NCBI RefSeq assembly: GCF_000233715.2
Contig: NC_021184.1
Span: 124,001-188,000 of the forward strand
Length of the DNA stretch: 64,000 nt
Source of the DNA: Desulfoscipio gibsoniae DSM 7213
GTDB taxonomy: Bacteria > Bacillota > Desulfotomaculia > Desulfotomaculales > Desulfallaceae
Direction: 5' to 3'
The notes below the pieces were generated by a model. That model was given only the letters and a program-made list of their open reading frames with translations, did not search any database and had not been told where the DNA came from. The position numbers were made by a program, and so were the translations under genes. Shown piece by piece: positions 1 to 64,000 of the stretch (position 1 is its first letter; each line of letters begins with the position of its first letter).

Positions 1-1
1 C

Positions 2-346
2 ATATCCTTAATTGCTGACCGGGATGCCATTATAGCTGTTTCCGGAGCACCTAAAAAGGAATTTTTAAATAAACCGATAAGCAATGCCATAGAAAAGGTT
101 ATGGAAGAACGTAAGGCTGTGGTTATTAATAACCCGGGAATTGATCCGCATTATGTGGATTGTATGATTATTGAGGACGGTGAATGCAAGTATACGGCGG
201 AGGTTGTTGCGCCGATTATTTCTGAGGGAGATCCCATTGGTGCTGTAATTCTTGCCTCTCGTGAACCAAACGTGAACATGGGAGAACTGGAATTAAAACT
301 GGCCGAAACAGCGGCGGGTTTTCTAGCCAAGCAAATGGAACAATAA
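2..346 (+). CDS. spoVT: Stage V sporulation protein T, C-terminal part (truncated by window edge)
   Basis: The frame is open from base 2 and ends with TAA at 344-346. The visible 114 residues correspond to the GAF-like C-terminal domain of SpoVT, the AbrB-family regulator of forespore (sigma-G) genes; the N-terminal DNA-binding swapped-hairpin domain lies outside the window. Recognisable stretches are an IADRDAIIAVSGAP segment near the left edge and a DPIGAVILAS strand near the end. In Bacillus and Clostridia spoVT lies just upstream of mazG/yabN, as here, which supports the call. A strong terminator starts at the stop codon, so it appears to be transcribed separately from the genes to its right. 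Confidence 0.85.
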   Translation: MSLIADRDAIIAVSGAPKKEFLNKPISNAIEKVMEERKAVVINNPGIDPHYVDCMIIEDGECKYTAEVVAPIISEGDPIGAVILASREPNVNMGELELKLAETAAGFLAKQMEQ

Positions 347-371
347 CGACCCTAAAGGGTCGTTTTTTTTT
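345..371 (+). terminator. Rho-independent terminator after spoVT
   Basis: An 8-bp perfect stem (AACGACCC / GGGTCGTT) with a TAAA loop is followed by a run of T. It overlaps the spoVT stop codon. Confidence 0.9.
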
Positions 372-502
372 GTCCCGGGCGTGATTAACCGGGGAATATC
401 CTCCGGGGTGATTTTTTATTTTGCTAAAAGGATTTTCAGTTAAGTGTCGCGTAATTGGTAAGAATAACAGTAAGGTTATCACTATTCAGGGGGTTTTTAA
501 TA

Positions 503-1984
503 TTGACAACTAAGGTAATTGTGGTGGGACTTGGACCCGGCAGCCAGGACGCTCTGCCTGCGGTAAACCTGGAGGTATTAAAGTGTGCCCGGCGTCTTTT
601 TTTGCGCACCGGGGTGCACCCCGTAGTCGATTGGCTTAAAGAACAAGGTATCGCCTTTGATACCTTTGATAAGTACTACGAGCAGGCGGATAGCTTTGAC
701 GATGTCTACCGGCGTATTGCAGAAGATGTGCTGGCTGCCGCCGGGCAGGGGACTGTGGTATACGCCGTGCCCGGCCACCCGCTGGTGGCCGAAACAGCTG
801 TGGATATGATTATGCGTAAGGCCGAGCAGAGGGGGATATCTACAGAAGTATTACCGGCCATGAGTTTTTTGGATGAGCTATATGCAGTATTAAAAGTAGA
901 TCCGGTGCAAGGGATACAGATTATTGATGGGCTTAAATTGGACGGCTGTTTGCTGAACCCGGCGTTGGGGGTGGTGATGGTTCAGGTTTATAGCCGACTG
1001 GTAGCTTCTGATGTTAAACTATCCTTGCTGGAAATGTACCCTGCGGAGCACTTGGTGGCTATTGTCCGTGCGGCTGGTGTGCCGGGTGAACAAAGGGTTG
1101 AATATGTGCCGCTGTTTGAAATGGACCGGCTTGATTGGCTGGATCATCTCACTAGTATATATATACCGCCGATTAGCCGGGCAGCTGACAGTATGAAAGC
1201 TGACTTTCCGCTGGACCCGCTGGTGGACATTATGGGCCGGTTGCGGGGTGAGGGGGGGTGTCCGTGGGACCGGGAACAGGATCACCATACTCTGACACCC
1301 TATTTGCTTGAGGAAACTTACGAAGTGCTGGAGGCCATCCAGCAGGAAAATATGTATAATATTTGTGAAGAATTGGGAGACTTATTACTACAGATAGTGT
1401 TCCATGCTCAAATAGCTCGGGAAAACGGTTTATTTGACATTAATGATGTGGTGCGCGGCATTTGCCAAAAGATGATCCACCGTCACCCACATGTTTTTGG
1501 TAATATACAGGTTAACAATAGCGACGAAGTGCTGGCTAATTGGGAAATCATTAAGCAAGGTGAAAAGGATGGTGGTGCGAAAAAGAAGGAGTCGGTATTG
1601 GATGGGGTACCCCGTGGCTTACCAGCCATGCCACGCTCTTATAAAATACAGGCCAAGGCGGCCCGGGTGGGTTTTGACTGGCCCGATTATCGGGGGGCGC
1701 TGGATAAAGTTGATGAGGAACTGGTCGAGTGGAAGGAAGCACTGGCAAGTGGACAACGGGATAGGATTGAACTGGAGACCGGTGATATGCTATTTGCCGT
1801 AGTCAATACAGCCAGATTAACGGGCATTGACCCCGAGGTGGCTCTAACGGCCACAATTAATAAATTTATATGTAGATTTAAGTGGATGGAAAAAGAAGCC
1901 GCCGTTCAGGGATTGAATCTTGCCGACATGACTCTGGCCGAGATGGATGAGTTGTGGGAAAAAGCCAAGAATAAAGAAATATGA
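503..1984 (+). CDS. mazG: MazG-family nucleotide pyrophosphohydrolase fused to a tetrapyrrole-methylase-like domain (YabN type)
   Basis: The start is TTG at 503, not the longer ATG at 455, because a CAGGGGG ribosome binding site ends about 9 bases upstream and the protein then opens with the VVGLGPG SAM-binding-like motif of TP-methylases (residues about 6-12). The C-terminal half is MazG: GGCPWD near residue 250, EETYE near 268 and EELGD near 289 form the metal-binding ExxE...ExxD signature of all-alpha NTP pyrophosphatases, and a second, weaker module (EELVEW, ELETGD) follows. MazG proteins hydrolyse NTPs to NMP plus pyrophosphate as nucleotide housecleaning. At 493 residues the length fits the family. 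What the methylase-like domain does in this family is not established. It sits upstream of HU, as in related genomes. Confidence 0.9.
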   Translation: MTTKVIVVGLGPGSQDALPAVNLEVLKCARRLFLRTGVHPVVDWLKEQGIAFDTFDKYYEQADSFDDVYRRIAEDVLAAAGQGTVVYAVPGHPLVAETAVDMIMRKAEQRGISTEVLPAMSFLDELYAVLKVDPVQGIQIIDGLKLDGCLLNPALGVVMVQVYSRLVASDVKLSLLEMYPAEHLVAIVRAAGVPGEQRVEYVPLFEMDRLDWLDHLTSIYIPPISRAADSMKADFPLDPLVDIMGRLRGEGGCPWDREQDHHTLTPYLLEETYEVLEAIQQENMYNICEELGDLLLQIVFHAQIARENGLFDINDVVRGICQKMIHRHPHVFGNIQVNNSDEVLANWEIIKQGEKDGGAKKKESVLDGVPRGLPAMPRSYKIQAKAARVGFDWPDYRGALDKVDEELVEWKEALASGQRDRIELETGDMLFAVVNTARLTGIDPEVALTATINKFICRFKWMEKEAAVQGLNLADMTLAEMDELWEKAKNKEI

Positions 1985-2102
1985 AGGAAAAAAATGTAGT
2001 AAAAATTAACTCCAAAGAAGGAACCTAAGGATAAATAGCGAATACGAATAGCTTAGTGACTAATTTCGTTTTTATCAGTTTAATTTCTTGAGGGGGGTAT
2101 AT

Positions 2103-2375
2103 ATGAATAAGGCAGAGCTGATTGCCAGTGTAGCCGAGAAGTCCGAATTAACCAAAAAAGATGCTGAAAAGGCTGTGGGTGCGGTGCTGGCAAGTATTGA
2201 GGAAGCATTGGCCAGTGGCGATAAAGTTCAACTGGTTGGCTTCGGTACTTTTGAAATCAGGGAAAGGGCCGCCCGCAAGGGACGCAACCCGCAAACAGGC
2301 GAGGAAATTAATATCGCTGCTGCCCGTGTTCCGGTATTCAAAGCCGGGAAAGCTTTGCGCGAAACTGTTTCATAA
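2103..2375 (+). CDS. hup: HU-type histone-like DNA-binding protein
   Basis: The start is ATG at 2103 behind a GAGGGGGG ribosome binding site; an in-frame alternative at 2088 lies upstream of that site. The 90-residue product begins MNKAELI and contains the conserved [18 protein letters not shown] arm that intercalates into the minor groove, ending in the VPVFKAGK strand. HU bends and compacts DNA without sequence preference. Its position between mazG and the S4-domain gene is the standard Clostridia arrangement. Confidence 0.95.
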
Positions 2376-2411
2376 ACACTAAAATATGATTTAGAACTGA
2401 GTTGTTTTATA

Positions 2412-2675
2412 TTGAGATTGGATAAGTTTTTAAAGGTTTCCCGGATAATTAAGAGGCGCACGTTAGCCAAAGAGGCCTGTGACCGGCAGCAGGTAAAAGT
2501 CAATGGCCGGGTGGCTAAAGCGGGAGCGGATGTGCAGCCGGAAGATGTAGTTGAAATTTCATTCGGGCAGCGACGTTTAAAAATTAAGATCATTACTGTG
2601 CGGGAAACTGTACCCGCTAAGCAGGCTGCTGATTTATATGTGATCTTAGAAGATTTGCATATGGGTAATGACTAA
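2412..2675 (+). CDS. rqcP: S4-domain RNA-binding protein, RqcP/YabO type
   Basis: An 87-residue protein with a single S4 domain: MRLDKFLKVSRIIKRRT is the characteristic opening helix, followed by VKVNGRVAKAG and VEISFGQRRLKIKI. RqcP in Bacillus binds the 50S subunit and supports RqcH-mediated alanine tailing of stalled nascent chains. The start is TTG at 2412 with no strong ribosome binding site, but the conserved N-terminus leaves no alternative. It is 36 bases after hup, so co-transcription is likely, and it ends at a terminator. Confidence 0.88.
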   Translation: MRLDKFLKVSRIIKRRTLAKEACDRQQVKVNGRVAKAGADVQPEDVVEISFGQRRLKIKIITVRETVPAKQAADLYVILEDLHMGND

Positions 2676-2689
2676 TTACCAATCAAAAT

Positions 2690-2716
2690 AAAGGTCCTAA
2701 GGGGCCTTTTTTTTAT
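2690..2716 (+). terminator. Terminator after hup-rqcP
   Basis: AAAGGTCC / GGGCCTTT stem (one G-T pair) with a TAAG-type loop, followed by eight T. Confidence 0.85.
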
Positions 2717-2774
2717 TTTTGTTAGATTTGGCAAACTGGAACTGGATCTGGGGTAAACTGGCTTTTCGGGCTTT

Positions 2775-2833
2775 GGTGCCAGGTGTTGAAAGGTTGAAAA
2801 TCTTTGATTTTCAACCTTTCAACACCTGGCACC
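2775..2833. repeat. 59-bp perfect palindrome, copy 1
   Basis: Two 28-bp arms (2775-2802 and 2806-2833) are exact reverse complements around a TTT centre. The outer part reads GGTGCC..GGCACC and the inner part contains GTTGAAAGGTTGAAAATC. A near-identical palindrome lies at 6463-6521, differing by one base in each arm so that pairing is kept. It stands alone in an intergenic region after a terminator and has no T-run, so it is not an ordinary terminator. Confidence 0.9.
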
Positions 2834-2855
2834 AATCAAATGGCACCAATCAAAT
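2828..2855. repeat. Tandem 14-bp direct repeat overlapping the palindrome edge
   Basis: GGCACCAATCAAAT occurs twice head to tail at 2828-2841 and 2842-2855; the first copy begins inside the right end of the 59-bp palindrome. The rest of the 2676-3006 intergenic stretch shows only the terminator and this repeat structure. Confidence 0.85.
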
Positions 2856-3006
2856 GCCTGTTTTTTATTCTAAGGTAGTGAAAAATGTATTATCAATGAG
2901 CATTGAGGTGTTATTTATATTATAAACCCCGTTACCAGCCAAAATGGTGTTTGCATAGCTATGGTAGTATTTACAATAAATGTAAATCAAATTGAGGGGT
3001 GTTCAA

Positions 3007-3288
3007 ATGTTTTGGATGGATCTGATACAGGTTAAGTTGAAAAGTTTTAGGGGAGTAATGCCCCGTCGCGGGGTTATCTGGTATAAACTAAGGCAGTCGG
3101 GTTGGCTGCTTTGCCGGGATGGTAATTTGCGGGCTATTTGGGGTGGGCTATGGGAACCGGTATTGTCGATAGCAGGTCATGCAGGATTGCGAGAGCTGTC
3201 TTTTGCCGGTGGGGTAAGGCCGAATGGCGCGGCCAGGTTGACAGGGGTGCTGCATTACTTTACCAGGGGGCCCAATAAGCAATCATAA
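3007..3288 (+). CDS. Hypothetical protein, 93 residues
   Basis: The start is ATG at 3007 with a GAGGGGTG ribosome binding site ending about 5 bases upstream; an earlier TTG at 2992 precedes that site and is rejected. The product is basic and Trp-rich, beginning MFWMDLIQVKLKSFRG, with no Cys cluster or clear membrane segment. I do not recognise a family. It lies between rqcP and the SpoIID-like gene, where other sporulators have sporulation genes, but no function can be read from the sequence. Confidence 0.6.
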   Translation: MFWMDLIQVKLKSFRGVMPRRGVIWYKLRQSGWLLCRDGNLRAIWGGLWEPVLSIAGHAGLRELSFAGGVRPNGAARLTGVLHYFTRGPNKQS

Positions 3289-3293
3289 AAGGC

Positions 3294-3322
3294 GCATATT
3301 TTAATATCATCCCGCAAAAGAT
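3294..3322 (+). promoter_or_regulatory. Possible sigma-E-type promoter for the SpoIID-like gene
   Basis: GCATATT at 3294-3300 matches the sigma-E -35 pattern; 14 bases further, CAAAAGAT at 3315-3322 is a five-of-eight match to the CATACAnT -10. It lies 28 bases before the TTG start. The match is suggestive only. Confidence 0.35.
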
Positions 3323-3349
3323 AAGAAAAAATTTCGGGAGGGATGGTAT

Positions 3350-4297
3350 TTGCGCGCAATTAAAATAGCACTGGTTGCTCTTGTTTCAGCCGGGTTGATA
3401 TGGGGTTGCACTAATCAACCACAGCGAAAGCCGGTGGAACCAGTTCCGGGAGCTCCCAATCAGGAACCCACCATTAGCCTTTACATCAATGAGCAAGGCA
3501 TAAAAAAGAATATTAAATTGGAAGAATATCTGGCCGGGGTGGTGGCAGCCGAGATGGAGCCTACTTGGCCGGAAAAAGCCCTGGCTGCCCAGGCGATACT
3601 GGCCCGCACCTTCACCATGGAAAATATTAAGGCGGGGCGAGTTAAGGAACTGCATGGAACGGACGCGTCTACCGACATCGAGGAGTTTCAGGCTTATGAT
3701 CCCTCACGAATAAATGATAAAGTGCGCCAGGCTGTAGCTTCTACAAGGGGACAGGTAATTACCTATCGCGGCGATTATGTAAAGGGTTGGTTCTCGGCAT
3801 GTGATGGAGGCATTTCCGCCACGGCACAAGAGGGGCTGGCCTATACTAAGGAGCCCACACCATATATCAAGTCCGGAGCGCGGGATGGCTGCCTGGAAAT
3901 TACAGTGCCCGAGAATCAATACTGGCGTGTGGAATTACCTTTGCAACAAGTGCGGGCAGCGGTGCAGAAAATTAACGGAACAGATCCGGGAAACATAACT
4001 ACCGTGGACATTGTGGAAAGGGGGCCTTCGGGAAGAGCGACCAGGATACAAGTTGGATCTGCTACGGTGGGAGCCCCGGATTTGAGACTGGCCTTAGGCA
4101 GCGATAAAGTTCGATCAACGTTGATTTCCAGTGCCCGGGTGCAGGGCAATAATTTAGTGCTGGAAGGCAAGGGGTACGGGCACGGTGTGGGACTGTGCCA
4201 GTGGGGAGCGAATAAATTGGCCTCGGAAGGTAAAACTCCCCAGGAAATCATTAAATTTTATTACCGTGATGTTGACATCCAAAAGCTTTGGGATTAA
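3350..4297 (+). CDS. spoIID: SpoIID/LytB-domain sporulation lipoprotein
   Basis: The start is TTG at 3350 behind a GGGAGGG site. The first 20 residues form a lipoprotein signal with a lipobox ending in LIWGC. The rest is a SpoIID domain: VVAAEMEPTWPEKALAAQA near residues 63-80, whose Glu corresponds to the catalytic position of the SpoIID lytic transglycosylase, and the C-terminal GYGHGVGLCQWGA signature near 275-288. SpoIID degrades denuded glycan strands during engulfment together with SpoIIP and SpoIIM. Bacillus SpoIID is a bitopic membrane protein, so the lipobox is a variation. It could be a SpoIID paralogue rather than the engulfment enzyme itself; neighbouring spore genes favour a sporulation role. 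Confidence 0.8.
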   Translation: MRAIKIALVALVSAGLIWGCTNQPQRKPVEPVPGAPNQEPTISLYINEQGIKKNIKLEEYLAGVVAAEMEPTWPEKALAAQAILARTFTMENIKAGRVKELHGTDASTDIEEFQAYDPSRINDKVRQAVASTRGQVITYRGDYVKGWFSACDGGISATAQEGLAYTKEPTPYIKSGARDGCLEITVPENQYWRVELPLQQVRAAVQKINGTDPGNITTVDIVERGPSGRATRIQVGSATVGAPDLRLALGSDKVRSTLISSARVQGNNLVLEGKGYGHGVGLCQWGANKLASEGKTPQEIIKFYYRDVDIQKLWD

Positions 4298-4298
4298 A

Positions 4299-4328
4299 GG
4301 AGTGATCCAATGGATCGCTTCTTTTTTT
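4299..4328 (+). terminator. Terminator after the SpoIID-like gene
   Basis: AGTGATCC / GGATCGCT stem (one G-T pair) with an AAT loop, followed by CTTTTTTT. Confidence 0.8.
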
Positions 4329-4356
4329 GCATAATTATGGATTAACGGCATAGATA
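4329..4356 (+). promoter_or_regulatory. Possible sigma-E-type promoter for yabP-yabQ
   Basis: GCATAAT (4329-4335), a 13-base spacer and CATAGATA (4349-4356) resemble a sigma-E promoter, which is what controls yabP-yabQ in Bacillus. The match is imperfect. Confidence 0.35.
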
Positions 4357-4397
4357 TAAAACAAGGGTTTACCGTGCCTACGGAGGTGAAAAACAAT

Positions 4398-4682
4398 ATG
4401 GATATTAAATCGGATTTTATAAACCGGATTGTCCTAACCGATCGTAAAAATTTAGTATTGGATGGTGTGGAGCAGGTAGGGAATTTCAATGAAAAAGAAA
4501 TCAGCCTGGTCACCAATATGGGTTTTCTCACCTTGCGTGGTGAAGGGCTGCATATTACCCAGTTAAATTTAGAAAATGGAAATTTGGTGGTGCAAGGGCG
4601 CATTTGCGCCTTAGAATATATAGAAAATAAAACCGCCGGGGGGTTCCGGGGCAAGGGCATGCTAAACAGGATATTCAAGTAA
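4398..4682 (+). CDS. yabP: Spore protein YabP
   Basis: ATG at 4398 follows an ACGGAGGTG ribosome binding site; the upstream in-frame start at 4374 would ignore that site. The 94-residue product has the YabP/YqfC family pattern, with FNEKEISLVTNMGFLTLRGEGL and the LENGNLVVQGRI strands. YabP and YabQ act in the mother cell and are linked to spore coat/cortex formation in Bacillus. It is 40 bases upstream of yabQ and very likely co-transcribed. Confidence 0.9.
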   Translation: MDIKSDFINRIVLTDRKNLVLDGVEQVGNFNEKEISLVTNMGFLTLRGEGLHITQLNLENGNLVVQGRICALEYIENKTAGGFRGKGMLNRIFK

Positions 4683-4722
4683 AAGGACCCGTGTTGACAG
4701 TCCGGGCATGGAGGTAATTATC

Positions 4723-5259
4723 TTGGCGGAGCCGGTAACCAGTCAGTTCATGGTTTTTTTATACACCATTTTGACCGGGGCACTGGCGGGATTTTTATAT
4801 GATGTTTATGCCGGTATCGGTCATGTTATAAGATTGAATAAATTGGGCACATTGCTGGGTGATTTTTTATACTGGTTTGGCGCAACTATATTGGTTTATG
4901 CTTTATTATTGCGGTATAATCAAGGCGAAGTGCGTCTTTTTGTGCTTATGGGTTTGGGTATAGGTGCGGTGTTCTATTTCCGCTTAAGCAGGCACCGGAT
5001 GAGGAAGTTGGTAATAAAAACCATAGAATGGTTGATTAAATTAATTAATTGGTTGGTAATAATTCTACTGTTTCCCATTCGCATATTATATATTATTTTA
5101 ACTTTTCCCTTTAAAGTTTTCAGTTTAGCGTTTGGTAAAATACGTTGCATAGCCATTAATATCCTGAAGCGCCTGGTACCTGCGCCCATCAAGTCTTTAT
5201 ATCACCGGTGGGGAAAATGGTATTCCAGGGTTATTAATAAACTAAAGCGGCATAAGTAA
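4723..5259 (+). CDS. yabQ: Spore cortex protein YabQ
   Basis: The chosen start is TTG at 4723, 7 bases after GGAGGT; ATG at 4708 is in frame but overlaps that site. The 178-residue protein is membrane-embedded: hydrophobic segments around residues 5-25, 45-65 and 70-90, then a fourth near 110-130, with a basic tail. The LTGALAGFLYDVYAGIGHV opening is typical of YabQ, which is required for cortex formation in Bacillus. It is paired with yabP. Confidence 0.9.
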   Translation: MAEPVTSQFMVFLYTILTGALAGFLYDVYAGIGHVIRLNKLGTLLGDFLYWFGATILVYALLLRYNQGEVRLFVLMGLGIGAVFYFRLSRHRMRKLVIKTIEWLIKLINWLVIILLFPIRILYIILTFPFKVFSLAFGKIRCIAINILKRLVPAPIKSLYHRWGKWYSRVINKLKRHK

Positions 5260-5373
5260 GGCAGCGGAAAGAATTTCACCGGTTAATATGTCATGACTTA
5301 TATCATATCATTTTGACGACTTCATTTATCTGTTATATGTATTAATTGAAAAAAGTTTAATAAAGTTAAAGCC

Positions 5374-5397
5374 TGACCCTCAATTGAGGGTCTTTTT
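5374..5397. terminator. Shared terminator between yabQ and spoIIR
   Basis: GACCCTC / GAGGGTC stem with an AATT centre, TTTTT on the + side and an A-rich left flank, so it can serve both convergent genes. It overlaps the spoIIR stop codon (TGA, complement of 5380-5382). Confidence 0.75.
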
Positions 5398-6027
5398 AAA
5401 TAGCTCGATTACCCGAAAGCGATATTTAATGTTGGGTTCTCTACTTTTTGAGGTTTTATTTTCAGGCATCTTTTCGATATTTTCTTCTTGTGCAGCGGAC
5501 GCAGTTGGTAATATTACGGGCGGGGCCGCCTGCTGTAGATTTACAAAGCACAGTGGAGGGTAAAGCACACACCACCAGTTGGCACCCTCCCCAGAGCCTA
5601 TAATTACCCTCACCGCTTCGTATCGTCCCGGGGGTAAAGTTAAAGACGCTATTTGTTTATTTTCCTGGACAGTGTATTTTTTTGCCGGGAAATAATAATC
5701 TCCCCTTACCACCCGCACCGGGTAATCAAACCCCCGGCGCTGTATTTCCTCCTCGGCTATACTCCGAATGGTTTCTATATTGGCGTCGGCAATTTGCCTG
5801 GCTTCATTGATGTCGGTGGCCTGGCTGAAAGCAGGTGTCATTTCACAGACGATACGGTCTTTTACCTGGTATTTAAGTGTTTGATCGTAAAAGGTATTGC
5901 TGTTGGCTATAATGTGCAGCCTGATCAAGTTTGCCGGTTTGGCGCGGTTTTGCTCATAAATATAATAGCCCCCGGCGCTTGCTAATAGTAAAAAGATGAT
6001 TATAGGAATGCTGATTTTTTTATGCAC
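5380..6027 (-). CDS. spoIIR: Stage II sporulation protein R
   Basis: A 215-residue secreted protein. An N-terminal hydrophobic signal (ISIPIIIFLLLASAGG) is followed by NLIRLHIIANSNT and, near residue 150, GEGANWWCVLYPPLCF, both hallmarks of SpoIIR. SpoIIR is made in the forespore under sigma-F, exported, and triggers SpoIIGA to process pro-sigma-E in the mother cell. The variable tail after the PPLCF motif is Ala/Pro/Lys-rich. A sigma-F-like promoter lies upstream on the same strand. It is the only reversed gene in the left sporulation block. Confidence 0.93.
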   Translation of the reverse strand: MHKKISIPIIIFLLLASAGGYYIYEQNRAKPANLIRLHIIANSNTFYDQTLKYQVKDRIVCEMTPAFSQATDINEARQIADANIETIRSIAEEEIQRRGFDYPVRVVRGDYYFPAKKYTVQENKQIASLTLPPGRYEAVRVIIGSGEGANWWCVLYPPLCFVNLQQAAPPVILPTASAAQEENIEKMPENKTSKSREPNIKYRFRVIELFKKTLN

Positions 6028-6059
6028 GCGATCACCTGCTTTGTTAATTGATTAATAAT

Positions 6060-6087
6060 ATTGTTTCCAAATTTTTATAGTATAAAC
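6060..6087 (-). promoter_or_regulatory. Sigma-F-like promoter of spoIIR
   Basis: On the minus strand GTTTA (complement of 6083-6087) is followed after 14 bases by GGAAACAAT (complement of 6060-6068), matching the sigma-F pattern GywTA - N14-15 - GGnnAnnnT. The -10 ends 33 bases before the ATG. Forespore sigma-F control is what is known for spoIIR. Confidence 0.6.
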
Positions 6088-6148
6088 GCTTATTAATTAA
6101 GAAAAAAATGTTAACAATATATATAGATAAAGGAGGAGGAATAAATAA

Positions 6149-6433
6149 ATGATTGGTACCACAACATTAGCGGATTACTTGGTTAAAGCAGGTGACCGGT
6201 TGCCCGAAGAGGCGGACCGGGTGCTTGAGGCTCTGGTTAACGAAGGTAACATGAATAAAGAAGATTTATCATTGCTTTCCCGCGTTAAAAGAGCTGTACT
6301 TGATCATGTAATTATGCAGTTATATGCCCTGGGGTTGGTGGATGTATCTACGGAAGGTAAAAGTAAAATTTGCAGTCTTACCAAATTAGGTGAGGAATAT
6401 GTCAGCTTGCTGGCGGAAAGAAAAGTCGGTTAA
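6149..6433 (+). CDS. Small winged-helix-like hypothetical protein
   Basis: A 94-residue product with a very strong AAAGGAGGAGGA ribosome binding site before ATG 6149. The sequence is helical, and the segment LSLLSRVKRAVLDHVIMQLYALGLV followed by a short beta-like tail ending LTKLGEEYVSL looks like a winged helix with the usual LT..G wing. No family is recognised; a DNA-binding or structural sporulation role is only a guess. It is divergent from spoIIR and has its own terminator. Confidence 0.65.
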   Translation: MIGTTTLADYLVKAGDRLPEEADRVLEALVNEGNMNKEDLSLLSRVKRAVLDHVIMQLYALGLVDVSTEGKSKICSLTKLGEEYVSLLAERKVG

Positions 6434-6450
6434 ACATACCGGCTTTTTTT
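6422..6450 (+). terminator. Terminator after the small winged-helix-like gene
   Basis: AAAGTCGGT / ACCGGCTTT stem (one G-T pair), loop TAAACAT, then a T-run; it overlaps the stop codon. Confidence 0.8.
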
Positions 6451-6462
6451 ATGCACTCCGCT

Positions 6463-6521
6463 GGTGCCGGGTGTTGAAAGGTTGAAAATCTTTGATTTTC
6501 AACCTTTCAACACCCGGCACC
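6463..6521. repeat. 59-bp perfect palindrome, copy 2
   Basis: Arms 6463-6490 and 6494-6521 are exact reverse complements around TTT. Compared with the copy at 2775-2833 the only differences are A to G at arm position 7 and the complementary T to C in the other arm, so the base pair is preserved. It again lies just downstream of a terminator. Confidence 0.9.
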
Positions 6522-6714
6522 TATCAAGGCGACAAAAGCTTTGAGGGGCGGAGCCTATACGGAAATAAGTGAGCAGCACAGAAGCCTAGCTAACGTAGAA
6601 ATCGAAGTGGATTCGTGCGGACTTTTCGAACAGACTCTTAAAAAAAATTCCGGTAGGCAGGAAATTACAGCCGGGTATAGAATGTTTTGTTTGTTGACGA
6701 GGAGGGCGAAAATC

Positions 6715-7098
6715 ATGTCCATAAGTGATGCTTCCCGGAGGGAGCCGAACCAGGATACTAAACGCCGCAGAAATTTCAACTTCTCCCGCAGTAAATTGCC
6801 GGTGATTATTATTGTTTTGTTGATGCTATACATATCCTTTTCCCTGGGGTCACGCTTTGACCAACTATATGCCATGCAACGCAATCTTGAAGATATGCAG
6901 ACAGAAATTAAAGATTTACGGGATAAAAATGCTGGATTATATGAACAACTGGAAAGGCTGCAGTCTGATGATTATATTGAACAGGTGGCCAGGGAAAAGT
7001 TGGGTTTGGTAAAGCCTGGAGAGGCCAGAATAGTAACTGTCCCGCCCGGATCGGAAGAAGCTCAGCAAACGCCGCCGGATTCTGAAATAAAGGATTAA
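6715..7098 (+). CDS. divIC: Septum formation initiator, DivIC/FtsB family
   Basis: ATG 6715 follows GAGGAGGG; the longer in-frame reading from 6541 has no comparable site. The 127-residue protein has a basic cytoplasmic N-terminus, one membrane segment (LPVIIIVLLMLYISFSLGS, about residues 29-47), a coiled coil (MQRNLEDMQTEIKDLRDKN) and the conserved DDYIEQVAREKLGLVKPGE motif. DivIC pairs with FtsL in the divisome. The yabQ-divIC-S1 gene order is the Bacillus/Clostridia pattern. Confidence 0.92.
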   Translation: MSISDASRREPNQDTKRRRNFNFSRSKLPVIIIVLLMLYISFSLGSRFDQLYAMQRNLEDMQTEIKDLRDKNAGLYEQLERLQSDDYIEQVAREKLGLVKPGEARIVTVPPGSEEAQQTPPDSEIKD

Positions 7099-7173
7099 TT
7101 GATGCTTGACATGCCTTGTGGCTTTGATATAATTAATCAAGCCATTCGGTAATGGGAGGATATATTTGCGGTT

Positions 7174-7560
7174 ATGCCAGTGCAAGCAGGAAAAATTGTT
7201 GAAGGGAAAGTAACCGGTATTACAAATTTTGGCGCCTTTGTTGAGTTGCCGGATGGGGAAGTCGGTTTGGTACATATTTCGGAAATAGCCGAAGAATATG
7301 TCAAGGACATCAACGATTTCCTGAAAATAAATGACCTGGTTAAAGTTAAGGTTATTTCCGTAGACCCCAAGGGCAAAATAGGGTTATCCATAAAGCAAAC
7401 GGTGGAGACAGCCAGACGCCGACCGGCACCTCGTAAAAAGTTTGAGGTTTCATTTGAAGAAAAGTTAAACCGTTTTCTAAAGGACAGCGAGGAAAGACAG
7501 CAGGGCCTGCGTCGCAATGCAGATGCCAAGCGTGGTGGTCGCGGTAATCGGAGATCATAG
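7174..7560 (+). CDS. yabR: S1-domain RNA-binding protein (YabR type)
   Basis: A 128-residue protein with one S1 domain: GKIVEGKVTGITNFGAFVEL, then GLVHISEIAEEYV and VKVKVISVDPKGKIGLSIK. A basic Arg-rich tail (ARRRPAPRKK, RRNADAKRGGRGNRR) suits RNA binding. ATG 7174 is used; GGGAGG lies at 7154-7159, slightly far at about 14 bases, but no other in-frame start is nearer. Homologues next to divIC occur across Firmicutes. Confidence 0.9.
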   Translation: MPVQAGKIVEGKVTGITNFGAFVELPDGEVGLVHISEIAEEYVKDINDFLKINDLVKVKVISVDPKGKIGLSIKQTVETARRRPAPRKKFEVSFEEKLNRFLKDSEERQQGLRRNADAKRGGRGNRRS

Positions 7561-7591
7561 TCGGGTAATATAGGTAATATCATCATATTTT

Positions 7592-7626
7592 TAAAAAAGC
7601 ATTTCCTGATGGAGGTGCTTTTTTTA
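7592..7626 (+). terminator. Terminator before ppx
   Basis: AAAAAAGCATTTCC pairs with GGAGGTGCTTTTTT (two G-T pairs) around a TGAT loop. It separates the S1 gene from the ppx gene. Confidence 0.8.
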
Positions 7627-7680
7627 TCGCACCCTCAATATAATGCAGATAGTGTAAATTGCATCGGTAGGTGGTTATTG

Positions 7681-8574
7681 ATGAAGATTGCGGCAATCGA
7701 TGTGGGCACAAACTCCACCCGGTTAATGGTGGCAGAAGTATCATCGGAGGGTGAAGTGCGTCCTGTGATAACGGATTTAAAAACCACCCGTCTCGGGCAG
7801 GGTATCCAGGGCGGGCGGCTGGTGCAGGCTGCGATGGATAGGACTCTGGTCGTAATTACAAAGTTCATGCGGCAGGCCGAGCGGGCCAGGGTTGAAAAAA
7901 TCGTACTGGCGGCCACCAGTGCAGTACGGGATGCCGTTAATCGGGAGGACTTTTCTTCTGCGGTGCGTTCCGCCACCGGGCGGGAGTTGTGGGTGTTATC
8001 CGGTCCCATGGAGGCCCGGCTGAGCTACCTTGGAGTGACGAATGCTTTGGGTGATGTGCGGGATGCCCTGGTAATTGACATTGGGGGCGGCAGCACGGAA
8101 TTTATCTGGCGCTGTGCCGGTGAAACCAGGTTTATCAGTGTAAACGCCGGTGCCGTACGGATGACCGAGGGCGGTTATGGTAGCGGGCAAATCCAAAACG
8201 CTATTGGTGACACGCTGCACTTTATCGGGTTGGACAGCCCGGGCGAGGTGATCGGGGTGGGTGGAACGGTAACTACCCTGGCAGCTATGGCCCAGGGTAT
8301 GCTCCGGTACGACCCTGAAAAAATACATGGCTATCGCTTGACTGCTGCTGCTGTTGATAATTTGTACCGGTTACTATGTAGCCTTCCCATTAATAAGAGA
8401 AAGCAATTGCCGGGTTTGCAGCCTCAGCGGGCCGACATTATTCCTGCCGGCGCTCGTATATTGAGTACTATTTTGCATGGCTTGGCCCTGGAGAGTGTGT
8501 TGGTGAGTGAGGCCGATATACTCAACGGATTAATACTAGAGGCTTATATTGAAACGCAAAAAATGTCACAATAA
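7681..8574 (+). CDS. ppx: Exopolyphosphatase/guanosine pentaphosphate phosphohydrolase family protein
   Basis: ATG 7681 follows AGGTGG. The 297-residue protein has the ASKHA-fold signatures of Ppx/GppA: AAIDVGTNSTRLMVAE at the N-terminus, AATSAVRDAVNR near residue 79, VIDIGGGSTEF near 132 and VGGTVTTLAAM near 195. These enzymes remove terminal phosphate from polyphosphate or convert pppGpp to ppGpp. It lacks the C-terminal HD-like domain of long GppA proteins, which fits the short Ppx form found beside the spoIIE cluster in Clostridia. Confidence 0.9.
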   Translation: MKIAAIDVGTNSTRLMVAEVSSEGEVRPVITDLKTTRLGQGIQGGRLVQAAMDRTLVVITKFMRQAERARVEKIVLAATSAVRDAVNREDFSSAVRSATGRELWVLSGPMEARLSYLGVTNALGDVRDALVIDIGGGSTEFIWRCAGETRFISVNAGAVRMTEGGYGSGQIQNAIGDTLHFIGLDSPGEVIGVGGTVTTLAAMAQGMLRYDPEKIHGYRLTAAAVDNLYRLLCSLPINKRKQLPGLQPQRADIIPAGARILSTILHGLALESVLVSEADILNGLILEAYIETQKMSQ

Positions 8575-8597
8575 AAATGGAATAAAATAACAAAATG

Positions 8598-8629
8598 TTA
8601 CTTTTGTATCCACTTATTTGTAATATAAT
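8598..8629 (+). promoter_or_regulatory. Possible sigma-A promoter of spoIIE
   Basis: A perfect TATAAT lies at 8624-8629, 34 bases before the start. A weak TTACTT at 8598-8603 is spaced 20 bases, resembling the long-spaced Spo0A-activated spoIIE promoter of Bacillus. No clear 0A box was picked out. Confidence 0.4.
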
Positions 8630-8663
8630 GGATTTAACATTATGGCGCAAAGGGGTGGATTTG

Positions 8664-11117
8664 TTGTTTGAAAAGGCCGAAATATACTCGCGTCAGCGAA
8701 GTAAAGAGGGGCAATACAAATATGATGATTATACCGCCGGGTGCTGCAAGAGCCGCCGGCTGCATTTTTTTACCGGGTTACGGTTAAGGGATGGGGTGGG
8801 GCTGGTTGCCTTGCTCGCGGCTGGTTTTTTACTGGGCCGGGCTTTTTTATTGGGTGAACTGTTGCCCTTTGGTGTAGCGTTGGTGGCGGCCGGTTTTGTT
8901 TATCATCGTGAATCTGCTCTGGCGGCGCTTATCGGAGCAGCGCTGGGGTTATGCACTGTGGTTTCGGGTTGGGAACTGGCTGCTCGTATGGTTGCGCTGG
9001 TGGCGGTGGGTGTCGCTGCCTTAGCCGTGCCGTTGCACTCCGCGCTGCTTCGCATCTGGCTGGGCGGGGCGGTTTTGGCTGTGCTGGTGGTCACAGGTAC
9101 GGGATATGTGGCGGTTACAGGGCCTAATACATACGATTATGTCAGGGTGCTTTTTGAAGCTATATTTGGTGCCTTGCTGGCAGTTGCTTATGGAGCGGCC
9201 TTTGGGGGATTGCGGCGGTACGCCACGGGTCAACAGGTTAACGGGGAGCAGGTCTTTTGTTTTATTGTTTTATTGCTCAGTATAGTGGCAGCCGCCGGGC
9301 AGGTGCGGTGGGGCATGCTTACCCCGGGTGGTATATTGGCTGCTTTTATTGTACTTGTAGCAGGATATATCGGTGGTGCCGGCCTGGGGGCCGCTGCCGG
9401 TGCCGTTATAGGGGTGGTGCCAGGTCTTGTATTTACTGTTTCGCCGGCGGCACTGGGGGCATTTGCATTTGCGGGTTTTTTAGGTGGTTTGTGCCGGGGT
9501 ATGAAGCGGATAGGGGTTGTATCCGGTTTTTTATTGGGAGGCACACTACTTACCGTTTATTTGGGTAGTGGTCGAGATATAGCCGGTTTAATGGTGGAAA
9601 CAGCGCTGGCCGGGCTGGTCTTTTTAATATTGCCTAAAACAGTGTTTACAGCTATACAAAAAAATATGCCGGTGGCTGGCCCCTGGCTGGCCACAGCCCA
9701 GTTGGCAGAAGGTGAACAGAACAGCATTAAAGGACGGTTAAAGCGATGGCAGACGGTATTTGAAGAAGTTTCCCGCACCTATGATCAGGTGAGCGGTGCA
9801 CTGGATCCCCAGGGGAAAGACACTGGATGGCAGTCCTCGATTAAGGAAATTAAAAACATGGTCTGTAATGATTGTGTATTGATTAAAGTATGCTGGGAAA
9901 GGGAATTTCAGCGTACCCTTAAGCATGTTGAAAGTTGTTTTGCTGTTGCCCAAGGCAATGGGCGGGTAACAGTGGAGGATTTGGATAAGTCACTGAGTCA
10001 GCGTTGTGCAAGACCCCGGGAATTGATCATGGGTATTAACTGCTGCTATCAATTGTGGCGCATGCAGCAATTCTTGGGGCAGAGACTGTGGGAGAGCCGG
10101 GAACTGGTATCTGTGCAACTGCGCGGTATGCGCGGGGTAATTGAAAATTTAGCCCGGGAGTTGGAGGCGGGAAGCGACACGTGGTGGCGACGTGCGGAAT
10201 ATTTTAAACAAAGTTTAAAACAGTCTGGTATACCAGTTGCATCCCTGGTGTTGTATCCTTCTGTGCGGGGGTACGAGGTGGAGGTGGCTATGCCGGCTTG
10301 CACCGGTAAAAGAAAATGTATTTATGATGTGGCCCCTTTGTTAAGTCAATTGACAGGGGAAAATCTGGTTACCTCCCATACGGATTGTGTTATTTGGGAA
10401 GACAAGGACTTCTGCACTTTCAGGTTGTATCCGGATTTAAACTATCAATTGGGGCTTGGCCTTGCTCGGTGTCCCGGTAAAGGGAATGATATATCAGGCG
10501 ATAGCTGTACAGTAATGCATCTTAGCGATGGGAGGCTGTCTATTTTAATTAGCGATGGCATGGGCTCCGGAGTGACGGCGAGATCGGAAAGTGAAACAAC
10601 GTTATCGTTATTGCAAAAGTTGTTAAAAGTGGGTTATAGCAGGGACCTGGCTATTCGTATGGTCAACTCGGTTATGATGCGTCACTGTCCCGATGAGGAT
10701 AACTTCGCTACAGTGGATATGTGTGTAGCAGACCTGTATGGCGGAAAGTTGGAAATGGTAAAAATCGGTGCGCCACCCAGCTTTTTAGTGCGCCAGAACC
10801 ATGTCCAGGTTATCCAGGCCAGCTCATTGCCGGTGGGTATTGTAGATGATATAAATATTTTTTCTCAACACAGTGAAATGGATAATGGTAATATGCTGGT
10901 TATGGTGACAGACGGAGTTACAGACGCTTATCCAGGGAACGCGGAAAATGAAGAGTGGATAACCTCCGTACTCAGGGAAATCGTTGATTTGCCGCCCCAA
11001 GAAGTGGCCGAGCTGATTCTGCGCCTGGCTATAAGCGGTGCCGGCGAGGGACGGCAGGTGGCGGATGATATGACCGTGTTGGTGGCTCGGTTAAAAAATT
11101 CGTGTATTGATAATTAA
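8664..11117 (+). CDS. spoIIE: Stage II sporulation protein E (membrane PP2C phosphatase)
   Basis: The start is TTG 8664 (or 8661), 5 bases after AGGGGTGG; the reading from 8595 would include the -10 region. At 817 residues it is close to the usual length. Residues about 40-330 contain some ten hydrophobic segments, followed by a central regulatory region and a C-terminal PP2C domain with LISDGMGSG near residue 626 and VTDGVTD and DDMTVLVARL metal/phosphate motifs near the end. SpoIIE dephosphorylates SpoIIAA to release sigma-F and helps place the polar septum. It lies upstream of tilS and ftsH as in Bacillus. Confidence 0.95.
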   Translation: MFEKAEIYSRQRSKEGQYKYDDYTAGCCKSRRLHFFTGLRLRDGVGLVALLAAGFLLGRAFLLGELLPFGVALVAAGFVYHRESALAALIGAALGLCTVVSGWELAARMVALVAVGVAALAVPLHSALLRIWLGGAVLAVLVVTGTGYVAVTGPNTYDYVRVLFEAIFGALLAVAYGAAFGGLRRYATGQQVNGEQVFCFIVLLLSIVAAAGQVRWGMLTPGGILAAFIVLVAGYIGGAGLGAAAGAVIGVVPGLVFTVSPAALGAFAFAGFLGGLCRGMKRIGVVSGFLLGGTLLTVYLGSGRDIAGLMVETALAGLVFLILPKTVFTAIQKNMPVAGPWLATAQLAEGEQNSIKGRLKRWQTVFEEVSRTYDQVSGALDPQGKDTGWQSSIKEIKNMVCNDCVLIKVCWEREFQRTLKHVESCFAVAQGNGRVTVEDLDKSLSQRCARPRELIMGINCCYQLWRMQQFLGQRLWESRELVSVQLRGMRGVIENLARELEAGSDTWWRRAEYFKQSLKQSGIPVASLVLYPSVRGYEVEVAMPACTGKRKCIYDVAPLLSQLTGENLVTSHTDCVIWEDKDFCTFRLYPDLNYQLGLGLARCPGKGNDISGDSCTVMHLSDGRLSILISDGMGSGVTARSESETTLSLLQKLLKVGYSRDLAIRMVNSVMMRHCPDEDNFATVDMCVADLYGGKLEMVKIGAPPSFLVRQNHVQVIQASSLPVGIVDDINIFSQHSEMDNGNMLVMVTDGVTDAYPGNAENEEWITSVLREIVDLPPQEVAELILRLAISGAGEGRQVADDMTVLVARLKNSCIDN

Positions 11118-11180
11118 AAACAGCAGGGTGTGTGAGCTAATTTAGATCGCACGGATCACTGTGACTTACTACCTCTGTCA

Positions 11181-11214
11181 GCGTGCAATGGAGGGTACGA
11201 CCCGGCACGCTTTT
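11181..11214 (+). terminator. Probable spoIIE terminator
   Basis: GCGTGC (11181-11186) pairs with GCACGC (11205-11210) around an inner GGG/CCC hairpin, followed by TTTT. Confidence 0.55.
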
Positions 11215-11238
11215 ACTATTGCATATGCAATAGTAAAA
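11211..11238. repeat. 28-bp perfect palindrome between spoIIE and tilS
   Basis: TTTTACTATTGCAT is followed directly by its exact reverse complement with no loop. It may be an operator or an RNA hairpin; its first T-run is shared with the preceding terminator-like stem. The rest of 11118-11339 shows no gene. Confidence 0.85.
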
Positions 11239-11351
11239 GAACCTTATCATACTTGTTAAAGTAGATATTGTTTGAGAAAAAAATAATATAAGAAGGAAAT
11301 TATTTTATCTGTGTGGAAGTTTAAAAAAATAGGAATAATGTGGGTGAAATA

Positions 11352-12755
11352 ATGCCTTTAATTAAGCCGATTGCTGAACATATCCGTAAATATAAAATGG
11401 TTTCCGCGGGTGAAACTGTGGTGGTAGGCGTATCAGGGGGACCGGATTCCATGGCCCTGCTGCATATCCTGTACAGGTTGCAGGAAACCTTGGAAATTAA
11501 GCTGGTGGTGGCTCATTTAAATCACCAGTTTCGTGGTAGCGAGGCAGAGGCCGATGCCCATTTTGTTTTAAATGCGGCCCGCCGCCTACAATTGACAGCT
11601 TTTGTGGAAGCCCGGGATGTACCGGCATACAGCCGGGGGCGTGGTATTTCTCCCCAGGTGGCGGCCCGGGAAGTTCGTTATAACTTTTTAGACGAAGTGG
11701 CCGTGAAAACGGGAGCGTCCAAGGTGGCACTGGGGCATCATGCGGACGACCAAGCTGAAACCATATTGCTGCATATTTTAAGGGGTACCGGTGCGGGCGG
11801 TCTTAAAGGCATGCTGCCCGTGCGGGATGATTTTTATATTCGCCCATTACTGGCTGTCAGGCGCCGTGATATTGAAGATTACTGTCAACGGCACGACCTG
11901 GCTACCAGGCAGGATTCCAGCAACACAAAGCCCAAGTATTTGCGTAACCGGGTTAGGTTGGAGCTGCTGCCGATTTTAGAAAAAAGATATAACCCTAATC
12001 TGGTAGAGTCTTTAAACCGGCTGGCAGAAATATGCCGGGATGAAGACGATTACCTGGAGCATCAGGCCGGGGAGGTTTTTTTTCGTGCCAGGCTCTCAAC
12101 CGGCGGCAATACCATATGCCTTGATGCGGGGAAATTGTCGGCCGTTCCACAGGCATTGCTGCGCAGGGTAGTGCGCCTGGCCTGGAGCGAAATTTGCGGT
12201 GATCAGGATGATTTAAACTACCGGCATATTGAACAAGTTTTGGCAATAATAAATGGTGGAGGTGGTTATAGGCAAATTAATTTGCCAAGGGGAATTACGT
12301 TTAAAAAGTATTATGAGGTGCTGGAGTTCACCCTGGACCGGGAAATTAAAGAGGTTCCCTTTTACCAGTATTTTTTAAAGGTGCCGGGTATTACTTTTAT
12401 TCCCGAGGTGGGTTTGTCTATAGGCGCTGAGATATTACCTGTTGGCGAGGCCATGGAGCCTTTCGTTTTTGGCTCCGGGCAAGTTATTTTGGATTACGAC
12501 CGTTTAGCTGCTCCCTTAATAGTGCGCCGCCGGTTATCCGGTGATCGTTTCGGCCCATTGGGTTTGGATGGCACCGTGAAACTGAAAAAATTTTTTATTG
12601 ATCACAAGATTCCCCGTCACCAGAGGGATTGCATTCCCCTGGTGGTATCCGGAAATGATATAGTATGGGTGGTTGGCATGCGCCCGGGTGAAAAATGGAA
12701 GGTAACCAATAATACGGTAAATTGTTTGCGATTATATATTATCGATTACGAATAA
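11352..12755 (+). CDS. tilS: tRNA(Ile)-lysidine synthetase
   Basis: Residues 25-35 carry the PP-loop ATPase motif GVSGGPDSMAL, and HHADDQAETILLHILRGTG is the second conserved TilS block. The C-terminal substrate-binding domain has RRLSGDRFGPLG and KLKKFFIDHKIPRHQRD near residues 393-425. TilS modifies C34 of the AUA-reading tRNA(Ile) to lysidine, an essential step. I chose ATG 11352; GTG 11340 is an alternative four codons upstream, and ribosome binding evidence is weak for both. The length of 467 residues is normal. Confidence 0.93.
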   Translation: MPLIKPIAEHIRKYKMVSAGETVVVGVSGGPDSMALLHILYRLQETLEIKLVVAHLNHQFRGSEAEADAHFVLNAARRLQLTAFVEARDVPAYSRGRGISPQVAAREVRYNFLDEVAVKTGASKVALGHHADDQAETILLHILRGTGAGGLKGMLPVRDDFYIRPLLAVRRRDIEDYCQRHDLATRQDSSNTKPKYLRNRVRLELLPILEKRYNPNLVESLNRLAEICRDEDDYLEHQAGEVFFRARLSTGGNTICLDAGKLSAVPQALLRRVVRLAWSEICGDQDDLNYRHIEQVLAIINGGGGYRQINLPRGITFKKYYEVLEFTLDREIKEVPFYQYFLKVPGITFIPEVGLSIGAEILPVGEAMEPFVFGSGQVILDYDRLAAPLIVRRRLSGDRFGPLGLDGTVKLKKFFIDHKIPRHQRDCIPLVVSGNDIVWVVGMRPGEKWKVTNNTVNCLRLYIIDYE

Positions 12756-12877
12756 TGGTTTTGTGACAAGCTAATGAGTAATAGTGATTAGTTATAATTA
12801 TATTGATAAAAAATTTATTGTTTGCTAAAATTAACTTTATTGGCTGAATACCACTGTCACTGAGAGGAGTGGCTTGT

Positions 12878-14704
12878 TTGAACAAGGTGATCAAAAACCT
12901 TAGCATATACCTTCTGATTGTATTGGTTACCATAGCTTTGATTAGATGGAATACCCAGGATAATGCAGCCATTGAGGAAATGCGGTTTGATGAATTTTAT
13001 GCCGCCCTGGGTGAAGGTAAGATAACACAGGTGACTATCCAGCCGGATGATTTTACCGCGCTGATCACCGGTAAAGAGGTGGGCGGTAAGCAGTTTCAAG
13101 TAAGAGGTACTGTGCCGGGTGCCGAAAAGGTGGAAGCCATCCTGCAGGATAAGGGGGTTCAATACAATGTAATAGAACCGCCCAGACCCAGCTGGTGGAC
13201 CGGCTTGTTAACCACACTGTTACCTATTTTAATCTTTGTTTTATTGTTTTTCTTCCTTATGCAGCAGACCCAGGGCGGAGGCAACCGGGTCATGTCCTTC
13301 GGTAAAAGCCGGGCTAAGTTGCATACCGATGATAAAAAAAAGGTAACCTTTGCAGATGTGGCGGGTGCTGATGAGGTTAAGGAAGAGTTGGAAGAGGTTG
13401 TGGAATTCCTAAAAAATCCCAAAAAGTTTAATGAACTGGGAGCTCGCATTCCCAAGGGAGTATTGTTGTTCGGACCGCCCGGTACCGGTAAAACTTTGCT
13501 GGCACGTGCTGTGGCCGGTGAGGCGGGAACACCCTTTTTTAGTATCAGCGGTTCAGACTTTGTAGAAATGTTTGTGGGTGTGGGTGCTTCCAGAGTTAGG
13601 GATTTATTTGAGCAGGCCAAGAAAAATGCACCCTGTATAGTATTTATAGATGAAATTGATGCTGTGGGCCGCCAGCGTGGCGCAGGCCTGGGCGGTGGAC
13701 ATGATGAACGTGAACAGACCCTGAACCAGCTATTGGTGGAAATGGACGGCTTTGATGCCAATGAGGGTATTATAATCATTGCTGCTACCAACAGGCCTGA
13801 TATATTAGACCCGGCACTGCTCAGGCCGGGGCGCTTTGACCGCGAGGTGGTGGTGGGCGTACCGGATATCAACGGCAGGAAAGAAATACTGCTGGTGCAC
13901 GCCAGGGGTAAGCCCCTGGCCCCCGGTGTAGATATTGAAATCATAGCCCGTCGTACCCCCGGCTTTACAGGTGCTGACCTGGCTAATTTGATAAATGAAG
14001 CTGCCCTGTTGGCAGCCCGCCGCAATAAAAAGGATATCGGTCAAAGTGAGCTGGAAGATTCAATTGAGCGAGTCATTGCCGGCCCGGAGAAAAAATCACG
14101 GGTTATCAGTGAAAATGAGAAAAAATTGGTCTCCTATCACGAAGCTGGTCACGCGGTGGTTGGCTACCTGTTGCCCCATACCGATCCGGTGCACAAGGTT
14201 TCCATCATACCCCGGGGGAGGGCCGGCGGGTATACGCTGCTTTTGCCCAAGGAAGACCGGTATTACATGACCAGGTCACAGCTGTTGGATCAAGTGACCA
14301 TGTTGCTGGGTGGCCGGGTGGCCGAGGATTTGGTATTACGGGAAATCAGTACCGGCGCTCAGAACGATTTGGAGCGTTCCACCGAGCTGGTGCGCAAAAT
14401 GGTTATGGAATATGGCATGAGCGATGCATTGGGTCCCATGACCTTTGGTAATAAACAGGAAGCTGTGTTCTTAGGCCGGGATATTGCCCGGGATCGCAAC
14501 TATGGCGAAGAGGTGGCCGCGTCCATTGACCGGGAAGTGCGGGGTACAATTGAGAGAAACTATATACGAGCCAAGGATATGCTTAGTAAGCATATTGAAA
14601 TACTGCATAAGATTGCCAGGGAACTGATGGAAAAAGAAACTTTGGAAGCCGAAGAATTTGCAAGTATTATGAAGGAATCCGGTATTGAGGCCAATAAAGC
14701 TTAG
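12878..14704 (+). CDS. ftsH: ATP-dependent membrane zinc protease FtsH
   Basis: TTG 12878 lies 9 bases after GAGAGGAG, giving MNKVIKNLS; the GTG at 12869 overlaps that site. Order of domains in 608 residues: first membrane helix (about 8-24), external domain, second helix (about 108-128), AAA+ module with Walker A GPPGTGKT near 200, Walker [10 protein letters not shown] near 253 and second region of homology [20 protein letters not shown], then the zinc site HEAGH near 421. FtsH degrades misfolded membrane proteins and regulators and is needed for sporulation in Bacillus. The gene follows tilS as in many Firmicutes. Confidence 0.96.
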
Positions 14705-14718
14705 GGAGGTTTATAGTT

Positions 14719-15168
14719 TTGGAGCGGACTTATGTTATGGTTAAACCAGATGGTGTGCAGAGAAATTTAATAGGGGAAATTATATTCCGCTTTGAAAAAA
14801 AAGGGCTCAAGATTGTAGGCCTGAAAATGATGCAGATATCCCGTGAACTGGCTGAGCGCCATTACGGGGAACACCGGGGCAAGCCGTTTTTTGAGCCCCT
14901 GGTGGAATATATCACTTCTGGTCCTGTAGTGGCCATGGCCCTCGAAGGTAAAGATGCCGTGAGCACGGCGCGGGAAATGATGGGGGCTACCAACCCGCTA
15001 AAGGCTGCCCAAGGAACTATACGCGGTACTTTTGGCATGGATATTGGACGCAATGTGGTGCATGGTTCAGATTCAACCGAAAGTGCGGCCAGGGAATTAG
15101 GGCTGTTCTTTGCACCAGGTGAACTTGTTGAATATAAAAGAGAATTGGATAGCTGGATTTATGAATAA
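14719..15168 (+). CDS. ndk: Nucleoside diphosphate kinase
   Basis: TTG 14719 after GGGAGG, 15 bases behind ftsH. The 149-residue product shows [15 protein letters not shown] at the N-terminus and NVVHGSDS near residue 113, which includes the phosphorylated catalytic His. It transfers the gamma phosphate between nucleotides. Probably co-transcribed with ftsH. Confidence 0.95.
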
Positions 15169-15203
15169 CAAGAAGCGGTCTTCCAGGCCGCTTCTTGTTC
15201 TTT
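15167..15203 (+). terminator. Terminator after ndk
   Basis: AACAAGAAGCGG / CCGCTTCTTGTT stem of 12 bp or more with a short loop, then TTTT; it overlaps the ndk stop. Confidence 0.9.
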
Positions 15204-15307
15204 TAAAACATTAAAATTTAATGAAAAAAAATATGCAAAATTCTTTTTTGCAGGAAATATACTCAACAATGTAGAATAAATTCCTTTTAAAAGTTGGGGT
15301 GATACTT

Positions 15308-15706
15308 ATGTCCTTAACTAAACAAATTACTCTTGGATTAACCGGATCGGCGCAGGTGGAGGTTAATGACCAAAATACCGCCATTGCATACGGCAGCGGT
15401 GATATCAGTGTATTTGCCACTCCCGCCATGATCGGGTTGATGGAAAAGGCGGCACTAAGCTCTGTAGATCCTTTGCTGCCTGAAGGTTATACCACGGTGG
15501 GTATCAAGGTGGATGTGGAACACGTAGCCGCCACTCCCGTGGGGGGGGTTGTGCGGGCGCAGTCCAGACTTTTGAAGATAGATGGGCGGCGACTGGTTTT
15601 TGAAGTCCAGGCCAGCGATGACACACGGGTGGTTGGACGTGGCACCCATCAGAGATTTATTGTAAAAGTAGATGAGTTTCTACAGCGAGTAGGCAGTAAA
15701 AAATAG
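15308..15706 (+). CDS. Hotdog-fold thioesterase family protein (FlK-like)
   Basis: ATG 15308 follows GGGGT. The 132-residue sequence fits the fluoroacetyl-CoA-thioesterase-like hotdog group: FATPAMIGLMEKAAL near residue 40, GYTTVGIKVDVEHVAATPVG near 62, then the RRLVFEVQASDDTRVVGRGTHQRFIV strand pair. Members hydrolyse small acyl-CoAs; the substrate here is unknown. It stands alone between ndk and fhs. Confidence 0.82.
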   Translation: MSLTKQITLGLTGSAQVEVNDQNTAIAYGSGDISVFATPAMIGLMEKAALSSVDPLLPEGYTTVGIKVDVEHVAATPVGGVVRAQSRLLKIDGRRLVFEVQASDDTRVVGRGTHQRFIVKVDEFLQRVGSKK

Positions 15707-15906
15707 AATAATTTTATTAAATTTTCAACAATCTAAAAAGCAGTACCATTTTGTTTTATATTCAATTACTGCTAAAGTATTGTGGTTACGCCATAATACT
15801 TGTATTGAAAAAATAATCTTAGTAAAGGGGGTTTAAAACAGGCGGGACAAGCAGCTATAAGACATTAAAGTTTTATTAAAGGATTAATCGAGAGGAGAGG
15901 TAAAAA

Positions 15907-17667
15907 TTGGCATACGATGCAACTAAATTAAAGGACTTTGAAATCGCCGAACAGGCGGAGAAAAATATGCCCCTGCCTTACGAATGGCAGGAGAAGTTAG
16001 GCTTACAAAAGGATGAAGTTATTCCTTATGGCAGAATTTGCAAGCTGGACTTCATGAAAATCATCGATCGTCTGAAAGATAAGCCGGACGGCAAATTCAT
16101 CGAAGTTACCGCTATTACCCCCACTCCGCTGGGCGAAGGTAAAACCACCACTTCCATGGGCCTGGTGGAAGGCCTGGGTAAACGGGGCATGAACGTAGGT
16201 GCGGCTATTCGCCAGCCTTCCGGCGGCCCCACTATGAATATCAAGGGTACCGCAGCCGGCGGCGGCAACGCGCTGGCCATTCCCATGACCGAATTCTCCC
16301 TCGGTCTTACCGGTGACCTGAATGATATTATGAACGCTCACAACCTGGCCATGGTAGCCCTCACCGCCAGGATGCAGCACGAGAGAAACTATGATGATGC
16401 CGAACTGGCCAAGCGGAACCTGCGCCGCCTGGATGTCGACCCCACCCGGGTGGAAATGGGCTGGATCATTGACTTCTGTGCCCAGGCCATGCGGAACATC
16501 ATTATCGGTATTGGCGGCCGGATGGACGGCTTCATGATGAAATCCAAGTTTGGTATTGCTGTGAGCTCCGAGATTATGGCTATTCTTGCTGTGGCCCATG
16601 ATCTAAAAGACATGCGGGAGCGCATTGGTAAAATTATCGTTGGTTACGATAAGAAGGGTAAACCTGTAACCACCTCCGATTTAGAAGTGGCTGGTGCCAT
16701 GACCGCTTTCATGCGCAATGCCATTAACCCGACTTTGATGAGCACTGCTGAATACCAGCCTGTGCTGGTACATGCCGGCCCGTTTGCCAACATCGCCATC
16801 GGCCAGTCCTCCATCATTGCCGACCGGATTGGTCTGAAGATGTTTGACTACCATGTCACCGAGAGCGGATTCGCCGCTGATATCGGATTTGAAAAGTTCT
16901 GGAACGTTAAGTGCCGCTTCAGCGGGCACGTTCCCAACGTTTCCGTGCTTACCGCCACTATCCGGGCGCTTAAGATGCACGGTGGCGGCCCCAAAGTTGT
17001 CGCCGGCCGCCCGCTGCCCGAAGAGTACGTCAAGGAAAACGTTGGGCTGGTTGAAAAGGGCTGCGAGAACCTGGTGCACCATATCAATACCATTCGCAAA
17101 GCCGGTATCAACCCGGTGGTTTGCATTAACTCATTCCATACTGATACCAAGGACGAAATCGCGGCGGTACGTCGCGCTGCCGAGGCAGCCGGAGCTCGCT
17201 GCGCCATGTCCGAGCACTGGCTTAAAGGTGGCGACGGTGCCCTGGAACTGGCTGATGCCGTTATCGACGCTTGCAAAGATGAAGTCAACTTCAAGTTCCT
17301 TTATCCGCTGGAAATGCCCCTGCGCCAGAGGGTGGATGCCATTGCCCGGGAAGTATACGGTGCTGACGGCGTAAGTTGGACAGCGGAAGCTGAAGCCAAA
17401 GCCAAGGCATTTGAAGAAAATCCGGAGTACAAAGATTTCGCTACCATGATGGTGAAAACTCACCTCAGCTTGTCCCATGACCCTGCACTGAAGGGTGTGC
17501 CCAAGGGCTGGACACTGCCGGTGCGCGACGTACTTATCTTTGCCGGTGCCAAGTTCCTGTGCCCGATGACCGGTTCTATCAGCCTGATGCCCGGTACCAG
17601 CTCCGACCCGGCTTACCGGAGAATTGATGTGGATACGGAAACCGGCAAAGTGCTGGGTCTGTTCTAA
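15907..17667 (+). CDS. fhs: Formate-tetrahydrofolate ligase, divergent long form
   Basis: TTG 15907 follows a very strong GAGAGGAGAGG site. The enzyme joins formate to tetrahydrofolate with ATP, the entry step of the methyl branch of the Wood-Ljungdahl pathway. The P-loop [13 protein letters not shown] is near residue 74, followed by [15 protein letters not shown] and a C-terminal [12 protein letters not shown]. Compared with the familiar enzymes (PSLGP, KGGAAGGG) several active-site-near motifs are changed ([14 protein letters not shown]), and 586 residues is longer than the usual 555-560. Codon use is richer in C-ending codons than in the neighbours, consistent with high expression. The family assignment is firm; the variant form is the oddity. 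Confidence 0.92.
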
Positions 17668-17675
17668 TAGAAATT

Positions 17676-17719
17676 CCAGAAATAAAAAAGTCCCCCACCG
17701 GGGGCTTTTTTATTTCTGG
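17676..17719. terminator. Long bidirectional terminator after fhs
   Basis: A stem of about 20 bp (CCAGAAATAAAAAAG ... CTTTTTTATTTCTGG around CCCC/GGGG) with a T-run on the + strand and an A-run on the other side. Confidence 0.9.
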
Positions 17720-17944
17720 GCTTCTTGATTGGATGGGGCTTGATACATATGAATTTTAAATTAACAACGTACAGTGTAGCGCAGAGTTGTCTTTTCATAT
17801 TATAATAAGAAAGGATATGTATACGGTATTTTAATAATATGCGGCAGGAGAAAGACTATTTGTAATAGAACTATTAAAGAAGTATAGTTTAACTGTAATA
17901 GGTGAAAATTTTATTATTTAAATACATGAATGGAGTGCATTTTT

Positions 17945-18421
17945 ATGTCCAGACCGCCTAAATGTCGACGGGTTGAATTTATGCCCGAGATGACTTTTTT
18001 TAAACCCGCTGGTATACCCGTTAGTGAGCTTGAAGTTATTCAGCTGACGGTAGAAGAATTGGAAGCTATCAGACTAAAGGACTTGCTTGGTTTGGAGCAG
18101 GAGGGCTGTGCTGAAAAAATGGGCGTTTCCAGACCCACTTATCACCGTATATTATCCTCTGCCCGTGGCAAGGTAGCTGTTGCTTTGGTGGAAGGTAAAG
18201 CTATTCGTGTAGAGGGCGGACATTTTGAAATGGTGGTGCGTCACTTTAAATGCTTTGACTGTGGCCACCTATGGGAATTGCCCTGTGGTGAGGGACCCCG
18301 TGGATCCGAAATTACCTGTCCCCAGTGTCAGAGTGATAATGTATCCAGGGTAAGCAAAGAAGGCCATCCCTATGGGTGTCACTCGAAGAAACGGGGGCGG
18401 GGAAACGGGCAGGAAAGTTAA
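17945..18421 (+). CDS. DUF134 family DNA-binding protein
   Basis: ATG 17945 follows GGAGTG and opens with the family signature MSRPPKCRRVEFMP. A sigma-70 region 4-like helix-turn-helix (LTVEELEAIRLKDLLGLEQEGCAEKMGVSRPTYHRIL, residues about 36-72) is followed by a zinc-ribbon-like part with CFDCGH and CPQC pairs. DUF134 proteins are presumed regulators often near nitrogenase-cofactor-like (NifX/NifB-type) genes; none is visible here. The target is unknown. Confidence 0.88.
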   Translation: MSRPPKCRRVEFMPEMTFFKPAGIPVSELEVIQLTVEELEAIRLKDLLGLEQEGCAEKMGVSRPTYHRILSSARGKVAVALVEGKAIRVEGGHFEMVVRHFKCFDCGHLWELPCGEGPRGSEITCPQCQSDNVSRVSKEGHPYGCHSKKRGRGNGQES

Positions 18422-18438
18422 CAACTGCAAGCGAATAT

Positions 18439-18461
18439 AGGGGATAACCCCTTTTTTTTTT
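18439..18461 (+). terminator. Terminator after the DUF134 gene
   Basis: AGGGG - ATAA - CCCCT followed by nine or more T. Confidence 0.85.
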
Positions 18462-18523
18462 GCATGGGTTAAAAAGGGGGCAATGGGTGATCATTGCATA
18501 TAGAGAAAGGAATGGTGAATCCT

Positions 18524-19120
18524 TTGCGCCGGGCGAACCATATTTTAAATGACCCCTGGTACAGGGAATGTGTCCAACGCAATGCCGCTTGCGAGGAAAA
18601 CAGGCGCTTTTGCCGGCATGACCTGCAGCATATGCTGGATGTGGCCCGCATCACCTATATGCTTGTACTGGAAGGGTGCGTTACAACAGGTAATGAGATA
18701 ACCACCGGTGTGCCGGAGGATCTGCCCTGGTTTAAAATATTGGCTGGTGTCGGCATTAAGGATATTACGGCAACCACCGGTAAGCCAGGCATGTTGATGC
18801 AAGCCAAGGAGGTAATTTATGCCACGGGCTTATTGCATGACATGGCCCGCTGGGTGGAATGCGAAACCGGCGAGGATCACGCCGTTGCCGGTGCCCGGAT
18901 GGCCGGTGAGGTTCTTAACCGGGCCGGATTTGATGGTGCTGAACAAAGGATAATCGTCAAGGCCATTAGCGAGCACCGTACCGGCGGTTCCAAAGCCAGT
19001 TTGCTGGGTCAATATATCTGCCGGGCTGATGATTTAGCTCGCCCCTGCGGCCGATGCGCGGCCAGGGATGATTGCTACAAAATCAACCGCATGGAAACCG
19101 CCGCTATGCTCCTTTATTAG
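18524..19120 (+). CDS. HD-domain phosphohydrolase family protein
   Basis: Chosen start TTG 18524 (MRRANHILNDPWYRECV), after AGAAAGGA; TTG 18494 would add ten residues. RFCRHDLQHMLDVARI near residue 28 and TGLLHDMARWVE near 105 supply the H..HD..D metal ligands of an HD phosphohydrolase, with EDHAVAGARMA following. A Cys-rich C-terminus (CGRCAARDDC) is typical of this clostridial subgroup. The substrate is unknown; nucleotide or cyclic dinucleotide hydrolysis is only a general possibility. Confidence 0.8.
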   Translation: MRRANHILNDPWYRECVQRNAACEENRRFCRHDLQHMLDVARITYMLVLEGCVTTGNEITTGVPEDLPWFKILAGVGIKDITATTGKPGMLMQAKEVIYATGLLHDMARWVECETGEDHAVAGARMAGEVLNRAGFDGAEQRIIVKAISEHRTGGSKASLLGQYICRADDLARPCGRCAARDDCYKINRMETAAMLLY

Positions 19121-19222
19121 TGATCAGTCGAAATGTCGACAGTTATTCAAGGACTAATGTGTGGTTCGCCGTAGGCAAGTTGATGCTGAGGTAATTACGT
19201 TAAATTTACGGGAGGGATTCTG

Positions 19223-20407
19223 ATGTCCTTTAATATGCATAACCTGGTGGCTGTGCACCGGGATGAAATAATGAAAGAATTCAATAAAATCGGTACCGAC
19301 GCGGGCGGTAGTGCTATTATGGCACCAAAGGCGTTGCACCGGCTGATTAAAATATATGACCTGACACCCAGACAGGCCAACATAATCAAGCAGGAAATGC
19401 TGGGCAAGGGTGGCGATGCCGCTGTCACCAGGGGGATGGTGGACTCTTCGGTGGATAAAACCGATGTGCTGTTGATGGGTACTGAAAAACAGTACCGGGC
19501 GGTTATCAAAAAATTACGCTTACAACCTTTTAAGCTGGCCAGCCTGGCCGACCAGCTGGCGGAAATGCTAAACAACCTGGGCGGTCGTCCGCCCCGGGAA
19601 CTCATCTACAGGGACAAGAAACTGCCCCTGGGGGAAAGGACGCTGGTGATGGGCATCCTTAATGTTACGCCCGATTCTTTTTCCGATGGGGGTAAGCATA
19701 ATAATATTGATGCTGCTATAGCGTGGGCTCATCGTATGGTAGATGAAGGTGCGGATATTATAGACTTGGGCGGAGAATCCACCCGCCCCGGTTATACACC
19801 GGTTAGCTTGGAAGAGGAACTGGACCGGGTGATACCGGTACTGGAGGTGCTGGTGCGCGAAATCAGTGTGCCCATCAGTATAGATACCACTAAAGCGGCG
19901 GTGGCCCGGCGTGCCCTGGAGGTGGGGGCCCATATAATTAACGACCAGTGGGCACTGCGGGCGGATCGAGACATGGCCTCGGTGGTGGCGGAATATCAGG
20001 TGCCCCTGGTGATGATGCACAACCAGAACGATACTGTCTACCGCGACTTAATGGGCGATATGGTGCAATTTCTCCGGGAAAGTATAGCTATGGCGGAGCA
20101 GGCCGGGATAGTCAGGGAAAATATAATCGTTGACCCCGGTATTGGTTTAGGTAAGACAGCGGAGCAAAACCTCGAGATACTACGCTGTCTGCGGGAGTTG
20201 GATTGTTTAGGGCTGCCCGTACTGCTGGGCACTTCCCGAAAGTCAATGATCGGTAAAGTCCTGGATCTACCCTTTGACCAGCGGGTAGAGGGCACCGGTG
20301 CCACTGTGGCTCTGGGTATAGCCAATGGAGCGGATATCGTCCGGGTGCATGACGTCAAGGAAATGGTTAGGGTGGTCCGGATGACCGATGCAGTGGTGCG
20401 GTACTAG
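19223..20407 (+). CDS. folP: Dihydropteroate synthase with N-terminal extension
   Basis: ATG 19223 after GGGAGGG. Residues about 1-135 form an extra N-terminal domain (LKIYDLTPRQANIIKQEML-like, LADQLAEML), as in clostridial FolP. The TIM barrel follows: MGILNVTPDSFSDGG near 146, DEGADIIDLGGESTRPG near 175, IDTTKAAVARRAL near 220, DPGIGLGKT near 303 and LGTSRKSMIG near 335. The enzyme condenses p-aminobenzoate with hydroxymethyl-dihydropterin pyrophosphate. First gene of the folP-folB-folK run. Confidence 0.93.
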   Translation: MSFNMHNLVAVHRDEIMKEFNKIGTDAGGSAIMAPKALHRLIKIYDLTPRQANIIKQEMLGKGGDAAVTRGMVDSSVDKTDVLLMGTEKQYRAVIKKLRLQPFKLASLADQLAEMLNNLGGRPPRELIYRDKKLPLGERTLVMGILNVTPDSFSDGGKHNNIDAAIAWAHRMVDEGADIIDLGGESTRPGYTPVSLEEELDRVIPVLEVLVREISVPISIDTTKAAVARRALEVGAHIINDQWALRADRDMASVVAEYQVPLVMMHNQNDTVYRDLMGDMVQFLRESIAMAEQAGIVRENIIVDPGIGLGKTAEQNLEILRCLRELDCLGLPVLLGTSRKSMIGKVLDLPFDQRVEGTGATVALGIANGADIVRVHDVKEMVRVVRMTDAVVRY

Positions 20408-20521
20408 GATGGACTGGCATTTGGCTGTTGCTGGAAGGCTGCCAGGTCGAATTAAATAGCGGAAAAAAACATTATGCTTTGAATTGCTTTCTCGTCACGA
20501 GTTGCTGTGCATTGGAAGGCG

Positions 20522-20908
20522 GTGTTTAACCTGGATAAAATAATAATGAGCAGTATGAGCTTTTTCGGTTACCATGGTGTATTGCCCCAGGAAAGAGAGC
20601 TGGGGCAGCAGTTCGTAGTGGATGTGGAACTGCAATTGGATTTGCGCGCAGCGGGGGAAAAGGACGACCCCGACAAAACAGTGAGTTATGCCGATGTGTA
20701 CGAAGTAGTTCGCCGGGTAGTAACGGGTGAGCCCAGCAAACTAATTGAGGCGGTGGCCGAGCAAATTGCCGGCGAAGTATTGCAGCAATTTGCTGTACAG
20801 CAGGTGCTGGTGCGGGTTAAAAAACCTGCCGCCCCTGTGCCGGGGCAATTTAGTTATATGGCCGTGGAAATAGTTCGTTCCCGAGCAAAGGCGGTGATTG
20901 GACAGTGA
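20522..20908 (+). CDS. folB: Dihydroneopterin aldolase
   Basis: The protein contains SFFGYHGVLPQERELGQQFVVDVEL and, near residue 80, the LIEAVAEQIAGEVL helix of FolB, ending VRVKKPAAPVPG. It converts dihydroneopterin to hydroxymethyl-dihydropterin. The start is uncertain: GTG 20522, or CTG 20531 which is better spaced from GGAAGG at 20514; the earlier GTG 20507 lies before that site. folK begins right at its end. Confidence 0.9.
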   Translation: MFNLDKIIMSSMSFFGYHGVLPQERELGQQFVVDVELQLDLRAAGEKDDPDKTVSYADVYEVVRRVVTGEPSKLIEAVAEQIAGEVLQQFAVQQVLVRVKKPAAPVPGQFSYMAVEIVRSRAKAVIGQ

Positions 20909-20949
20909 GTCTGTCGCACGGTACAGAAACATTGGGGACAGGTCGGACG

Positions 20950-21426
20950 ATGCGTTGCTATATTGGTTTGGGCTCCAATATAGGTGACAGCCGAGCTATT
21001 ATTGCCGAGGCGTTAAAGCGGCTGGATGAACTGCCGGGCGTGGCGGTGGGTGCTGTGGCCCCCCTATATCGCACTGCCCCGGTGGGCTATGTAGAGCAAG
21101 ATTACTTTATTAATACCGTGGCCGAAGTCAGCACCACCTTAACTCCCCGGCAATTGCTGGACGGTTTACAGCAAATCGAGAATGAACTTGGCCGGGTGCG
21201 GGTGATCCGCTGGGGGCCACGCACCGTGGATCTGGATATTTTGCTGTATGGAGAGCAAACCATCGACGAGCCCGATCTGCAAGTGCCGCATCCCCGCATG
21301 GGCCAGCGTGCCTTTGTCATGGTGCCTCTGGCTGATTTAAACCCGGAGCTGGTTGTGGGCGGTGAAAAGGCGCACATCTTGGCCAGGCGACTGGCGGAAG
21401 AACAGGAAATTCATATTGATAAATAA
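20950..21426 (+). CDS. folK: 2-amino-4-hydroxy-6-hydroxymethyldihydropteridine diphosphokinase
   Basis: ATG 20950, 6 bases after GGGGACAGG, gives MRCYIGLGSNIGDS, the normal HPPK N-terminus; the GTG at 20905 overlapping the folB stop is a possible alternative. Further motifs are APLYRTAPVG, RWGPRTVDLDILLYG and VPHPRMGQRAFVMVPL. It pyrophosphorylates hydroxymethyl-dihydropterin for FolP. 158 residues is the usual size. Confidence 0.94.
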   Translation: MRCYIGLGSNIGDSRAIIAEALKRLDELPGVAVGAVAPLYRTAPVGYVEQDYFINTVAEVSTTLTPRQLLDGLQQIENELGRVRVIRWGPRTVDLDILLYGEQTIDEPDLQVPHPRMGQRAFVMVPLADLNPELVVGGEKAHILARRLAEEQEIHIDK

Positions 21427-21551
21427 ATTTAAAATAATTATCAGTTATATATGATGATTGCTTTCCAAGCTACCTAAGCAGTACTTTTTTTTGCAATAGC
21501 CCGGTAGTATAATTAGGTAGCAGTAAAGTTCAGCCAAAATAAAATACAGGA

Positions 21552-21637
21552 AGTCATTTGGGGTGCCGAAAAAGGCTGAGAGGCGAGTGCCAACCCATTG
21601 AACCTGCTCTGGGTAATACCAGCGAAGGGAAATGCAC
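21552..21637 (+). ncRNA. TPP riboswitch (THI box) aptamer upstream of thiD
   Basis: The conserved THI-box blocks are all present: GGGGTGCC, GGCTGAGAG, and ACCCATTGAACCTG continuing into CTGGGTAATACCAGCGAAGGGAA. The closing helix pairs CATTT with AAATG. It lies about 95 bases upstream of thiD and is expected to repress it when thiamin pyrophosphate is present. Confidence 0.97.
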
Positions 21638-21649
21638 TGAGTTATTTGT

Positions 21650-21680
21650 GGCACTCCGAGCGGGGGTGTTTATTTTTTTA
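21650..21680 (+). terminator. Riboswitch expression-platform terminator
   Basis: CACTCC - GAGC - GGGGTG stem followed by TTTATTTTTTT, directly after the TPP aptamer and before thiD. Confidence 0.75.
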
Positions 21681-21730
21681 GCGGATGCTGATCAATAAGG
21701 TCGCTCAGGACTTATGGGGGAGGGAAAAAT

Positions 21731-22519
21731 TTGATTAAAGTGTTAACCATAGCGGGTTCCGATTCCAGTGGAGGAGCGGGAATACAGGCTGATTTAAAAA
21801 CTTTTAGTGCCCTGGGCACCTATGGTATGAGTGTTATAACAGCTGTCACAGCCCAGAATACCCGGGGCGTATCCAGTGTCCGGGAACTGGACCCGGAAAT
21901 CATTAGGGAACAAATAAGTGCTATCTTTGAGGATATCCAGGTAGATGCCGTCAAAATCGGTATGGTTTTTAATACAACTATTATTGATTCCATTGCTGAG
22001 ATTCTGCTCAAACACCGGATCAAAAACATCGTTGTGGATCCGGTAATGGTTTCCACAAGCGGCTATACCCTTTTGCAGCCTCAAGCACGTGAGGCGTTAA
22101 TAAGGGAGCTTTTTCCTTTAGCAGAGGTAGTCACCCCCAATCTTTGGGAGGCCGAGGTTATCACCGGGGAAAAAATATCAACCCTGCCCGCAATGGAAAA
22201 GGCAGCTATGACAATTAGCCTGTTGGGCTCAAAAAATGTGGTTGTTAAAGGAGGGCATCTGGAGGGTGATGCTGTTGATGTCCTGTATAACGGCAAGTCT
22301 TTCCGTCATTTTTTCAGTGATCGAGTGTCCACTCCTCACACCCATGGCACAGGTTGTACCTTTTCCTCAGCTATCGCTGCTTTCTTGGCCAAAGGCTGCC
22401 CGGTTGAGGAGGCTGTAGCAGGGGCCAAGGAATATATCAACGGTGCCATTGCCCATGCATTCCCCCTGGGGCAAGGTGTGGGGCCAATTCACCACTTTTA
22501 TCAATTTTATAAAGCATAA
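21731..22519 (+). CDS. thiD: Hydroxymethylpyrimidine/phosphomethylpyrimidine kinase
   Basis: TTG 21731 follows GGGGGAGGG. Ribokinase-fold motifs: TIAGSDSSGGAGIQADLKTF at the N-terminus, VVDPVMVSTSGYTLL near 99, and THGTGCTFSSAIAAFLAKG near 200 with the catalytic region. ThiD phosphorylates HMP and HMP-P on the way to thiamin. Position behind a TPP riboswitch agrees. Confidence 0.96.
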   Translation: MIKVLTIAGSDSSGGAGIQADLKTFSALGTYGMSVITAVTAQNTRGVSSVRELDPEIIREQISAIFEDIQVDAVKIGMVFNTTIIDSIAEILLKHRIKNIVVDPVMVSTSGYTLLQPQAREALIRELFPLAEVVTPNLWEAEVITGEKISTLPAMEKAAMTISLLGSKNVVVKGGHLEGDAVDVLYNGKSFRHFFSDRVSTPHTHGTGCTFSSAIAAFLAKGCPVEEAVAGAKEYINGAIAHAFPLGQGVGPIHHFYQFYKA

Positions 22520-22581
22520 TGAAGAAGACATCATCAGTATGGGGACGCCTGGAGAGAAAAAGTTAGGAAAGGGTGCCGCCG

Positions 22582-23205
22582 ATGAAAAAAGTGTTCTATA
22601 TTGATTTTGACGGAACCATTACCCAAAAGGATACCTGTCAGGCTATGGTAGAGGCTTTTGCCGGCGAGGGCTGGCAGCAAATTAATGAATTATGGGAGAA
22701 AAGGAAAATTTCAACCGAGGAATGTGCCAACAGAACCTTTCAGCTCTTTCGCGCCACTTTGGATGACCTGCGCAGTTTACTTGATACTATTGAGATTGAC
22801 GAGGGCTTTGGGACTTTCGTTAAATTTTGCAAAAAAGAATGCTACCCGGTTTATATATTAAGCGATGGCTATGACTTTTGCATTGAATATATACTGAAAA
22901 AGCATGGTTATAAAATACCTTATTTTGCAAATCAATTGGTGTTTGAACAAGGGTTTCGTATTCGTTGTAGCTACTATAACCAGGACTGTGGTTTATGTGG
23001 GACTTGTAAACTTTCTCTTATGAAGCGTTTGACGCAACCGGGCAGCCAGGTGGTTTATGTGGGGGATGGGATATCAGATATTTGCCCTGCCGGTCACAGT
23101 AACCTGGTATTTGCCAAGGGAAAGCTGTTTGAATATTGCCGGGCCGAGGGGATTTCCGCCATTCCCATAGCCGGCTTCATCGAAGTATTGGAAAAATTGA
23201 GTTAG
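22582..23205 (+). CDS. HAD-family phosphatase (MtnX/PSP-like)
   Basis: ATG 22582 is 9 bases after GGAAAGGG. Catalytic HAD motif I is YIDFDGTITQKDT (residues about 6-18), motif II is ILSDGYDF and motif III VVYVGDGISDICPAGHS. A Cys cluster NQDCGLCGTCK sits in the middle. The closest general class is the MtnX/phosphoserine-phosphatase-like group. It starts 62 bases after thiD with no terminator between, so it is probably under the TPP riboswitch. A role in thiamin metabolism (for example a phosphatase of pathway monophosphates) is inference from position. Confidence 0.82.
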   Translation: MKKVFYIDFDGTITQKDTCQAMVEAFAGEGWQQINELWEKRKISTEECANRTFQLFRATLDDLRSLLDTIEIDEGFGTFVKFCKKECYPVYILSDGYDFCIEYILKKHGYKIPYFANQLVFEQGFRIRCSYYNQDCGLCGTCKLSLMKRLTQPGSQVVYVGDGISDICPAGHSNLVFAKGKLFEYCRAEGISAIPIAGFIEVLEKLS

Positions 23206-23439
23206 CCAAACAGGTACATTAAACATGCATTTCAGCTTAACCCTTAATATGAGCGGGTTAATTAATAACAAAAAAACTCTATCTATACTTTTCATTCCAT
23301 GCTGTCTGTAATTTAACACGTTTACATCTTTTAAAATTATTTAAACTAAAAAGGTGGGTTCACTCGTTGCAGGCTGTGCAATACGTCGAATCAGTTTTGG
23401 TAGGTTAAAAATATTAAATTTAGCTGAGGTGACACAAAA

Positions 23440-23676
23440 ATGGATTACGCTAAAACTAAAAAACAAAAACAATTTAATGCCGCCAGCTATTACCTTTCAC
23501 CGCGTGAACTGGAGGAACTGCAAAGGAAATACGGACGGCCGGGTGAAATAGCGCCGGGCCAACCGGCTCCCAAGAAACGCAAGCGGTTGGATGTTCGTTT
23601 GTCGGAAATGGATCGTAAGGAGAAAAACCTTATTGATATTAGTGAAATTGATTATGAAGCTCCAGTTGTCCATTAA
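23440..23676 (+). CDS. Small basic hypothetical protein
   Basis: A 78-residue product, ATG 23440 after GAGGTGAC. It is rich in Lys/Arg and Glu (KKQKQFNAASYYLSPRELEELQRKYG, then PKKRKRLDVRLSEMDRKEKNLI) and probably largely disordered with one helix. No family recognised. 23206-23439 upstream contains a TTAACCC/GGGTTAA hairpin at 23237-23261 and no other gene. Confidence 0.55.
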   Translation: MDYAKTKKQKQFNAASYYLSPRELEELQRKYGRPGEIAPGQPAPKKRKRLDVRLSEMDRKEKNLIDISEIDYEAPVVH

Positions 23677-23775
23677 TATTTTGTTAGATTTAAATATATA
23701 TATCGCTGTTACTTTATGGGGTAGGTAATTTTAGTAATAAGGCGTAAAATATGCGATATAAAAGACTTATAGTAA

Positions 23776-23823
23776 AAACAGTCCGGTAGCTAAAAGGCTC
23801 TTGGACTGTTTTTATTGCCTGCC
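23776..23823. terminator. Terminator before the AbrB/RelE pair
   Basis: AAACAGTCC / GGACTGTTT stem followed by T-run. The surrounding 23677-24003 stretch has no gene. Confidence 0.75.
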
Positions 23824-24003
23824 TGAATCTTATTGATCATTTCCCACTGCACTTCCATCATGCTTCTTAGACAACATTTTTTATGGATGCAGTGACAGTC
23901 TATATAGTGAGAGTGAAGATTGAATTTACTCATTTTCCTAGTTATAATAAAATCAAAGAAATATGTATAGTGACACAGATTTGAACATATACTGTAAGGA
24001 GAT

Positions 24004-24387
24004 ATGAAAAAAATGACGATTAACGCAGTTAGGAGAATTTCAGTGGAGCGTAAGATTATTAGTATTTCCGGTAAAAGACAGGTGACAATACCGCTAAAAT
24101 ATTTTGAAGCGTTAGGCTTTAGTAATGAAGCTGAATGCATTTTGCAAAACAATGCTATTGTTATACGTCCTATTAGAGAAAACACAGGAAGTGAGTTTTC
24201 AGAGCAAATTCTTGCTGATTTGATTGCACAAGGGCTGACGGGCCAGGAACTTCTTACCAAGTTTAAGGAAATGAATAAAAAAATTGCTCCCGCCATGGAT
24301 AAACTAATCAGTGAGGCAGATAGCATTGCAAAGGGTGAAAAAAAAGGTATAAAAATGGCTGATATTTTTGAAGCGGAGGACAAATAA
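24004..24387 (+). CDS. AbrB-family antitoxin
   Basis: ATG 24004 after AAGGAGAT. An AbrB/MazE-like swapped-hairpin DNA-binding domain occupies residues 15-55 (KIISISGKRQVTIPLKYFEALGF). The C-terminal part is helical and acidic/basic mixed, as expected for a toxin-wrapping tail. It abuts the next gene with no gap (TAA then GTG), the usual toxin-antitoxin layout, and probably autoregulates the pair. Confidence 0.82.
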   Translation: MKKMTINAVRRISVERKIISISGKRQVTIPLKYFEALGFSNEAECILQNNAIVIRPIRENTGSEFSEQILADLIAQGLTGQELLTKFKEMNKKIAPAMDKLISEADSIAKGEKKGIKMADIFEAEDK

Positions 24388-24678
24388 GTGTATGAAATCC
24401 GTTTCACGGGAGCCGCCGGGAAATACTTGAAGAAGGTTAAAGAAAAAGGCCTGAGGAAAGCATTTCAAAGCGCTCTTGAAGAAATAAGCAGTGACCCGTA
24501 CATTGGGGAATTGAAAACAGGTGATCTGGCTGGAGTATATTGTTATAATGTTTATTATAGCCAAACCAATTATGAGCTTGCATATAAAATTTATGAAGAA
24601 GATGGGCAAATGGCAGTTGTGATTCTGGCTGGGACAAGAGAAAATTTTTATAATGAACTGAAGCGATATATGAAGTAG
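24388..24678 (+). CDS. RelE/ParE-family toxin
   Basis: GTG 24388 immediately follows the antitoxin stop. The 96-residue protein begins MYEIRFTGAAGKYLKKV and contains DPYIGELKTGDLAGVYCYNVYYSQ and NYELAYKIYE followed by VVILAGTRENFYNEL, the core strand pattern of RelE-fold toxins (mRNA interferases or gyrase inhibitors). Which activity applies cannot be told. Confidence 0.85.
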   Translation: MYEIRFTGAAGKYLKKVKEKGLRKAFQSALEEISSDPYIGELKTGDLAGVYCYNVYYSQTNYELAYKIYEEDGQMAVVILAGTRENFYNELKRYMK

Positions 24679-24785
24679 CTGCTACTTAAATACTCATTGA
24701 TTTTTAAGTAAATTCGTGCTAAAATACGCAAAGATTTATTTCCTAATGTTCAATTTTAGGGATGGTAGGCAAGATTTAAAGTGCA

Positions 24786-24818
24786 AGAGGTTGGATAATC
24801 ATCCAACCTCTTTATATT
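24786..24818 (+). terminator. Terminator of the AbrB/RelE pair
   Basis: AGAGGTTGGAT - AATC - ATCCAACCTCT, an 11-bp perfect stem, then TTATATTATTT. Confidence 0.8.
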
Positions 24819-24922
24819 ATTTCAATGGGTTGATAAATATTGTCTAAATTAAGGTTCGTGTTAATTTCCAACCAAGCCTCTGGGTTTCCTGGGGGTTTTG
24901 CTTTTGAAAGGAGGTTGCCTAA

Positions 24923-25315
24923 TTGCATGGCTGTATTTTTTGTAGAAAACCGGAAACCGAAATAATTGCAGAAAATAAGCTGGCGCTGGCCTTCTTTGAC
25001 AAATACCCGGTTAATAAGGGACACGTACTTGTTGTGCCCAAACGTCACGTAGAGACATTCTTTGATGCTAACTGGCAGGAAATTATGGATATAAATAAGC
25101 TAATTTTTGAAGTTAAGGATATATTGCAAATTAAATTTAACCCTGATGGCTTTAATATAGGAGCCAATGTCGGTCGGGCTGCCGGCCAGACAATTTTTCA
25201 CCTGCATTACCATATTATACCGCGCTATGACGGTGACGTTGAGGACCCGAGGGGCGGCATTAGAAGAATTAAAAAAAGCATTGTGCCGTATCTTGAGGAA
25301 GGGGAATTGCCATGA
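24923..25315 (+). CDS. HIT-family nucleotide hydrolase/transferase
   Basis: TTG 24923 after AAAGGAGG. CIFCRKPETEI at the N-terminus (zinc-type CxxC half) and the HIT triad FHLHYHIIPRY near residue 95 identify it. HIT proteins act on dinucleoside polyphosphates or nucleoside phosphoramidates. 130 residues is normal. Confidence 0.92.
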   Translation: MHGCIFCRKPETEIIAENKLALAFFDKYPVNKGHVLVVPKRHVETFFDANWQEIMDINKLIFEVKDILQIKFNPDGFNIGANVGRAAGQTIFHLHYHIIPRYDGDVEDPRGGIRRIKKSIVPYLEEGELP

Positions 25316-25404
25316 TTAAAGTTTGCTACGAACCTAAAGATGCTTATGTAAACTGGCACTTCAGGGAAGTCTTCAGGGGACCGGGCAGGTATCAAGCCGG
25401 TTAG
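25312..25404 (+). other. Short open frame overlapping the HIT stop
   Basis: ATG 25312 overlaps the HIT TGA and opens a 30-codon frame (MIKVCYEPKDAYVNWHF...), ending TAG at 25402-25404. Translational coupling is possible, but it is probably a fragment of a lost gene. 25405-25502 shows nothing else. Confidence 0.3.
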
Positions 25405-25502
25405 TATGCTTATGCAGCGGGTTTGGCAAATGAAAGTAATGGCACCTGGGGAATTATAAATTAAAACGCTAAGAAAAACTTAAAATGATCGTGGGGTAAG
25501 CC

Positions 25503-25888
25503 ATGAAAAAAGTAACCGCAGCTATCATTGAAAAAAACGGCAGGGTTCTTATCGCCCAAAGGCCCCAGGGGGATAAACTGGACTTAAGGTGGGAGTTCCC
25601 GGGCGGGAAAATTGAGCAAGGGGAAACTCCGGAGCAGTGCTTTTTGCGGGAGATTAAAGAGGAGTTAAACCTTGATATTAAAATAACGAAGCATTTTATG
25701 AACAGCTGCTATAAGTACGAAACCGGCGAGATTGAATTAATATGCTATCTTGTAGAAACTATCGAGGCGAATTAAAATTGAATTTCCATGCGGCGGTAGA
25801 GTGGGCAAAAAGGGACAAATTAAAGGAATTTAATTTTGCTCTGGCTGATATTCCTGTCCGGGAATATTATGAGCATGGTATGAGGTAG
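25503..25888 (+). pseudogene. NUDIX (MutT-like) hydrolase, frameshifted
   Basis: ATG 25503 opens a MutT-like protein: AAIIEKNGRVLIAQRPQGD, then the NUDIX box GGKIEQGETPEQCFLREIKEEL (GX5EX7REUXEEXGU pattern). The frame stops at 25773-25775 after 90 residues, but the expected C-terminus (FHAAVEWAKRDKLKEFNFALADIPV) continues at once in another frame to TAG 25886-25888. One missing base near 25766 explains it: GAGGCG(G)AATTAAAATTG. The truncated product keeps the catalytic box but lacks the last strand and helix. A sequencing error cannot be excluded. Confidence 0.8.
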
Positions 25889-25927
25889 CAGAAAGTATAT
25901 TATAAGAATCAAACAAGGAATAATAAA

Positions 25928-26431
25928 ATGCTAAAGCCGGTTCCAGATGTCCTGAAAAAAAACCTTAAAATAATCTTTGTGGGCTATAACCCCAGCATCC
26001 GCTCCTCGGAAACCGGGCACCACTTTGCTAATCCGAGCAACCGGTTCTGGAATATTTTGTACAGGGCCGGGCTAACACCCCGCAAATACAGGCCGGAGGA
26101 GGACATTGGTTTTCTGAAGTTGGGGTACGGTATGACTAATATAGTGTCCCGCCCCACCCGGGCGGCCGCGGATATTACGAATCATGAATATAAGAATGGC
26201 GGGGTGGAATTATACCGGAAGATATCGTATTACAGGCCGCGTGTAGTATGCTTTGTTGGAAAGGGAGTCTATGAAAAATACAGTGGTCGGCGGAATGTTT
26301 CCTGGGGTAAACAGGAAAAACCTATAGTATCCGGGGTAACCGACTTTGTGGCCCCCTCGTCAAGCGGTTTAGTACGCATGAAACTGGACGAGGTTGTAGT
26401 AATTTACAGTGGTTTAAAAGAATTCACATAA
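25928..26431 (+). CDS. mug: Mismatch-specific uracil/thymine DNA glycosylase (Mug family)
   Basis: ATG 25928 after AAGGAA. The active-site motif FVGYNPSIRSSETGHHFANPSNRFW (residues about 18-42) and the C-terminal insertion-loop motif FVAPSSSGL near 143 match the Mug/TDG group of uracil-DNA glycosylases. The enzyme removes U or T from G mismatches in base-excision repair. The call rests on these two motifs and the 167-residue length. Confidence 0.88.
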   Translation: MLKPVPDVLKKNLKIIFVGYNPSIRSSETGHHFANPSNRFWNILYRAGLTPRKYRPEEDIGFLKLGYGMTNIVSRPTRAAADITNHEYKNGGVELYRKISYYRPRVVCFVGKGVYEKYSGRRNVSWGKQEKPIVSGVTDFVAPSSSGLVRMKLDEVVVIYSGLKEFT

Positions 26432-26452
26432 AATGATCTAATATACAGAGAG

Positions 26453-26481
26453 CACGTTGATAATTACTTCAACGTGTTTTT
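26453..26481 (+). terminator. Terminator after mug
   Basis: CACGTTGA / TCAACGTG stem followed by TTTTT. Confidence 0.8.
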
Positions 26482-26680
26482 AATGCCGTGCCTTTCATGG
26501 ACAATGTTCTATAAGGTGTCTGTAAATGTCTACATGATATTTTTACCATTCTTTATCTTTAATATAAGACAAACGAAACGTCCCCCCTGTCTTAATACTT
26601 TTTTTCCTACTTGCGCATAATATAATTTTAAACTCAAAATGATAATGTTTAGATTAAAGCTAATTAGGCGGGGGAGTATT

Positions 26681-27229
26681 GTGAAAAAAGAACTGCACAG
26701 CTCAGTATACTATGACGATAAGTTTGCTTTAAGCAAAGCTATCGTTTCTTTGGAAGCGATTCTTCCGCCTCCCGGAAGAAACGTATCGTATTTTTGTATT
26801 GGTTCAGACTCGAGCACCGGTGATTGTTTTGGTCCGCTAACCGGTACACTATTAAAAAGGATAGGCATTCCTAATGTAATAGGGTCTTTAGACGATACGG
26901 TACATGCCAAGAACATGGAAGAAAAAATAAAGCAATTGAACAATGGTAATTATGTAGTGGCCATTGATGCAACTATGGGACATTTCAAAGATGTAGGCAA
27001 CTTGTTTTTTGGCAAGAAACCTGTTCGTCCCGGTGCGGCTTTCCAAAGGGAACTAGCTCCAGTAGGGGACGCTTCAGTGGTGTTTAACGTAGCAGCTAAT
27101 GGCTTTGCTAACTTTTTGGTGCTGGGTTGCACCAGTATGAACAAGGTATGGTTAGCCTCAAATCTATTGGTGAGGGCTATAAGCGTTATAGCCTATAGAA
27201 GAAGAATAGGAAAATACGCGTCAAACTAA
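26681..27229 (+). CDS. yyaC: Spore protease-like protein YyaC
   Basis: GTG 26681 lies just after GGGGGAG, shortening the longest frame (26639) by 14 codons and giving MKKELHSSVYYDD. It matches YyaC, a GPR-protease-fold sporulation protein: FCIGSDSSTGDCFGPLTGTLL near residue 43, VVAIDATMGHFKDVGNLFF near 89 and RPGAAFQRELAPVGDASVVFNV near 114. In Bacillus it is sporulation-expressed; its proteolytic target is not established. Confidence 0.88.
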   Translation: MKKELHSSVYYDDKFALSKAIVSLEAILPPPGRNVSYFCIGSDSSTGDCFGPLTGTLLKRIGIPNVIGSLDDTVHAKNMEEKIKQLNNGNYVVAIDATMGHFKDVGNLFFGKKPVRPGAAFQRELAPVGDASVVFNVAANGFANFLVLGCTSMNKVWLASNLLVRAISVIAYRRRIGKYASN

Positions 27230-27269
27230 TAAAATATAACGGTTTGTTTTAAATACTATATTTTTAAAT

Positions 27270-27911
27270 TTATATTTCAGGTGATGTTAGGCCCTCTCGG
27301 ATGGCGTATTTGGTAAGCTCAGCAATGCTTGTTAAATTTAGCTTTTTCATAATTTGCCTGCGGTGTGTTTCCACGGTTTTTTTGCTAACAAAGAGGAGCG
27401 AGGCGATCTGGTTGGTGGTTTTACCTTCCGCTATCAACTGAAGTACTTCGCGTTCCCGGGGTGTTAACAAGGAAAAGACATTTGCTTCGCAGTTCTTGTA
27501 TAGATAGTCTTGAATTAAAACCCCTGTAACGCTGGGGCTGAGGTAATACTGGTTGGCGGTAACATATTCTATCGCCCTTACCAGTTCTTCAAAAGCACAA
27601 TCCTTTAACAGGTACCCCCATGCCCCCGCCTTAAACATTTCCGCTATATAACGCCTGTCGGAATACATAGACAAACCAATTATCTTTATTTTAGGATTAA
27701 CGGATAAAATATGACGTGTAGCTTCGATACCGTTTAGTACAGGCATAACCACATCCATAATAATAACTTCCGGAGATGTTTCTCTGGCTACTTGTATGCA
27801 TTCTTTACCGTTAACCGCCTCTGCTATTACATCCATACACGGGTGTCCATTAAACAATGCCCGAAGACCTTCGCGAATCATCTTGTGGTCATCAGCAATC
27901 ATAATTCTCAT
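27270..27911 (-). CDS. NarL/DegU-type response regulator
   Basis: The receiver domain begins MRIMIADDHKMIREGL (acid pocket DD) with phospho-acceptor in VIIMDVVMPVLNG near residue 55 and a conserved K near 103. The LuxR-type HTH (LTPREREVLQLIAEGKTTNQIASLLFVSKKTVETHRRQIM) lies at about 146-190. No partner histidine kinase is adjacent; the neighbours are chemoreceptors. 213 residues is usual. Confidence 0.92.
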   Translation of the reverse strand: MRIMIADDHKMIREGLRALFNGHPCMDVIAEAVNGKECIQVARETSPEVIIMDVVMPVLNGIEATRHILSVNPKIKIIGLSMYSDRRYIAEMFKAGAWGYLLKDCAFEELVRAIEYVTANQYYLSPSVTGVLIQDYLYKNCEANVFSLLTPREREVLQLIAEGKTTNQIASLLFVSKKTVETHRRQIMKKLNLTSIAELTKYAIREGLTSPEI

Positions 27912-28044
27912 TTATGTCAACACTCCCAAAGATGCCTGTTTAGAAACCATGTTGTTCAATGAATTTGGCGTTTTGCTCATCATTCCTTTTTCTTTATCTT
28001 CTTATACCTTACCCCAAAAACCATTATACACTTTATTGAAACCC

Positions 28045-28099
28045 AAATAAAAAATAAAAAACCAAGGGGCGTCCGCTGTTTGTAAACGAAACCCCTTGG
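28045..28099 (-). terminator. Terminator of the first chemoreceptor gene
   Basis: On the minus strand CCAAGGGG...CCCCTTGG encloses a 22-base loop and is followed by a long T-run (complement of the A-tract at 28045-28061). Confidence 0.8.
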
Positions 28100-28194
28100 A
28101 TACGTTTATGCTATTGGGGGGGGAATTATGCCGGGCTACTGTTGATTTGGCTTTATCCAATACAAATGAGTATATTGACTTGCCAATAAAGGTT

Positions 28195-29793
28195 TTATAT
28201 TTTAAATCTCATTACCACGTTATTAAGTTCCGCGGACAGTTTATTTAGTTCTTCCGTTGAGGCTGAGACTTCCTCCATGGCGGCAGTCTGTTCCTCGGTG
28301 GTCCCGGCTACGTTTTGTACCCCGGCGGAAACCTGCTGAGCGGCAGCAGCAACGTTTTGCACCTGGTCTGTCAGCTCTTTAACGGCATTAATGATTTCAG
28401 AGAAGCTTTCACCTACTTCACTAACAACTTTGTTACCCTGGTTAACTCTTTCTACCCCAATAGACATAGCTTGCTCTGCCTGATCTGCTTGGTCTTGTAT
28501 TTCCTTGATCAGCTGTTTGATTTCCTTAGTGGATTGGGCGGACTGTTCAGCCAATTTACGCACTTCCTCTGCCACAACAGCAAATCCCCTGCCGGCTTCT
28601 CCGGCCCTGGCAGCCTCTATGGCGGCGTTTAGGGCTAAAAGGTTAGTCTGATCGGCAATGTTGGTAATTACTTCAACAAACTGGCCAATCTTGCCTATCG
28701 CAGTGCCAAGAGCTGTCACTGAATTGTTAACTTGTATGTTGGATGCTGAAATTTCCTGCATTTGTCCGGTGATCATTTCAATACCATGGAAGCCTTTATC
28801 TGCGTGTTGTGACGCAATGTCTGCCTGTCGGGAAACATCCTGGGTGCTTTCAGACACGTTTTCCATCGTGCTTGCCACCTCACCCATGGTGGATGCTGTC
28901 TCGGCCGCCGCAGCGGAAGTTTGTTGGGCTTGAGATGTCAGCTGTTGAGCCGAATCCGACAATTGACTGGAAGAATCTTTGATTTTTTGGATTATGCTAA
29001 TGAATCCCGCTTGCATTTGATTAAGTGCAGCGGCCAGATCCCCCAGTTCATCGGCTGACCTGATTTCTATCTTTTCCCTCAAGTCACCGTCAGCATACTT
29101 ATTGGCACCAGAGACCATTTGTAAAATTGGGTTTTTCAACATCCTGGTCATAGTAGCGCTTAATATAATGCCGATAATAACCGAAATGAAAAGCATAACT
29201 GTGGATGCCGTAATGACCTTGGCAGCGTCCGAATTGGATTCATTTAAACTTTGGACAACTATTTGATTATTATTTTCCACGAGCTTTTGAATGCTTTCTG
29301 AAAGCTGATTGGTATAAGGAATAAGCTCGTTGGTGATAACATTCATTTCCGCAAATTTAGCATCGGCCTGCTCTTCATTCCCGGCATTCAGTTCATTATG
29401 GTATGCTCTTACCGCCGGGGCAAGCCTGTTGATCAATCCGTCCCTGTACTGGCTTGATGCGTCGATTAACTTTTGCACTTCTGGTTTATCTTCTTCCGTG
29501 GCTATCTGCAGCAGCTTGTTTTCGTTATCCAGTACCTGGTTTATACTTTGTTCCGTTTGTTGATAATATGTTTCATCGCCATAAGCAATGAAGCCTCTCA
29601 TGGACGCTACGGCATCTTTAAAAGTGTTTTCAGTTTGAAACTGTAGGATTAAGCATTCACTTGCCTTGCTTATGTTATTAATATCTTTTTTAATAGATGT
29701 AAGATTGAAATAAGCATTACTGCCCAGTATTACAACTATTATTAGCATCATGACATAACCCAGACTTATTTTAGCACCCAGTTTGAGCTTCAT
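28195..29793 (-). CDS. Methyl-accepting chemotaxis protein
   Basis: 532 residues: membrane helix 1 (about 10-30), an all-helical external four-helix sensor domain (about 31-185), helix 2 (about 190-212), HAMP (about 213-268), then the signalling coiled coil with the invariant tip [36 protein letters not shown]-rich methylation heptads flank the tip. The ligand is unknown. A purine-rich AGGGAGG ribosome binding site precedes the ATG. Confidence 0.93.
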
Positions 29794-30295
29794 ATTGTCA
29801 ACCTCCCTAGTTGGTGTATGATTTTATTAACTTTCATAATGTCCCTCCGCATAGGCAATTATCGAGTTCAATATTACCACCTGCTTCTGTTCCACCTATT
29901 GCACCCCCTTTTAAATAGCCATTTGCCTAAAAGCTATTCGTACTAAGAAAAGAAAAACCCAGCCTCCCTACTTTATATATCGAAATATAATAAAAAGCAG
30001 GACATTAGGGTTTTCCTTATTTAAGAGGTTGTAAATCCTTATTTATAATATGGAATATAAACTAATCAAGGTAATTTATTGGTATGAACCATAACTGTTA
30101 TGAAAAGGGGTTCCGGTATATTGGTATTTTATTACTTATAATAAAAAAATGCAGGATTTTGAAACCTGTTATCGAAAATTAAAATAAACCTTATATTTTT
30201 GACTTATCAGAACCAATTCTGCTGTTCTTCTGCGCCTTTTAGAAAAGTCGTATATCTATTCTGGATGTATAGATAGTTAGTTAGCTTAAGCTTCA

Positions 30296-30321
30296 GTTCA
30301 GATAAGTCCACTTATCTGAAC
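30296..30321. repeat. 26-bp palindrome GTTCAGATAAGT-CC-ACTTATCTGAAC
   Basis: Twelve-bp perfect arms with a CC centre in the long intergenic region between the first two chemoreceptor genes. A decayed copy (left arm and half of the right arm) lies at 32584-32603, next to the tyrosine recombinase gene. Otherwise 29794-30463 holds only A+T-rich sequence and a terminator. Confidence 0.8.
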
Positions 30322-30337
30322 ATTTATCCCCTGAAAA

Positions 30338-30398
30338 CAAAAGCAATAGGAACGTACCTATTATCTAATGGATAGGCACGTCCTTATTGCTTTTTAGT
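30338..30398. terminator. Bidirectional terminator-like hairpin after the second chemoreceptor
   Basis: GCAATAGGAACGTACCTAT pairs imperfectly with ATAGGCACGTCCTTATTGC, with a T-run on the + side and A-rich sequence on the other. It lies 3' of the minus-strand chemoreceptor gene. Confidence 0.65.
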
Positions 30399-30463
30399 AA
30401 CATTCTTTTTTAAAAAAGCTGTCTGAAGTACTGAGATTTCAAACTTATTTACACTAAGTTTTG

Positions 30464-32086
30464 CTACTTTTTATTAAGGTCAACACCTGTTTTTTGCGAT
30501 TTATCTACATTGAACTTATTTACAAGATCATTTAATTCAATAGATAACCTGGATAACGAATCAGCAGATGCTGAAACTTCCTCCATTGTTGCAGTTTGTT
30601 CTTCCGTAGAGGCCGCAACATTTTGAACACCGGCTGACATTTGTTCTGTTGCAGATGCCACTTCCTGGATTTGCGAAGTTAGTTCTTGGACGGTATTTAT
30701 AATACCTTTAAAATTATTACCAACTTCTCCAACTATATCCGTACCGGCGATTACCTCTTTTCCCCCTTCCGCCATTACGCCTACAGCTTTCTGAGATTCA
30801 TTCTGGATAGCATTAACTAGTTTGTATATTTCTTTTGCTGCGCTGGCTGATTGTTCGGCCAGCTTTCTAACTTCTTCTGCAACCACTGCAAATCCTCTCC
30901 CATGTTCCCCAGCCCGGGCGGCTTCTATTGCTGCGTTAAGTGCTAATAAATTAGTTTGATCTGCAATGTTGGTAATCAGTTCAACAATTTGGTTTATTTC
31001 CTGGGATTTTTGGTTAAGTCCATCAATTGCTTTAGAAACATCGTTAGCGGTGTTTGATATACTCTGCATTTGCTTCGTAACTTTTTCTATGCCTTTGTTT
31101 CCTTCAGTGGCATGCTCTGTTGCTGTTTCCGAAGCAGTGGCTATCTCTTGTATATTAGAGGTAATCTGTTCTACGGAAGAAGAAATCTCGGTCATAGTGG
31201 CCGATGTTTCATTAGCCGAAGCAGCAGTTTGTTGTGCGCTTGAACTTAGCTGTTGAGAAGAAGCGGCAACAGTATTTGACTTTTCTTTAATTTCAATAAC
31301 CACCTCACGTAGATGCGAAATCATTGTTTTAAAGGCTGCAGAAAGGATTCCTATCTCGTCTTTAGACCCTGTATAAATATCTACTGTTAAATCACCTGAA
31401 GCTGCTGTTTGTGCAGCGTTTACCAATTCACCAACCGGTTTCGTTACGCTTCGTGCAATAGCCAAAGCAATTATTAGACCTAATAATAAACCTATAACTC
31501 CTGCTGAATACATTATTAAACTCGCCAAACGATAACTTTCTTGCGCTTGCTCATATCGCATCCGGGTACGCTCACCCGCATATTCATTAAGCTCACTTAA
31601 AGTGTTCCTCCATTCAGTAACCTTGGGAATGGATTCTTCAAATAGAAGTGTTAGTACTTCTTCTCTTTTATCGGCCATTGCCAAATTAGTAATATTATCA
31701 TTGACATTTCTGGATGTTTCTTTCAGCTGTTTGGTTCTTTCAAAAATTTCTCTTCCTTCATCTGAATTCACCAGTCCTTCAAAGCGAGCTTCGGCTTCGT
31801 TATATTGTTGCCGGGCCTCTTCAATTTTTTCCTTCTCTCTTTGTTTTGATTGAGGGTCCTCTAATAAAACAATGGTTGGCATTACTCTAGTAACAATATG
31901 TACAGCATCAAGCATTTCATTTGCTGCATTTTGTTGCTCTATATTAACTTTAACAATACGATTGAGTTTGTCGTCGATCTGCTTCATCTCAGCAATACTG
32001 GTAATTATTATTGCAATCATTAATAACAGAATAATACCAAAGCCAAGTGCCAACCTTAGTCCGAGTTTCATATTCCCGAATCTCAT
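30464..32086 (-). CDS. Methyl-accepting chemotaxis protein
   Basis: The start is ATG at 32086 ([12 protein letters not shown]) behind AGGGGAGG; the longer frame to 32158 lacks such a site. 540 residues: helix 1 (about 10-32), helical external sensor (4HB type, to about 185), helix 2 (about 187-210), HAMP, and signalling domain with tip [34 protein letters not shown]. The tip region is nearly the same as in the other two receptors, the sensor part is not. Confidence 0.93.
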
Positions 32087-32308
32087 AATTAGCCTCCCCT
32101 TAATTATGATCCTTAAGTACTTCTTGTAGGTTAAACAGTAACACCATCCTATTATCATATTGTGTGTTAAAAACGTTCATTATTGCATAACTTTTCGACT
32201 ATATACCGGGATCTTAGAGTCTTTTAAGCCAACGGTTTGCCGTTACCATCTCCAATGTTCATGATGATGTGGTATAGTAGTAGAAATTTCCCCAAAATAA
32301 CTATACCT

Positions 32309-32533
32309 TTAACAATCGTCACGCTCTATTGGGGGTGTTTTTTTATTAAAGTATTCTTCCTGAATAAGCGGTCCGGCCTTGTTTAATACAACTAACGGGA
32401 TATTGATTTTATCGATATCATGTAGTCCTGAAGTAATAAGATTGTCATTTGCAGGAAAAAATTTATAGGCCGGTTTGCTAACATTTTCATAATGTTGGAG
32501 TAATTTTTTTAAAACAGAAGTTTTTGTTTCCAT
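32309..32533 (-). CDS. Small hypothetical protein
   Basis: 74 residues from an ATG behind AGAGGTA. The sequence METKTSVLKKLLQHYENVSKPAYKF ends in a Lys/Pro/Asp-rich tail. No family recognised. It lies between a chemoreceptor and the recombinase, both orientations diverging from it. Confidence 0.5.
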   Translation of the reverse strand: METKTSVLKKLLQHYENVSKPAYKFFPANDNLITSGLHDIDKINIPLVVLNKAGPLIQEEYFNKKTPPIERDDC

Positions 32534-32583
32534 TCTTACCTCTCACAGTAAAAAGAAATTGATGAATTTCTATCTTCCCTAAT

Positions 32584-32603
32584 GTTCAGATAAGTGGACT
32601 TAT
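32584..32603. repeat. Decayed second copy of the GTTCAGATAAGT palindrome
   Basis: GTTCAGATAAGT-GG-ACTTAT at 32584-32603 repeats the left arm and half of the right arm of the palindrome at 30296-30321; the last six bases differ. It is 68 bases before the recombinase start. Confidence 0.7.
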
Positions 32604-32670
32604 TCGTATCTAGATTGATATAATGAATAACATAACTTAAATAAACAGACATAAAGGGAGTGTTTACTAC

Positions 32671-33588
32671 TTGATCAAGGACGAGGGGAACGAAATATTT
32701 AGTTCTGATAAGTTGGAACTTCTAATCAATAAATTTGAAACTTACTTAAAAGCAACAGACCGTGGCAGTTCTGTTCGTTCCTACGTTGGAGATGTTAATA
32801 GATTTATAAAATGGAGTATTAGTAAATACGATGTTTCTTTGGTTAACGCCACATCACCATTGGATTTAGTGGAATATCGTACTTTTATGCAGGAAAGCGG
32901 AGGACATAAAGGTAATGGCGTAGCGCCAACAACTGTAAACAGAGCCATTATTAGTTTAAAAATTTTTTTTTCATGGCTAAAAAAGGAAGGGTATATTAAA
33001 GATAATCCATCCGAAGATATTAAAATGGTGGCTATTGCAAGTACACCTGTCCCACGTTGGCTCACAAGACCTCAACAAGCTAGGCTTATAAGGGCTGTTC
33101 GCCAATCTGGTAGTAAGCGGGACGAAGCCATCACAAGCTTGATGCTGCATGCCGGGCTGCGGGTAAGCGAACTTTGTTCTCTAAGAAGAAGTGATCTATA
33201 TATATCGGCTAGATGTGGTAAGGTCGCTGTAACCGGTAAGGGGAATAAATATAGGGAGGTTCCTCTAAACAGTACAATTAGAAAGATACTATCGTGTTGG
33301 TTGGCCGAAAATCCTACTGGACCGCTATTTCCTAACAAATACGGGAAAAGCATTTCAACCAGGGGAGTTCTAAAGTTGGTGGCTAGATATGCGTATATTG
33401 CCAAACTTGAAAAGGTAACTCCGCATACTTTAAGACACACCTTTTGTAAAAACGCGATCGACATGGGTATCCCCATAGATCAGGTAGCAGCAATGGCGGG
33501 GCATAGCTCCCTGGATATTACCAAAAGATATACAGCTCCCTCTCAAGATGATCTACAAAAGGCCGTAGAGCGATTATCTTGGGAGTAG
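32671..33588 (+). CDS. Tyrosine recombinase (XerC/D-like integrase)
   Basis: TTG 32671 after AAGGGAGTG. 305 residues with an N-terminal SAM-like core-binding domain and a catalytic domain: Arg in LMLHAGLRVSEL (about 153), Lys in VTGKGNKYREVPL, HTLRHTFCKNAI, MAGHSSLDI, and nucleophile Tyr in TKRYTAPS near 288. All six catalytic positions are present, so it may be active. It could serve a local mobile element; nearby palindromes are candidate sites. Confidence 0.92.
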   Translation: MIKDEGNEIFSSDKLELLINKFETYLKATDRGSSVRSYVGDVNRFIKWSISKYDVSLVNATSPLDLVEYRTFMQESGGHKGNGVAPTTVNRAIISLKIFFSWLKKEGYIKDNPSEDIKMVAIASTPVPRWLTRPQQARLIRAVRQSGSKRDEAITSLMLHAGLRVSELCSLRRSDLYISARCGKVAVTGKGNKYREVPLNSTIRKILSCWLAENPTGPLFPNKYGKSISTRGVLKLVARYAYIAKLEKVTPHTLRHTFCKNAIDMGIPIDQVAAMAGHSSLDITKRYTAPSQDDLQKAVERLSWE

Positions 33589-34065
33589 ATATACGCAGGC
33601 ATGTTGATAAAACTAAAGTTTGGCACCTGGAATTTAAAGACGATAAATCGGTGACTGCCAAGTTTAACCGGATGAGTCACGGTTTTATTTGGTCGAAGTT
33701 TTTAGCTATGACGCGGCGCCGGGCTTTAAGAAAAGGTGTGCCATTGGTTAAAATAAAACCGGCTTTTACATCAGTTATCGGAATCTTAAAATATCAGGTT
33801 CAATACGGTCTTTCCAACCACGAAGCGGCAGGCTATGTAATTAGCCCGGCGGGGATAGGATGTAACCATGAAAAATTACCCGGCCACTGGTAAAGCAGTT
33901 TATCAAAAAGAAAAAGAAAGACGGTTTTTCTAAGCTAACCAACTGGAAACAGTGGAGCTTCATAAAAAAAGCGGTGGTTGCCGCAATAAAAAAACATACC
34001 AAGAAGGAGGTGCAAAGCCTGGTCTCTTGGCAGCATTACAGAAAACAACTTTTAGTTTCGGGTTA
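33579..34065 (+). pseudogene. TnpB-like (IS605 OrfB-type) gene remnant, C-terminal
   Basis: The frame from 33579 carries SKFLAMTRRRALRKGVPLVKIKPAFTSVIGILKYQ and YGLSNHEAAGYVI, which is the segment R..R.GV.. I.V.PA.TS.IG..KY...YGLS.H.AAA.VI typical of TnpB-related proteins. It stops at 33893; the C-terminus continues in another frame (LTNWKQWSFIKKAVVAAIKK ... SWQHYRKQLLVSG) to TAA near 34065, so there is at least one frameshift. Everything upstream of this segment, including the first catalytic Asp region, is missing. It begins inside the recombinase stop region, suggesting one insertion event next to the other. Confidence 0.75.
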
Positions 34066-34079
34066 ACACCTTGACATAA

Positions 34080-34335
34080 ATTTCGCGCTAAAGTATGGCA
34101 CGGTACACGTAGTGAAAGGCTGTGCTGTACAGTTAACAACTAGGCGGTGGGTAACACCCTCTTTCGGGCAGCACGTTAGCCTTCAAGGTTAGCGGCGGGT
34201 TACTGTAAGATTTACTCGAAATACAGGCGAAAGCCTGTAGCTAAGCAGTTGAATCCTGTGATACTGCCGCCCGTTTACAACCCTTGTGGTTGCTGGCAAC
34301 CCTTGAGGTTGTAGTCGAACGGGTGAGGAACCTAT
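34080..34335 (+). ncRNA. Strongly structured region after the TnpB remnant; candidate omega-RNA relic
   Basis: Several perfect hairpins occur in order: TACAGGC-GAAA-GCCTGTA (34222-34239), GCAGT...ACTGC (34245-34267), an outer CCCGTT...AACGGG stem (34270-34323) enclosing two near-identical hairpins CAACC-CTTGT-GGTTG (34278-34292) and CAACC-CTTGA-GGTTG (34297-34311). Such an RNA at the 3' end of a TnpB-type gene fits the guide RNA of IS200/IS605 elements, but no experimental or database support is available here. It could instead be a leader of the downstream reductase gene. Confidence 0.5.
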
Positions 34336-34373
34336 TGTAGGTTTTGATAGGTTTCAGAAACCAGGGTATAGCA

Positions 34374-35096
34374 TTGAACAAGGCTATTTTTAAACAGAGT
34401 AATGGAATGTACGCTGTCAACATAGTATCGGCCTGTGGCGTATTTACCCCGGAGCAGTTTGCCGGCTTGGGACAAGCTGCTCTGGAATGCAGCGTATTCA
34501 GGTTGAAGTTGACCACCAGGCAAACCGTGGTAGCAGTGCTAAACGAGGAAGATCTGGCCAAGCTGGAAGCCCGTCTTTCCGCGCTTGGCTTGTCCGTTTC
34601 GCCTTATGGCGGGACCGTTCGAGCCGTGAAAGCCTGTGCCGGAAATACTGCACTATGTCAGCGAGCTTTGGGAGATGCCCTGGATCTTGGCATTGTTATG
34701 CAAGAAAAATATCTGGGGCGGGAATTAAATAAGGACGTAAAAATTGCGGTGGCCGGTTGCTCACGCGGATGTACCGATCCGTTATGCGCGGACTTTGGGG
34801 TTATTGCGCGGGGTCGGGATTCTTTCGATGTATATATTGGTGGTCGCGGCAGTACCAGGAAGCCGCTGCATGGCCAATTGCTTGCGGAGGATTTGACCGG
34901 CGACGAGGTATGCAAACTGTTTGAACATGTAATAGATAAATACTCCAAACTGGCCCAGCCCAAGGAACGACTGGCCTCCACCGTGGCCAGGGTGGGGTTG
35001 GGGGAGTTTATCCCGCCCCAAGGGATGTTTGCACCGAAGCAGGAACAGTCGGATAATGAATTTTTAGCATTTATATCCGGGAAAGAGGAGGCGTAA
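34374..35096 (+). CDS. Nitrite/sulfite reductase-like protein (siroheme and 4Fe-4S half-domain)
   Basis: TTG 34374, 7 bases after CCAGGG, gives MNKAIFKQSNGMYAVNIVS. The first 80 residues are a ferredoxin-like half-domain of the NiR/SiR family (LKLTTRQTVVAVLNEEDLAKLEARLSALG); the rest is the 4Fe-4S/siroheme segment with KACAGNTALC (Cys x6 Cys) and AGCSRGCTDPLC (Cys x3 Cys). At 240 residues it is a single-repeat, short stand-alone form, unlike the 500-600 residue assimilatory enzymes. Electron donor and substrate are unknown; it is coupled to the next gene (2-base gap). Confidence 0.85.
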   Translation: MNKAIFKQSNGMYAVNIVSACGVFTPEQFAGLGQAALECSVFRLKLTTRQTVVAVLNEEDLAKLEARLSALGLSVSPYGGTVRAVKACAGNTALCQRALGDALDLGIVMQEKYLGRELNKDVKIAVAGCSRGCTDPLCADFGVIARGRDSFDVYIGGRGSTRKPLHGQLLAEDLTGDEVCKLFEHVIDKYSKLAQPKERLASTVARVGLGEFIPPQGMFAPKQEQSDNEFLAFISGKEEA

Positions 35097-35098
35097 AA

Positions 35099-35560
35099 AT
35101 GACCGGCACCCTAAGATCTTCTGCACTGGTTGACCTTGATGCCATGATCTTGCCGCTGCGAAAAATATGTATTGAGTGCGACCATTTTCAATCCGGTGAT
35201 TGCAAACCGGCGGCATGTATGGTCGGATTTGCTCTACGGTCCCTGCAATTTGCCCGGCAAAAGGGGATTCTTGACATTCCAGGTGCTCGTAAGCATATTA
35301 CCCAATCGGATATGAAGCATTATTTTGTAGAAAACATTGTTCCCGCTTTAGCTCAAACTTGCTTGCAGTGTCGGGAATGCCGGGATAACCATTCATCTGA
35401 TTGCGTAATTTCCCTGGCCCGTACCTGTTTGGAAAACACTATCCTGGAAAAAAACATAGAGTACCCGGGCAATGTATTTATGTACCTGGCCATGGTCAAG
35501 GAACAGGACCCTGAAATTGCCAGAATGTTGGCCAAAGAGATGCAAAGGAAAAAAGAATAA
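35099..35560 (+). CDS. Cys-rich protein coupled to the reductase
   Basis: ATG 35099 after AAAGAGGAGG, 2 bases behind the reductase stop. 153 residues with CIECDHFQSGDCKPAAC near the N-terminus and CLQCRECRDNHSSDC near residue 102: eight or more Cys in two clusters that could hold Fe-S clusters or zinc. Family not recognised. The tight spacing suggests a partner or electron carrier for the reductase-like protein. Confidence 0.7.
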   Translation: MTGTLRSSALVDLDAMILPLRKICIECDHFQSGDCKPAACMVGFALRSLQFARQKGILDIPGARKHITQSDMKHYFVENIVPALAQTCLQCRECRDNHSSDCVISLARTCLENTILEKNIEYPGNVFMYLAMVKEQDPEIARMLAKEMQRKKE

Positions 35561-35732
35561 AGTATAGCAAGATTTAAGGCGTTATTCAGCGGTTTAACTC
35601 TATACAGCTTGCAGGCGAATTTCGTGATTGAATACGGGAACAAAGCCAAACTTATTTAACCAAAATACCGGTATGCAAACAGAAGTTAAAAATCTTTCAA
35701 CTCTAAAAGTAGCGGTAAAGGAACGTGATAAT

Positions 35733-37343
35733 TTGTTAAATAACTTAAAGATTGGAACAAAGCTACTTATACTAACTGCCCTAATGATCATCCTGTTAAT
35801 ATGGATTGGTATACTTGGATTGACTAACCTCGGTAATTCTAACGAGAATCTGGTAACTAGCTTAAATACAGCAAAAACATTAGAACAGTCAATAAACACA
35901 GCAAGAAGTGCCCAGGTACATTTCAAAAAACAAGTTCAAGAATGGAAAAACATTTTGATACGTGGGAATGATCCTGAAAAGTTTGAAGAATATTACATAA
36001 ATTTCACAAACGAAGAGGCTAAAGTACAAAGTGAATTAGAAACACTAAAAAACCTTATGCAGAAACAAGGTATCAGCGTTTCTATGGTAGACGAATCTTT
36101 AAAAGAACATGCAAACTTAGGAGTGAAATATCGTGAGGCCTTAAAAAGTTATGATTCCACAAATCCCAATAGCTATCACATTGTAGATAACATGGTCAAA
36201 GGCATTGACCGTGCACCTACTGATCTCATAGATGCAATTGTATTGCAAATTGAAAAACATGCAGATTCGACGGCTCAGGAAACAAAAAACGGCTCTATTG
36301 CTCAGTACAACAAGATGCGTCAGTTTTTTATTCTTGCTTTATTAATAAGTACCGGGTTTGCTATACTCTTAACACTTTTGTTAACTGGCCAAATTGTTAG
36401 ACCTATTCATACTCTTAGAAACGAACTTAATGTTTTGGCGGAAAAAGGTGGAGATTTAACTCAGAGGATTGATATTAGTAGAAAAGACGAAATTGGTGAC
36501 CTTGCTGCAGCTGTTAATAAATTTCTGTCCAACCTAAGAAATATTATGGCACAGGTAAATGATAATGCAAATAGCGTAGCGGACACCTCACAACAATTAT
36601 CGGTCAACGCACAGCAAACCTCCGCTGCGGCAACTGAGACCGCAGCGACTGTAAGTGAAATTGCATCTACAACAGAGCAAGTTTCCCAAAATGCACAAGA
36701 GGTTGCAGCGCTGTCTTTAGAGGCATCTAAGGAGGCTGAACAGGGTGCCGAGGGTATTAAAAAAGTAATTGATCAAATGAAAACGATCGCTTTAACCAGT
36801 AACGAGGAATCCCAGGTTGTTGAAACGCTATCCAATACCTTAACCCAAGTTTATCAAATAGTTGACCTCATAACCCATATAGCAGACCAGACAAATTTAC
36901 TAGCTCTCAATGCTGCCATTGAAGCCGCCAGGGCAGGTGAACATGGACGCGGTTTTGCTGTAGTGGCTGAGGAAGTACGAAAGCTGGCAGCACAGTCAGG
37001 TAGCGCTGCAAAGGATATCAATCAACTTGTTGAAACAGTTTTGGAGGAATCAAAAAGAGCTGTTAAAGCAATGGAAGATGGCCATAAACAGGTTCAAGCA
37101 GGGACAGACCTAGTTGAAGAAGTTGGAAATGGATTTAAGGTAATTATGGAATCAATTGAAGGAGTTACAGATCAGATTAATACCGTTGCGGTAGCGTCGG
37201 AACAAATATCAACCAGTGTTCAAAACATTGCCGGTAGTACAGAAGAACAGACTGCAACAATGGAAGAAGTTTCAGCTGCTAATGAAGGTTTAACTAAGAT
37301 GGCCGTTGATTTAAAACAATTGGTTGGCAAATTTAAAGTTTAA
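35733..37343 (+). CDS. Methyl-accepting chemotaxis protein
   Basis: The start TTG 35733 ([15 protein letters not shown]) is chosen because AAAGGA lies 10 bases upstream and this is the usual receptor opening; the frame from 35628 has no ribosome site. 536 residues: helix 1 (about 10-30), external helical domain, helix 2 (about 205-228), HAMP, and signalling domain with [34 protein letters not shown]. Sensor domain unlike the other two receptors. Confidence 0.93.
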
Positions 37344-37598
37344 AATGTTAAATGAATAAGGTTAATGTCAATTAGCTAAAATCATTAAAATTATTATGTA
37401 GTGGCTATTTTGGGTAGTCTTGATATCATTATGGGCGAAGTAGATTGTTGAAATGGTAAATGCCGGACGGGAGAAACAGTAGGCCTGTATTTCTAACGTT
37501 GTATAGGTGATTTTTTAATATGCCAACTATACATGTATTGCCAGTGATGTATTTATATGCTATCATTAATATGTACTATTAAAGGTGGTGTTATAAAT

Positions 37599-37901
37599 AT
37601 GTCCATGTTTAATATTACCGAAATAAGACAAAACGCAAGTAAAATCATTGCCCATGTTTTAAAAACAAAGGAACCGGTAGTTATACTGCAGCGTTCAAAA
37701 CCAGTCGCATATATCGTTGAGGCTCAAACATATAAGGATATTCAGGAGAAACTCAAGAAAGCCGAACATTATGAAAAAGTAATAACTACCAGAAACTCGC
37801 TTCAACGCCTGGCCCGGTTACGGAGTGAAATGAAAAAACAGCCGGACTCCACGCCGCTTATTCGCCGGCTACGCGAAGGGGATGCGCGTAGGGATGAGTG
37901 A
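37599..37901 (+). CDS. Phd/YefM-family antitoxin, copy A
   Basis: ATG 37599 after AAAGGTGGTG; the frame from 37557 precedes that site. The 100-residue product has the Phd/YefM opening MSMFNITEIRQNASKIIAHVLKTKEPVVIL and QRSKPVAYIVE, the DNA-binding and dimer part, then a helical tail likely to wrap the toxin. The protein is identical to that from 53327-53629. It overlaps the toxin gene by 8 bases. Confidence 0.88.
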   Translation: MSMFNITEIRQNASKIIAHVLKTKEPVVILQRSKPVAYIVEAQTYKDIQEKLKKAEHYEKVITTRNSLQRLARLRSEMKKQPDSTPLIRRLREGDARRDE

Positions 37902-38349
37902 TTATGTATGTCTCGACAGCAGTGTTTTGATTAAGTTGCTGGTTCTGGAAGAGGACAGTGAAAACGCGGCAAATTTATTTGAGCAGATTGCAGCTAACCG
38001 GCAAACCGTTGTTTTACCTGATTTTGCCTGGGCCGAAGTAGGAACGGTTCTCTGCAAGAAAGTAGCACGGAAATTATTGGACTCTGAGCAAGCGGAAGTG
38101 CTTTGGGAAGAGTTTAACCGTTTAGAACTGATTAATTACGTTGGTGATAGGGCTATTGCCCGGACAGCATGGCGTATCGCTAAAACAGAAAATCTTCCTA
38201 CTTTATATGATGCCGCTTATTTAGCGGTGGCTGAAATCGTTTCAAGACAGTCCGATGAAGTTTGCATATTCTGGACGGCAGATGAGAGACTTGTAAATTC
38301 ATTGAGTAACAGGGATAATGTCAAGCTGCTCAAAGAATTTACCTCATAA
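37894..38349 (+). CDS. PIN-domain toxin (VapC type), copy A
   Basis: ATG 37894 overlaps the antitoxin stop (ATGAGTGA). 151 residues with the PIN acidic centres: CLDSSVLIKLL (first Asp), PDFAWAEVG (Glu), PTLYDAAYLAVAE (Asp) and a final FWTADERLVN. VapC-type toxins are metal-dependent RNases, often cutting initiator tRNA or rRNA. Same protein as at 53622-54077. The Phd + PIN pairing is known in bacteria. Confidence 0.9.
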   Translation: MSDYVCLDSSVLIKLLVLEEDSENAANLFEQIAANRQTVVLPDFAWAEVGTVLCKKVARKLLDSEQAEVLWEEFNRLELINYVGDRAIARTAWRIAKTENLPTLYDAAYLAVAEIVSRQSDEVCIFWTADERLVNSLSNRDNVKLLKEFTS

Positions 38350-38427
38350 TTATCAATCACCTAAACGTGTAACCATTATATGTTAAAGCAAATTAGGACC
38401 ATTTGGCGAATTAACGCATTAGCAACC

Positions 38428-38463
38428 AATGCCAGCATCCTCGTGGATGCTGGCATTTTTTCT
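38428..38463 (+). terminator. Terminator of toxin-antitoxin copy A
   Basis: AATGCCAGCATCC - TCGT - GGATGCTGGCATT, a 13-bp perfect stem, then T-run. The same hairpin is at 54245-54280. Confidence 0.9.
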
Positions 38464-38514
38464 TTTAATGGGTAAAAATGAATTATACTTAACACTTTGA
38501 TTAGTAGCTAATAC

Positions 38515-38558
38515 CAGCTTACAAAATCGTAAGGAATATTACAGCCGATTGTAAGCTG
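38515..38558 (+). promoter_or_regulatory. Leader inverted repeat before the ATPase stub, copy A
   Basis: CAGCTTACAA...TTGTAAGCTG type repeat identical to that upstream of the intact ATPase gene (54413-54456). Confidence 0.6.
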
Positions 38559-38595
38559 CGGGTGATAATCTAACACTGAAGGGAGAGAAGAAATT

Positions 38596-38643
38596 ATGAT
38601 CATACTGGAAACTAAAGCCTTGAAAAAGATCTACCAGAAATAG
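38596..38643 (+). pseudogene. Start of ABC ATPase gene, copy A (stub)
   Basis: ATG 38596 and the next dozen codons ([13 protein letters not shown]) equal the start of the ATPase at 54494, with the same GGGAGAG leader. After GATCTAC the sequence jumps directly to kinase sequence equal to 60978 onward, so the rest of ATPase, permease, regulator and kinase N-terminus is deleted here. Confidence 0.85.
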
Positions 38644-38962
38644 GAAAATGCCTGGTTCATAAACTTGATTATCTATCTATGGCTGTAGACCAAATCATGG
38701 ATGGTAAATATCCCGTTTTTGCGGAAGAAGAAGGTATATTCTCCCGTCTTGAATCACAGTTTGGGCAGATGTCTCGAAGAATGGAACTGGGGTTTGAAGA
38801 GCTAAGGAGAGAAAAAGAAAACCTGCATGCCCTGGTTACCGATATTTCCCATCAGATTAAAACCCCCTTGTCTGCTATTAAGGTATTCAATTCCCTTTTG
38901 CTTGAAGAAGGACTTTGCCCCAGAGAAGAAGAGGAGTTTTTAAGCAGAACCAAGGAACAAAT
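38640..38962 (+). pseudogene. Sensor histidine kinase fragment, copy A
   Basis: Matches 60978-61303 of the intact kinase with about five substitutions. It covers the end of the second membrane helix, the linker and the H-box region (DISHQIKTPLSAIKV) but is cut before the ATP-binding domain, at the codon for Ile in KEQI. It then joins the flavoprotein gene in a different frame. Confidence 0.9.
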
Positions 38963-39515
38963 CGGTGGTGCTGATATCGACGATGAGCGGGAGCGGAGTG
39001 AAAAATGCGGCTCCCTGGTCAAACATTACTCCCATACTGAGGCCTTTCGACGATATTGTTCTCAGTTCCTGGATAAAGCGTGACACTTTGATCAACATCC
39101 GCACAACAAAGGAGTTCGTAATTAATGTGCCGACTGCCGGCATGGCTGAGCCGGTTATGATTTGCTCTAAAAATTATCCCCCCGAGGTTGATGAATTTGA
39201 AAAGGCCGGGCTTCGCGTCCGTCCAGGAAGGTCAAACCTCCGGGCATAGAAGGTTGCCTGGCCCGGGCGGAATGTATTTTAACGGAGGAAATCAAAAGAG
39301 AAAAATATTCTTTGGTTATAGGTACGGTGGTTCATTTGGAGGTGGATGATGGTTTCTTCAATGAGGCCGGAGAAATGGACTACGAGCGGGCGATGCCGCT
39401 TTCCGTCATGCTGGGTGAAAAGGGGCTTTGGTTTACCAGACCGGTATATGCCGGCAGGTATGCGGATTACTCGGAAATGTTTCTCAGAAAAGAAGACCGG
39501 ACAGCTGCGGAGTAA
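38962..39515 (+). pseudogene. Flavin-reductase-like FMN-binding protein, frameshifted, copy A
   Basis: From about 38965 the frame reads STMSGSGVKNAAPWSNITPILRP, then FDDIVLSSWIKRDTLINIRTTKEFVINVP, the split-barrel pattern of flavin-reductase-like proteins. It stops at 39249, but the C-terminus continues in another frame (LVIGTVVHLEVDDGFF, ending MFLRKEDRTAAE) to 39515. Comparison with 63313-63640 shows a 4-base deletion near 39223 (CGTCCGTCC against CGCCTGTCCGTCC). Only the first ten or so residues are missing at the 5' end. Confidence 0.8.
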
Positions 39516-39923
39516 AAACGTGGTTAGGGGGGAGGCAAACATGATGATCTTATGCTGGAGGATATGTTCGCCAGAAAAAAAATTATAAGGGCAAAAATAT
39601 TGTAATTGGCTCTGGTTGATCACAAGATTATTTTGGCGGAAAAATAAATAAGATGCCCGGGTTGGCTGGATGATGTGTAACGTGCGACAATGTTAAATTA
39701 CAAGTTAAGTTTCGCACCCCCCCAAATCGTGGTACCGCATGTTATTCGAAATGGCTTGAGCCCTTATTACAGTTGGGTTTAGGCCATTTCCCATTTTCAT
39801 TGTTTACGCAGCATTATCAAGTTGCTTGTGCTGAATGCTTAAAAAAGAGTCCTCAAATAAGCCCCACAGTATTCTCAATCTTCAACTGGTAATATATAAT
39901 TACAGTAGAGCAGGTGAAACAAA
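39516..39923. other. Non-coding stretch before the Rpn gene
   Basis: No gene can be supported. It contains GTGCGA...TCGCAC (39689-39724), a 6-bp inverted repeat, and A+T-rich sequence. Confidence 0.5.
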
Positions 39924-40769
39924 ATGGACACCGAAATAACCCGTAACAGCAACGATATTTTAATGAAATGTATGGCTGAAAACTTCAAAGATAAAACACT
40001 GTCCTTCTTTGGACTGAAAACAGCCAGGATAGCAGGGCTGTCACCTACGTCGCTGCCCGCCATAGAAGCAAAGGAAACCAGAACCGACACAGTTTTTCTA
40101 TTGGAAGACGATACATTGCTGCATTTGGAGTTCCAGACCACAGTAAACAAGCAAGACATGAAACGGTTTATGCTGTATGATGCCAGGATAACAAGCCGGG
40201 AAGAACAGGAACGGATTGTTAACACCGCCGTAATATACTCCGGCAACATAAAAGAGGCCCCTGAAATACTGGACTGTGGTTCCATATTCTACAAGGTAAC
40301 CAACATATATATGAAAGACTACGATGGTGACGCGGAGTGCCAAAGACTGCAGCAAAAGATAACAGCCGAAGAGTTGCTGAATGACGAAGAACTGATGATA
40401 TTGATTTTTCTGCCCCTCATGAAAAGCGGGGAAAGAATAGAAGAAAAAGCGGTTCAATCCCTGGAATTAGCCAGGCGGCTGAAAGATGACAGGCAAAGAG
40501 TTTTTGCCATGTCCGGCCTAATAGTGATAACCGATAAACATTTATCAAATGAATACAAAAAACGCCTGATGGAGGTGTTGAAAATGACCCAGATAGAACA
40601 ATGGATCAGAGAAGAAGGCAGAAAAGAAGGTAGAACAGAAGGCATAAAAGAAAGCAAGCAGGAAATAGCCAGAACAGCCTTAAAAGAAGGTGCCGAAGTG
40701 GAATTTGTAGTTAAGATTACCGGGTTGGACAAACAGACAGTTTTGAAACTGAAAGAAGGACTTAACTAA
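39924..40769 (+). CDS. Rpn-family putative nuclease/transposase
   Basis: ATG 39924 after GCAGGTG. The 281-residue protein has the Rpn layout: FKDKTLSFFGL at the N-terminus, a PD-(D/E)xK-like core with TDTVFLLEDDTLLHLEFQTT near residue 55-75, TAVIYSGNI, and a Lys/Glu-rich tail with GRKEGRTEGIKESKQE repeats. Rpn proteins are DNases that promote RecA-independent recombination in E. coli. It looks intact although its surroundings are decayed. Confidence 0.85.
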   Translation: MDTEITRNSNDILMKCMAENFKDKTLSFFGLKTARIAGLSPTSLPAIEAKETRTDTVFLLEDDTLLHLEFQTTVNKQDMKRFMLYDARITSREEQERIVNTAVIYSGNIKEAPEILDCGSIFYKVTNIYMKDYDGDAECQRLQQKITAEELLNDEELMILIFLPLMKSGERIEEKAVQSLELARRLKDDRQRVFAMSGLIVITDKHLSNEYKKRLMEVLKMTQIEQWIREEGRKEGRTEGIKESKQEIARTALKEGAEVEFVVKITGLDKQTVLKLKEGLN

Positions 40770-40905
40770 TACTACAGCGTAATTGCTTGTTTCAAAATTT
40801 CTCTAAAGAAGGGTTGAAAAAGTTAATTAAAATCTTGCTTTTTTGTTTAACGTACTGAAATGAAGAAAAGAATATGATAAATCCATATTCGGATAAGTAA
40901 CTAAA

Positions 40906-40955
40906 ACCACGAAGGTTTAATTACTCTGCCTCAAGAGTCAGCCGGGACAATAAAA
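40906..40955. repeat. Short duplicated segment, copy A
   Basis: About 50 bases beginning AAAACCACGAAGGTTTAATT and ending in GGACAATAAAATA recur at 63644-63694 with a few changes. It follows the flavoprotein in both duplicated blocks, so it marks the outer edge of duplication 1. Confidence 0.75.
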
Positions 40956-40957
40956 TA

Positions 40958-41128
40958 ATGGAGGCCATGTCAGTAGCCATTCTGATGGGCGGAGGACCGG
41001 CAGTGGCATATGCTTCAGAGGCGGTAAGGATTCTGGATGAATTAACGGCAAATATATGCAGTTCTACTTCAACTGACACAGCCTGCTTGCTGCAAAACTG
41101 TCTCAGCAAGTTATCAACTACGAAATGA
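40958..41128 (+). other. Short open frame, probably a gene fragment
   Basis: 56 codons from ATG 40958 (MEAMSVAILMGGGPAVAY...) without a convincing ribosome site. A second short frame (MNAFIEKRKPDFKSK) follows to 41240. Both look like pieces of a lost gene; family not recognised. Confidence 0.3.
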
Positions 41129-41328
41129 GGGAGAATGCTCTTTTAAAGATTGACGACTGGGAAAAAGCTTAAAACCGGTTATAGCCGCTGCAATGAATGC
41201 ATTTATTGAGAAAAGAAAGCCAGACTTTAAGAGTAAATAAAAAAGCACCTTAAATATGATATATTAGGTGTAATCTATTACATTTCATCTCTTGCATCAG
41301 GAAGTTGACAAAGAGGGTAGGAAGCGAA

Positions 41329-41580
41329 ATGTTGCAAATAGAGGAAAGAATTAATTCAATTATTTTTAATTTGCCATTAGATATATTAAATTGTATTACG
41401 GACCCGATACATATAATCAGCAAAGATTACGAAATAGTCTGGACAAATCTATGGCAAAAGCTTGGTAGACCAAACTTTTGCGTTCTTGGCAAGAACTGTT
41501 TCAATGTTTACCAGCGGAAAAGAAGGCGCTGCACTCTTTGCCCGGTAGAAAAGGTTCATCAAGACGTTTTTGACCCTTGA
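41329..41580 (+). pseudogene. PAS-domain protein, 3'-truncated
   Basis: ATG 41329 after AGGAAG. 83 residues: LPLDILNCITDPIHIISKDYEIVWTN is a PAS opening and CTLCPVEKV a Cys motif often seen at the end of such PAS domains in sensory proteins. The frame ends soon after, where it collides at about 41565 with a truncated gene on the other strand, so the output domain has been lost. Confidence 0.6.
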
Positions 41581-41683
41581 TTACCGCGGCGGCAAAGGCC
41601 ATGCATGTAGGCACTTGACATTGCCCGCAATTTGATTTTGGGAGTAACTTATAAAGTTCCAGAGGATTATCGACTTGGGACAT
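41563..41683 (-). pseudogene. N-terminal fragment of a 4Fe-4S protein (DUF3786-like)
   Basis: On the minus strand from 41683: MSQVDNPLELYKLLPKSNCGQCQVPTCMAFAAAV, an Fe-S motif (CGxCxxxxC) of the kind found in corrinoid Fe-S subunits and DUF3786 proteins. After about 40 residues it is cut at the junction with the PAS gene. Confidence 0.65.
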
Positions 41684-42253
41684 CCGCTATTACCCCTTTC
41701 CGAAAACTGATTTTGTTAAGCTCTAATTTTGACTATAAATGTATTAACATTAATGAAAACATAACAACTTAAGGTCAAACTACCAATGTAAAAAGATTAG
41801 AAATGGGTTGAATACAAGAAAAGGTGCCAAAAGCCTTTCTTCAATGTAAGAAAGAAGCATTTCTAGCATTGCAACCCAGTTTTCCCTTTTTATGACTATG
41901 GCTGGTTATTTTTTTAAACCTTAACCTTTGATCCCCAAAGATTATCTACCTTCGCATAGTCATTCACCAATTCACTGGCTGGCTATATTATACCATCTAA
42001 GATAGAAGGAAAAATCCCCCGGATGGGGGATTTTGGTAAAAAGAGAATCGCTGTTTATCAACGGGATTTCGAGAGCTTTCCCGTTGTTGTACGACAGGCA
42101 TTCTCATTTGGGGGAGTCAAGAGGCTCCCTCTTTTCAATGTTTAAGGATTGTAAAATTCAGGCGGCTGGACGTCGCGCAGTTTAGGTGAAAAGAAAAACA
42201 TACCTCAGGCATTAACTATTGCCCGGGTAGGGGACGTCGGGACAGCATATTGG
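41684..42253. other. Gene-free stretch before the intron remnant
   Basis: No gene supported. It holds a terminator-like hairpin AAATCCCCC-GGAT-GGGGGATTT (42012-42034) and a GGGAGTC/GGCTCCC hairpin near 42111-42132. Confidence 0.5.
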
Positions 42254-42852
42254 GTGCTGAAAGAAGCCAGGCGAATCTTGCAAAACCTGGGGCTCAAGCT
42301 ACACCCCGAGAAAACTAGAATTATTCACATCAAATGGGGATTTGAATTCCTAGGCTACAAAATCAAAATGGGTAAAGGGTTGAAACAGCCAGATAATAAA
42401 ATTAAAAGCAAACCTAAATTAAATATCTATGCCGTACCCAAAGTAAAATCTGTCAAAAGATTTATGGATCAAATCAGAGCAAGAACAAAGCGCAGGATAT
42501 CACTTACCCTAAAGGACATAATTGACTGGATAAACCCGGTAATTAGAGGTTGGGGAAACTATTACCGTAAAGCTCATGTCCGAAAGCTATTCAACCGCTT
42601 GAATAACTGGATAGTCCGAAGGTTATGGTCACATCAATTCAAACGGTGGCGAAATGCAGGGTGGAAAAAGTACACTCCCACAATTCTATACGACCATTTT
42701 AAGTTAGTTAATCTTATTAGCCTAATTCCAAGCCTACGTTCACAATCGTAAAGTCATCAATTGAGGAAAGCGGATTACGGGAAAACCGTACGATCTGTTT
42801 GATCGAGCGGACGGAGGCAGGCCTCAAAAGTGGCCCACCTCTTCCGACTCTA
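42254..42852 (+). pseudogene. Group II intron 3' remnant: maturase C-terminus plus domain V
   Basis: The 165-residue frame 42254-42751 contains GLKLHPEKTRIIHIKWGFEFLGYKIKMGKG, the part just after the catalytic YADD box, and the maturase (GIIM) domain DIIDWINPVIRGWGNYYRKAHV; the reverse transcriptase fingers and YADD are lost. Downstream, 42769-42800 folds as domain V: AGCGGAT/ATCTGTT with two G-T pairs, a CG bulge, TACGG/CCGTA and a GAAAA loop. A domain VI-like segment runs to about 42852, where the 3' exon (repeat of duplication 2) begins. Confidence 0.8.
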
Positions 42853-43328
42853 CAAAATAATGTATATAATACCAACGCAATTTGTAATGCGTAATTAGGC
42901 GAAAGGGAATTTTTTTGCATTTATGATGGTTTTACAACGGGGTGACGGTAGTATCTAATTGCGAAATCCATAGTCCAAAATTAACATCCTGGAGAAAGGC
43001 AACCAGCTCCCTCGGGTATCATCCGGTTATATTTATTGTAGTGAAGGCCAAAGCTCTGGACCAGGGAGTAGCAAATAGTATTCTAAGTTTAGCCAGGGAT
43101 ATTTGTAAAAAGGCAAAAGCTAAAGATGAAATGGTAGTTTTAGGCTCAGACCCGCTTTTAACCTGGTTGGTTCCTTCCAGTTGTGGCATGATTAGAAAAA
43201 TTGAACATTCAATTCAGGAGCTTTTGATTGACAAAAGTGTTGAGGTACCGCTTGCCCGGTATGAGAAATTACATAAATTCTCTACTCTGGCTCTCTTTTT
43301 TTTATATTCTAAAGCGAAATGGTTTTAA
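42853..43328 (+). pseudogene. DNA methylase, internally deleted, copy A
   Basis: From GTG 42942 the first 27 residues (MTVVSNCEIHSPKLTSWRKA...) equal the copy at 50552. Then 156 bp (52 codons, corresponding to 50633-50788) are deleted in frame, removing the SAM motif. The remainder (VVKAKALDQGVANSILSLARD, KDEMVVLGSDPLLTWLVPSS) runs on to 43328. A T-run near 43293 may add a frameshift, since the next frame reads FFYILKRNGFKNVMVKKG. The region 42853-42941 is the shared upstream repeat. Confidence 0.8.
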
Positions 43329-43355
43329 GAATGTTATGGTGAAGAAGGGGTAATT

Positions 43356-43838
43356 GTGTTAGTAGTTTCAGCAATGGGGACTGCAATGGGGGTATTTGTT
43401 TTGAGTGCATTTGATATTATTGAACGTCTGCCAACGGTTCAAGAATTCAATACGCTTAGAATGTCAGTTGGTTGGCCAAAGGTTAATGAGATAACAGTAA
43501 AGGCCGCGCTTGATTTATCGATTTATTCGGTCTGTGCGGTTGCTGATAATAGGACGGTTGGAATTGCTCGAGTCATTGGGGATGGTTCCATGTATTTTTA
43601 TATTCAGGATTTCATTGTTCAAAAAGAATTTCAGGGAAAAGGTATTGGAACTGCAATAATGAAAAGGATAATGGAGTTTTTGAAACAGTACGCACCGGAA
43701 GGTTCATTTATAGGGCTAATGTCTGCAAAGGGAAAAGAAGGTTTTTATTTAAAATATGGTTTTACCGAAAGGCCGAATGATGTCTACGGAGCAGGAATGG
43801 GGTTTTATAAAGAAGACTTGGTTCAGGTGGGGTTTTGA
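43356..43838 (+). CDS. GNAT-family N-acetyltransferase
   Basis: The domain runs from IIERLPTVQEFNTLRMSVGWPKV to the acetyl-CoA loop FIVQKEFQGKGIGTAIMKRIM (near residue 90-110) and GFYLKYGFTERP. 160 residues. The start is uncertain: GTG 43356 is the longest, and a TTG near 43401 after GGGGGTA gives a more usual N-terminus. Substrate unknown. It appears intact within a degraded region. Confidence 0.82.
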   Translation: MLVVSAMGTAMGVFVLSAFDIIERLPTVQEFNTLRMSVGWPKVNEITVKAALDLSIYSVCAVADNRTVGIARVIGDGSMYFYIQDFIVQKEFQGKGIGTAIMKRIMEFLKQYAPEGSFIGLMSAKGKEGFYLKYGFTERPNDVYGAGMGFYKEDLVQVGF

Positions 43839-43848
43839 CTCATACGTT

Positions 43849-44023
43849 GGGGACATTCCTCCGAAAGAGGTGTGTCCCCTATCCGCTAAGCCTTAGTCGC
43901 ACTTATTTCGAGCTTACAGCCTGTTAATCCCCGACCTAAGGGGGCGGGGTCTTACAGGTTGTGCGAAGATAAACTCGTTAAATAACTAGGGGTTTCGCAG
44001 GTTGAAAGCGAAGCCCCTTTATC
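43849..44023. repeat. Cluster of three inverted repeats
   Basis: GGGGACA...TGTCCCC with inner CCTC/GAGG (43853-43880), an ACAGCCTGT...ACAGGTTGT stem enclosing CCCCG/CGGGG (about 43917-43962), and GGGGTTTCGC...GCGAAGCCCC followed by TTTATC (43990-44021), the last a likely terminator. Confidence 0.65.
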
Positions 44024-44082
44024 TAATTTGCTGTACCTTCTTAAAGCTGTTGTTCCTGATGAAAAGGTGCCTTTGCTCTTAA

Positions 44083-45240
44083 GTGGCTTATACAAACATC
44101 CCGGGAATGATGAATATCTCCTCGGGCTTTCCATTAAAAATGTTAACGGATACTCTGGAAAAAAGTTTTCCAGGTAAGGGGAGCGCTCTGGCTAACGACA
44201 TCCTGACGGGACAGGGGGCTATAACTACCGCGGAGCACGGCTACCGTTTGATGGAATTGGCTGAAATAGCACGCAAGGAGCCGGTTGCCCGGGAGTTTTT
44301 TAATTCGGTAAATTGCGAGGTCCTATCATGGAAGGAAAATTTACCGGACAGTTCTGCTTTTAAACAGGCATTCCAGGCTTACCTGGAGGAGTACGGGCAC
44401 CGGGCGGTTTACGAGGGAGACCTGGCCAATCCCAGATGGCGGGAGGATCCAACCTATCTCCTGGGGATTATCCGTTCTATGTTGCATACGGCAGACCGTT
44501 CCAAAATGAGATCTGTCCAGCGGGAAAAAGGACAAAAGGCCTGGCGGGAAATCCGCAAAGGCGTCTCTTTGTTTAGGCGGATGCTTATCCGCTACTGGGC
44601 AGGTAAGGCCATACGGGGTATGGAAATGAGGGAAGAAGCCAAGTCCGGGATGGTTAGGATGGCCCTACCCATGCGCGTTATAGCCTTGGATGTAGGCCGC
44701 CGGTTGACTGATCGGGGAGTGCTGGAGAGGAAGGAAGATGTGTTTAACTGTTCCTTTCCTGACCTGACTGCCATTCTGGCCGGCCATTGGGACGGTCGTG
44801 GGCTTGCTATGTTGGTAAAGGACCGCAAGGTAAGAAATAAAAATATGGCAAGCCTGATTGCGCCTGACGTAATCGCTGACGAAACTCCCCGGCATCCTAA
44901 CGCTGCTCAGGTCACCCCTGCTAAAAGGGGGAACTCATTGTCCGGTATTGGTATTGCCACCGGAAGAGTAACCGGTACAGCCCGGCTAATCAGCCACCCC
45001 GATGAAGGAAGCAGGCTGAATCCTGGCGAGGTACTTGTGGCCCCATCAACCGACCCGGGTTGGACACCATTGTTCATAAAGGCTGCTGCTCTGATAATGG
45101 AGACCGGGGGATCTCTTTCTCACGGTGCTATTGTGGCCCGTGAATTTGGTATTCCGGCGGTAATAAACGTTCCGGAGGTAATGAAGGTTATAAAGGATAG
45201 CCAAACGGTTACCGTGGACGGGGAAGAAGGGAAGGTATGG
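44083..45240 (+). pseudogene. PEP-utilising enzyme (PEP synthase/rifampin phosphotransferase-like), C-terminal part, gene 1
   Basis: The frame contains the region around EYGHRAVYEGDLANPRWREDPTYLL and the C-terminal swivelling His domain: SGIGIATGRVTGTARL, APSTDPGWTPLF and GGSLSHGAIVAREFGIPAVIN with the phospho-accepting His. The N-terminal ATP-grasp domain is absent. At about 45238, after DGEEGKV, the sequence departs from the family end and the open frame runs on into foreign sequence to 45441. The region 44855-45238 is duplicated at 50875-51250. Confidence 0.75.
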
Positions 45241-45292
45241 TGGCCACATCACTCATTTCTACCCGGGATATGCCGGGGTAGAGTGTCTCCAG

Positions 45293-45470
45293 TCAGAGGA
45301 GTACATCGTTGGCCATCTTTTCCTTTTCATTATCATAAAGGGCTCTGTCATCATGCAAATGATACCAATAGTCGAAATCTGTCTCCAGTAAAGCCTGAAC
45401 TACTGTTTTGTCTTCAGGTGCCAATGAATTGTCATAGTTGAAAATTCGCAAGCACATCTGAAAAGCTTCT
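45293..45470 (-). pseudogene. Antisense-oriented gene fragment of unknown family
   Basis: On the minus strand an open frame of about 58 codons ends with TGA (complement of 45293-45295) and reads AFQMCLRIFNYDN...LLETDFDYWYHLHDDRALYDNE. Its composition looks like real protein, and the + strand here fits no family, so this may be a C-terminal fragment trapped between the two PEP-enzyme genes. Family unknown. Confidence 0.35.
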
Positions 45471-45475
45471 TTGCC

Positions 45476-47520
45476 GCCGGAGTTGGCTTCTCCTGCGATC
45501 CCAGCACCGGCCGGGAAGACTTGGTGCTGATAAGCGCCAATTTCGGTTTGGGCGAAAGCGTGGTAAGCGGCGCCGTCGACCCGGATGAATACCGTTTAGA
45601 CCCTGCGCTTGAAATAACCCAAAAAATAATCGGCCGCAAAGAAGGGAAAACCATCGCTAGGATAATCGGCGGGACGGAATTTGTCGAATCCGCCGGGTCA
45701 CCGGTGAGTCAGGTTTTAAACGATGAGAATATCCGCAAACTGGGTTTGCTGATCCAGCGGGTCTTTGATTCCCTTGGTTGCAGTGAACAGCACCAGGACA
45801 TCGAATGGGTGTTTGATGGTAAGGATTTTGCCCTGGTCCAGGCTAGGCCGGTGACGGTGCTGCCCAGGTACACTTTTGATGGACTTAAAAACCAGCCGGA
45901 TATATGGTCCAATGCCAACTTCAGGGATGCCGCGCCCATGGTCCAATCAACCCTAAACTGGAGCCTCCTGCAATATCTTATTGCAGGACTCGACATACCA
46001 GGTTACCAAGCACCCCCGGGCTTAAAGGGCTATAGATTATATCAGGGCCGGCTATATTTCAACATGTCCATTATCCAATGGCTCAATTTTGACGCTTTTG
46101 GCATTGCGCCTAGGCTGATAAACGAATTTTCGGGTGGGTTCCACCCGGAAATAGAAATTAGCGAAAAAAAACCTTACCGTGGAATAAAAGGATTAAAAAG
46201 ACTGGGACGCTTGCTGAAAGTAATTTTTTTAGGACTGAGAATTAAAAAAAACGCGCCAAAATCTTTTGCTAAAGTTGAAGGTTTTACAGTAGCCTTATTA
46301 AAAGAGAATCTTAAGAGCCTGGCAGAAAGAGATTTAATCAATAAAATTTCTGAGACAAGAAGTGCATACAGGGAATTTTGGCCGGTGTTTATGTCTTTAG
46401 TCTCTGCTGGTGATATAAGTCCACTTGTGAAAGGGTTGGAAAAACATTTTCCCGGTAAAGGGAAAGCTATGGCCAACGCTCTCATGGCAGGGGGGGAGAT
46501 ATAACCAGCGCGCAGCACGGCTACCGCCTGATGGAAATGGCCGAAATTGCCCGGGGGGACGCCTCCGCCCGGAGGTTCTTTTCCGGTGAAAACTATAATC
46601 CTCTCCTGTGGGAAAAAGAACTGCCGGAGGAAGCCCCGTTCAAGCAGTCACTGCGGAACTTCCTGGCAGAGTACGGACATCGGGGAGTTTACGAAATGGA
46701 TATCATCAACCCTCGCTGGCGGGAAGACCCTTCTTATCTCTTGAATGTCGTAAAGAGCACCATGGAAACCGCCGATTATGGCAAAATTAAAGCCAGACAA
46801 AAAGAAAAAGCGAATCAGGCAATACGGGAGGTAAACAAAAGGGTCCCTTTTTACAGGCGTAGATTGGTTAACTCTTTGTTAAAACAAGCCCTGAAAGGCG
46901 CGGAACTTAGAGAAACGGCTAAGTCCGTACTGGTTAAGGCACAGATATCTAATATGCGTTTAGTATTCCAGGAGATAGGGTGCCGGTTGGCAGGAAGGGG
47001 AATTCTTGCCGAGCCGGTCGATATATACCACTGCACTTGGAGTGAAACTATCTCCATTCTGCAAGGGGACTGGAGCGGCAGGGGACTGGACGTTTTGGTG
47101 GCCGAGCGGAAGGCCAGGCGAAAAGAACTGGAGGCGCTTTCACCCCCTGACTTTATTATCGATGAAGTCCCTCACTTTACGGAACCCGCCGTTCGCAGCC
47201 AGGGCAATGCGCTGGCAGGTATGGGCGTGGCTGCGGGAAGGGCTTCCGGTGCGGCAAGGGCAATTAATCATCCAAACGAAGGGTAAAAGTTGCAGACTGG
47301 AGACGTGCTGGTGGCCCCGTCGACGGACCCGGGCTGGACGCCATTATTTTTAAGGGCTTCCGCCATTGTTATGGAGGAAGGATCGTCTTTGTCCCACGGA
47401 TCCATTGTCGCCCGCGAGTACGGCATTCCGGCGGTGGTGAACATTCCAGGCGTAATGAAAATGATAAAAGATAATCAGTTGATTACTGTCGATGGCGATG
47501 AGGGTAAGGTATATCTTTAA
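45476..47520 (+). pseudogene. PEP-utilising enzyme, gene 2, broken by frameshift and stop
   Basis: It begins inside the ATP-grasp domain (AGVGFSCDPSTGREDLVLISANFGLGESVVSG), continues with DIEWVFDGKDFALVQARPV, then a middle domain, and reaches the His domain (SSLSHGSIVAREYGIPAVVN) near the end. Two lesions: a run of seven G at 46491-46497 shifts the frame (six would join GEI to TSAQHGYRLMEMAEIA), and TAA at 47284-47286 replaces a sense codon between HPNEG and KLQTGD. Family members transfer phosphate via a His intermediate to pyruvate or an antibiotic. It is divergent from gene 1 but the same family. Confidence 0.8.
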
Positions 47521-48000
47521 CATTTCATAATCAGGGATTAAATTACAACGTCGGGTGGATTATCTTCCGATAGTATTGTAGGTTAATTTGGCTAAAACAA
47601 AACAGCTCCTTTGAAGAGGAAACTTAAAGTACTAATGAATAATATCGTTATATCGGCTTTGCTGTTATGTACAAAAAAGGGATATAATGAATTGGTTTAT
47701 GTTAAGGTTCCCCCTTATGAAAATCCTGGTTAGAGATTTCCTGCTTTATCTGGTTTTCTAGTTAATAAGATACTAAGCATAACTCCAGTTACTCCATTCC
47801 CGGCTTAACATGGTATACCTCCAGGGTTTTCTTTGGAAACTTGAGGGCGTTGCTTTATTGTTTTATTATAAATAAGTTCTAGACTTAAGTCTTAAAAGAA
47901 ATTGCTCTTTTCGGGGGCAACCTAATCAAATTATTGTAAGTCGCATTTTACAAAATGTGCCACTCGGTTAATGCCGAAAGAGGCGCTTTTTTTTTGCCGT
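47521..48000. other. Gene-free stretch before splB
   Basis: No gene is supported on either strand. A TATAAT at 47684-47689 has no well-spaced -35. A GGAGGT followed by a 12-codon frame on the minus strand near 47813 is too short to call. Confidence 0.5.
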
Positions 48001-49020
48001 TTAAACCAAATACTCCACTTTGGCCCCAGGAAAATGCTCGCTAATCTCCCGTCGGAACAGCTCGCCCATCTCTTCCAGCGTCTCCTTTGGATAAACGTAC
48101 TTACCGTAGCCAAACTGTCCGAATTTAAACTTGCGTTCTTCCTCATTCATAGGCAGGGTGGTGTCGGGAAACACTTCCAGGATACGTTTCTTTGCCGATG
48201 CTGTGAACCGGTGGGAAATCAATTCAAAGGTAATGTCCTGCCCGACTGCAGGCAGTAATTCCTCTGCCAGGGAGCGGATTAATTCGGTGTAATCGCTTTG
48301 CCAGCCCGGGTAGTTGAAAATAGGGGCAATTAAAAATCCCAGGGAGTAACCCGCCTCGGCTACACGCCGGGCTGCACTTAGCCGGGCATGGATTGCCGGG
48401 GTGCCTTGCTCGTAAGACTTGATAATATAGTCGGTATTGATACTGAAGCGAAAGCGGGTATGCCCGTTGTGCCGGGCATCCAGCAGCGTATCCACATTTG
48501 TGAACTTGGTAACGAAACGGAAACGGGCCAGAGGCTGTTGGCCGAAAAATTCCACAGCCCGGGCCAGCGAGCCGGTATACGGTTCCACGGGAATGGGATC
48601 GGAAGTAGCTGCTCCCTCAAACAAGGTGATTTCCGGCGCCCTTTTTTTTATATACTTTTCCGCCTGCTGAAGTATTTCATTAATATTCACATACACCCTT
48701 ACGTATGGTTTTTTACCCAATGTGGTGTTTAAATAACAATATTGACATTGGCCGCTGCAACTGGTGCTCAGTGGCAGTTGGTAGTGGGCTGATGGTTTGC
48801 ACGGTGAAAACTGCAGCGTACGGCGCACCCCTACCACCAGAGTGCGCTTGGCCTCCAGATAAGCTTCCCGGGGCGTTTTGCCGGGTATGCCTGTCACCCG
48901 GTTATGACTGCCGATCATGGCCACGGGTATTCCGTCTGCTTTGAATCTTTTATACAGCTGCTGACCCAGAGGGTAATCAAGCGCTGCCTGCTCAAAGAAA
49001 ACCCGTTTTGGTATAAACAA
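48001..49020 (-). CDS. splB: Spore photoproduct lyase
   Basis: 339 residues. The radical SAM cluster motif CSGQCQYCYLNTTLGKKPYVRVYVN (Cys x3 Cys x2 Cys) lies near residue 88, preceded by GIPGKTPREAYLEAKRTLVVG and followed by FEGAATSDPIPVEPYTG and FRFSINTDYIIKSYEQGTP. SplB repairs 5-thyminyl-5,6-dihydrothymine in germinating spores using SAM. ATG at 49020 is preceded by GGAGGGAA on the minus strand. It is intact, sitting between decayed genes. Confidence 0.95.
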   Translation of the reverse strand: MFIPKRVFFEQAALDYPLGQQLYKRFKADGIPVAMIGSHNRVTGIPGKTPREAYLEAKRTLVVGVRRTLQFSPCKPSAHYQLPLSTSCSGQCQYCYLNTTLGKKPYVRVYVNINEILQQAEKYIKKRAPEITLFEGAATSDPIPVEPYTGSLARAVEFFGQQPLARFRFVTKFTNVDTLLDARHNGHTRFRFSINTDYIIKSYEQGTPAIHARLSAARRVAEAGYSLGFLIAPIFNYPGWQSDYTELIRSLAEELLPAVGQDITFELISHRFTASAKKRILEVFPDTTLPMNEEERKFKFGQFGYGKYVYPKETLEEMGELFRREISEHFPGAKVEYLV

Positions 49021-49347
49021 AATATTCCCTCCGGTCCCGGGTAATGTTATATATCGCTTAGGATATCCATAAAATGCATAGCTGATTTATTATGAACGAA
49101 TGCAACAGTTTTAATTTCCGTGATATGGATAGCTCTTGGTGCTAACGTACACCGGCAGAAGGATGAAGATTTGTTTTTCAGTGTAATGGCTCAATTTGTT
49201 GTTTTTCTTCAAAGCATTATGTGCCATAATAAAATAATTACACATTATTTAGGAAGGTCCGGTTATGAGGTGAAGATGCAAATAATCTTAAGAAAAAAAA
49301 GTGCTATAGTTCTTAACATTCAGAAAAATAAAAGGAGGATGATGGAA

Positions 49348-50289
49348 ATGCCAAACAACGGCTCATTCCAGCTGCCACAGGAATTTTTGATTGTCGGCGC
49401 GGCTGTACAAACGGGATTATTTGAAGAATTAAAGAATAATCCCTGTACCTTGGAAAAATTGGCTGTTAGGACGAAAATTGACCGCAGGGCTATGTGGACG
49501 GTTATTGAAGCTTTGATTGCTTTAAAGTACCTGGAATACGATGGTGAAAAAATTAAGCTCACCGAAGATTCGGACAATATCTTTTTTAATCCCGGCCACG
49601 AGCAGTATACAGGTTTTTCATTCATGCATACTTACAATATAATGAAGGCGTGGACGCAGTTGCCGGAAGTTATGCATAGTGGGCAACCGGTTCCGAAAAA
49701 GGATGTATCCAGTCACTCAAAGCATTTTATCAAGGCCATGAGTCACCATGCCCTAAAGTCGGCACAGCAAATTGTTGATTATTGCTTAAAAGAACTGCCC
49801 GCAAATCCCAGGGTTCTTGATGTCGGCGGTGGTCCGTTAACCTACGCCAATGCTTTTGCCGGCAAAGGGGCCAGGGTGACTGTACTGGACTTGCCTGAAG
49901 TTATAGATATGATGCAACCGGAACTGGATACTTCGTTACCTATCAAAATGGTCAAAGGTGATTTTACCAAAGGGTTGCCTTCGGGACCTTATGACCTGGT
50001 ATACCTTGGTAATGTGTGCCATATATACGGTGAGCAGGAGAATAGAAAATTATTTCAAAATGCGGCAGATGAACTGGAACAGGGAGGACAAATTGTAATC
50101 AATGATATGATCCGGGGTACAGGCGTTATGCCTGCATTATTCGGGGTAAATATGCTGGTTAATACAACTTTCGGGGGAACATGGACTTATGAGCAATATA
50201 AAACATGGCTGGCCGCTGCCGGTTGTTCTGCAGCACCTTGGGAAGAGGTGGGCGGCAGGCAATTGATTAAGGCTACTAAGGTTCGTTAA
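49348..50289 (+). CDS. SAM-dependent O-methyltransferase-like protein
   Basis: ATG 49348 is 9 bases after AAGGAGG; ATG 49342 and 49339 are close alternatives, and the longer frame to 49120 is not supported. 313 residues: an N-terminal winged-helix dimerisation domain (AVQTGLFEELKNNPCTLEKLAVRTKIDRRAMWTVIEAL), then a Rossmann methyltransferase with RVLDVGGGPLTYANAFAGKG near residue 152 and VTVLDLPEVIDMM, matching the small-molecule O-methyltransferase class. The substrate is unknown. Confidence 0.85.
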   Translation: MPNNGSFQLPQEFLIVGAAVQTGLFEELKNNPCTLEKLAVRTKIDRRAMWTVIEALIALKYLEYDGEKIKLTEDSDNIFFNPGHEQYTGFSFMHTYNIMKAWTQLPEVMHSGQPVPKKDVSSHSKHFIKAMSHHALKSAQQIVDYCLKELPANPRVLDVGGGPLTYANAFAGKGARVTVLDLPEVIDMMQPELDTSLPIKMVKGDFTKGLPSGPYDLVYLGNVCHIYGEQENRKLFQNAADELEQGGQIVINDMIRGTGVMPALFGVNMLVNTTFGGTWTYEQYKTWLAAAGCSAAPWEEVGGRQLIKATKVR

Positions 50290-50465
50290 CATGAATTCGC
50301 CAGCTCTGGGATATATGGTAAATTTAATAAAATACTGACATCAATTTTAAAGAATTGAGTGTAAGTATGCATACATTTATCCTTGGTGCGATGATTTCTG
50401 TCCCCAACTTTAGCTGCCTGGGGTAGGAATAATAGTCATTGCACTGGTCGGAAGATTGGTAGTAA

Positions 50466-50875
50466 AATAATGTATATAATGCCAACGCAATTTGTAATGC
50501 GTAATTAGGCGAAAGGGAATTTTTTTGCATTTATGATGGTTTTATAACGGGGTGACGGTAGTATCTAATTGCGAAATCCATAGTCCAAAATTAACATCCT
50601 GGAGAAAGGCAACTAGCTCCCTCGGGTATCATTTTTATGCCGGCTTCTCCCCAGTGTTTGTGAAAGATGTATTGGATAGGATCACAATACAAAAAGGTGC
50701 CACTGTCCTTGACCCCTGGAATGGGAGTGGAACTACAACACTGGTTGCGGCAGAGCGGGGTTATAAAGCTATAGGTTTTGATATCAATCTGGTTATGTTT
50801 ATTGTAGCGAAGGCCAAAGCTCTGGACCGGGGAGTGGCAAATAGTATTCCAAGTTTAGCCAGGAATATTTATAAA
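50466..50875 (+). pseudogene. DNA methylase, 3'-truncated, copy B
   Basis: The upstream repeat (50466-50551) and GTG 50552 equal copy A at 42853/42942. This copy keeps the catalytic part: HFYAGFSPVFVKDVLDRI and the SAM motif VLDPWNGSGTTTLVAAERGYKAIGFDIN. It is cut after ARNIYK at 50874-50875, where it fuses out of frame to PEP-enzyme sequence. It resembles site-specific N4/N6 DNA methyltransferases that begin with a PWR..S.LGYH segment. No restriction gene is adjacent. Confidence 0.8.
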
Positions 50876-51250
50876 TTGCGCCTGACGTAATCATTTGCGA
50901 AACTCCCCGGCATCCTGCCGCTACCCAGGTCACTCCCGGTGCAAGAGGGAACTCATTGTCCGGTATTGGTATCGCCACCGGAAAAGTAACCGGTACAGCC
51001 CGATTAATCCACCACCCCGATGAAGGAAGCAGGCTAAATCCTGGTGAAGTACTTGTGGCCCCATCCACTGACCCGAGCTGGACACCATTGTTCATAAAGG
51101 TTGCTGCGCTGATAATGGAAACCGGGGGATCTCTCTCGCACGGTGCTATTGTGGCTCGTGAATTCGGTATCCCAGCGGTAATAAACGTTTCGGGGGTAAT
51201 GAAGGTTATAAAGGACAGTCAAACGGTTCCCGTGGACGGGGAAGAAGGGT
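50875..51250 (+). pseudogene. PEP-utilising enzyme His-domain fragment (third copy)
   Basis: From IAPDVI at 50875 to DGEEG near 51249 the frame matches 44855-45238 (gene 1) with scattered substitutions, e.g. GGSLSHGAIVAREFGIPAVINV is kept. Both ends are truncated, and the open frame continues to 51354 in unrelated sequence. Confidence 0.85.
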
Positions 51251-51426
51251 GGTATATCTTTAAAAACTGTGTGAATAGTGGAAAATGCCAGTTGACAAGT
51301 TTAAGTTACAAATGTGGTTTTTTTGATGACAATATTATATCCGACACTTCTTGAAGGAATCCCGTATCAGTTTATCAAATATTGTTTTATTTATAACATT
51401 GTTAAGTTAATAAATGAGGCGATACC

Positions 51427-52209
51427 ATGGCTGATAAACTTGCTGAACTTTTTGACCGGTTGTATTGCGACAACCAGGCAAAAGTGTACAAGCTAGCCTT
51501 GGGACTGACAGGCAATGCGAATGACGCCGAAGACATAACCCAAGAAGCCTTTTTCCGGGCTTTTCGTTTCTATCATACCTTTCGCGAGGAAAGCTCCTTT
51601 TTCACCTGGATCTATCGAATTACACTCAACGTTGCCAATGACTACCTGAAGCAAAGAGCTAAACTGCGCATCTATGAGCTTACCGAGGATTTAGGTTATT
51701 CCATCGAGGAAATTATCGACCCCAACCCCGCCAACGACCCTGAAACCGAATTACTTGCACGTGAAGTAAAATACAGGTGCCTGCATGGCTTTACGGAATG
51801 TTTGCCCAACAACCAGCGAAAGGTTTTTTGCCTGGCGGTAACCATCGGCTTGCCGCACAAACTGGTCGCTGAAATTTTGGACTGCTCTGTCAGTTCAGTC
51901 AAGACAACACTGCACCGGGCTAAAAAAAGAATTGCCGGCTATTTGGAAAAAAGATGTCAACTGATTAAAAAATCAAATCCTTGCAACTGTAATCAGTGGG
52001 TTCGTTACGGCCTGCAGCAGGGCTGGATAACGAAACAGGCTTTAGTCAATCCCCGCCCCGAGATTATTATAAAAGCCAGGGAAGAAATGGTCGAATTGCG
52101 CTCATTGCGCTATACCTACCAAAAACTGTACCGGGAAACAGCCGACGAATCTTTGGCGCAAAGAATCAGAGAAGGTATAAAAAACAAAGAATGGGCAATT
52201 TTTTCTTGA
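51427..52209 (+). CDS. Sigma-70 family (ECF-like) RNA polymerase sigma factor with C-terminal extension
   Basis: ATG 51427 after GAGGCGAT. Region 2 is ALGLTGNANDAEDITQEAFFRAFRFYHTF and SSFFTWIYRITLNVANDYLKQ; region 4 is LPNNQRKVFCLAVTIGLPHKLVAEILDCSVSSVKTTLHRAKKRI. After residue about 170 a Cys motif (NPCNCNQW) and about 90 further residues form an extension not present in minimal ECF factors. No anti-sigma gene is adjacent; the next gene is a Cys-rich DUF3795 protein 68 bases downstream. Confidence 0.88.
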   Translation: MADKLAELFDRLYCDNQAKVYKLALGLTGNANDAEDITQEAFFRAFRFYHTFREESSFFTWIYRITLNVANDYLKQRAKLRIYELTEDLGYSIEEIIDPNPANDPETELLAREVKYRCLHGFTECLPNNQRKVFCLAVTIGLPHKLVAEILDCSVSSVKTTLHRAKKRIAGYLEKRCQLIKKSNPCNCNQWVRYGLQQGWITKQALVNPRPEIIIKAREEMVELRSLRYTYQKLYRETADESLAQRIREGIKNKEWAIFS

Positions 52210-52276
52210 TATTTTTTGTAACCTCTGGCCTCCGAAAATAGTCAAATCTATAGAATAAAAAAAGGAGGTTAGTTAA

Positions 52277-52723
52277 ATGAAAGTATCAGATGATATTACT
52301 TTGGTTGCGCCATGCGGGACGTACTGCGGCGATTGTGGGGCTTACAGAGTCAAGGATGATCCCTCCCTTCAGGAAGTAGTTGCTGAAAGGTTGCAAAGGG
52401 TGCAGATAAACTGGAACGGTGTCCCCTGTCCGGGTTGCAGGCCAAGCAAGGGAAAATGCCCGCTCGTTGACGGGGTATGTGCAACTTACGCCTGTGTGAC
52501 CGAACACGATGTTGACTTTTGCTTCGAGTGCCCGGAATTCCCTTGCGCTAAATTAAACCCGGCGGCAGACAGGGCCGAGATCTTAAACCATAACATCAAA
52601 GTGTTCTATTTGTGCTGCATTAAACACCAGGGTCTTGCCAAGTTTCTAAAAATGATTCCTGAAATTAGACAAAGATATTACAACGGTAAGATGGCAATCG
52701 GTAAAGGGCCTCAACTGGAATAA
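52277..52723 (+). CDS. DUF3795 family Cys-rich protein
   Basis: ATG 52277 after AAAGGAGG. The opening LVAPCGTYCGDCGAY and the later CPGCRPSKGKCPLVDG, CATYACVTEHDVDFCFECPEFPCAKL form the typical zinc or Fe-S binding Cys pattern of DUF3795. 148 residues. Function unknown. It follows the sigma factor closely and may be co-transcribed. Confidence 0.85.
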   Translation: MKVSDDITLVAPCGTYCGDCGAYRVKDDPSLQEVVAERLQRVQINWNGVPCPGCRPSKGKCPLVDGVCATYACVTEHDVDFCFECPEFPCAKLNPAADRAEILNHNIKVFYLCCIKHQGLAKFLKMIPEIRQRYYNGKMAIGKGPQLE

Positions 52724-52837
52724 CTAATAACTCTTAGACGAAATTCATCCCACACCTGGCTAAGATAAAGCTTTAACTTAAATAACCCTACATATTGAAA
52801 ATGAATAACAAATGCAAAATGGTCTGATATAAAAAAG

Positions 52838-52884
52838 AAAGCAACCAACGAAAGCTGTTTAAAACAATTCGCCGGTTGCTTTTG
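52838..52884. terminator. Terminator between the DUF3795 gene and the ilvD remnant
   Basis: AAAGCAACC / GGTTGCTTT stem with an internal GAA/TTC-containing loop; suits both convergent directions. Confidence 0.7.
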
Positions 52885-52886
52885 AA

Positions 52887-53105
52887 CTATTGCTTTTGAG
52901 TTTCCAAGATTGCGCCTCTATTTCCCGATGTAACCCAGGCGGCATACCTGGAAAGGTATCCCCCTATAATTTTGGGTTTCCTTGGCATCCACTTTTCCCT
53001 GCGCTTTTTCAGGGCGGTGTCACTTATGACGAAATTGATTTTATTCGCCATAATATCAACTTGGATGATGTCTCCATTCTCTATTAAAGCGATGTTGCCC
53101 AACAC
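52887..53105 (-). pseudogene. ilvD: Dihydroxy-acid dehydratase C-terminal remnant
   Basis: The minus-strand frame reads IALIENGDIIQVDIMANKINFVISD, then KIIGGYLSRYAAWVTSGNRGAIL, which is the C-terminal beta-barrel end of IlvD (GDII..DI, V.D.EL..R, GYL.RYA..V.SA..GA). About 72 of roughly 555 residues remain. The remnant ends at the border of duplication copy B, so that insertion may have destroyed the gene. Confidence 0.85.
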
Positions 53106-53326
53106 TTCTGTCAGTGCAGTTCATGCTATTGGCTGTATATATGCCTGAACAGGAACCGCGAGATGTCGGATGTCTAAAACATGTTGGGATTAGGACGGGA
53201 GAAACAGTAGGCCTGTATTTCAAACGTTGTATAGGTGATTTTTTAATATGCCAACTATACATGTATTGCCAGTGATGTATTTATATGCTATCATTAATAT
53301 GTACTATTAAAGGTGGTGTTATAAAT

Positions 53327-53629
53327 ATGTCCATGTTTAATATTACCGAAATAAGACAAAACGCAAGTAAAATCATTGCCCATGTTTTAAAAACAAAGGA
53401 ACCGGTAGTTATACTGCAGCGTTCAAAACCAGTCGCATATATCGTTGAGGCTCAAACATATAAGGATATTCAGGAGAAACTCAAGAAAGCCGAACATTAT
53501 GAGAAAGTAATAACTACCAGAAACTCGCTTCAACGCCTGGCCCGGTTACGGAGTGAAATGAAAAAACAGCCGGACTCCACGCCGCTTATTCGCCGGCTAC
53601 GCGAAGGGGATGCGCGTAGGGATGAGTGA
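53327..53629 (+). CDS. Phd/YefM-family antitoxin, copy B
   Basis: Protein identical to copy A (37599-37901); one silent change seen (GAA to GAG in HYEKV). AAAGGTGGTG precedes ATG 53327. Presence of two identical antitoxins means either can neutralise the toxin of both loci. Confidence 0.88.
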   Translation: MSMFNITEIRQNASKIIAHVLKTKEPVVILQRSKPVAYIVEAQTYKDIQEKLKKAEHYEKVITTRNSLQRLARLRSEMKKQPDSTPLIRRLREGDARRDE

Positions 53630-54077
53630 TTATGTATGTCTCGACAGCAGTGTTTTGATTAAGTTGCTGGTTCTGGAAGAGGACAGTGAAAACGCGGCAA
53701 ATTTATTTGAGCAGATTGCAGCTAACCGGCAAACCGTTGTTTTACCTGATTTTGCCTGGGCCGAAGTGGGAACGGTTCTCTGCAAGAAAGTAGCACGGAA
53801 ATTATTGGACTCTGAGCAAGCGGAAGTGCTTTGGGAAGAGTTTAACCGTTTAGAACTGATTAATTACGTTGGTGATAGGGCTATTGCCCGGACAGCATGG
53901 CGTATCGCTAAAACAGAAAATCTTCCTACTTTATATGATGCCGCTTATTTAGCGGTGGCTGAAATCGTTTCAAGACAGTCCGATGAAGTTTGCATATTCT
54001 GGACGGCAGATGAGAGACTTGTAAATTCATTGAGTAACAGGGATAATGTCAAGCTGCTCAAAGAATTTACCTCATAA
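53622..54077 (+). CDS. PIN-domain toxin (VapC type), copy B
   Basis: Protein identical to copy A (37894-38349), with one silent change (GTA to GTG in AEVG). It overlaps the antitoxin stop by 8 bases. Confidence 0.9.
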   Translation: MSDYVCLDSSVLIKLLVLEEDSENAANLFEQIAANRQTVVLPDFAWAEVGTVLCKKVARKLLDSEQAEVLWEEFNRLELINYVGDRAIARTAWRIAKTENLPTLYDAAYLAVAEIVSRQSDEVCIFWTADERLVNSLSNRDNVKLLKEFTS

Positions 54078-54098
54078 TTATCGATTACTTATGAGATA

Positions 54099-54132
54099 TG
54101 CGGGTGAAAAGGGAACTCGGGTGCAAATCCCG
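54099..54132 (+). ncRNA. Possible cobalamin-riboswitch core fragment
   Basis: GGGTGAAAAGGGAACTCGGG continues into TGCAAATCCCGGG, resembling the GGGAA...GGTGcAAaTCC core of B12 riboswitches. The flanking helices and B12 box are not recognisable, and no B12 gene follows. This 100-base piece is absent from copy A of the duplication. Confidence 0.3.
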
Positions 54133-54244
54133 GGTTTTGCTTAATATCAAGGCTCATGGCGGTAATATTAAAAAACAATAAACGTATAACCATTATATGT
54201 TAAAGGAAATTAGGACCATTTGGCGAATTAACGCATTAGCAACC

Positions 54245-54280
54245 AGTGCCAGCATCCTCGTGGATGCTGGCATTTTGTCT
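54245..54280 (+). terminator. Terminator of toxin-antitoxin copy B
   Basis: Same GCCAGCATCC-TCGT-GGATGCTGGC hairpin as at 38428-38463, with T-rich 3' flank. Confidence 0.88.
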
Positions 54281-54412
54281 TTTAATGGAGTTCGGTTAAG
54301 TATGCGAACGTTTCTGGTTATTATTTACAAGATAAATGTATGTTCAATTGGGCTTGTTTGTTTTAAATAATTCGTAAACCCAAAATGCGCCACTTTGATC
54401 AGTAGCTAATAC

Positions 54413-54456
54413 CAGCTTACAAAATCGTAAGGAATATTACAGCCGATTGTAAGCTG
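54413..54456 (+). promoter_or_regulatory. Inverted repeat in the exporter leader
   Basis: CAGCTTACAA and CGATTGTAAGCTG form a 10-13 bp stem enclosing about 16 bases, 38 bases upstream of the ATPase start. It is kept unchanged in copy A, where the gene is gone. It may be the operator of the downstream response regulator or a leader hairpin. Confidence 0.55.
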
Positions 54457-54493
54457 CGGGTGATAATCTAACACTGAAGGGAGAGAAGAAATT

Positions 54494-55192
54494 ATGATCA
54501 TGCTGGAAACTAAAGCCTTGAAAAAGATCTACGGGGGCGGCAGTAACATGGTAAGAGCTGTGAACGGGGTTAACTTATCAGTAGAAGAAGGTGAGTTTTT
54601 GGCCATTATCGGCAGCTCTGGTTCAGGCAAAACCACGCTATTACATATGATGGGCGGATTGGATCGACCTAGCGAAGGAAAGGTTTTCATTGATAATAAA
54701 GAAATATATACCATGAGTGACGATCACTTGGCTATATTCAGGCGGCGCAAGGTTGGTTTTGTTTTTCAATCATATAATCTCATCCCGGTGCTTAATGTCT
54801 GGGAAAATATATGTTTACCCATGGAACTGGATGCCAAAGCAGTAGATAGGGATTTTATAGCTGGCCTGATGGAGAGTCTGAATATTTATGACAAGCGAAA
54901 AGCATTGCCAAATCAGCTTTCCGGCGGACAGCAGCAACGGGTAGCTATTGCCAGAGCCTTGGCGACCCGGCCATCCATCATTTTGGCCGATGAGCCTACC
55001 GGAAATCTTGATTCCAAAACCAGTCTGGAAGTGGTAAATCTATTAAAACAGTCGGTAAAGAAATACCATCAAACCCTGGTCATGATCACCCATAATGAAA
55101 CTTTAGCCCGGATGGCTGATCGCATCGTAAGGATTGAGGATGGGAAATTCACTTGTCAGGGGGGAGTAGCTTGCAAACCTATATCAGAATAG
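54494..55192 (+). CDS. ABC transporter ATP-binding protein (MacB/LolD type)
   Basis: ATG 54494 after AAGGGAGAG. 232 residues with Walker [19 protein letters not shown] (about 36-53), Q-loop [14 protein letters not shown], signature [15 protein letters not shown] (about 139), Walker [16 protein letters not shown] and switch His in MITHNE. It drives the FtsX-type permease encoded next, whose start overlaps it by 22 bases. Confidence 0.95.
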
Positions 55193-57864
55193 CTTGTCGC
55201 TACATAAGGCAATATCCGCAAAGAACAATAGCCATGATTTTAAGTATCACCCTCAGTGTTTTTCTCATTGTGGCTATCGGCTCGTTGAATGAAAGCGCCA
55301 AAAACTCACAGGTTGTACACTGTAAAAACTACGGAGCCCAACATGTAATATACCGGGAACTTGATCAAAAGCAAACAGAAAAAGTTAAAGCGTATCAGAA
55401 TGTACAGCGAGTGGCTGTTCTAGCTTTTTATGGTGAATGGAAAAGTCCTAACGGATTAACCGTAAACTTACTGGCAACAGATAATAATAACTTATCTATG
55501 GAAAACACTTGCATAAAGGCAGGAAAATTTCCAAGCCAAACGGACGAAATTGCCATAGAAGGCTGGGTCTTAGATCAGTTAAGGCTGCCGCATAAATTGG
55601 GGCAGACCCTGGAAATAAGCCTGGGGGAAAAGGGCGAAAAACGGAACTATACATTGGTAGGAATTATCAAAGATCGAATGGACGAGAAATCAACCGGCAG
55701 ACTGAATGCTTTTGTAACCTCGCATAAAGAAATCTTATCGGAAAGAGATGGGCACCTCTATGCCCTGGTTGAATTTAAGCCAGAAGTCAAAATAAAAGAA
55801 GAGATCAATAAACTCGGTAAAGTGATAGGTTTAGATGCCAATAGCAAGGAACAACATGTTCTGCCCAATAATATGTTGCTATCAGCTATGGGGCAGATCA
55901 ATACGGTTGACTGGGATCTGATCAAAATTTCCCTGATGCTCATGCTGGTAGCGGGAATGGTGATCTTCAGCGTTTATAGTATTTCCGTCTTAAGGAGAAT
56001 CCAGGATTACGGGATGATGAGGGCCATTGGCTCAAGTTCCAGGCAGATTCTCTATATAATACTCTGGGAAATCGTCATTATCTATGTAATTGGAGTTCTG
56101 CTGGGTATAGCAAGCGGTGCCGCCTTTGTTCAGCTATTTAAAGGGGCTGCCACCGACATATTTATCTTCGATGCCCTGGATGCGTTCGGTAACGTGTCTC
56201 TTGACATTATTGTGATATCGGGTTTGTCTATCAAACTGGCTGTTTTAACTGCTCTGGGGGCAGTGCTTGCCGCCGGGATAAGGGTTGCCTGGATGGCTGT
56301 CCGTATATCTCCGCTCGAAGCCATAAACCGCAGCACCCAGGATGAAAAAATACACGTTAATGAAAAGGAAGGTTGGATTGAAAGGCAGCTGGATATAACG
56401 AAAAAGATTACCATAAAGAATTTAAAGAGAAACAAGAAAGCAGTCATTTTTACTATAATTGCCATGTCTATAGGATGCTGCTTGTTTATGGTGAAGTCCT
56501 TCGCGTTTGAGTTTTGGGAACGCGAACAGGATTTGTACTATGCAGATATAAGACCCGGTCTGGATGATGAATTCCGATTAAATGTTAATAACAGGGTACC
56601 AATGATGGTAGGATATACCTGGGAGCAGATTGCTGAGCTGAAAGGTCAACCCGAGGTCGAGAAGTTAACAGCCACCCATATGCTGTATGGGCGGATGAAA
56701 ATTGCTAATAGTCAGTTAAATGGAGAGTATGGTAAAAACTACATCAAAACTATGGAAAAAAGGTTATCTGAATTCGATAAAGAAGTTGAAGACGTGATAG
56801 AAGGCCCTGATGACAGAATGGGATTTGCTTTTCCGGGTGATAGTGATAATGAGCTGGTAATCAGGAGTACGGTCCTGGGCTTGTCTGAGGCAGAGTGGGC
56901 TTCTTTCAGCAAAAATCTGATACAAAAAGAACAGCCGGCAGGTGAAAAGAGCAACAGACCTCTGGCTATTATTCGTATTCCTGAGGTGAATAAGCAAGGA
57001 ACATTTTGGAGCCAATCCGGAAAAGAAAAACTGAAAATGGAACCGATTTTTAATATAAAAGTCGGGGATACCATCGTGATTACTTATCCCCGTGAGGGGT
57101 ATGAAGAATCTCTGGATAATTGGAACCTCATTCACCAGTATGAAAAGCACCGGGACAAATATGTTGACCGGGAATTCACGGTAGCCGGGATTACTAAAGT
57201 CCTGCCTGAGCAAGATTCTTATTGGTTGGGAGCAAAAGATGCACCTTATGTAATAATATCGGGCAGGGTATTCCAGGAAATAACGGGGATAGATACCTAT
57301 CGTATCATGAGTCTTGATATGAAGGATGGCTTTAGTGAGTCTGACTACAAAAGCCTAAAGGAAAAAGTTCATCAAACAGCAGAGCTAATTCCCGGAACGG
57401 GAATGGAGGATAGAGTTGAAAGTAATAAGGAGAGTGAGAAGGCTCAAAATGAATATCTCCTGTTCTATGCTGCCATTGCAGCAGTACTGATAATTATTGG
57501 CGGTTTAAGTATCTATAACAATATTAATTATAATCTCATCTCTCGTCTGCGGGAGCATGGTATTCTTAAAGCTATCGGCCTAACCGCCAGTCAGTTTAAA
57601 AGGATGGTAAAATTTGAAGGCTTACTTTATGGGGCGATATCGGCACTTTTCTCTTGCGCACTGGCATTATTGATTGAACTGGGTATGTTTGTGTATTATG
57701 CATATTTTGCCTGTACCCTGATGCGGGAGCAGTTTTTTATCGAATGGAAATCATTTTTGCTGGTGATCTTGATCAATTTATGCATAGGGTATCTGGCGGC
57801 CCTGGGCCCGGCCGGACAGATTAATAAACTCCCGATCACCGAGGCAATCAGGAGTACTGAATAA
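55171..57864 (+). CDS. FtsX/MacB-type ABC permease with two FtsX modules
   Basis: TTG 55171, 5-6 bases after GGGGGGAG, gives [20 protein letters not shown]. 897 residues: N-terminal membrane helix (about 20-40), external domain, a three-helix FtsX module (about 255-400, ending RISPLEAINRS), a second helix with external domain (about 440-750), and a second FtsX module (about 765-890, ending KLPITEAIRSTE). Such exporters, paired with a two-component system, commonly serve cell-envelope stress or peptide antibiotic resistance; the substrate here is unknown. Confidence 0.92.
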   Translation: MQTYIRIACRYIRQYPQRTIAMILSITLSVFLIVAIGSLNESAKNSQVVHCKNYGAQHVIYRELDQKQTEKVKAYQNVQRVAVLAFYGEWKSPNGLTVNLLATDNNNLSMENTCIKAGKFPSQTDEIAIEGWVLDQLRLPHKLGQTLEISLGEKGEKRNYTLVGIIKDRMDEKSTGRLNAFVTSHKEILSERDGHLYALVEFKPEVKIKEEINKLGKVIGLDANSKEQHVLPNNMLLSAMGQINTVDWDLIKISLMLMLVAGMVIFSVYSISVLRRIQDYGMMRAIGSSSRQILYIILWEIVIIYVIGVLLGIASGAAFVQLFKGAATDIFIFDALDAFGNVSLDIIVISGLSIKLAVLTALGAVLAAGIRVAWMAVRISPLEAINRSTQDEKIHVNEKEGWIERQLDITKKITIKNLKRNKKAVIFTIIAMSIGCCLFMVKSFAFEFWEREQDLYYADIRPGLDDEFRLNVNNRVPMMVGYTWEQIAELKGQPEVEKLTATHMLYGRMKIANSQLNGEYGKNYIKTMEKRLSEFDKEVEDVIEGPDDRMGFAFPGDSDNELVIRSTVLGLSEAEWASFSKNLIQKEQPAGEKSNRPLAIIRIPEVNKQGTFWSQSGKEKLKMEPIFNIKVGDTIVITYPREGYEESLDNWNLIHQYEKHRDKYVDREFTVAGITKVLPEQDSYWLGAKDAPYVIISGRVFQEITGIDTYRIMSLDMKDGFSESDYKSLKEKVHQTAELIPGTGMEDRVESNKESEKAQNEYLLFYAAIAAVLIIIGGLSIYNNINYNLISRLREHGILKAIGLTASQFKRMVKFEGLLYGAISALFSCALALLIELGMFVYYAYFACTLMREQFFIEWKSFLLVILINLCIGYLAALGPAGQINKLPITEAIRSTE

Positions 57865-58729
57865 AAAAACACTATTAATGGGCGGCGGTACTTACCTCCG
57901 CCTTAAGTACAGGATCCCGTCAAAGTCGATTTTTCTCACAATATATAGATGAGATAAATTTTATTAAACACTAAATGTTGACCAATATAATGACTTTGAC
58001 GATACCGTGACCTTAAGTATCTATTAGCTGGATGTAGACTGGTGGGGATATAATTAGAACATAGATAATCCGTATAAAGGAGCAGGTAGGCCATGGGAGA
58101 ATTAATCAGGATCCTGTTGGTGGAAGATGATGAGTCTTTAAGCCGAGGGATAAGTTTTAAATTAAGCAAAGAAGGTTTTACGGTTCTGGCAGCCAGATCA
58201 CTCATGGAAGCAAGAGAATTATATAGTAAGAATACCATTGACCTTATGGTGCTGGATGTTGCTTTACCAGATGGAGATGGTTTTCAGTTTTGCCGGGAGA
58301 TCAGGAAGCAAAGTGAGCTTTTTATCGTTTTTCTTACCGCCTGCGATCAGGAAGTAGACATTGTAATGGGCTATGATATGGGGGCAGATGATTACATCAG
58401 CAAACCGTTTAGCCTGAGTGTTTTGGTCTCAAAAATTAATGCTGTTTTAAGAAGAGGCAAAGCACTAAAAGGACATGAGATGCTGGTATCAAAAGAGATC
58501 ATATTCTATCCCAGCACGATGAGGTTATTTAAAAACGATCAGGAGATATACCTGACCAAAACGGAGATGAAACTATTCCGGTATCTTACGCAAAACCCCC
58601 AACAAATCATCAGTAAAGAGCAATTTCTTGATGAATTATGGGATATCGAAGGTGATTTTATTAATGAGAATACCCTGCAAGTACATATCAGGAGACTGCG
58701 GGAGAAAATCGAAGCTATCCCCTCAAAAC

Positions 58730-58735
58730 CACAAT
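58730..58735 (+). repeat. Target-site duplication, left (CACAAT)
   Basis: CACAAT at 58730-58735 recurs at 60696-60701 directly beyond the right end of the insertion sequence. Confidence 0.85.
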
Positions 58736-60695
58736 TAGTACATTCGAAAAATCCCAAAGCCTTGCAAATACAGGCTTTATTTTTTTGCCTTTTGAGGCTT
58801 CACCTCAAAAAACAATTAATTTTATGTCCCATCGTAATTATTAGGTATGGCTATTATTAAAAAGATATCTGGGTTTAAATGAATTAAATAGTGATTCACG
58901 GTCATTTTACCTGCTTGACAATTCTAAAATCGCTCCAAAATTGAATTGGAAGCTATTTCCAATATATCGGTTTGAAAGGAGTAGATTTTATGTTAGTTGT
59001 CAAGTATTCTCATGAGCAGTATCAAGATTTCGTTTGTGATTTTTTAACTCGCTATTATATTTCGACCGGCCAGCAGATTACTATCGTAACTAAAGCTTCT
59101 TTAGTTGTTAAACTTTGGGGTGCCGATCTTACCGGCATTGTTAAGCTTATTAAAAACCGGTATTCAAGGGCTAATCGGGGCATCCCACCCAAAGATGCGG
59201 TGGCCTTGCTTCGCTCGCTTATCCTTATGACTTTTACTGGTGAAACCAGCATCCCCAAGTGGGTGGATTCTTTAAGGTCTGATCCTTTTCTTGCTGTTTT
59301 ATCTGGTTTTTTGCCCGCCTGCTTTTCTACTGTTAAAGTTGATGATGTTCCGGCAGATCCTATCCCGGGCGTGGGTACTTTTTATAATTATATGGATAGG
59401 CTGATTCGTAAGAATCGGATCCTTTACAAATCGAAGCTGCGCAAGCTCAAGCGTAAGCCTAAAAAGAAGCAGAAGAAAAATCAGAAACTGGATTCATCCA
59501 AGCCCGGCGTAGTGGAACGCCTGGTTAATAGGGTGCTAAAATACAATAATGCCAAGCTCCCTGGTAATCTGGAATCTACTTTAAACCAGATTCTAAAAGA
59601 TGTTTTTGTTATGCCATCCTTAGCCAGGGGTATCCTTGGCGACCCTAATAAATTGAATGTCGCCGCTGATGGCACTTGCATGCCTACTCATGCCTCTTAC
59701 TACGGCAAAAAGGTTTGCAATTGTAAGTTAAAGCCCGGCGAACGTTGCGATTGCCTCCGCTTATTCGCTGACCCCTCTGCCTCTTGGGGTTGGGATAGTT
59801 ACAATGAGCGTTACTTTTATGGCCATACTTTTCATGGCTTCACTGCTTGTGACTCTTTCTACAGCTTACCTATCCATATAAAATGTGTTTCTGGTGAACG
59901 TCATGATTCGGTAACTAGTGTTTATGAACTTAAAGAGCTTGTGGATTTGTACCCAGGGATTAATTTTAATGCTGCTGTTTACGATTCGGCTTATGACGCT
60001 AATCCATTCTATCTTCTCAATATGCATTATGGCATCAAGCCCGTTATTGATCTTAACGCTCGGGCTTCTAAGCCTGATGCAGTGAGTGATTTTATTGAAT
60101 TTGATAAAAAAGGGATCCCTCACTGCAAATGTTTAGGACACCAATTACGTAACTGGGGCCTAATGTCCAAGTCCTTCAGACGAAAGTGGCTTTTCCCTGT
60201 GCAATGTAATTCCTGTGATAAGTGCCATTTATATAGCGAAAAAACGTTTTATACAAAAACAAGTGATAACCCCAGGTTCTTTACGCCTATTTTAAGGGGC
60301 TCGGATGAGTGGAAGCAGCTTTACAAAAGACGCTCTACCACCGAAAGGGCCTGGGACAGAATCAATAATGATTTTAACGCTGAATCTGCCGTTGTTTTTA
60401 CCCGAGAACGTAGGATAGTTAGAGTATTTCTTGGTGCTTTCTGTTGTTATGTTGATGCATGGGCTGGCGAGAGCACCATTTCAATCACTGATATATTTCC
60501 TGTCCTTTCAAGGTTCGCTGCCTAATCTGGGTTATGCTTTAAGTTATATTCAAATTGTTTTTAGGCTTTTTTTAAATCAATTCAAAAAGGCCTATTTGGT
60601 ATGCGCATTTTTATTCTCTTACTTACCCAGTTTGCTTATATTTTTCTAATCATCCTTTATATGGTATTTGGGATTTTATGTTTTTCGATTATACT
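58736..60695 (+). mobile_element. Insertion sequence of about 1.96 kb in the response-regulator gene
   Basis: Bounded by 6-bp CACAAT duplications and by imperfect terminal inverted repeats: AGTACATTCGAAAAA on the left and, read inward from the right, AGTATAATCGAAAAA; ATCCCAAA recurs inside both ends. It carries one transposase gene (58990-60525). The exact base at each end is uncertain by one or two. Confidence 0.88.
58990..60525 (+). CDS. DDE-type transposase of the insertion sequence
   Basis: ATG 58990 after AAAGGAG. 511 residues. Candidate catalytic acids: Asp in NVAADGTCMPTHASYYGKK near residue 222, Asp in FNAAVYDSAYDANPFYL near 330 and Glu in RRSTTERAWDRINNDFNAE near 452, the YREK-like segment of IS4-type enzymes. 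Two Cys-rich patches (CNCKLKPGERCDC and CNSCDKCHLY) and a Lys-rich linker are unusual. The frame is intact, so the element may still be mobile. I cannot name the IS family with certainty. Confidence 0.85.
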   Translation: MLVVKYSHEQYQDFVCDFLTRYYISTGQQITIVTKASLVVKLWGADLTGIVKLIKNRYSRANRGIPPKDAVALLRSLILMTFTGETSIPKWVDSLRSDPFLAVLSGFLPACFSTVKVDDVPADPIPGVGTFYNYMDRLIRKNRILYKSKLRKLKRKPKKKQKKNQKLDSSKPGVVERLVNRVLKYNNAKLPGNLESTLNQILKDVFVMPSLARGILGDPNKLNVAADGTCMPTHASYYGKKVCNCKLKPGERCDCLRLFADPSASWGWDSYNERYFYGHTFHGFTACDSFYSLPIHIKCVSGERHDSVTSVYELKELVDLYPGINFNAAVYDSAYDANPFYLLNMHYGIKPVIDLNARASKPDAVSDFIEFDKKGIPHCKCLGHQLRNWGLMSKSFRRKWLFPVQCNSCDKCHLYSEKTFYTKTSDNPRFFTPILRGSDEWKQLYKRRSTTERAWDRINNDFNAESAVVFTRERRIVRVFLGAFCCYVDAWAGESTISITDIFPVLSRFAA

Positions 60696-60701
60696 CACAA
60701 T
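60696..60701 (+). repeat. Target-site duplication, right (CACAAT)
   Basis: Second copy of the CACAAT found at 58730-58735. Confidence 0.85.
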
Positions 60702-60756
60702 ATATAAAAACCATCAGAGGGGCCGGATATATATGGGCTGAAAGATGTGTCTATCA

Positions 60757-61854
60757 ATGATATTTAGAAAAGATCCGCTTATAAAAAGGCTATTTCTTAT
60801 TTTGATGGCCAGTCTTATTCTGATGGGATTTTTGCTTATTATGAATAGCCTTTATTTCATAAAACAGCTTGCCGGCGCTACCGGAATGGCTTCCGGTGTC
60901 AATTGCCAGGGCTTTATCATGGGAAATATTGCGGCGGTTATGCTTATGATAAGCATTAATATTTCGCTTTTTGCAGGAATAGGAAAATGGCTGGTTTATA
61001 AACTTGATTATCTATCTATGGCTGTAGACCAAATCATGGATGGTAAATATCCCGTTTTTGTGGAAGAAGAAGGTATATTCTCCCGCCTTGAATCACAGTT
61101 TGGGCAGATGTCTCGAAGAATGGAACTGGGGTTTGAAGAGCTAAGGAGAGAAAAAGAAAACCTACATGCCCTGGTTACCGATATTTCCCATCAGATTAAA
61201 ACCCCCTTGTCTGCTATTAAGGTATTCAATTCCCTTTTGCTTGAAGAAGGACTTTGCCCCAGAGAAGAAGAGGAGTTTTTAAGCAGAACCAAGGAACAAA
61301 TCGATAAACTGGAATGGCTATCCGAAGCTCTTGTCAAAATATCCAAAATGGAAATAGGAATGATCCGGCTTAAAATGCAGCCGGCGGATATAAAAAGGAC
61401 AATCCTTGCCGCGGTGAATGAAGTTTATTCAAGGGCCTTAGAGAGAGATATAGAAATTATTATAGAGGATTTACAGAGCACTTCCATATATCATGACATA
61501 AAGTGGACCAAAGAAGCAGTTGTAAATGTACTCGAAAATGCGATCAAGTATAGTGAGAATAATGGTATAGTAAACATATCCATGGAAAGACTCGAGACAT
61601 ATATAAAAATAGATATCAAAGATAACGGAATTGGCATTTCTCCTCATGAGATTGGCAAAGTTTTTAATCGGTTTTATCGAGGGGCAGCACAGAAGGTGGT
61701 GGGGGCAGAAGGCTCTGGAATAGGCTTATACTTGAGTAGAAAAATTCTCGAAGAACAGGGCGGAGCCATTATTGCCAGCTCTTCCGGAGAAGGACAGGGA
61801 AGCCAGTTTACCATATTGTTATCCATTTCAAGGTACGTAAAGATAACCGGATAA
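60757..61854 (+). CDS. Sensor histidine kinase of the exporter locus
   Basis: ATG 60757 overlaps the stop of the split response regulator (ATGA), so the two were translationally coupled; ATG 60745 is an in-frame alternative. 365 residues: helices at about 11-33 and 52-76 with a short external loop, H-box DISHQIKTPLSAIKV near 142-156, N-box NVLENAIKYSENN, G1 DNGIGISP, F-box and G2 GSGIGLYLSRKIL. A short-loop sensor next to an FtsX exporter resembles Bce-type envelope-stress systems, but this permease is of the two-module kind. Part of it is duplicated at 38640-38962. Its transcription may now depend on the IS. Confidence 0.93.
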   Translation: MIFRKDPLIKRLFLILMASLILMGFLLIMNSLYFIKQLAGATGMASGVNCQGFIMGNIAAVMLMISINISLFAGIGKWLVYKLDYLSMAVDQIMDGKYPVFVEEEGIFSRLESQFGQMSRRMELGFEELRREKENLHALVTDISHQIKTPLSAIKVFNSLLLEEGLCPREEEEFLSRTKEQIDKLEWLSEALVKISKMEIGMIRLKMQPADIKRTILAAVNEVYSRALERDIEIIIEDLQSTSIYHDIKWTKEAVVNVLENAIKYSENNGIVNISMERLETYIKIDIKDNGIGISPHEIGKVFNRFYRGAAQKVVGAEGSGIGLYLSRKILEEQGGAIIASSSGEGQGSQFTILLSISRYVKITG

Positions 61855-61857
61855 TAA

Positions 61858-62534
61858 ACAAGGCGGCCTACAGTGTGTTGGCCCTAAATATGGCAGGCCA
61901 AAAAGAAATACTTGGCATCTGGATTGGGGAAAATGAAAGTGCCAGCTTTTGGCTTGGTGTATGTAATGACCTCAAAAACAGGGGGGTGCAAGATATCCTG
62001 ATTACCTGTAAAGACGGGCTTTCCGGGTTTTCTGAGGCCATAAACACTGTTTTCCCCCATACCGAAATTCAGCTTTGCATAATCCATCAAATCCGTAATT
62101 CCCTGAAGTATGTGCCATACAAAGAACAAAAGGAGTTGATGGCTGATCTTAAGCAAGTGTACCAGGCATTAACCCTGGAAGAGGCTGAGTTAGCCTTTGA
62201 AATATTCAAAGAAAACTGGGGTAAAAGACATCCCATTATAATTCGTTCCTGGGAAAAGAATTGGCTTGAGTTAACAGCTTATTTTAAATACCCATATGAA
62301 ATCCGTAAAATGATTTATACTACTAATATCATCGAGGGTTACCACCGGCAACTACGGAAAGTAACCAAAACTAAAACTGCCTATCCAACAGACGATTCAC
62401 TGAAGAAAATTATTTACCTGGCCACCGTTGAAGCAGCAAAAAAATGGACTATGCCAGTTAAAGATTGGAAAAATTGCATCTCCCAATTTGTCATATACTT
62501 TGGTGATAGGATAGAATCAGAGATGGCCATATAA
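61858..62534 (+). pseudogene. IS256-family transposase, C-terminal fragment
   Basis: From NKAAYSVLALNMAGQKEILGIWIG to the end the frame matches the C-terminal half of IS256 (Mutator-type) transposases: VQDILITCKDGLSGFSEAI (second Asp), AFPHTEIQLCIIHQIRNSLKYV and TTNIIEGYHRQLRK with the catalytic Glu. The N-terminal half, including the first Asp, is missing; the fragment begins right after the kinase stop. Confidence 0.9.
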
Positions 62535-62559
62535 AAGTTAGCCGGCCAACAAACCGACC

Positions 62560-62682
62560 GGTAGCCCTTGACATGGAGCCTCTGGGCCTGTGTTTCTGGG
62601 AGCCCACCGGGGAGTCCACGCTACGCTTTGGTCTCCCGCCGCAACAGGCTAACACAGGCCCCTCTCCATATAAAGGGCTACC
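62560..62682. repeat. Long imperfect hairpin downstream of the IS256 fragment
   Basis: GGTAGCCCTT and TGGGCCTGTGTT on the left pair with AACACAGGCCC and AAGGGCTACC on the right across about 120 bases. It may be part of the IS256 element end or an independent repeat. No gene lies in 62535-62872. Confidence 0.65.
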
Positions 62683-62872
62683 TAGTTGATTCTAACTAAG
62701 ATAGTTTTGTGTTAAGAGGAAAAACCATTTACACGTAATATTTCACATTCCCATCCAGTCTCTATAATGAAATATTTGGCTGGATTCAACCCGGCTCTCA
62801 TTTTTTTCGATTCCCCATGATCTTCCTGTGTAGATAATTTATCGCATTGACAGAAAGGCCGAAGAATTTTAC

Positions 62873-63312
62873 ATGCGGTCCAGATTGCAAATATATGACA
62901 AATACATAGCTAAAGGACAGCTTAAAGCATCTTCCAGAGTAATGACAATGGGGGAAGCTCTTAGACATCACGAACTCCTGCATGCCGCCGGCCAATCTCT
63001 TATTGTTACTTCAGATGAAGCATTTGACATCCTAAGCAGGACGTATTTGCGCGTATTAATTCCATGTTCTTGTCGGCTAACCTTTCAAAATTGCCATAAA
63101 CCAGTCAATACCTGTATAAACCTTAATGAATCCGCTGAGGAATTGTTGGATCGAGGTGTGGGGCAACGCATTACGCTGGAGGAAGGACAAGAGATTTTAA
63201 CCATTGCGGACAGGGAAGGGTTAATTCATTTAACCATTTCATCTCCCGGTCAACTGGAATACGCTTTGTGCTCCTGTTGCAGTTGCTGCTGTCACGATCT
63301 GCAGGCCCTATT
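62873..63312 (+). pseudogene. 4Fe-4S Cys-rich protein, 3'-truncated
   Basis: From ATG 62873: a helical N-terminus, LIPCSCRLTFQNCHKPVNTCINL near residue 63, GVGQRITLEEGQEILTIADREGLIHLT, and CSCCSCCCHDLQAL near the end, a pattern seen in ferredoxin-like proteins lacking the standard CxxCxxC set. At about 63312 the frame joins flavin-reductase sequence and stops at 63328. Its C-terminal ferredoxin part is probably lost. Confidence 0.65.
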
Positions 63313-63645
63313 ATCCCCCCGAGGTTGATGAATTTGAAAAGGCCGGGCTTCGCGCCTGTCCGTCCAGGAAGGTCAAACCTCCGGGCATAGAAGGTTGTCT
63401 GGCCTGGGCGGAATGTATTTTAACGGAGGAAATCAGAAGAGAAAAATATTCTTTGGTCATAGGCACGGTGGTCCATTTGGAGGTGGACGACGGTTTCTTC
63501 AATGAGGCCGGAGAAATGGACTACGAGCGGGCGATGCCGCTTTCCGTCATGCTGGGTGAAAAGGGTCTTTGGTCTACCAGGCCGGTATATGCCGGCAGGT
63601 ATGCGGATTACTCGGAAATGTTTATCAGAAAAGAAGACCGTAAAA
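63313..63645 (+). pseudogene. Flavin-reductase-like protein, both ends truncated, copy B
   Basis: The frame YPPEVDEFEKAGLRACPSRKVKPPGIEGCLAWAE... through LVIGTVVHLEVDDGFF and MFIRKEDR corresponds to 39175-39504 of copy A and is free of the 4-base deletion found there. The N-terminal half is replaced by the Fe-S gene fragment, and the last residues by the short repeat at 63644. Confidence 0.82.
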
Positions 63646-63694
63646 CCACGAAGATTCAATTACTCTGCCTCAGAGTCAGCCGGGATAATAAAAT
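63644..63694. repeat. Short duplicated segment, copy B
   Basis: AAAACCACGAAGATTCAATT...GGGATAATAAAATA, matching 40906-40955. It lies directly behind the flavoprotein fragment. Confidence 0.75.
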
Positions 63695-63798
63695 ATAAAT
63701 AGCTTTGCCACGAAGGTTTTCCCGTTAAACGGAGATCTTGGTGGTTTTTTTGTTTTCCGGGGGTCTTCCGGCATGTCCGGATAGCCGGACGGAAAAGG

Positions 63799-63984
63799 AT
63801 GACAAATTTTGACTTCATTAGAAAGGGAATAAGGCATTGGGTATTCAAAAAAGATGAAAACTACTGGCAAACCCGTTCCGACAGTTACAGTAAGCACATA
63901 CTGGAGGAGATGAACAGTTTTAAAAAGGACGCCTGGATCGCTCTAATCGATTATTTATTGAAGAACGATGTTAGTTCATTGTAA
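63799..63984 (+). CDS. Small protein or gene fragment of unknown family
   Basis: 61 codons from ATG 63799 (MTNFDFIRKGIRHWVFKKDENYW...), ending TAA at 63982-63984. GGAAAAGG lies immediately before the ATG, too close for a normal site, so the real start may differ or this may be a fragment. After it, AAAGGA and an ATG at 63998 begin another gene cut by the window edge. Confidence 0.4.
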   Translation: MTNFDFIRKGIRHWVFKKDENYWQTRSDSYSKHILEEMNSFKKDAWIALIDYLLKNDVSSL

Positions 63985-64000
63985 AGGACCTGTTAAAATG

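What the first reader, a model, noticed from the sequence alone, without database searches (positions are those of the whole stretch)
33579..34335. Decayed TnpB gene followed by a possible omega-RNA relic
The TnpB-like C-terminus has lost its reading frame, yet the 250 bases after it keep several perfect hairpins, including twin CAACC/GGTTG hairpins inside a CCCGTT/AACGGG stem and a GAAA-capped stem. TnpB elements encode a guide RNA in this place. The RNA ends shortly before the siroheme reductase start, so it may have been kept as a leader for that gene, or exapted as a stand-alone RNA.
Basis: inference. Interest (0 to 1): 0.55.

Follow-up and report, generated by a model that had tools for sequence, protein, structure and literature searches.

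The report
Guide-RNA transposon relic in ribosome-binding site
A broken jumping gene has left behind its guide RNA exactly in the ribosome-binding site of a sulfite/nitrite-reductase-like gene, and its relatives across many genomes land in the same kind of site, which suggests a mobile element that homes in on the signals where genes start being translated.

Summary
Window 33625-34365 is the right-hand remnant of an IS607-family transposon: a frameshifted TnpB C-terminus, about 300 nt of structured RNA and the right end. An intact 94% copy with TnpA and TnpB lies in the same genome. The RNA matches no Rfam family, but it follows tnpB in every close relative read and its stems covary strongly. 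The omega-RNA reading is therefore well supported. The twin CAACC/GGTTG hairpins are a local expansion.

Exaptation as a leader is not supported. The related genome G022 holds the empty site, TGTAAGGAGG|GTATAGCATTG: the element went into the reductase's Shine-Dalgarno sequence.

This is general. GGAGG precedes the left end in 26 of 28 non-redundant copies, and a start codon follows the right end by 4-12 nt in 63 of 86. RAGATH-18 elements show a similar pattern, 10 of 18; their TnpBs have a published AGGAG TAM (PMC11061315). Mobile 470-nt solo guide-RNA elements without tnpA or tnpB also occur. I found no report of Shine-Dalgarno targeting in ten searches of the held library.

The parts
33625..34065 (+). 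tnpB relic: C-terminal third of TnpB (from about residue 341 of the intact copy), three single-base indels, frame lost
   Evidence: 94% DNA match to intact tnpB in L006
34085..34365 (+). omega/re RNA scaffold of the IS607-family element (about 280 nt up to the element's right end; 5' end not mapped)
   Evidence: conserved after tnpB in relatives, alignments A2/A3, covariation
34146..34159 (+). conserved hairpin GGTGGGTAACACCC (helix 2)
34223..34238 (+). GAAA-capped stem ACAGGC-GAAA-GCCTGT (helix 4), best covariation: 6 of 7 pairs with double changes
34244..34268 (+). most conserved stretch AGCAGTTGAATCCTGTGATACTGCC (helix 5), basis of the search pattern
34270..34323 (+). terminal stem CCCGTT/AACGGG with twin CAACC/GGTTG hairpins; the twin hairpins are a local expansion of its loop
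34350..34365 (+). right end of the element, GGTTTCAGAAACCAGG; its last GG is the presumed IS607 exchange dinucleotide
   Evidence: end of identity with L006 and L007; right end found by an exact-form regex at 84 of 95 sites
34366..34385 (+). guide-position sequence GTATAGCATTGAACAAGGCT, identical to the empty target in G022, where TGTAAGGAGG precedes it
34374..35096 (+). host gene: small siroheme/[4Fe-4S] nitrite/sulfite-reductase-domain protein, TTG start 8 nt after the right end
   Evidence: Pfam NIR_SIR and NIR_SIR_ferr; 38 of 113 class genomes have a homologue; same TTG start in G022
32671..33588 (+). tyrosine recombinase gene (XerC/D-like) abutting the truncated left side of the relic; not part of the IS607 element
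   Evidence: Pfam PF00589; absent from the G022 locus

Best explanation
It is the right-hand remnant of an IS607-family transposon (serine recombinase TnpA plus TnpB) that inserted into the Shine-Dalgarno sequence of a siroheme-reductase gene. A later rearrangement removed the left end, tnpA and two thirds of tnpB. The structured RNA is the TnpB guide-RNA scaffold, and the bases after the right end (34366 on) are the guide. SHOWN here: homology to intact elements in the same genome, RNA conservation with covariation, exact right end, empty site in a sister genome, and preferential insertion of relatives at GGAGG just before start codons. INFERRED: that this TnpB uses a GGAGG/AGGAG TAM, as published for RAGATH-18 IS607 TnpBs, so that target choice is set jointly by TnpA's GG requirement and TnpB's TAM; that TnpB re-cuts empty sites so the element is kept or copied; that the right end's CCAGG leaves a weak Shine-Dalgarno, so insertions even before essential genes are tolerated; and that the relic RNA could still be loaded by TnpB from the intact copy.
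For: 94% DNA identity to the intact element L006 and 67% to L007. TnpA is IS607 by NCBIfam NF033518, 200 bits against a cutoff of 110. RNA between the tnpB stop and the right end in all 22 close relatives printed. Covariation 18 of 39 pairs, 0 of 500 shuffles, slid controls far lower. Empty site in G022: TGTAAGGAGG|GTATAGCATTGAACAAGGCTAT, against the window's AACCAGG|GTATAGCATTGAACAAGGCTAT. Second empty site with both flanks alike by eye: G015 for the L006 insertion. GGAGG upstream of 26 of 28 left ends against 1.3% in random positions; start codon of an ORF of at least 60 aa 4-12 nt after 63 of 86 right ends, 42 of 86 at +7/+8 against about 1.3% per position. Among all GGAGG sites in the window plus 47 of these loci only 103 of 571 precede a start codon (Fisher p 4e-24). 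RAGATH-18 elements 10 of 18 against 13.5%. Published TAM AGGAG for 18 of 22 RAGATH-18 strains (PMC11061315, passages read).
Against: TnpB membership by library is weak: guided_TnpB 58.5 bits, below its cutoff of 100; no Pfam hit at E 0.01 for P0001; no PDB hit by profile; a low-confidence fold, pLDDT 59.6. The canonical third RuvC acid was not identified: His-Glu/Gln stands there in the alignment (motif recalled). The TAM and the nuclease activity were not measured. 23 of 86 non-redundant right ends lack a qualifying start at 4-12 nt; some are real short genes or contig ends, others are not (L096, L105, L119, L156, L186). Two left ends (L175, L187) lack GGAGG. Ten right ends used were degenerate forms chosen by eye. 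RAGATH-18 right ends were also set by eye.
Confidence: 0.87

Rival explanations
1. Riboswitch or other native cis-regulatory leader of the siroheme-reductase gene.
For: Position just before the start codon; well-structured and covarying RNA.
Against: No Rfam match. Of 38 genomes with the reductase homologue, only the window's has the RNA beside it (lists). G022, 93% identical in protein, has a plain Shine-Dalgarno there. The same RNA stands before unrelated genes.
Confidence: 0.02
2. Domesticated transposon RNA: the remnant is retained by selection as a regulatory leader, or as a stand-alone guide RNA used in trans by TnpB from the intact copies to regulate or cut.
For: The RNA stems are intact; a 94% identical intact tnpB exists in the genome; its guide matches the sister genome's allele over at least 20 nt; solo guide-RNA elements persist before essential genes elsewhere.
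Against: RNA and dead tnpB have diverged similarly from L006 (5/281 against 16/440, p 0.18). Four informative orthologous solo pairs show the RNA no better conserved than both flanks. The guide's only match in the own genome is its own locus, which lacks the GGAGG.
Confidence: 0.08
3. The start-codon association is only survivorship: insertion is random at GG, and only copies in harmless intergenic sites remain.
For: IS607 TnpA in E. coli needs only (G)GG, with no further sequence preference (PMC6188088, passages). Intragenic insertions would be purged.
Against: The left flank is GGAGG in 26 of 28, not just GG. Many hits are directly before essential genes: pyrG, rpmB, rpmF, rpsR, gltX, purH. 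The distance peaks sharply at +7/+8. The enrichment exceeds the GGAGG baseline, 103 of 571. Purging may still add to the enrichment.
Confidence: 0.1

Closest known systems
RAGATH-18-associated IS607 TnpB systems (ISFba1; PMC11061315; Rfam RF03064)
   Same: IS607 TnpA plus TnpB, guide RNA downstream of tnpB ending at the right end, G-rich TAM (AGGAG in 18 of 22 strains in the paper); their right ends also precede start codons in 10 of 18 loci
   Different: TnpB about 390 aa against 484-487 aa here; the RNA here has no RAGATH-18 match even at E 10; the RE ends CCAGG here against GCAG(G) or AACGG there
Group B (IS607-type) IStrons (PMC4227781)
   Same: IS607-type ORFs, insertion after GG-ending sites (AGGG, TGGG, GAGG), 3' end in CGG, no target duplication
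   Different: They carry a group I intron and IStrons are mostly intragenic (118 of 202 sites in that paper, all IStrons); Rfam gave no group I intron in the window or in the L006-L009 loci
ISXfa1 and other IS607 TnpBs (PMC10711439)
   Same: IS607 TnpB with a reRNA running past the right end; the fixed right-flanking base belongs to the scaffold
   Different: Different TnpB lineage as far as I can tell (not compared here); no start-codon targeting in the passages read
PATE-type non-autonomous relatives of IS605 elements (recalled; paper not held)
   Same: Short element without genes, moved in trans
   Different: IS605 type; here LE, promoter-like stretch, 4-6-codon ORF, guide RNA and RE of IS607 type

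Membership tests
IS607-family transposon | Serine-recombinase TnpA with MerR-like N-terminal domain | tested here: met
   Intact copy L006: NF033518 200 bits (cutoff 110), PF00239 and PF00376. The window relic itself has lost tnpA.
IS607-family transposon | Exchange at a GG dinucleotide without target duplication | tested here: met
   Ends and empty sites share GG, no duplication; GG rule from PMC6188088
TnpB RNA-guided nuclease | Match to curated TnpB models | tested here: inconclusive
   TIGR01766 35.5 bits over its cutoff of 32; NF040570 58.5 under its cutoff of 100; no Pfam hit for P0001; Foldseek top hits Cas12f, ISFba1 TnpB at rank 15, from a low-confidence model
TnpB RNA-guided nuclease | RuvC D-E-D catalytic triad | tested here: inconclusive
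   D279 and E340 invariant in 10 homologues; third acid not identified (H406, then E/Q) (motif positions recalled)
TnpB RNA-guided nuclease | RNA-guided DNA cleavage | not testable with these tools
   needs biochemistry
TnpB omega/re RNA | Structured RNA overlapping or following the tnpB 3' end and ending at the right end | tested here: met
TnpB omega/re RNA | Variable guide beginning at the right end and matching the empty site beside a TAM | tested here: met
   Variable flanks after RE; guide equals the G022 empty site after AAGGAGG. The TAM is inferred and use as a guide is not shown.
RAGATH-18 RNA (RF03064) | Match to the covariance model | tested here: not met
   No hit at gathering or at E 10; 0 in G000
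Riboswitch/leader of the reductase | Conserved upstream of reductase orthologues | tested here: not met
   1 of 38
IStron | Group I intron in the element | tested here: not met
   No Rfam intron hit in the window or L006-L009

The most novel reading that the evidence does not exclude
A branch of IS607 transposons, together with the RAGATH-18 branch, has made the Shine-Dalgarno sequence its homing site. TnpB's TAM is the Shine-Dalgarno motif itself, so its guide always covers the spacer, start codon and first codons of a gene, and the right end supplies a substitute AGG. In this way the elements sit in the 5' leaders of genes, even essential ones, without killing the host. Solo 470-nt elements carrying a promoter-like stretch, a tiny ORF and the guide RNA spread in trans as mobile 5' leaders.
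Probability: 0.5. Interest if true: 0.78.

Novelty: new variant of a known kind. Interest (0 to 1): 0.6.

Why it matters
If right, a whole class of bacterial transposons with RNA-guided nucleases targets a universal functional signal, the ribosome-binding site, rather than a neutral sequence. That gives a reason for the G-rich TAM already measured for RAGATH-18 TnpBs. It would explain how such elements can sit before essential genes, and it would link transposition directly to changes in translation start regions. It also adds a guide-RNA class without an Rfam entry (its core pattern occurs in 29 of 113 genomes of the window's class) and a set of gene-less guide-RNA elements. All of this can be tested with ordinary TAM and translation-reporter assays.

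Tried and rejected
Rfam match for the RNA: none at gathering; at E up to 10 only AniS and isrA, both far below their cutoffs. Reductase leader or riboswitch: rejected by distribution. Retention by selection: compared RNA and dead tnpB against L006, and nine orthologous pairs of sites (one of them, L122/L130, is tnpB-linked, not solo). Five pairs were too similar to inform, and the four informative ones show no RNA excess over both flanks. Left-flank remnant of the empty site elsewhere in the window: only chance words; the left side is replaced by about 4.2 kb holding an MCP gene, a small ORF and a recombinase gene. Guide targets in the own genome: only its own locus. PDB relatives of the TnpB by profile: none. 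Structure prediction was low-confidence, so the fold hits are weak support only. Empty site for L185 in 10 related genomes: one distant match, not informative. Distant TnpB relatives L061-L064 have different RNAs and were not pursued. Genome contigs gave only 5 loci.

Rows dropped: 8 of 94 right ends as duplicates or for lack of flank; 2 of 30 left ends as duplicates; 65 of 95 loci had no left end at E 0.05 (cut contigs, truncation, divergence). Alignment A3 used 28 of 32 candidates; L148, L151, L155 and L181 were left out because their start was cut short by my regex.

Literature: ten library searches. Passages read: PMC11061315, PMC10711439, PMC6188088, PMC4227781, PMC9956272, PMC4148979. 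Other papers were seen as listings and abstract starts only. No mention of Shine-Dalgarno targeting by IS607 was found in these; subscription papers are largely missing, so this is not proof of absence.

Full report
WHAT IS THERE. The window lies in a single-contig genome of 4,855,529 bp, the size given for Desulfotomaculum gibsoniae Groll in PMC4148979 (passages). Between a tyrosine recombinase gene (32671-33588) and a small siroheme/[4Fe-4S] reductase gene (34374-35096) lies DNA that matches four other places in the genome. L006 is a complete IS607-family element: a 217-aa serine recombinase TnpA (NF033518, 200 bits, cutoff 110), a 487-aa TnpB, then about 300 bases and a right end. L007 is a second complete copy, 67% alike at DNA level over the matched part. 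Two further places match only the RNA part. The window copy matches L006 at 94% from 33625 to 34365 and stops exactly at ...GGTTTCAGAAACCAGG. It starts inside tnpB, so the left end, tnpA and about two thirds of tnpB are gone. Three single-base indels have broken the rest of the frame.

THE RNA. In the 22 close relatives printed the same RNA stands between the tnpB stop and a right end that ends in CCAGG. An alignment of 28 non-redundant copies gives a consensus with 39 pairs. 97.5% of cells pair, 18 pairs have changes on both sides, and 0 of 500 shuffles reach any of the five measures; sliding the partners by 1 to 3 columns collapses the signal. The twin CAACC/GGTTG hairpins are not part of the core: L006 has one, L007 has a different one, and the other aligned relatives have a short TTAGTCG-like loop. 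No Rfam family matches, including RAGATH-18, the one IS607-linked family I know of there.

WHY IT SITS BEFORE THE REDUCTASE. Of 113 genomes of the class, 38 have a homologue of the reductase. Comparing the coordinates, only the window's genome has the RNA next to it. In G022, a genome of the same genus with a 93% identical protein, the site is empty: TGTAAGGAGG|GTATAGCATTGAACAAGGCTAT. The window reads AGAAACCAGG|GTATAGCATTGAACAAGGCTAT. The element therefore went into the reductase's Shine-Dalgarno sequence, and its own last bases, CCAGG, now stand 8 nt before the TTG start. The L006 insertion has an empty counterpart in G015 in which both flanks are alike by eye: AAAGGAGG|TGTAAAGC followed by the start codon.

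IT IS A RULE. The pattern AGTTGAATCCTGTGANNCTGCC (up to 2 mismatches) occurs at 95 places in 29 of 113 genomes, while the reversed control gives 1. All 95 were fetched. 84 have a right end found by an exact-form regex and 10 a degenerate one that I set by eye; one has none. After removing 8 duplicates or copies without flank, 63 of 86 right ends are followed at 4-12 nt by a start codon of an ORF of at least 60 aa (or open to the contig end) in the same direction. 42 of 86 are at exactly +7 or +8, against about 1.3% per position at random positions of the same loci. A left-end profile built without flanking bases gave 28 non-redundant left ends at E 0.05 or better, and 26 of them are preceded within 14 nt by GGAGG, against 1.3% at random. 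I had seen GGAGG in some of these loci before building the profile. Of all GGAGG sites in the window plus 47 of these loci, only 103 of 571 stand before a start codon, so the element is found at translation starts more often than the motif alone predicts (Fisher p 4e-24); loss of harmful insertions may add to this. Genes hit include pyrG, rpmB, rpmF, rpsR, gltX and purH (NCBIfam over cutoff). In the wider phylum sample 9 of 398 genomes have the pattern (up to 1 mismatch); all 8 sites new to the earlier set show a start codon 4-12 nt after the right end by eye, ORF lengths not computed.

RELATION TO KNOWN SYSTEMS. RAGATH-18 IS607 TnpBs were shown to need an AGGAG TAM in 18 of 22 strains and GAGGG in 4 (PMC11061315, passages). 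That text has no occurrence of 'Shine' or 'start codon'. I tested 18 RAGATH-18 loci from 5 of 149 genomes: 10 of 18 right ends are followed by a start codon at 3-12 nt, against 13.5% at random (right ends set by eye). IS607 TnpA alone needs only (G)GG in E. coli (PMC6188088), and IS607-type IStrons insert after AGGG, TGGG or GAGG (PMC4227781). The most economical reading is that TnpA supplies the GG requirement and TnpB's TAM the rest of GGAGG. This is inference: the TAM of this TnpB was not measured. TnpB membership by library is only partly met (TIGR01766 above, NF040570 below cutoff). The third catalytic acid was not identified, and the predicted model is of low confidence, though its best fold matches are Cas12f and, at rank 15, ISFba1 TnpB.

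SOLO GUIDE-RNA ELEMENTS. Of the 95 sites, 18 carry a distinct 5' domain of the RNA (AAAGACAC) and none of these has tnpB beside it. Of 41 with the usual 5' domain (GTACAC), 37 have tnpB or a remnant. 23 are unclassified and 13 cut by contig ends. In genome G095 three solo elements of 470 nt are 98.7-99.1% identical at unrelated sites, so they have moved recently although they encode neither TnpA nor TnpB. A short ORF of 4 to 6 codons after AGGAGG was found in 15 of 22 scanned, several with a TTGACA-type promoter-like stretch. Whether they lend guides to TnpB is not known.

IS THE WINDOW COPY KEPT BY SELECTION? There is no sign of it. Against L006 the RNA has 5 substitutions in 281 bases and the dead tnpB 16 in 440 (p 0.18), and both have 3 indel events. 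In four informative pairs of orthologous solo copies the RNA was never better kept than both flanks. The guide sequence occurs in the own genome only at its own locus, which lacks GGAGG, and in G022 at the empty site. If TnpB from L006 still loads this RNA, the expected target is an empty allele like that of G022.

VERDICT. What makes the case more than an ordinary relic is the site rule it exposes: insertion into Shine-Dalgarno sequences in two IS607 branches, and mobile solo guide-RNA elements. I found no account of this in ten searches of the held library, which lacks most subscription papers.

Noticed in passing
L157, L158, L159 (genome G095): Three 470-nt gene-less elements (LE, promoter-like stretch, 4-codon ORF, guide RNA, RE), 98.7-99.1% identical at unrelated sites; one sits before ribosomal protein L32.
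   Followed up: yes
L170/L176, L172/L177, L131, L175, L182: The same RNA and right end stand directly before essential genes: pyrG, rpmB, rpsR, gltX, purH.
   Followed up: partly
L164 and L168 (genomes G096, G098): Degenerate right ends read AGAAACGAGG instead of AGAAACCAGG before the same gene, a change that would strengthen the Shine-Dalgarno (GAGG).
   Followed up: no
L011/L052, L013, L183: About 80-100-nt inserts in the RNA's variable loop with inverted repeats beginning CCCAGCACTCAA or CCCGGCACTCAA, MITE-like, extending the stem rather than breaking it.
   Followed up: no
G033 (L106-L118): Thirteen copies with RNA pairwise identity 0.92-1.00 (median 0.975): a recent burst of the element in a 4,545,624-bp genome.
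   Followed up: partly
window 30108-34363: Relative to G022 the interval between a CheW-like gene and the reductase has gained about 4.2 kb: a second MCP gene (30464-32158), a 74-aa ORF, a XerC/D-like recombinase and the IS607 relic.
   Followed up: partly
TnpB alignment A4, columns around 406-407: These TnpBs carry H-E/Q-A/S-A where a RuvC-III Asp is expected (recalled), so the active site may be rearranged.
   Followed up: no
window 21549-21647: TPP riboswitch (RF00059, 68.4 bits), the only Rfam hit in the window.
   Followed up: no
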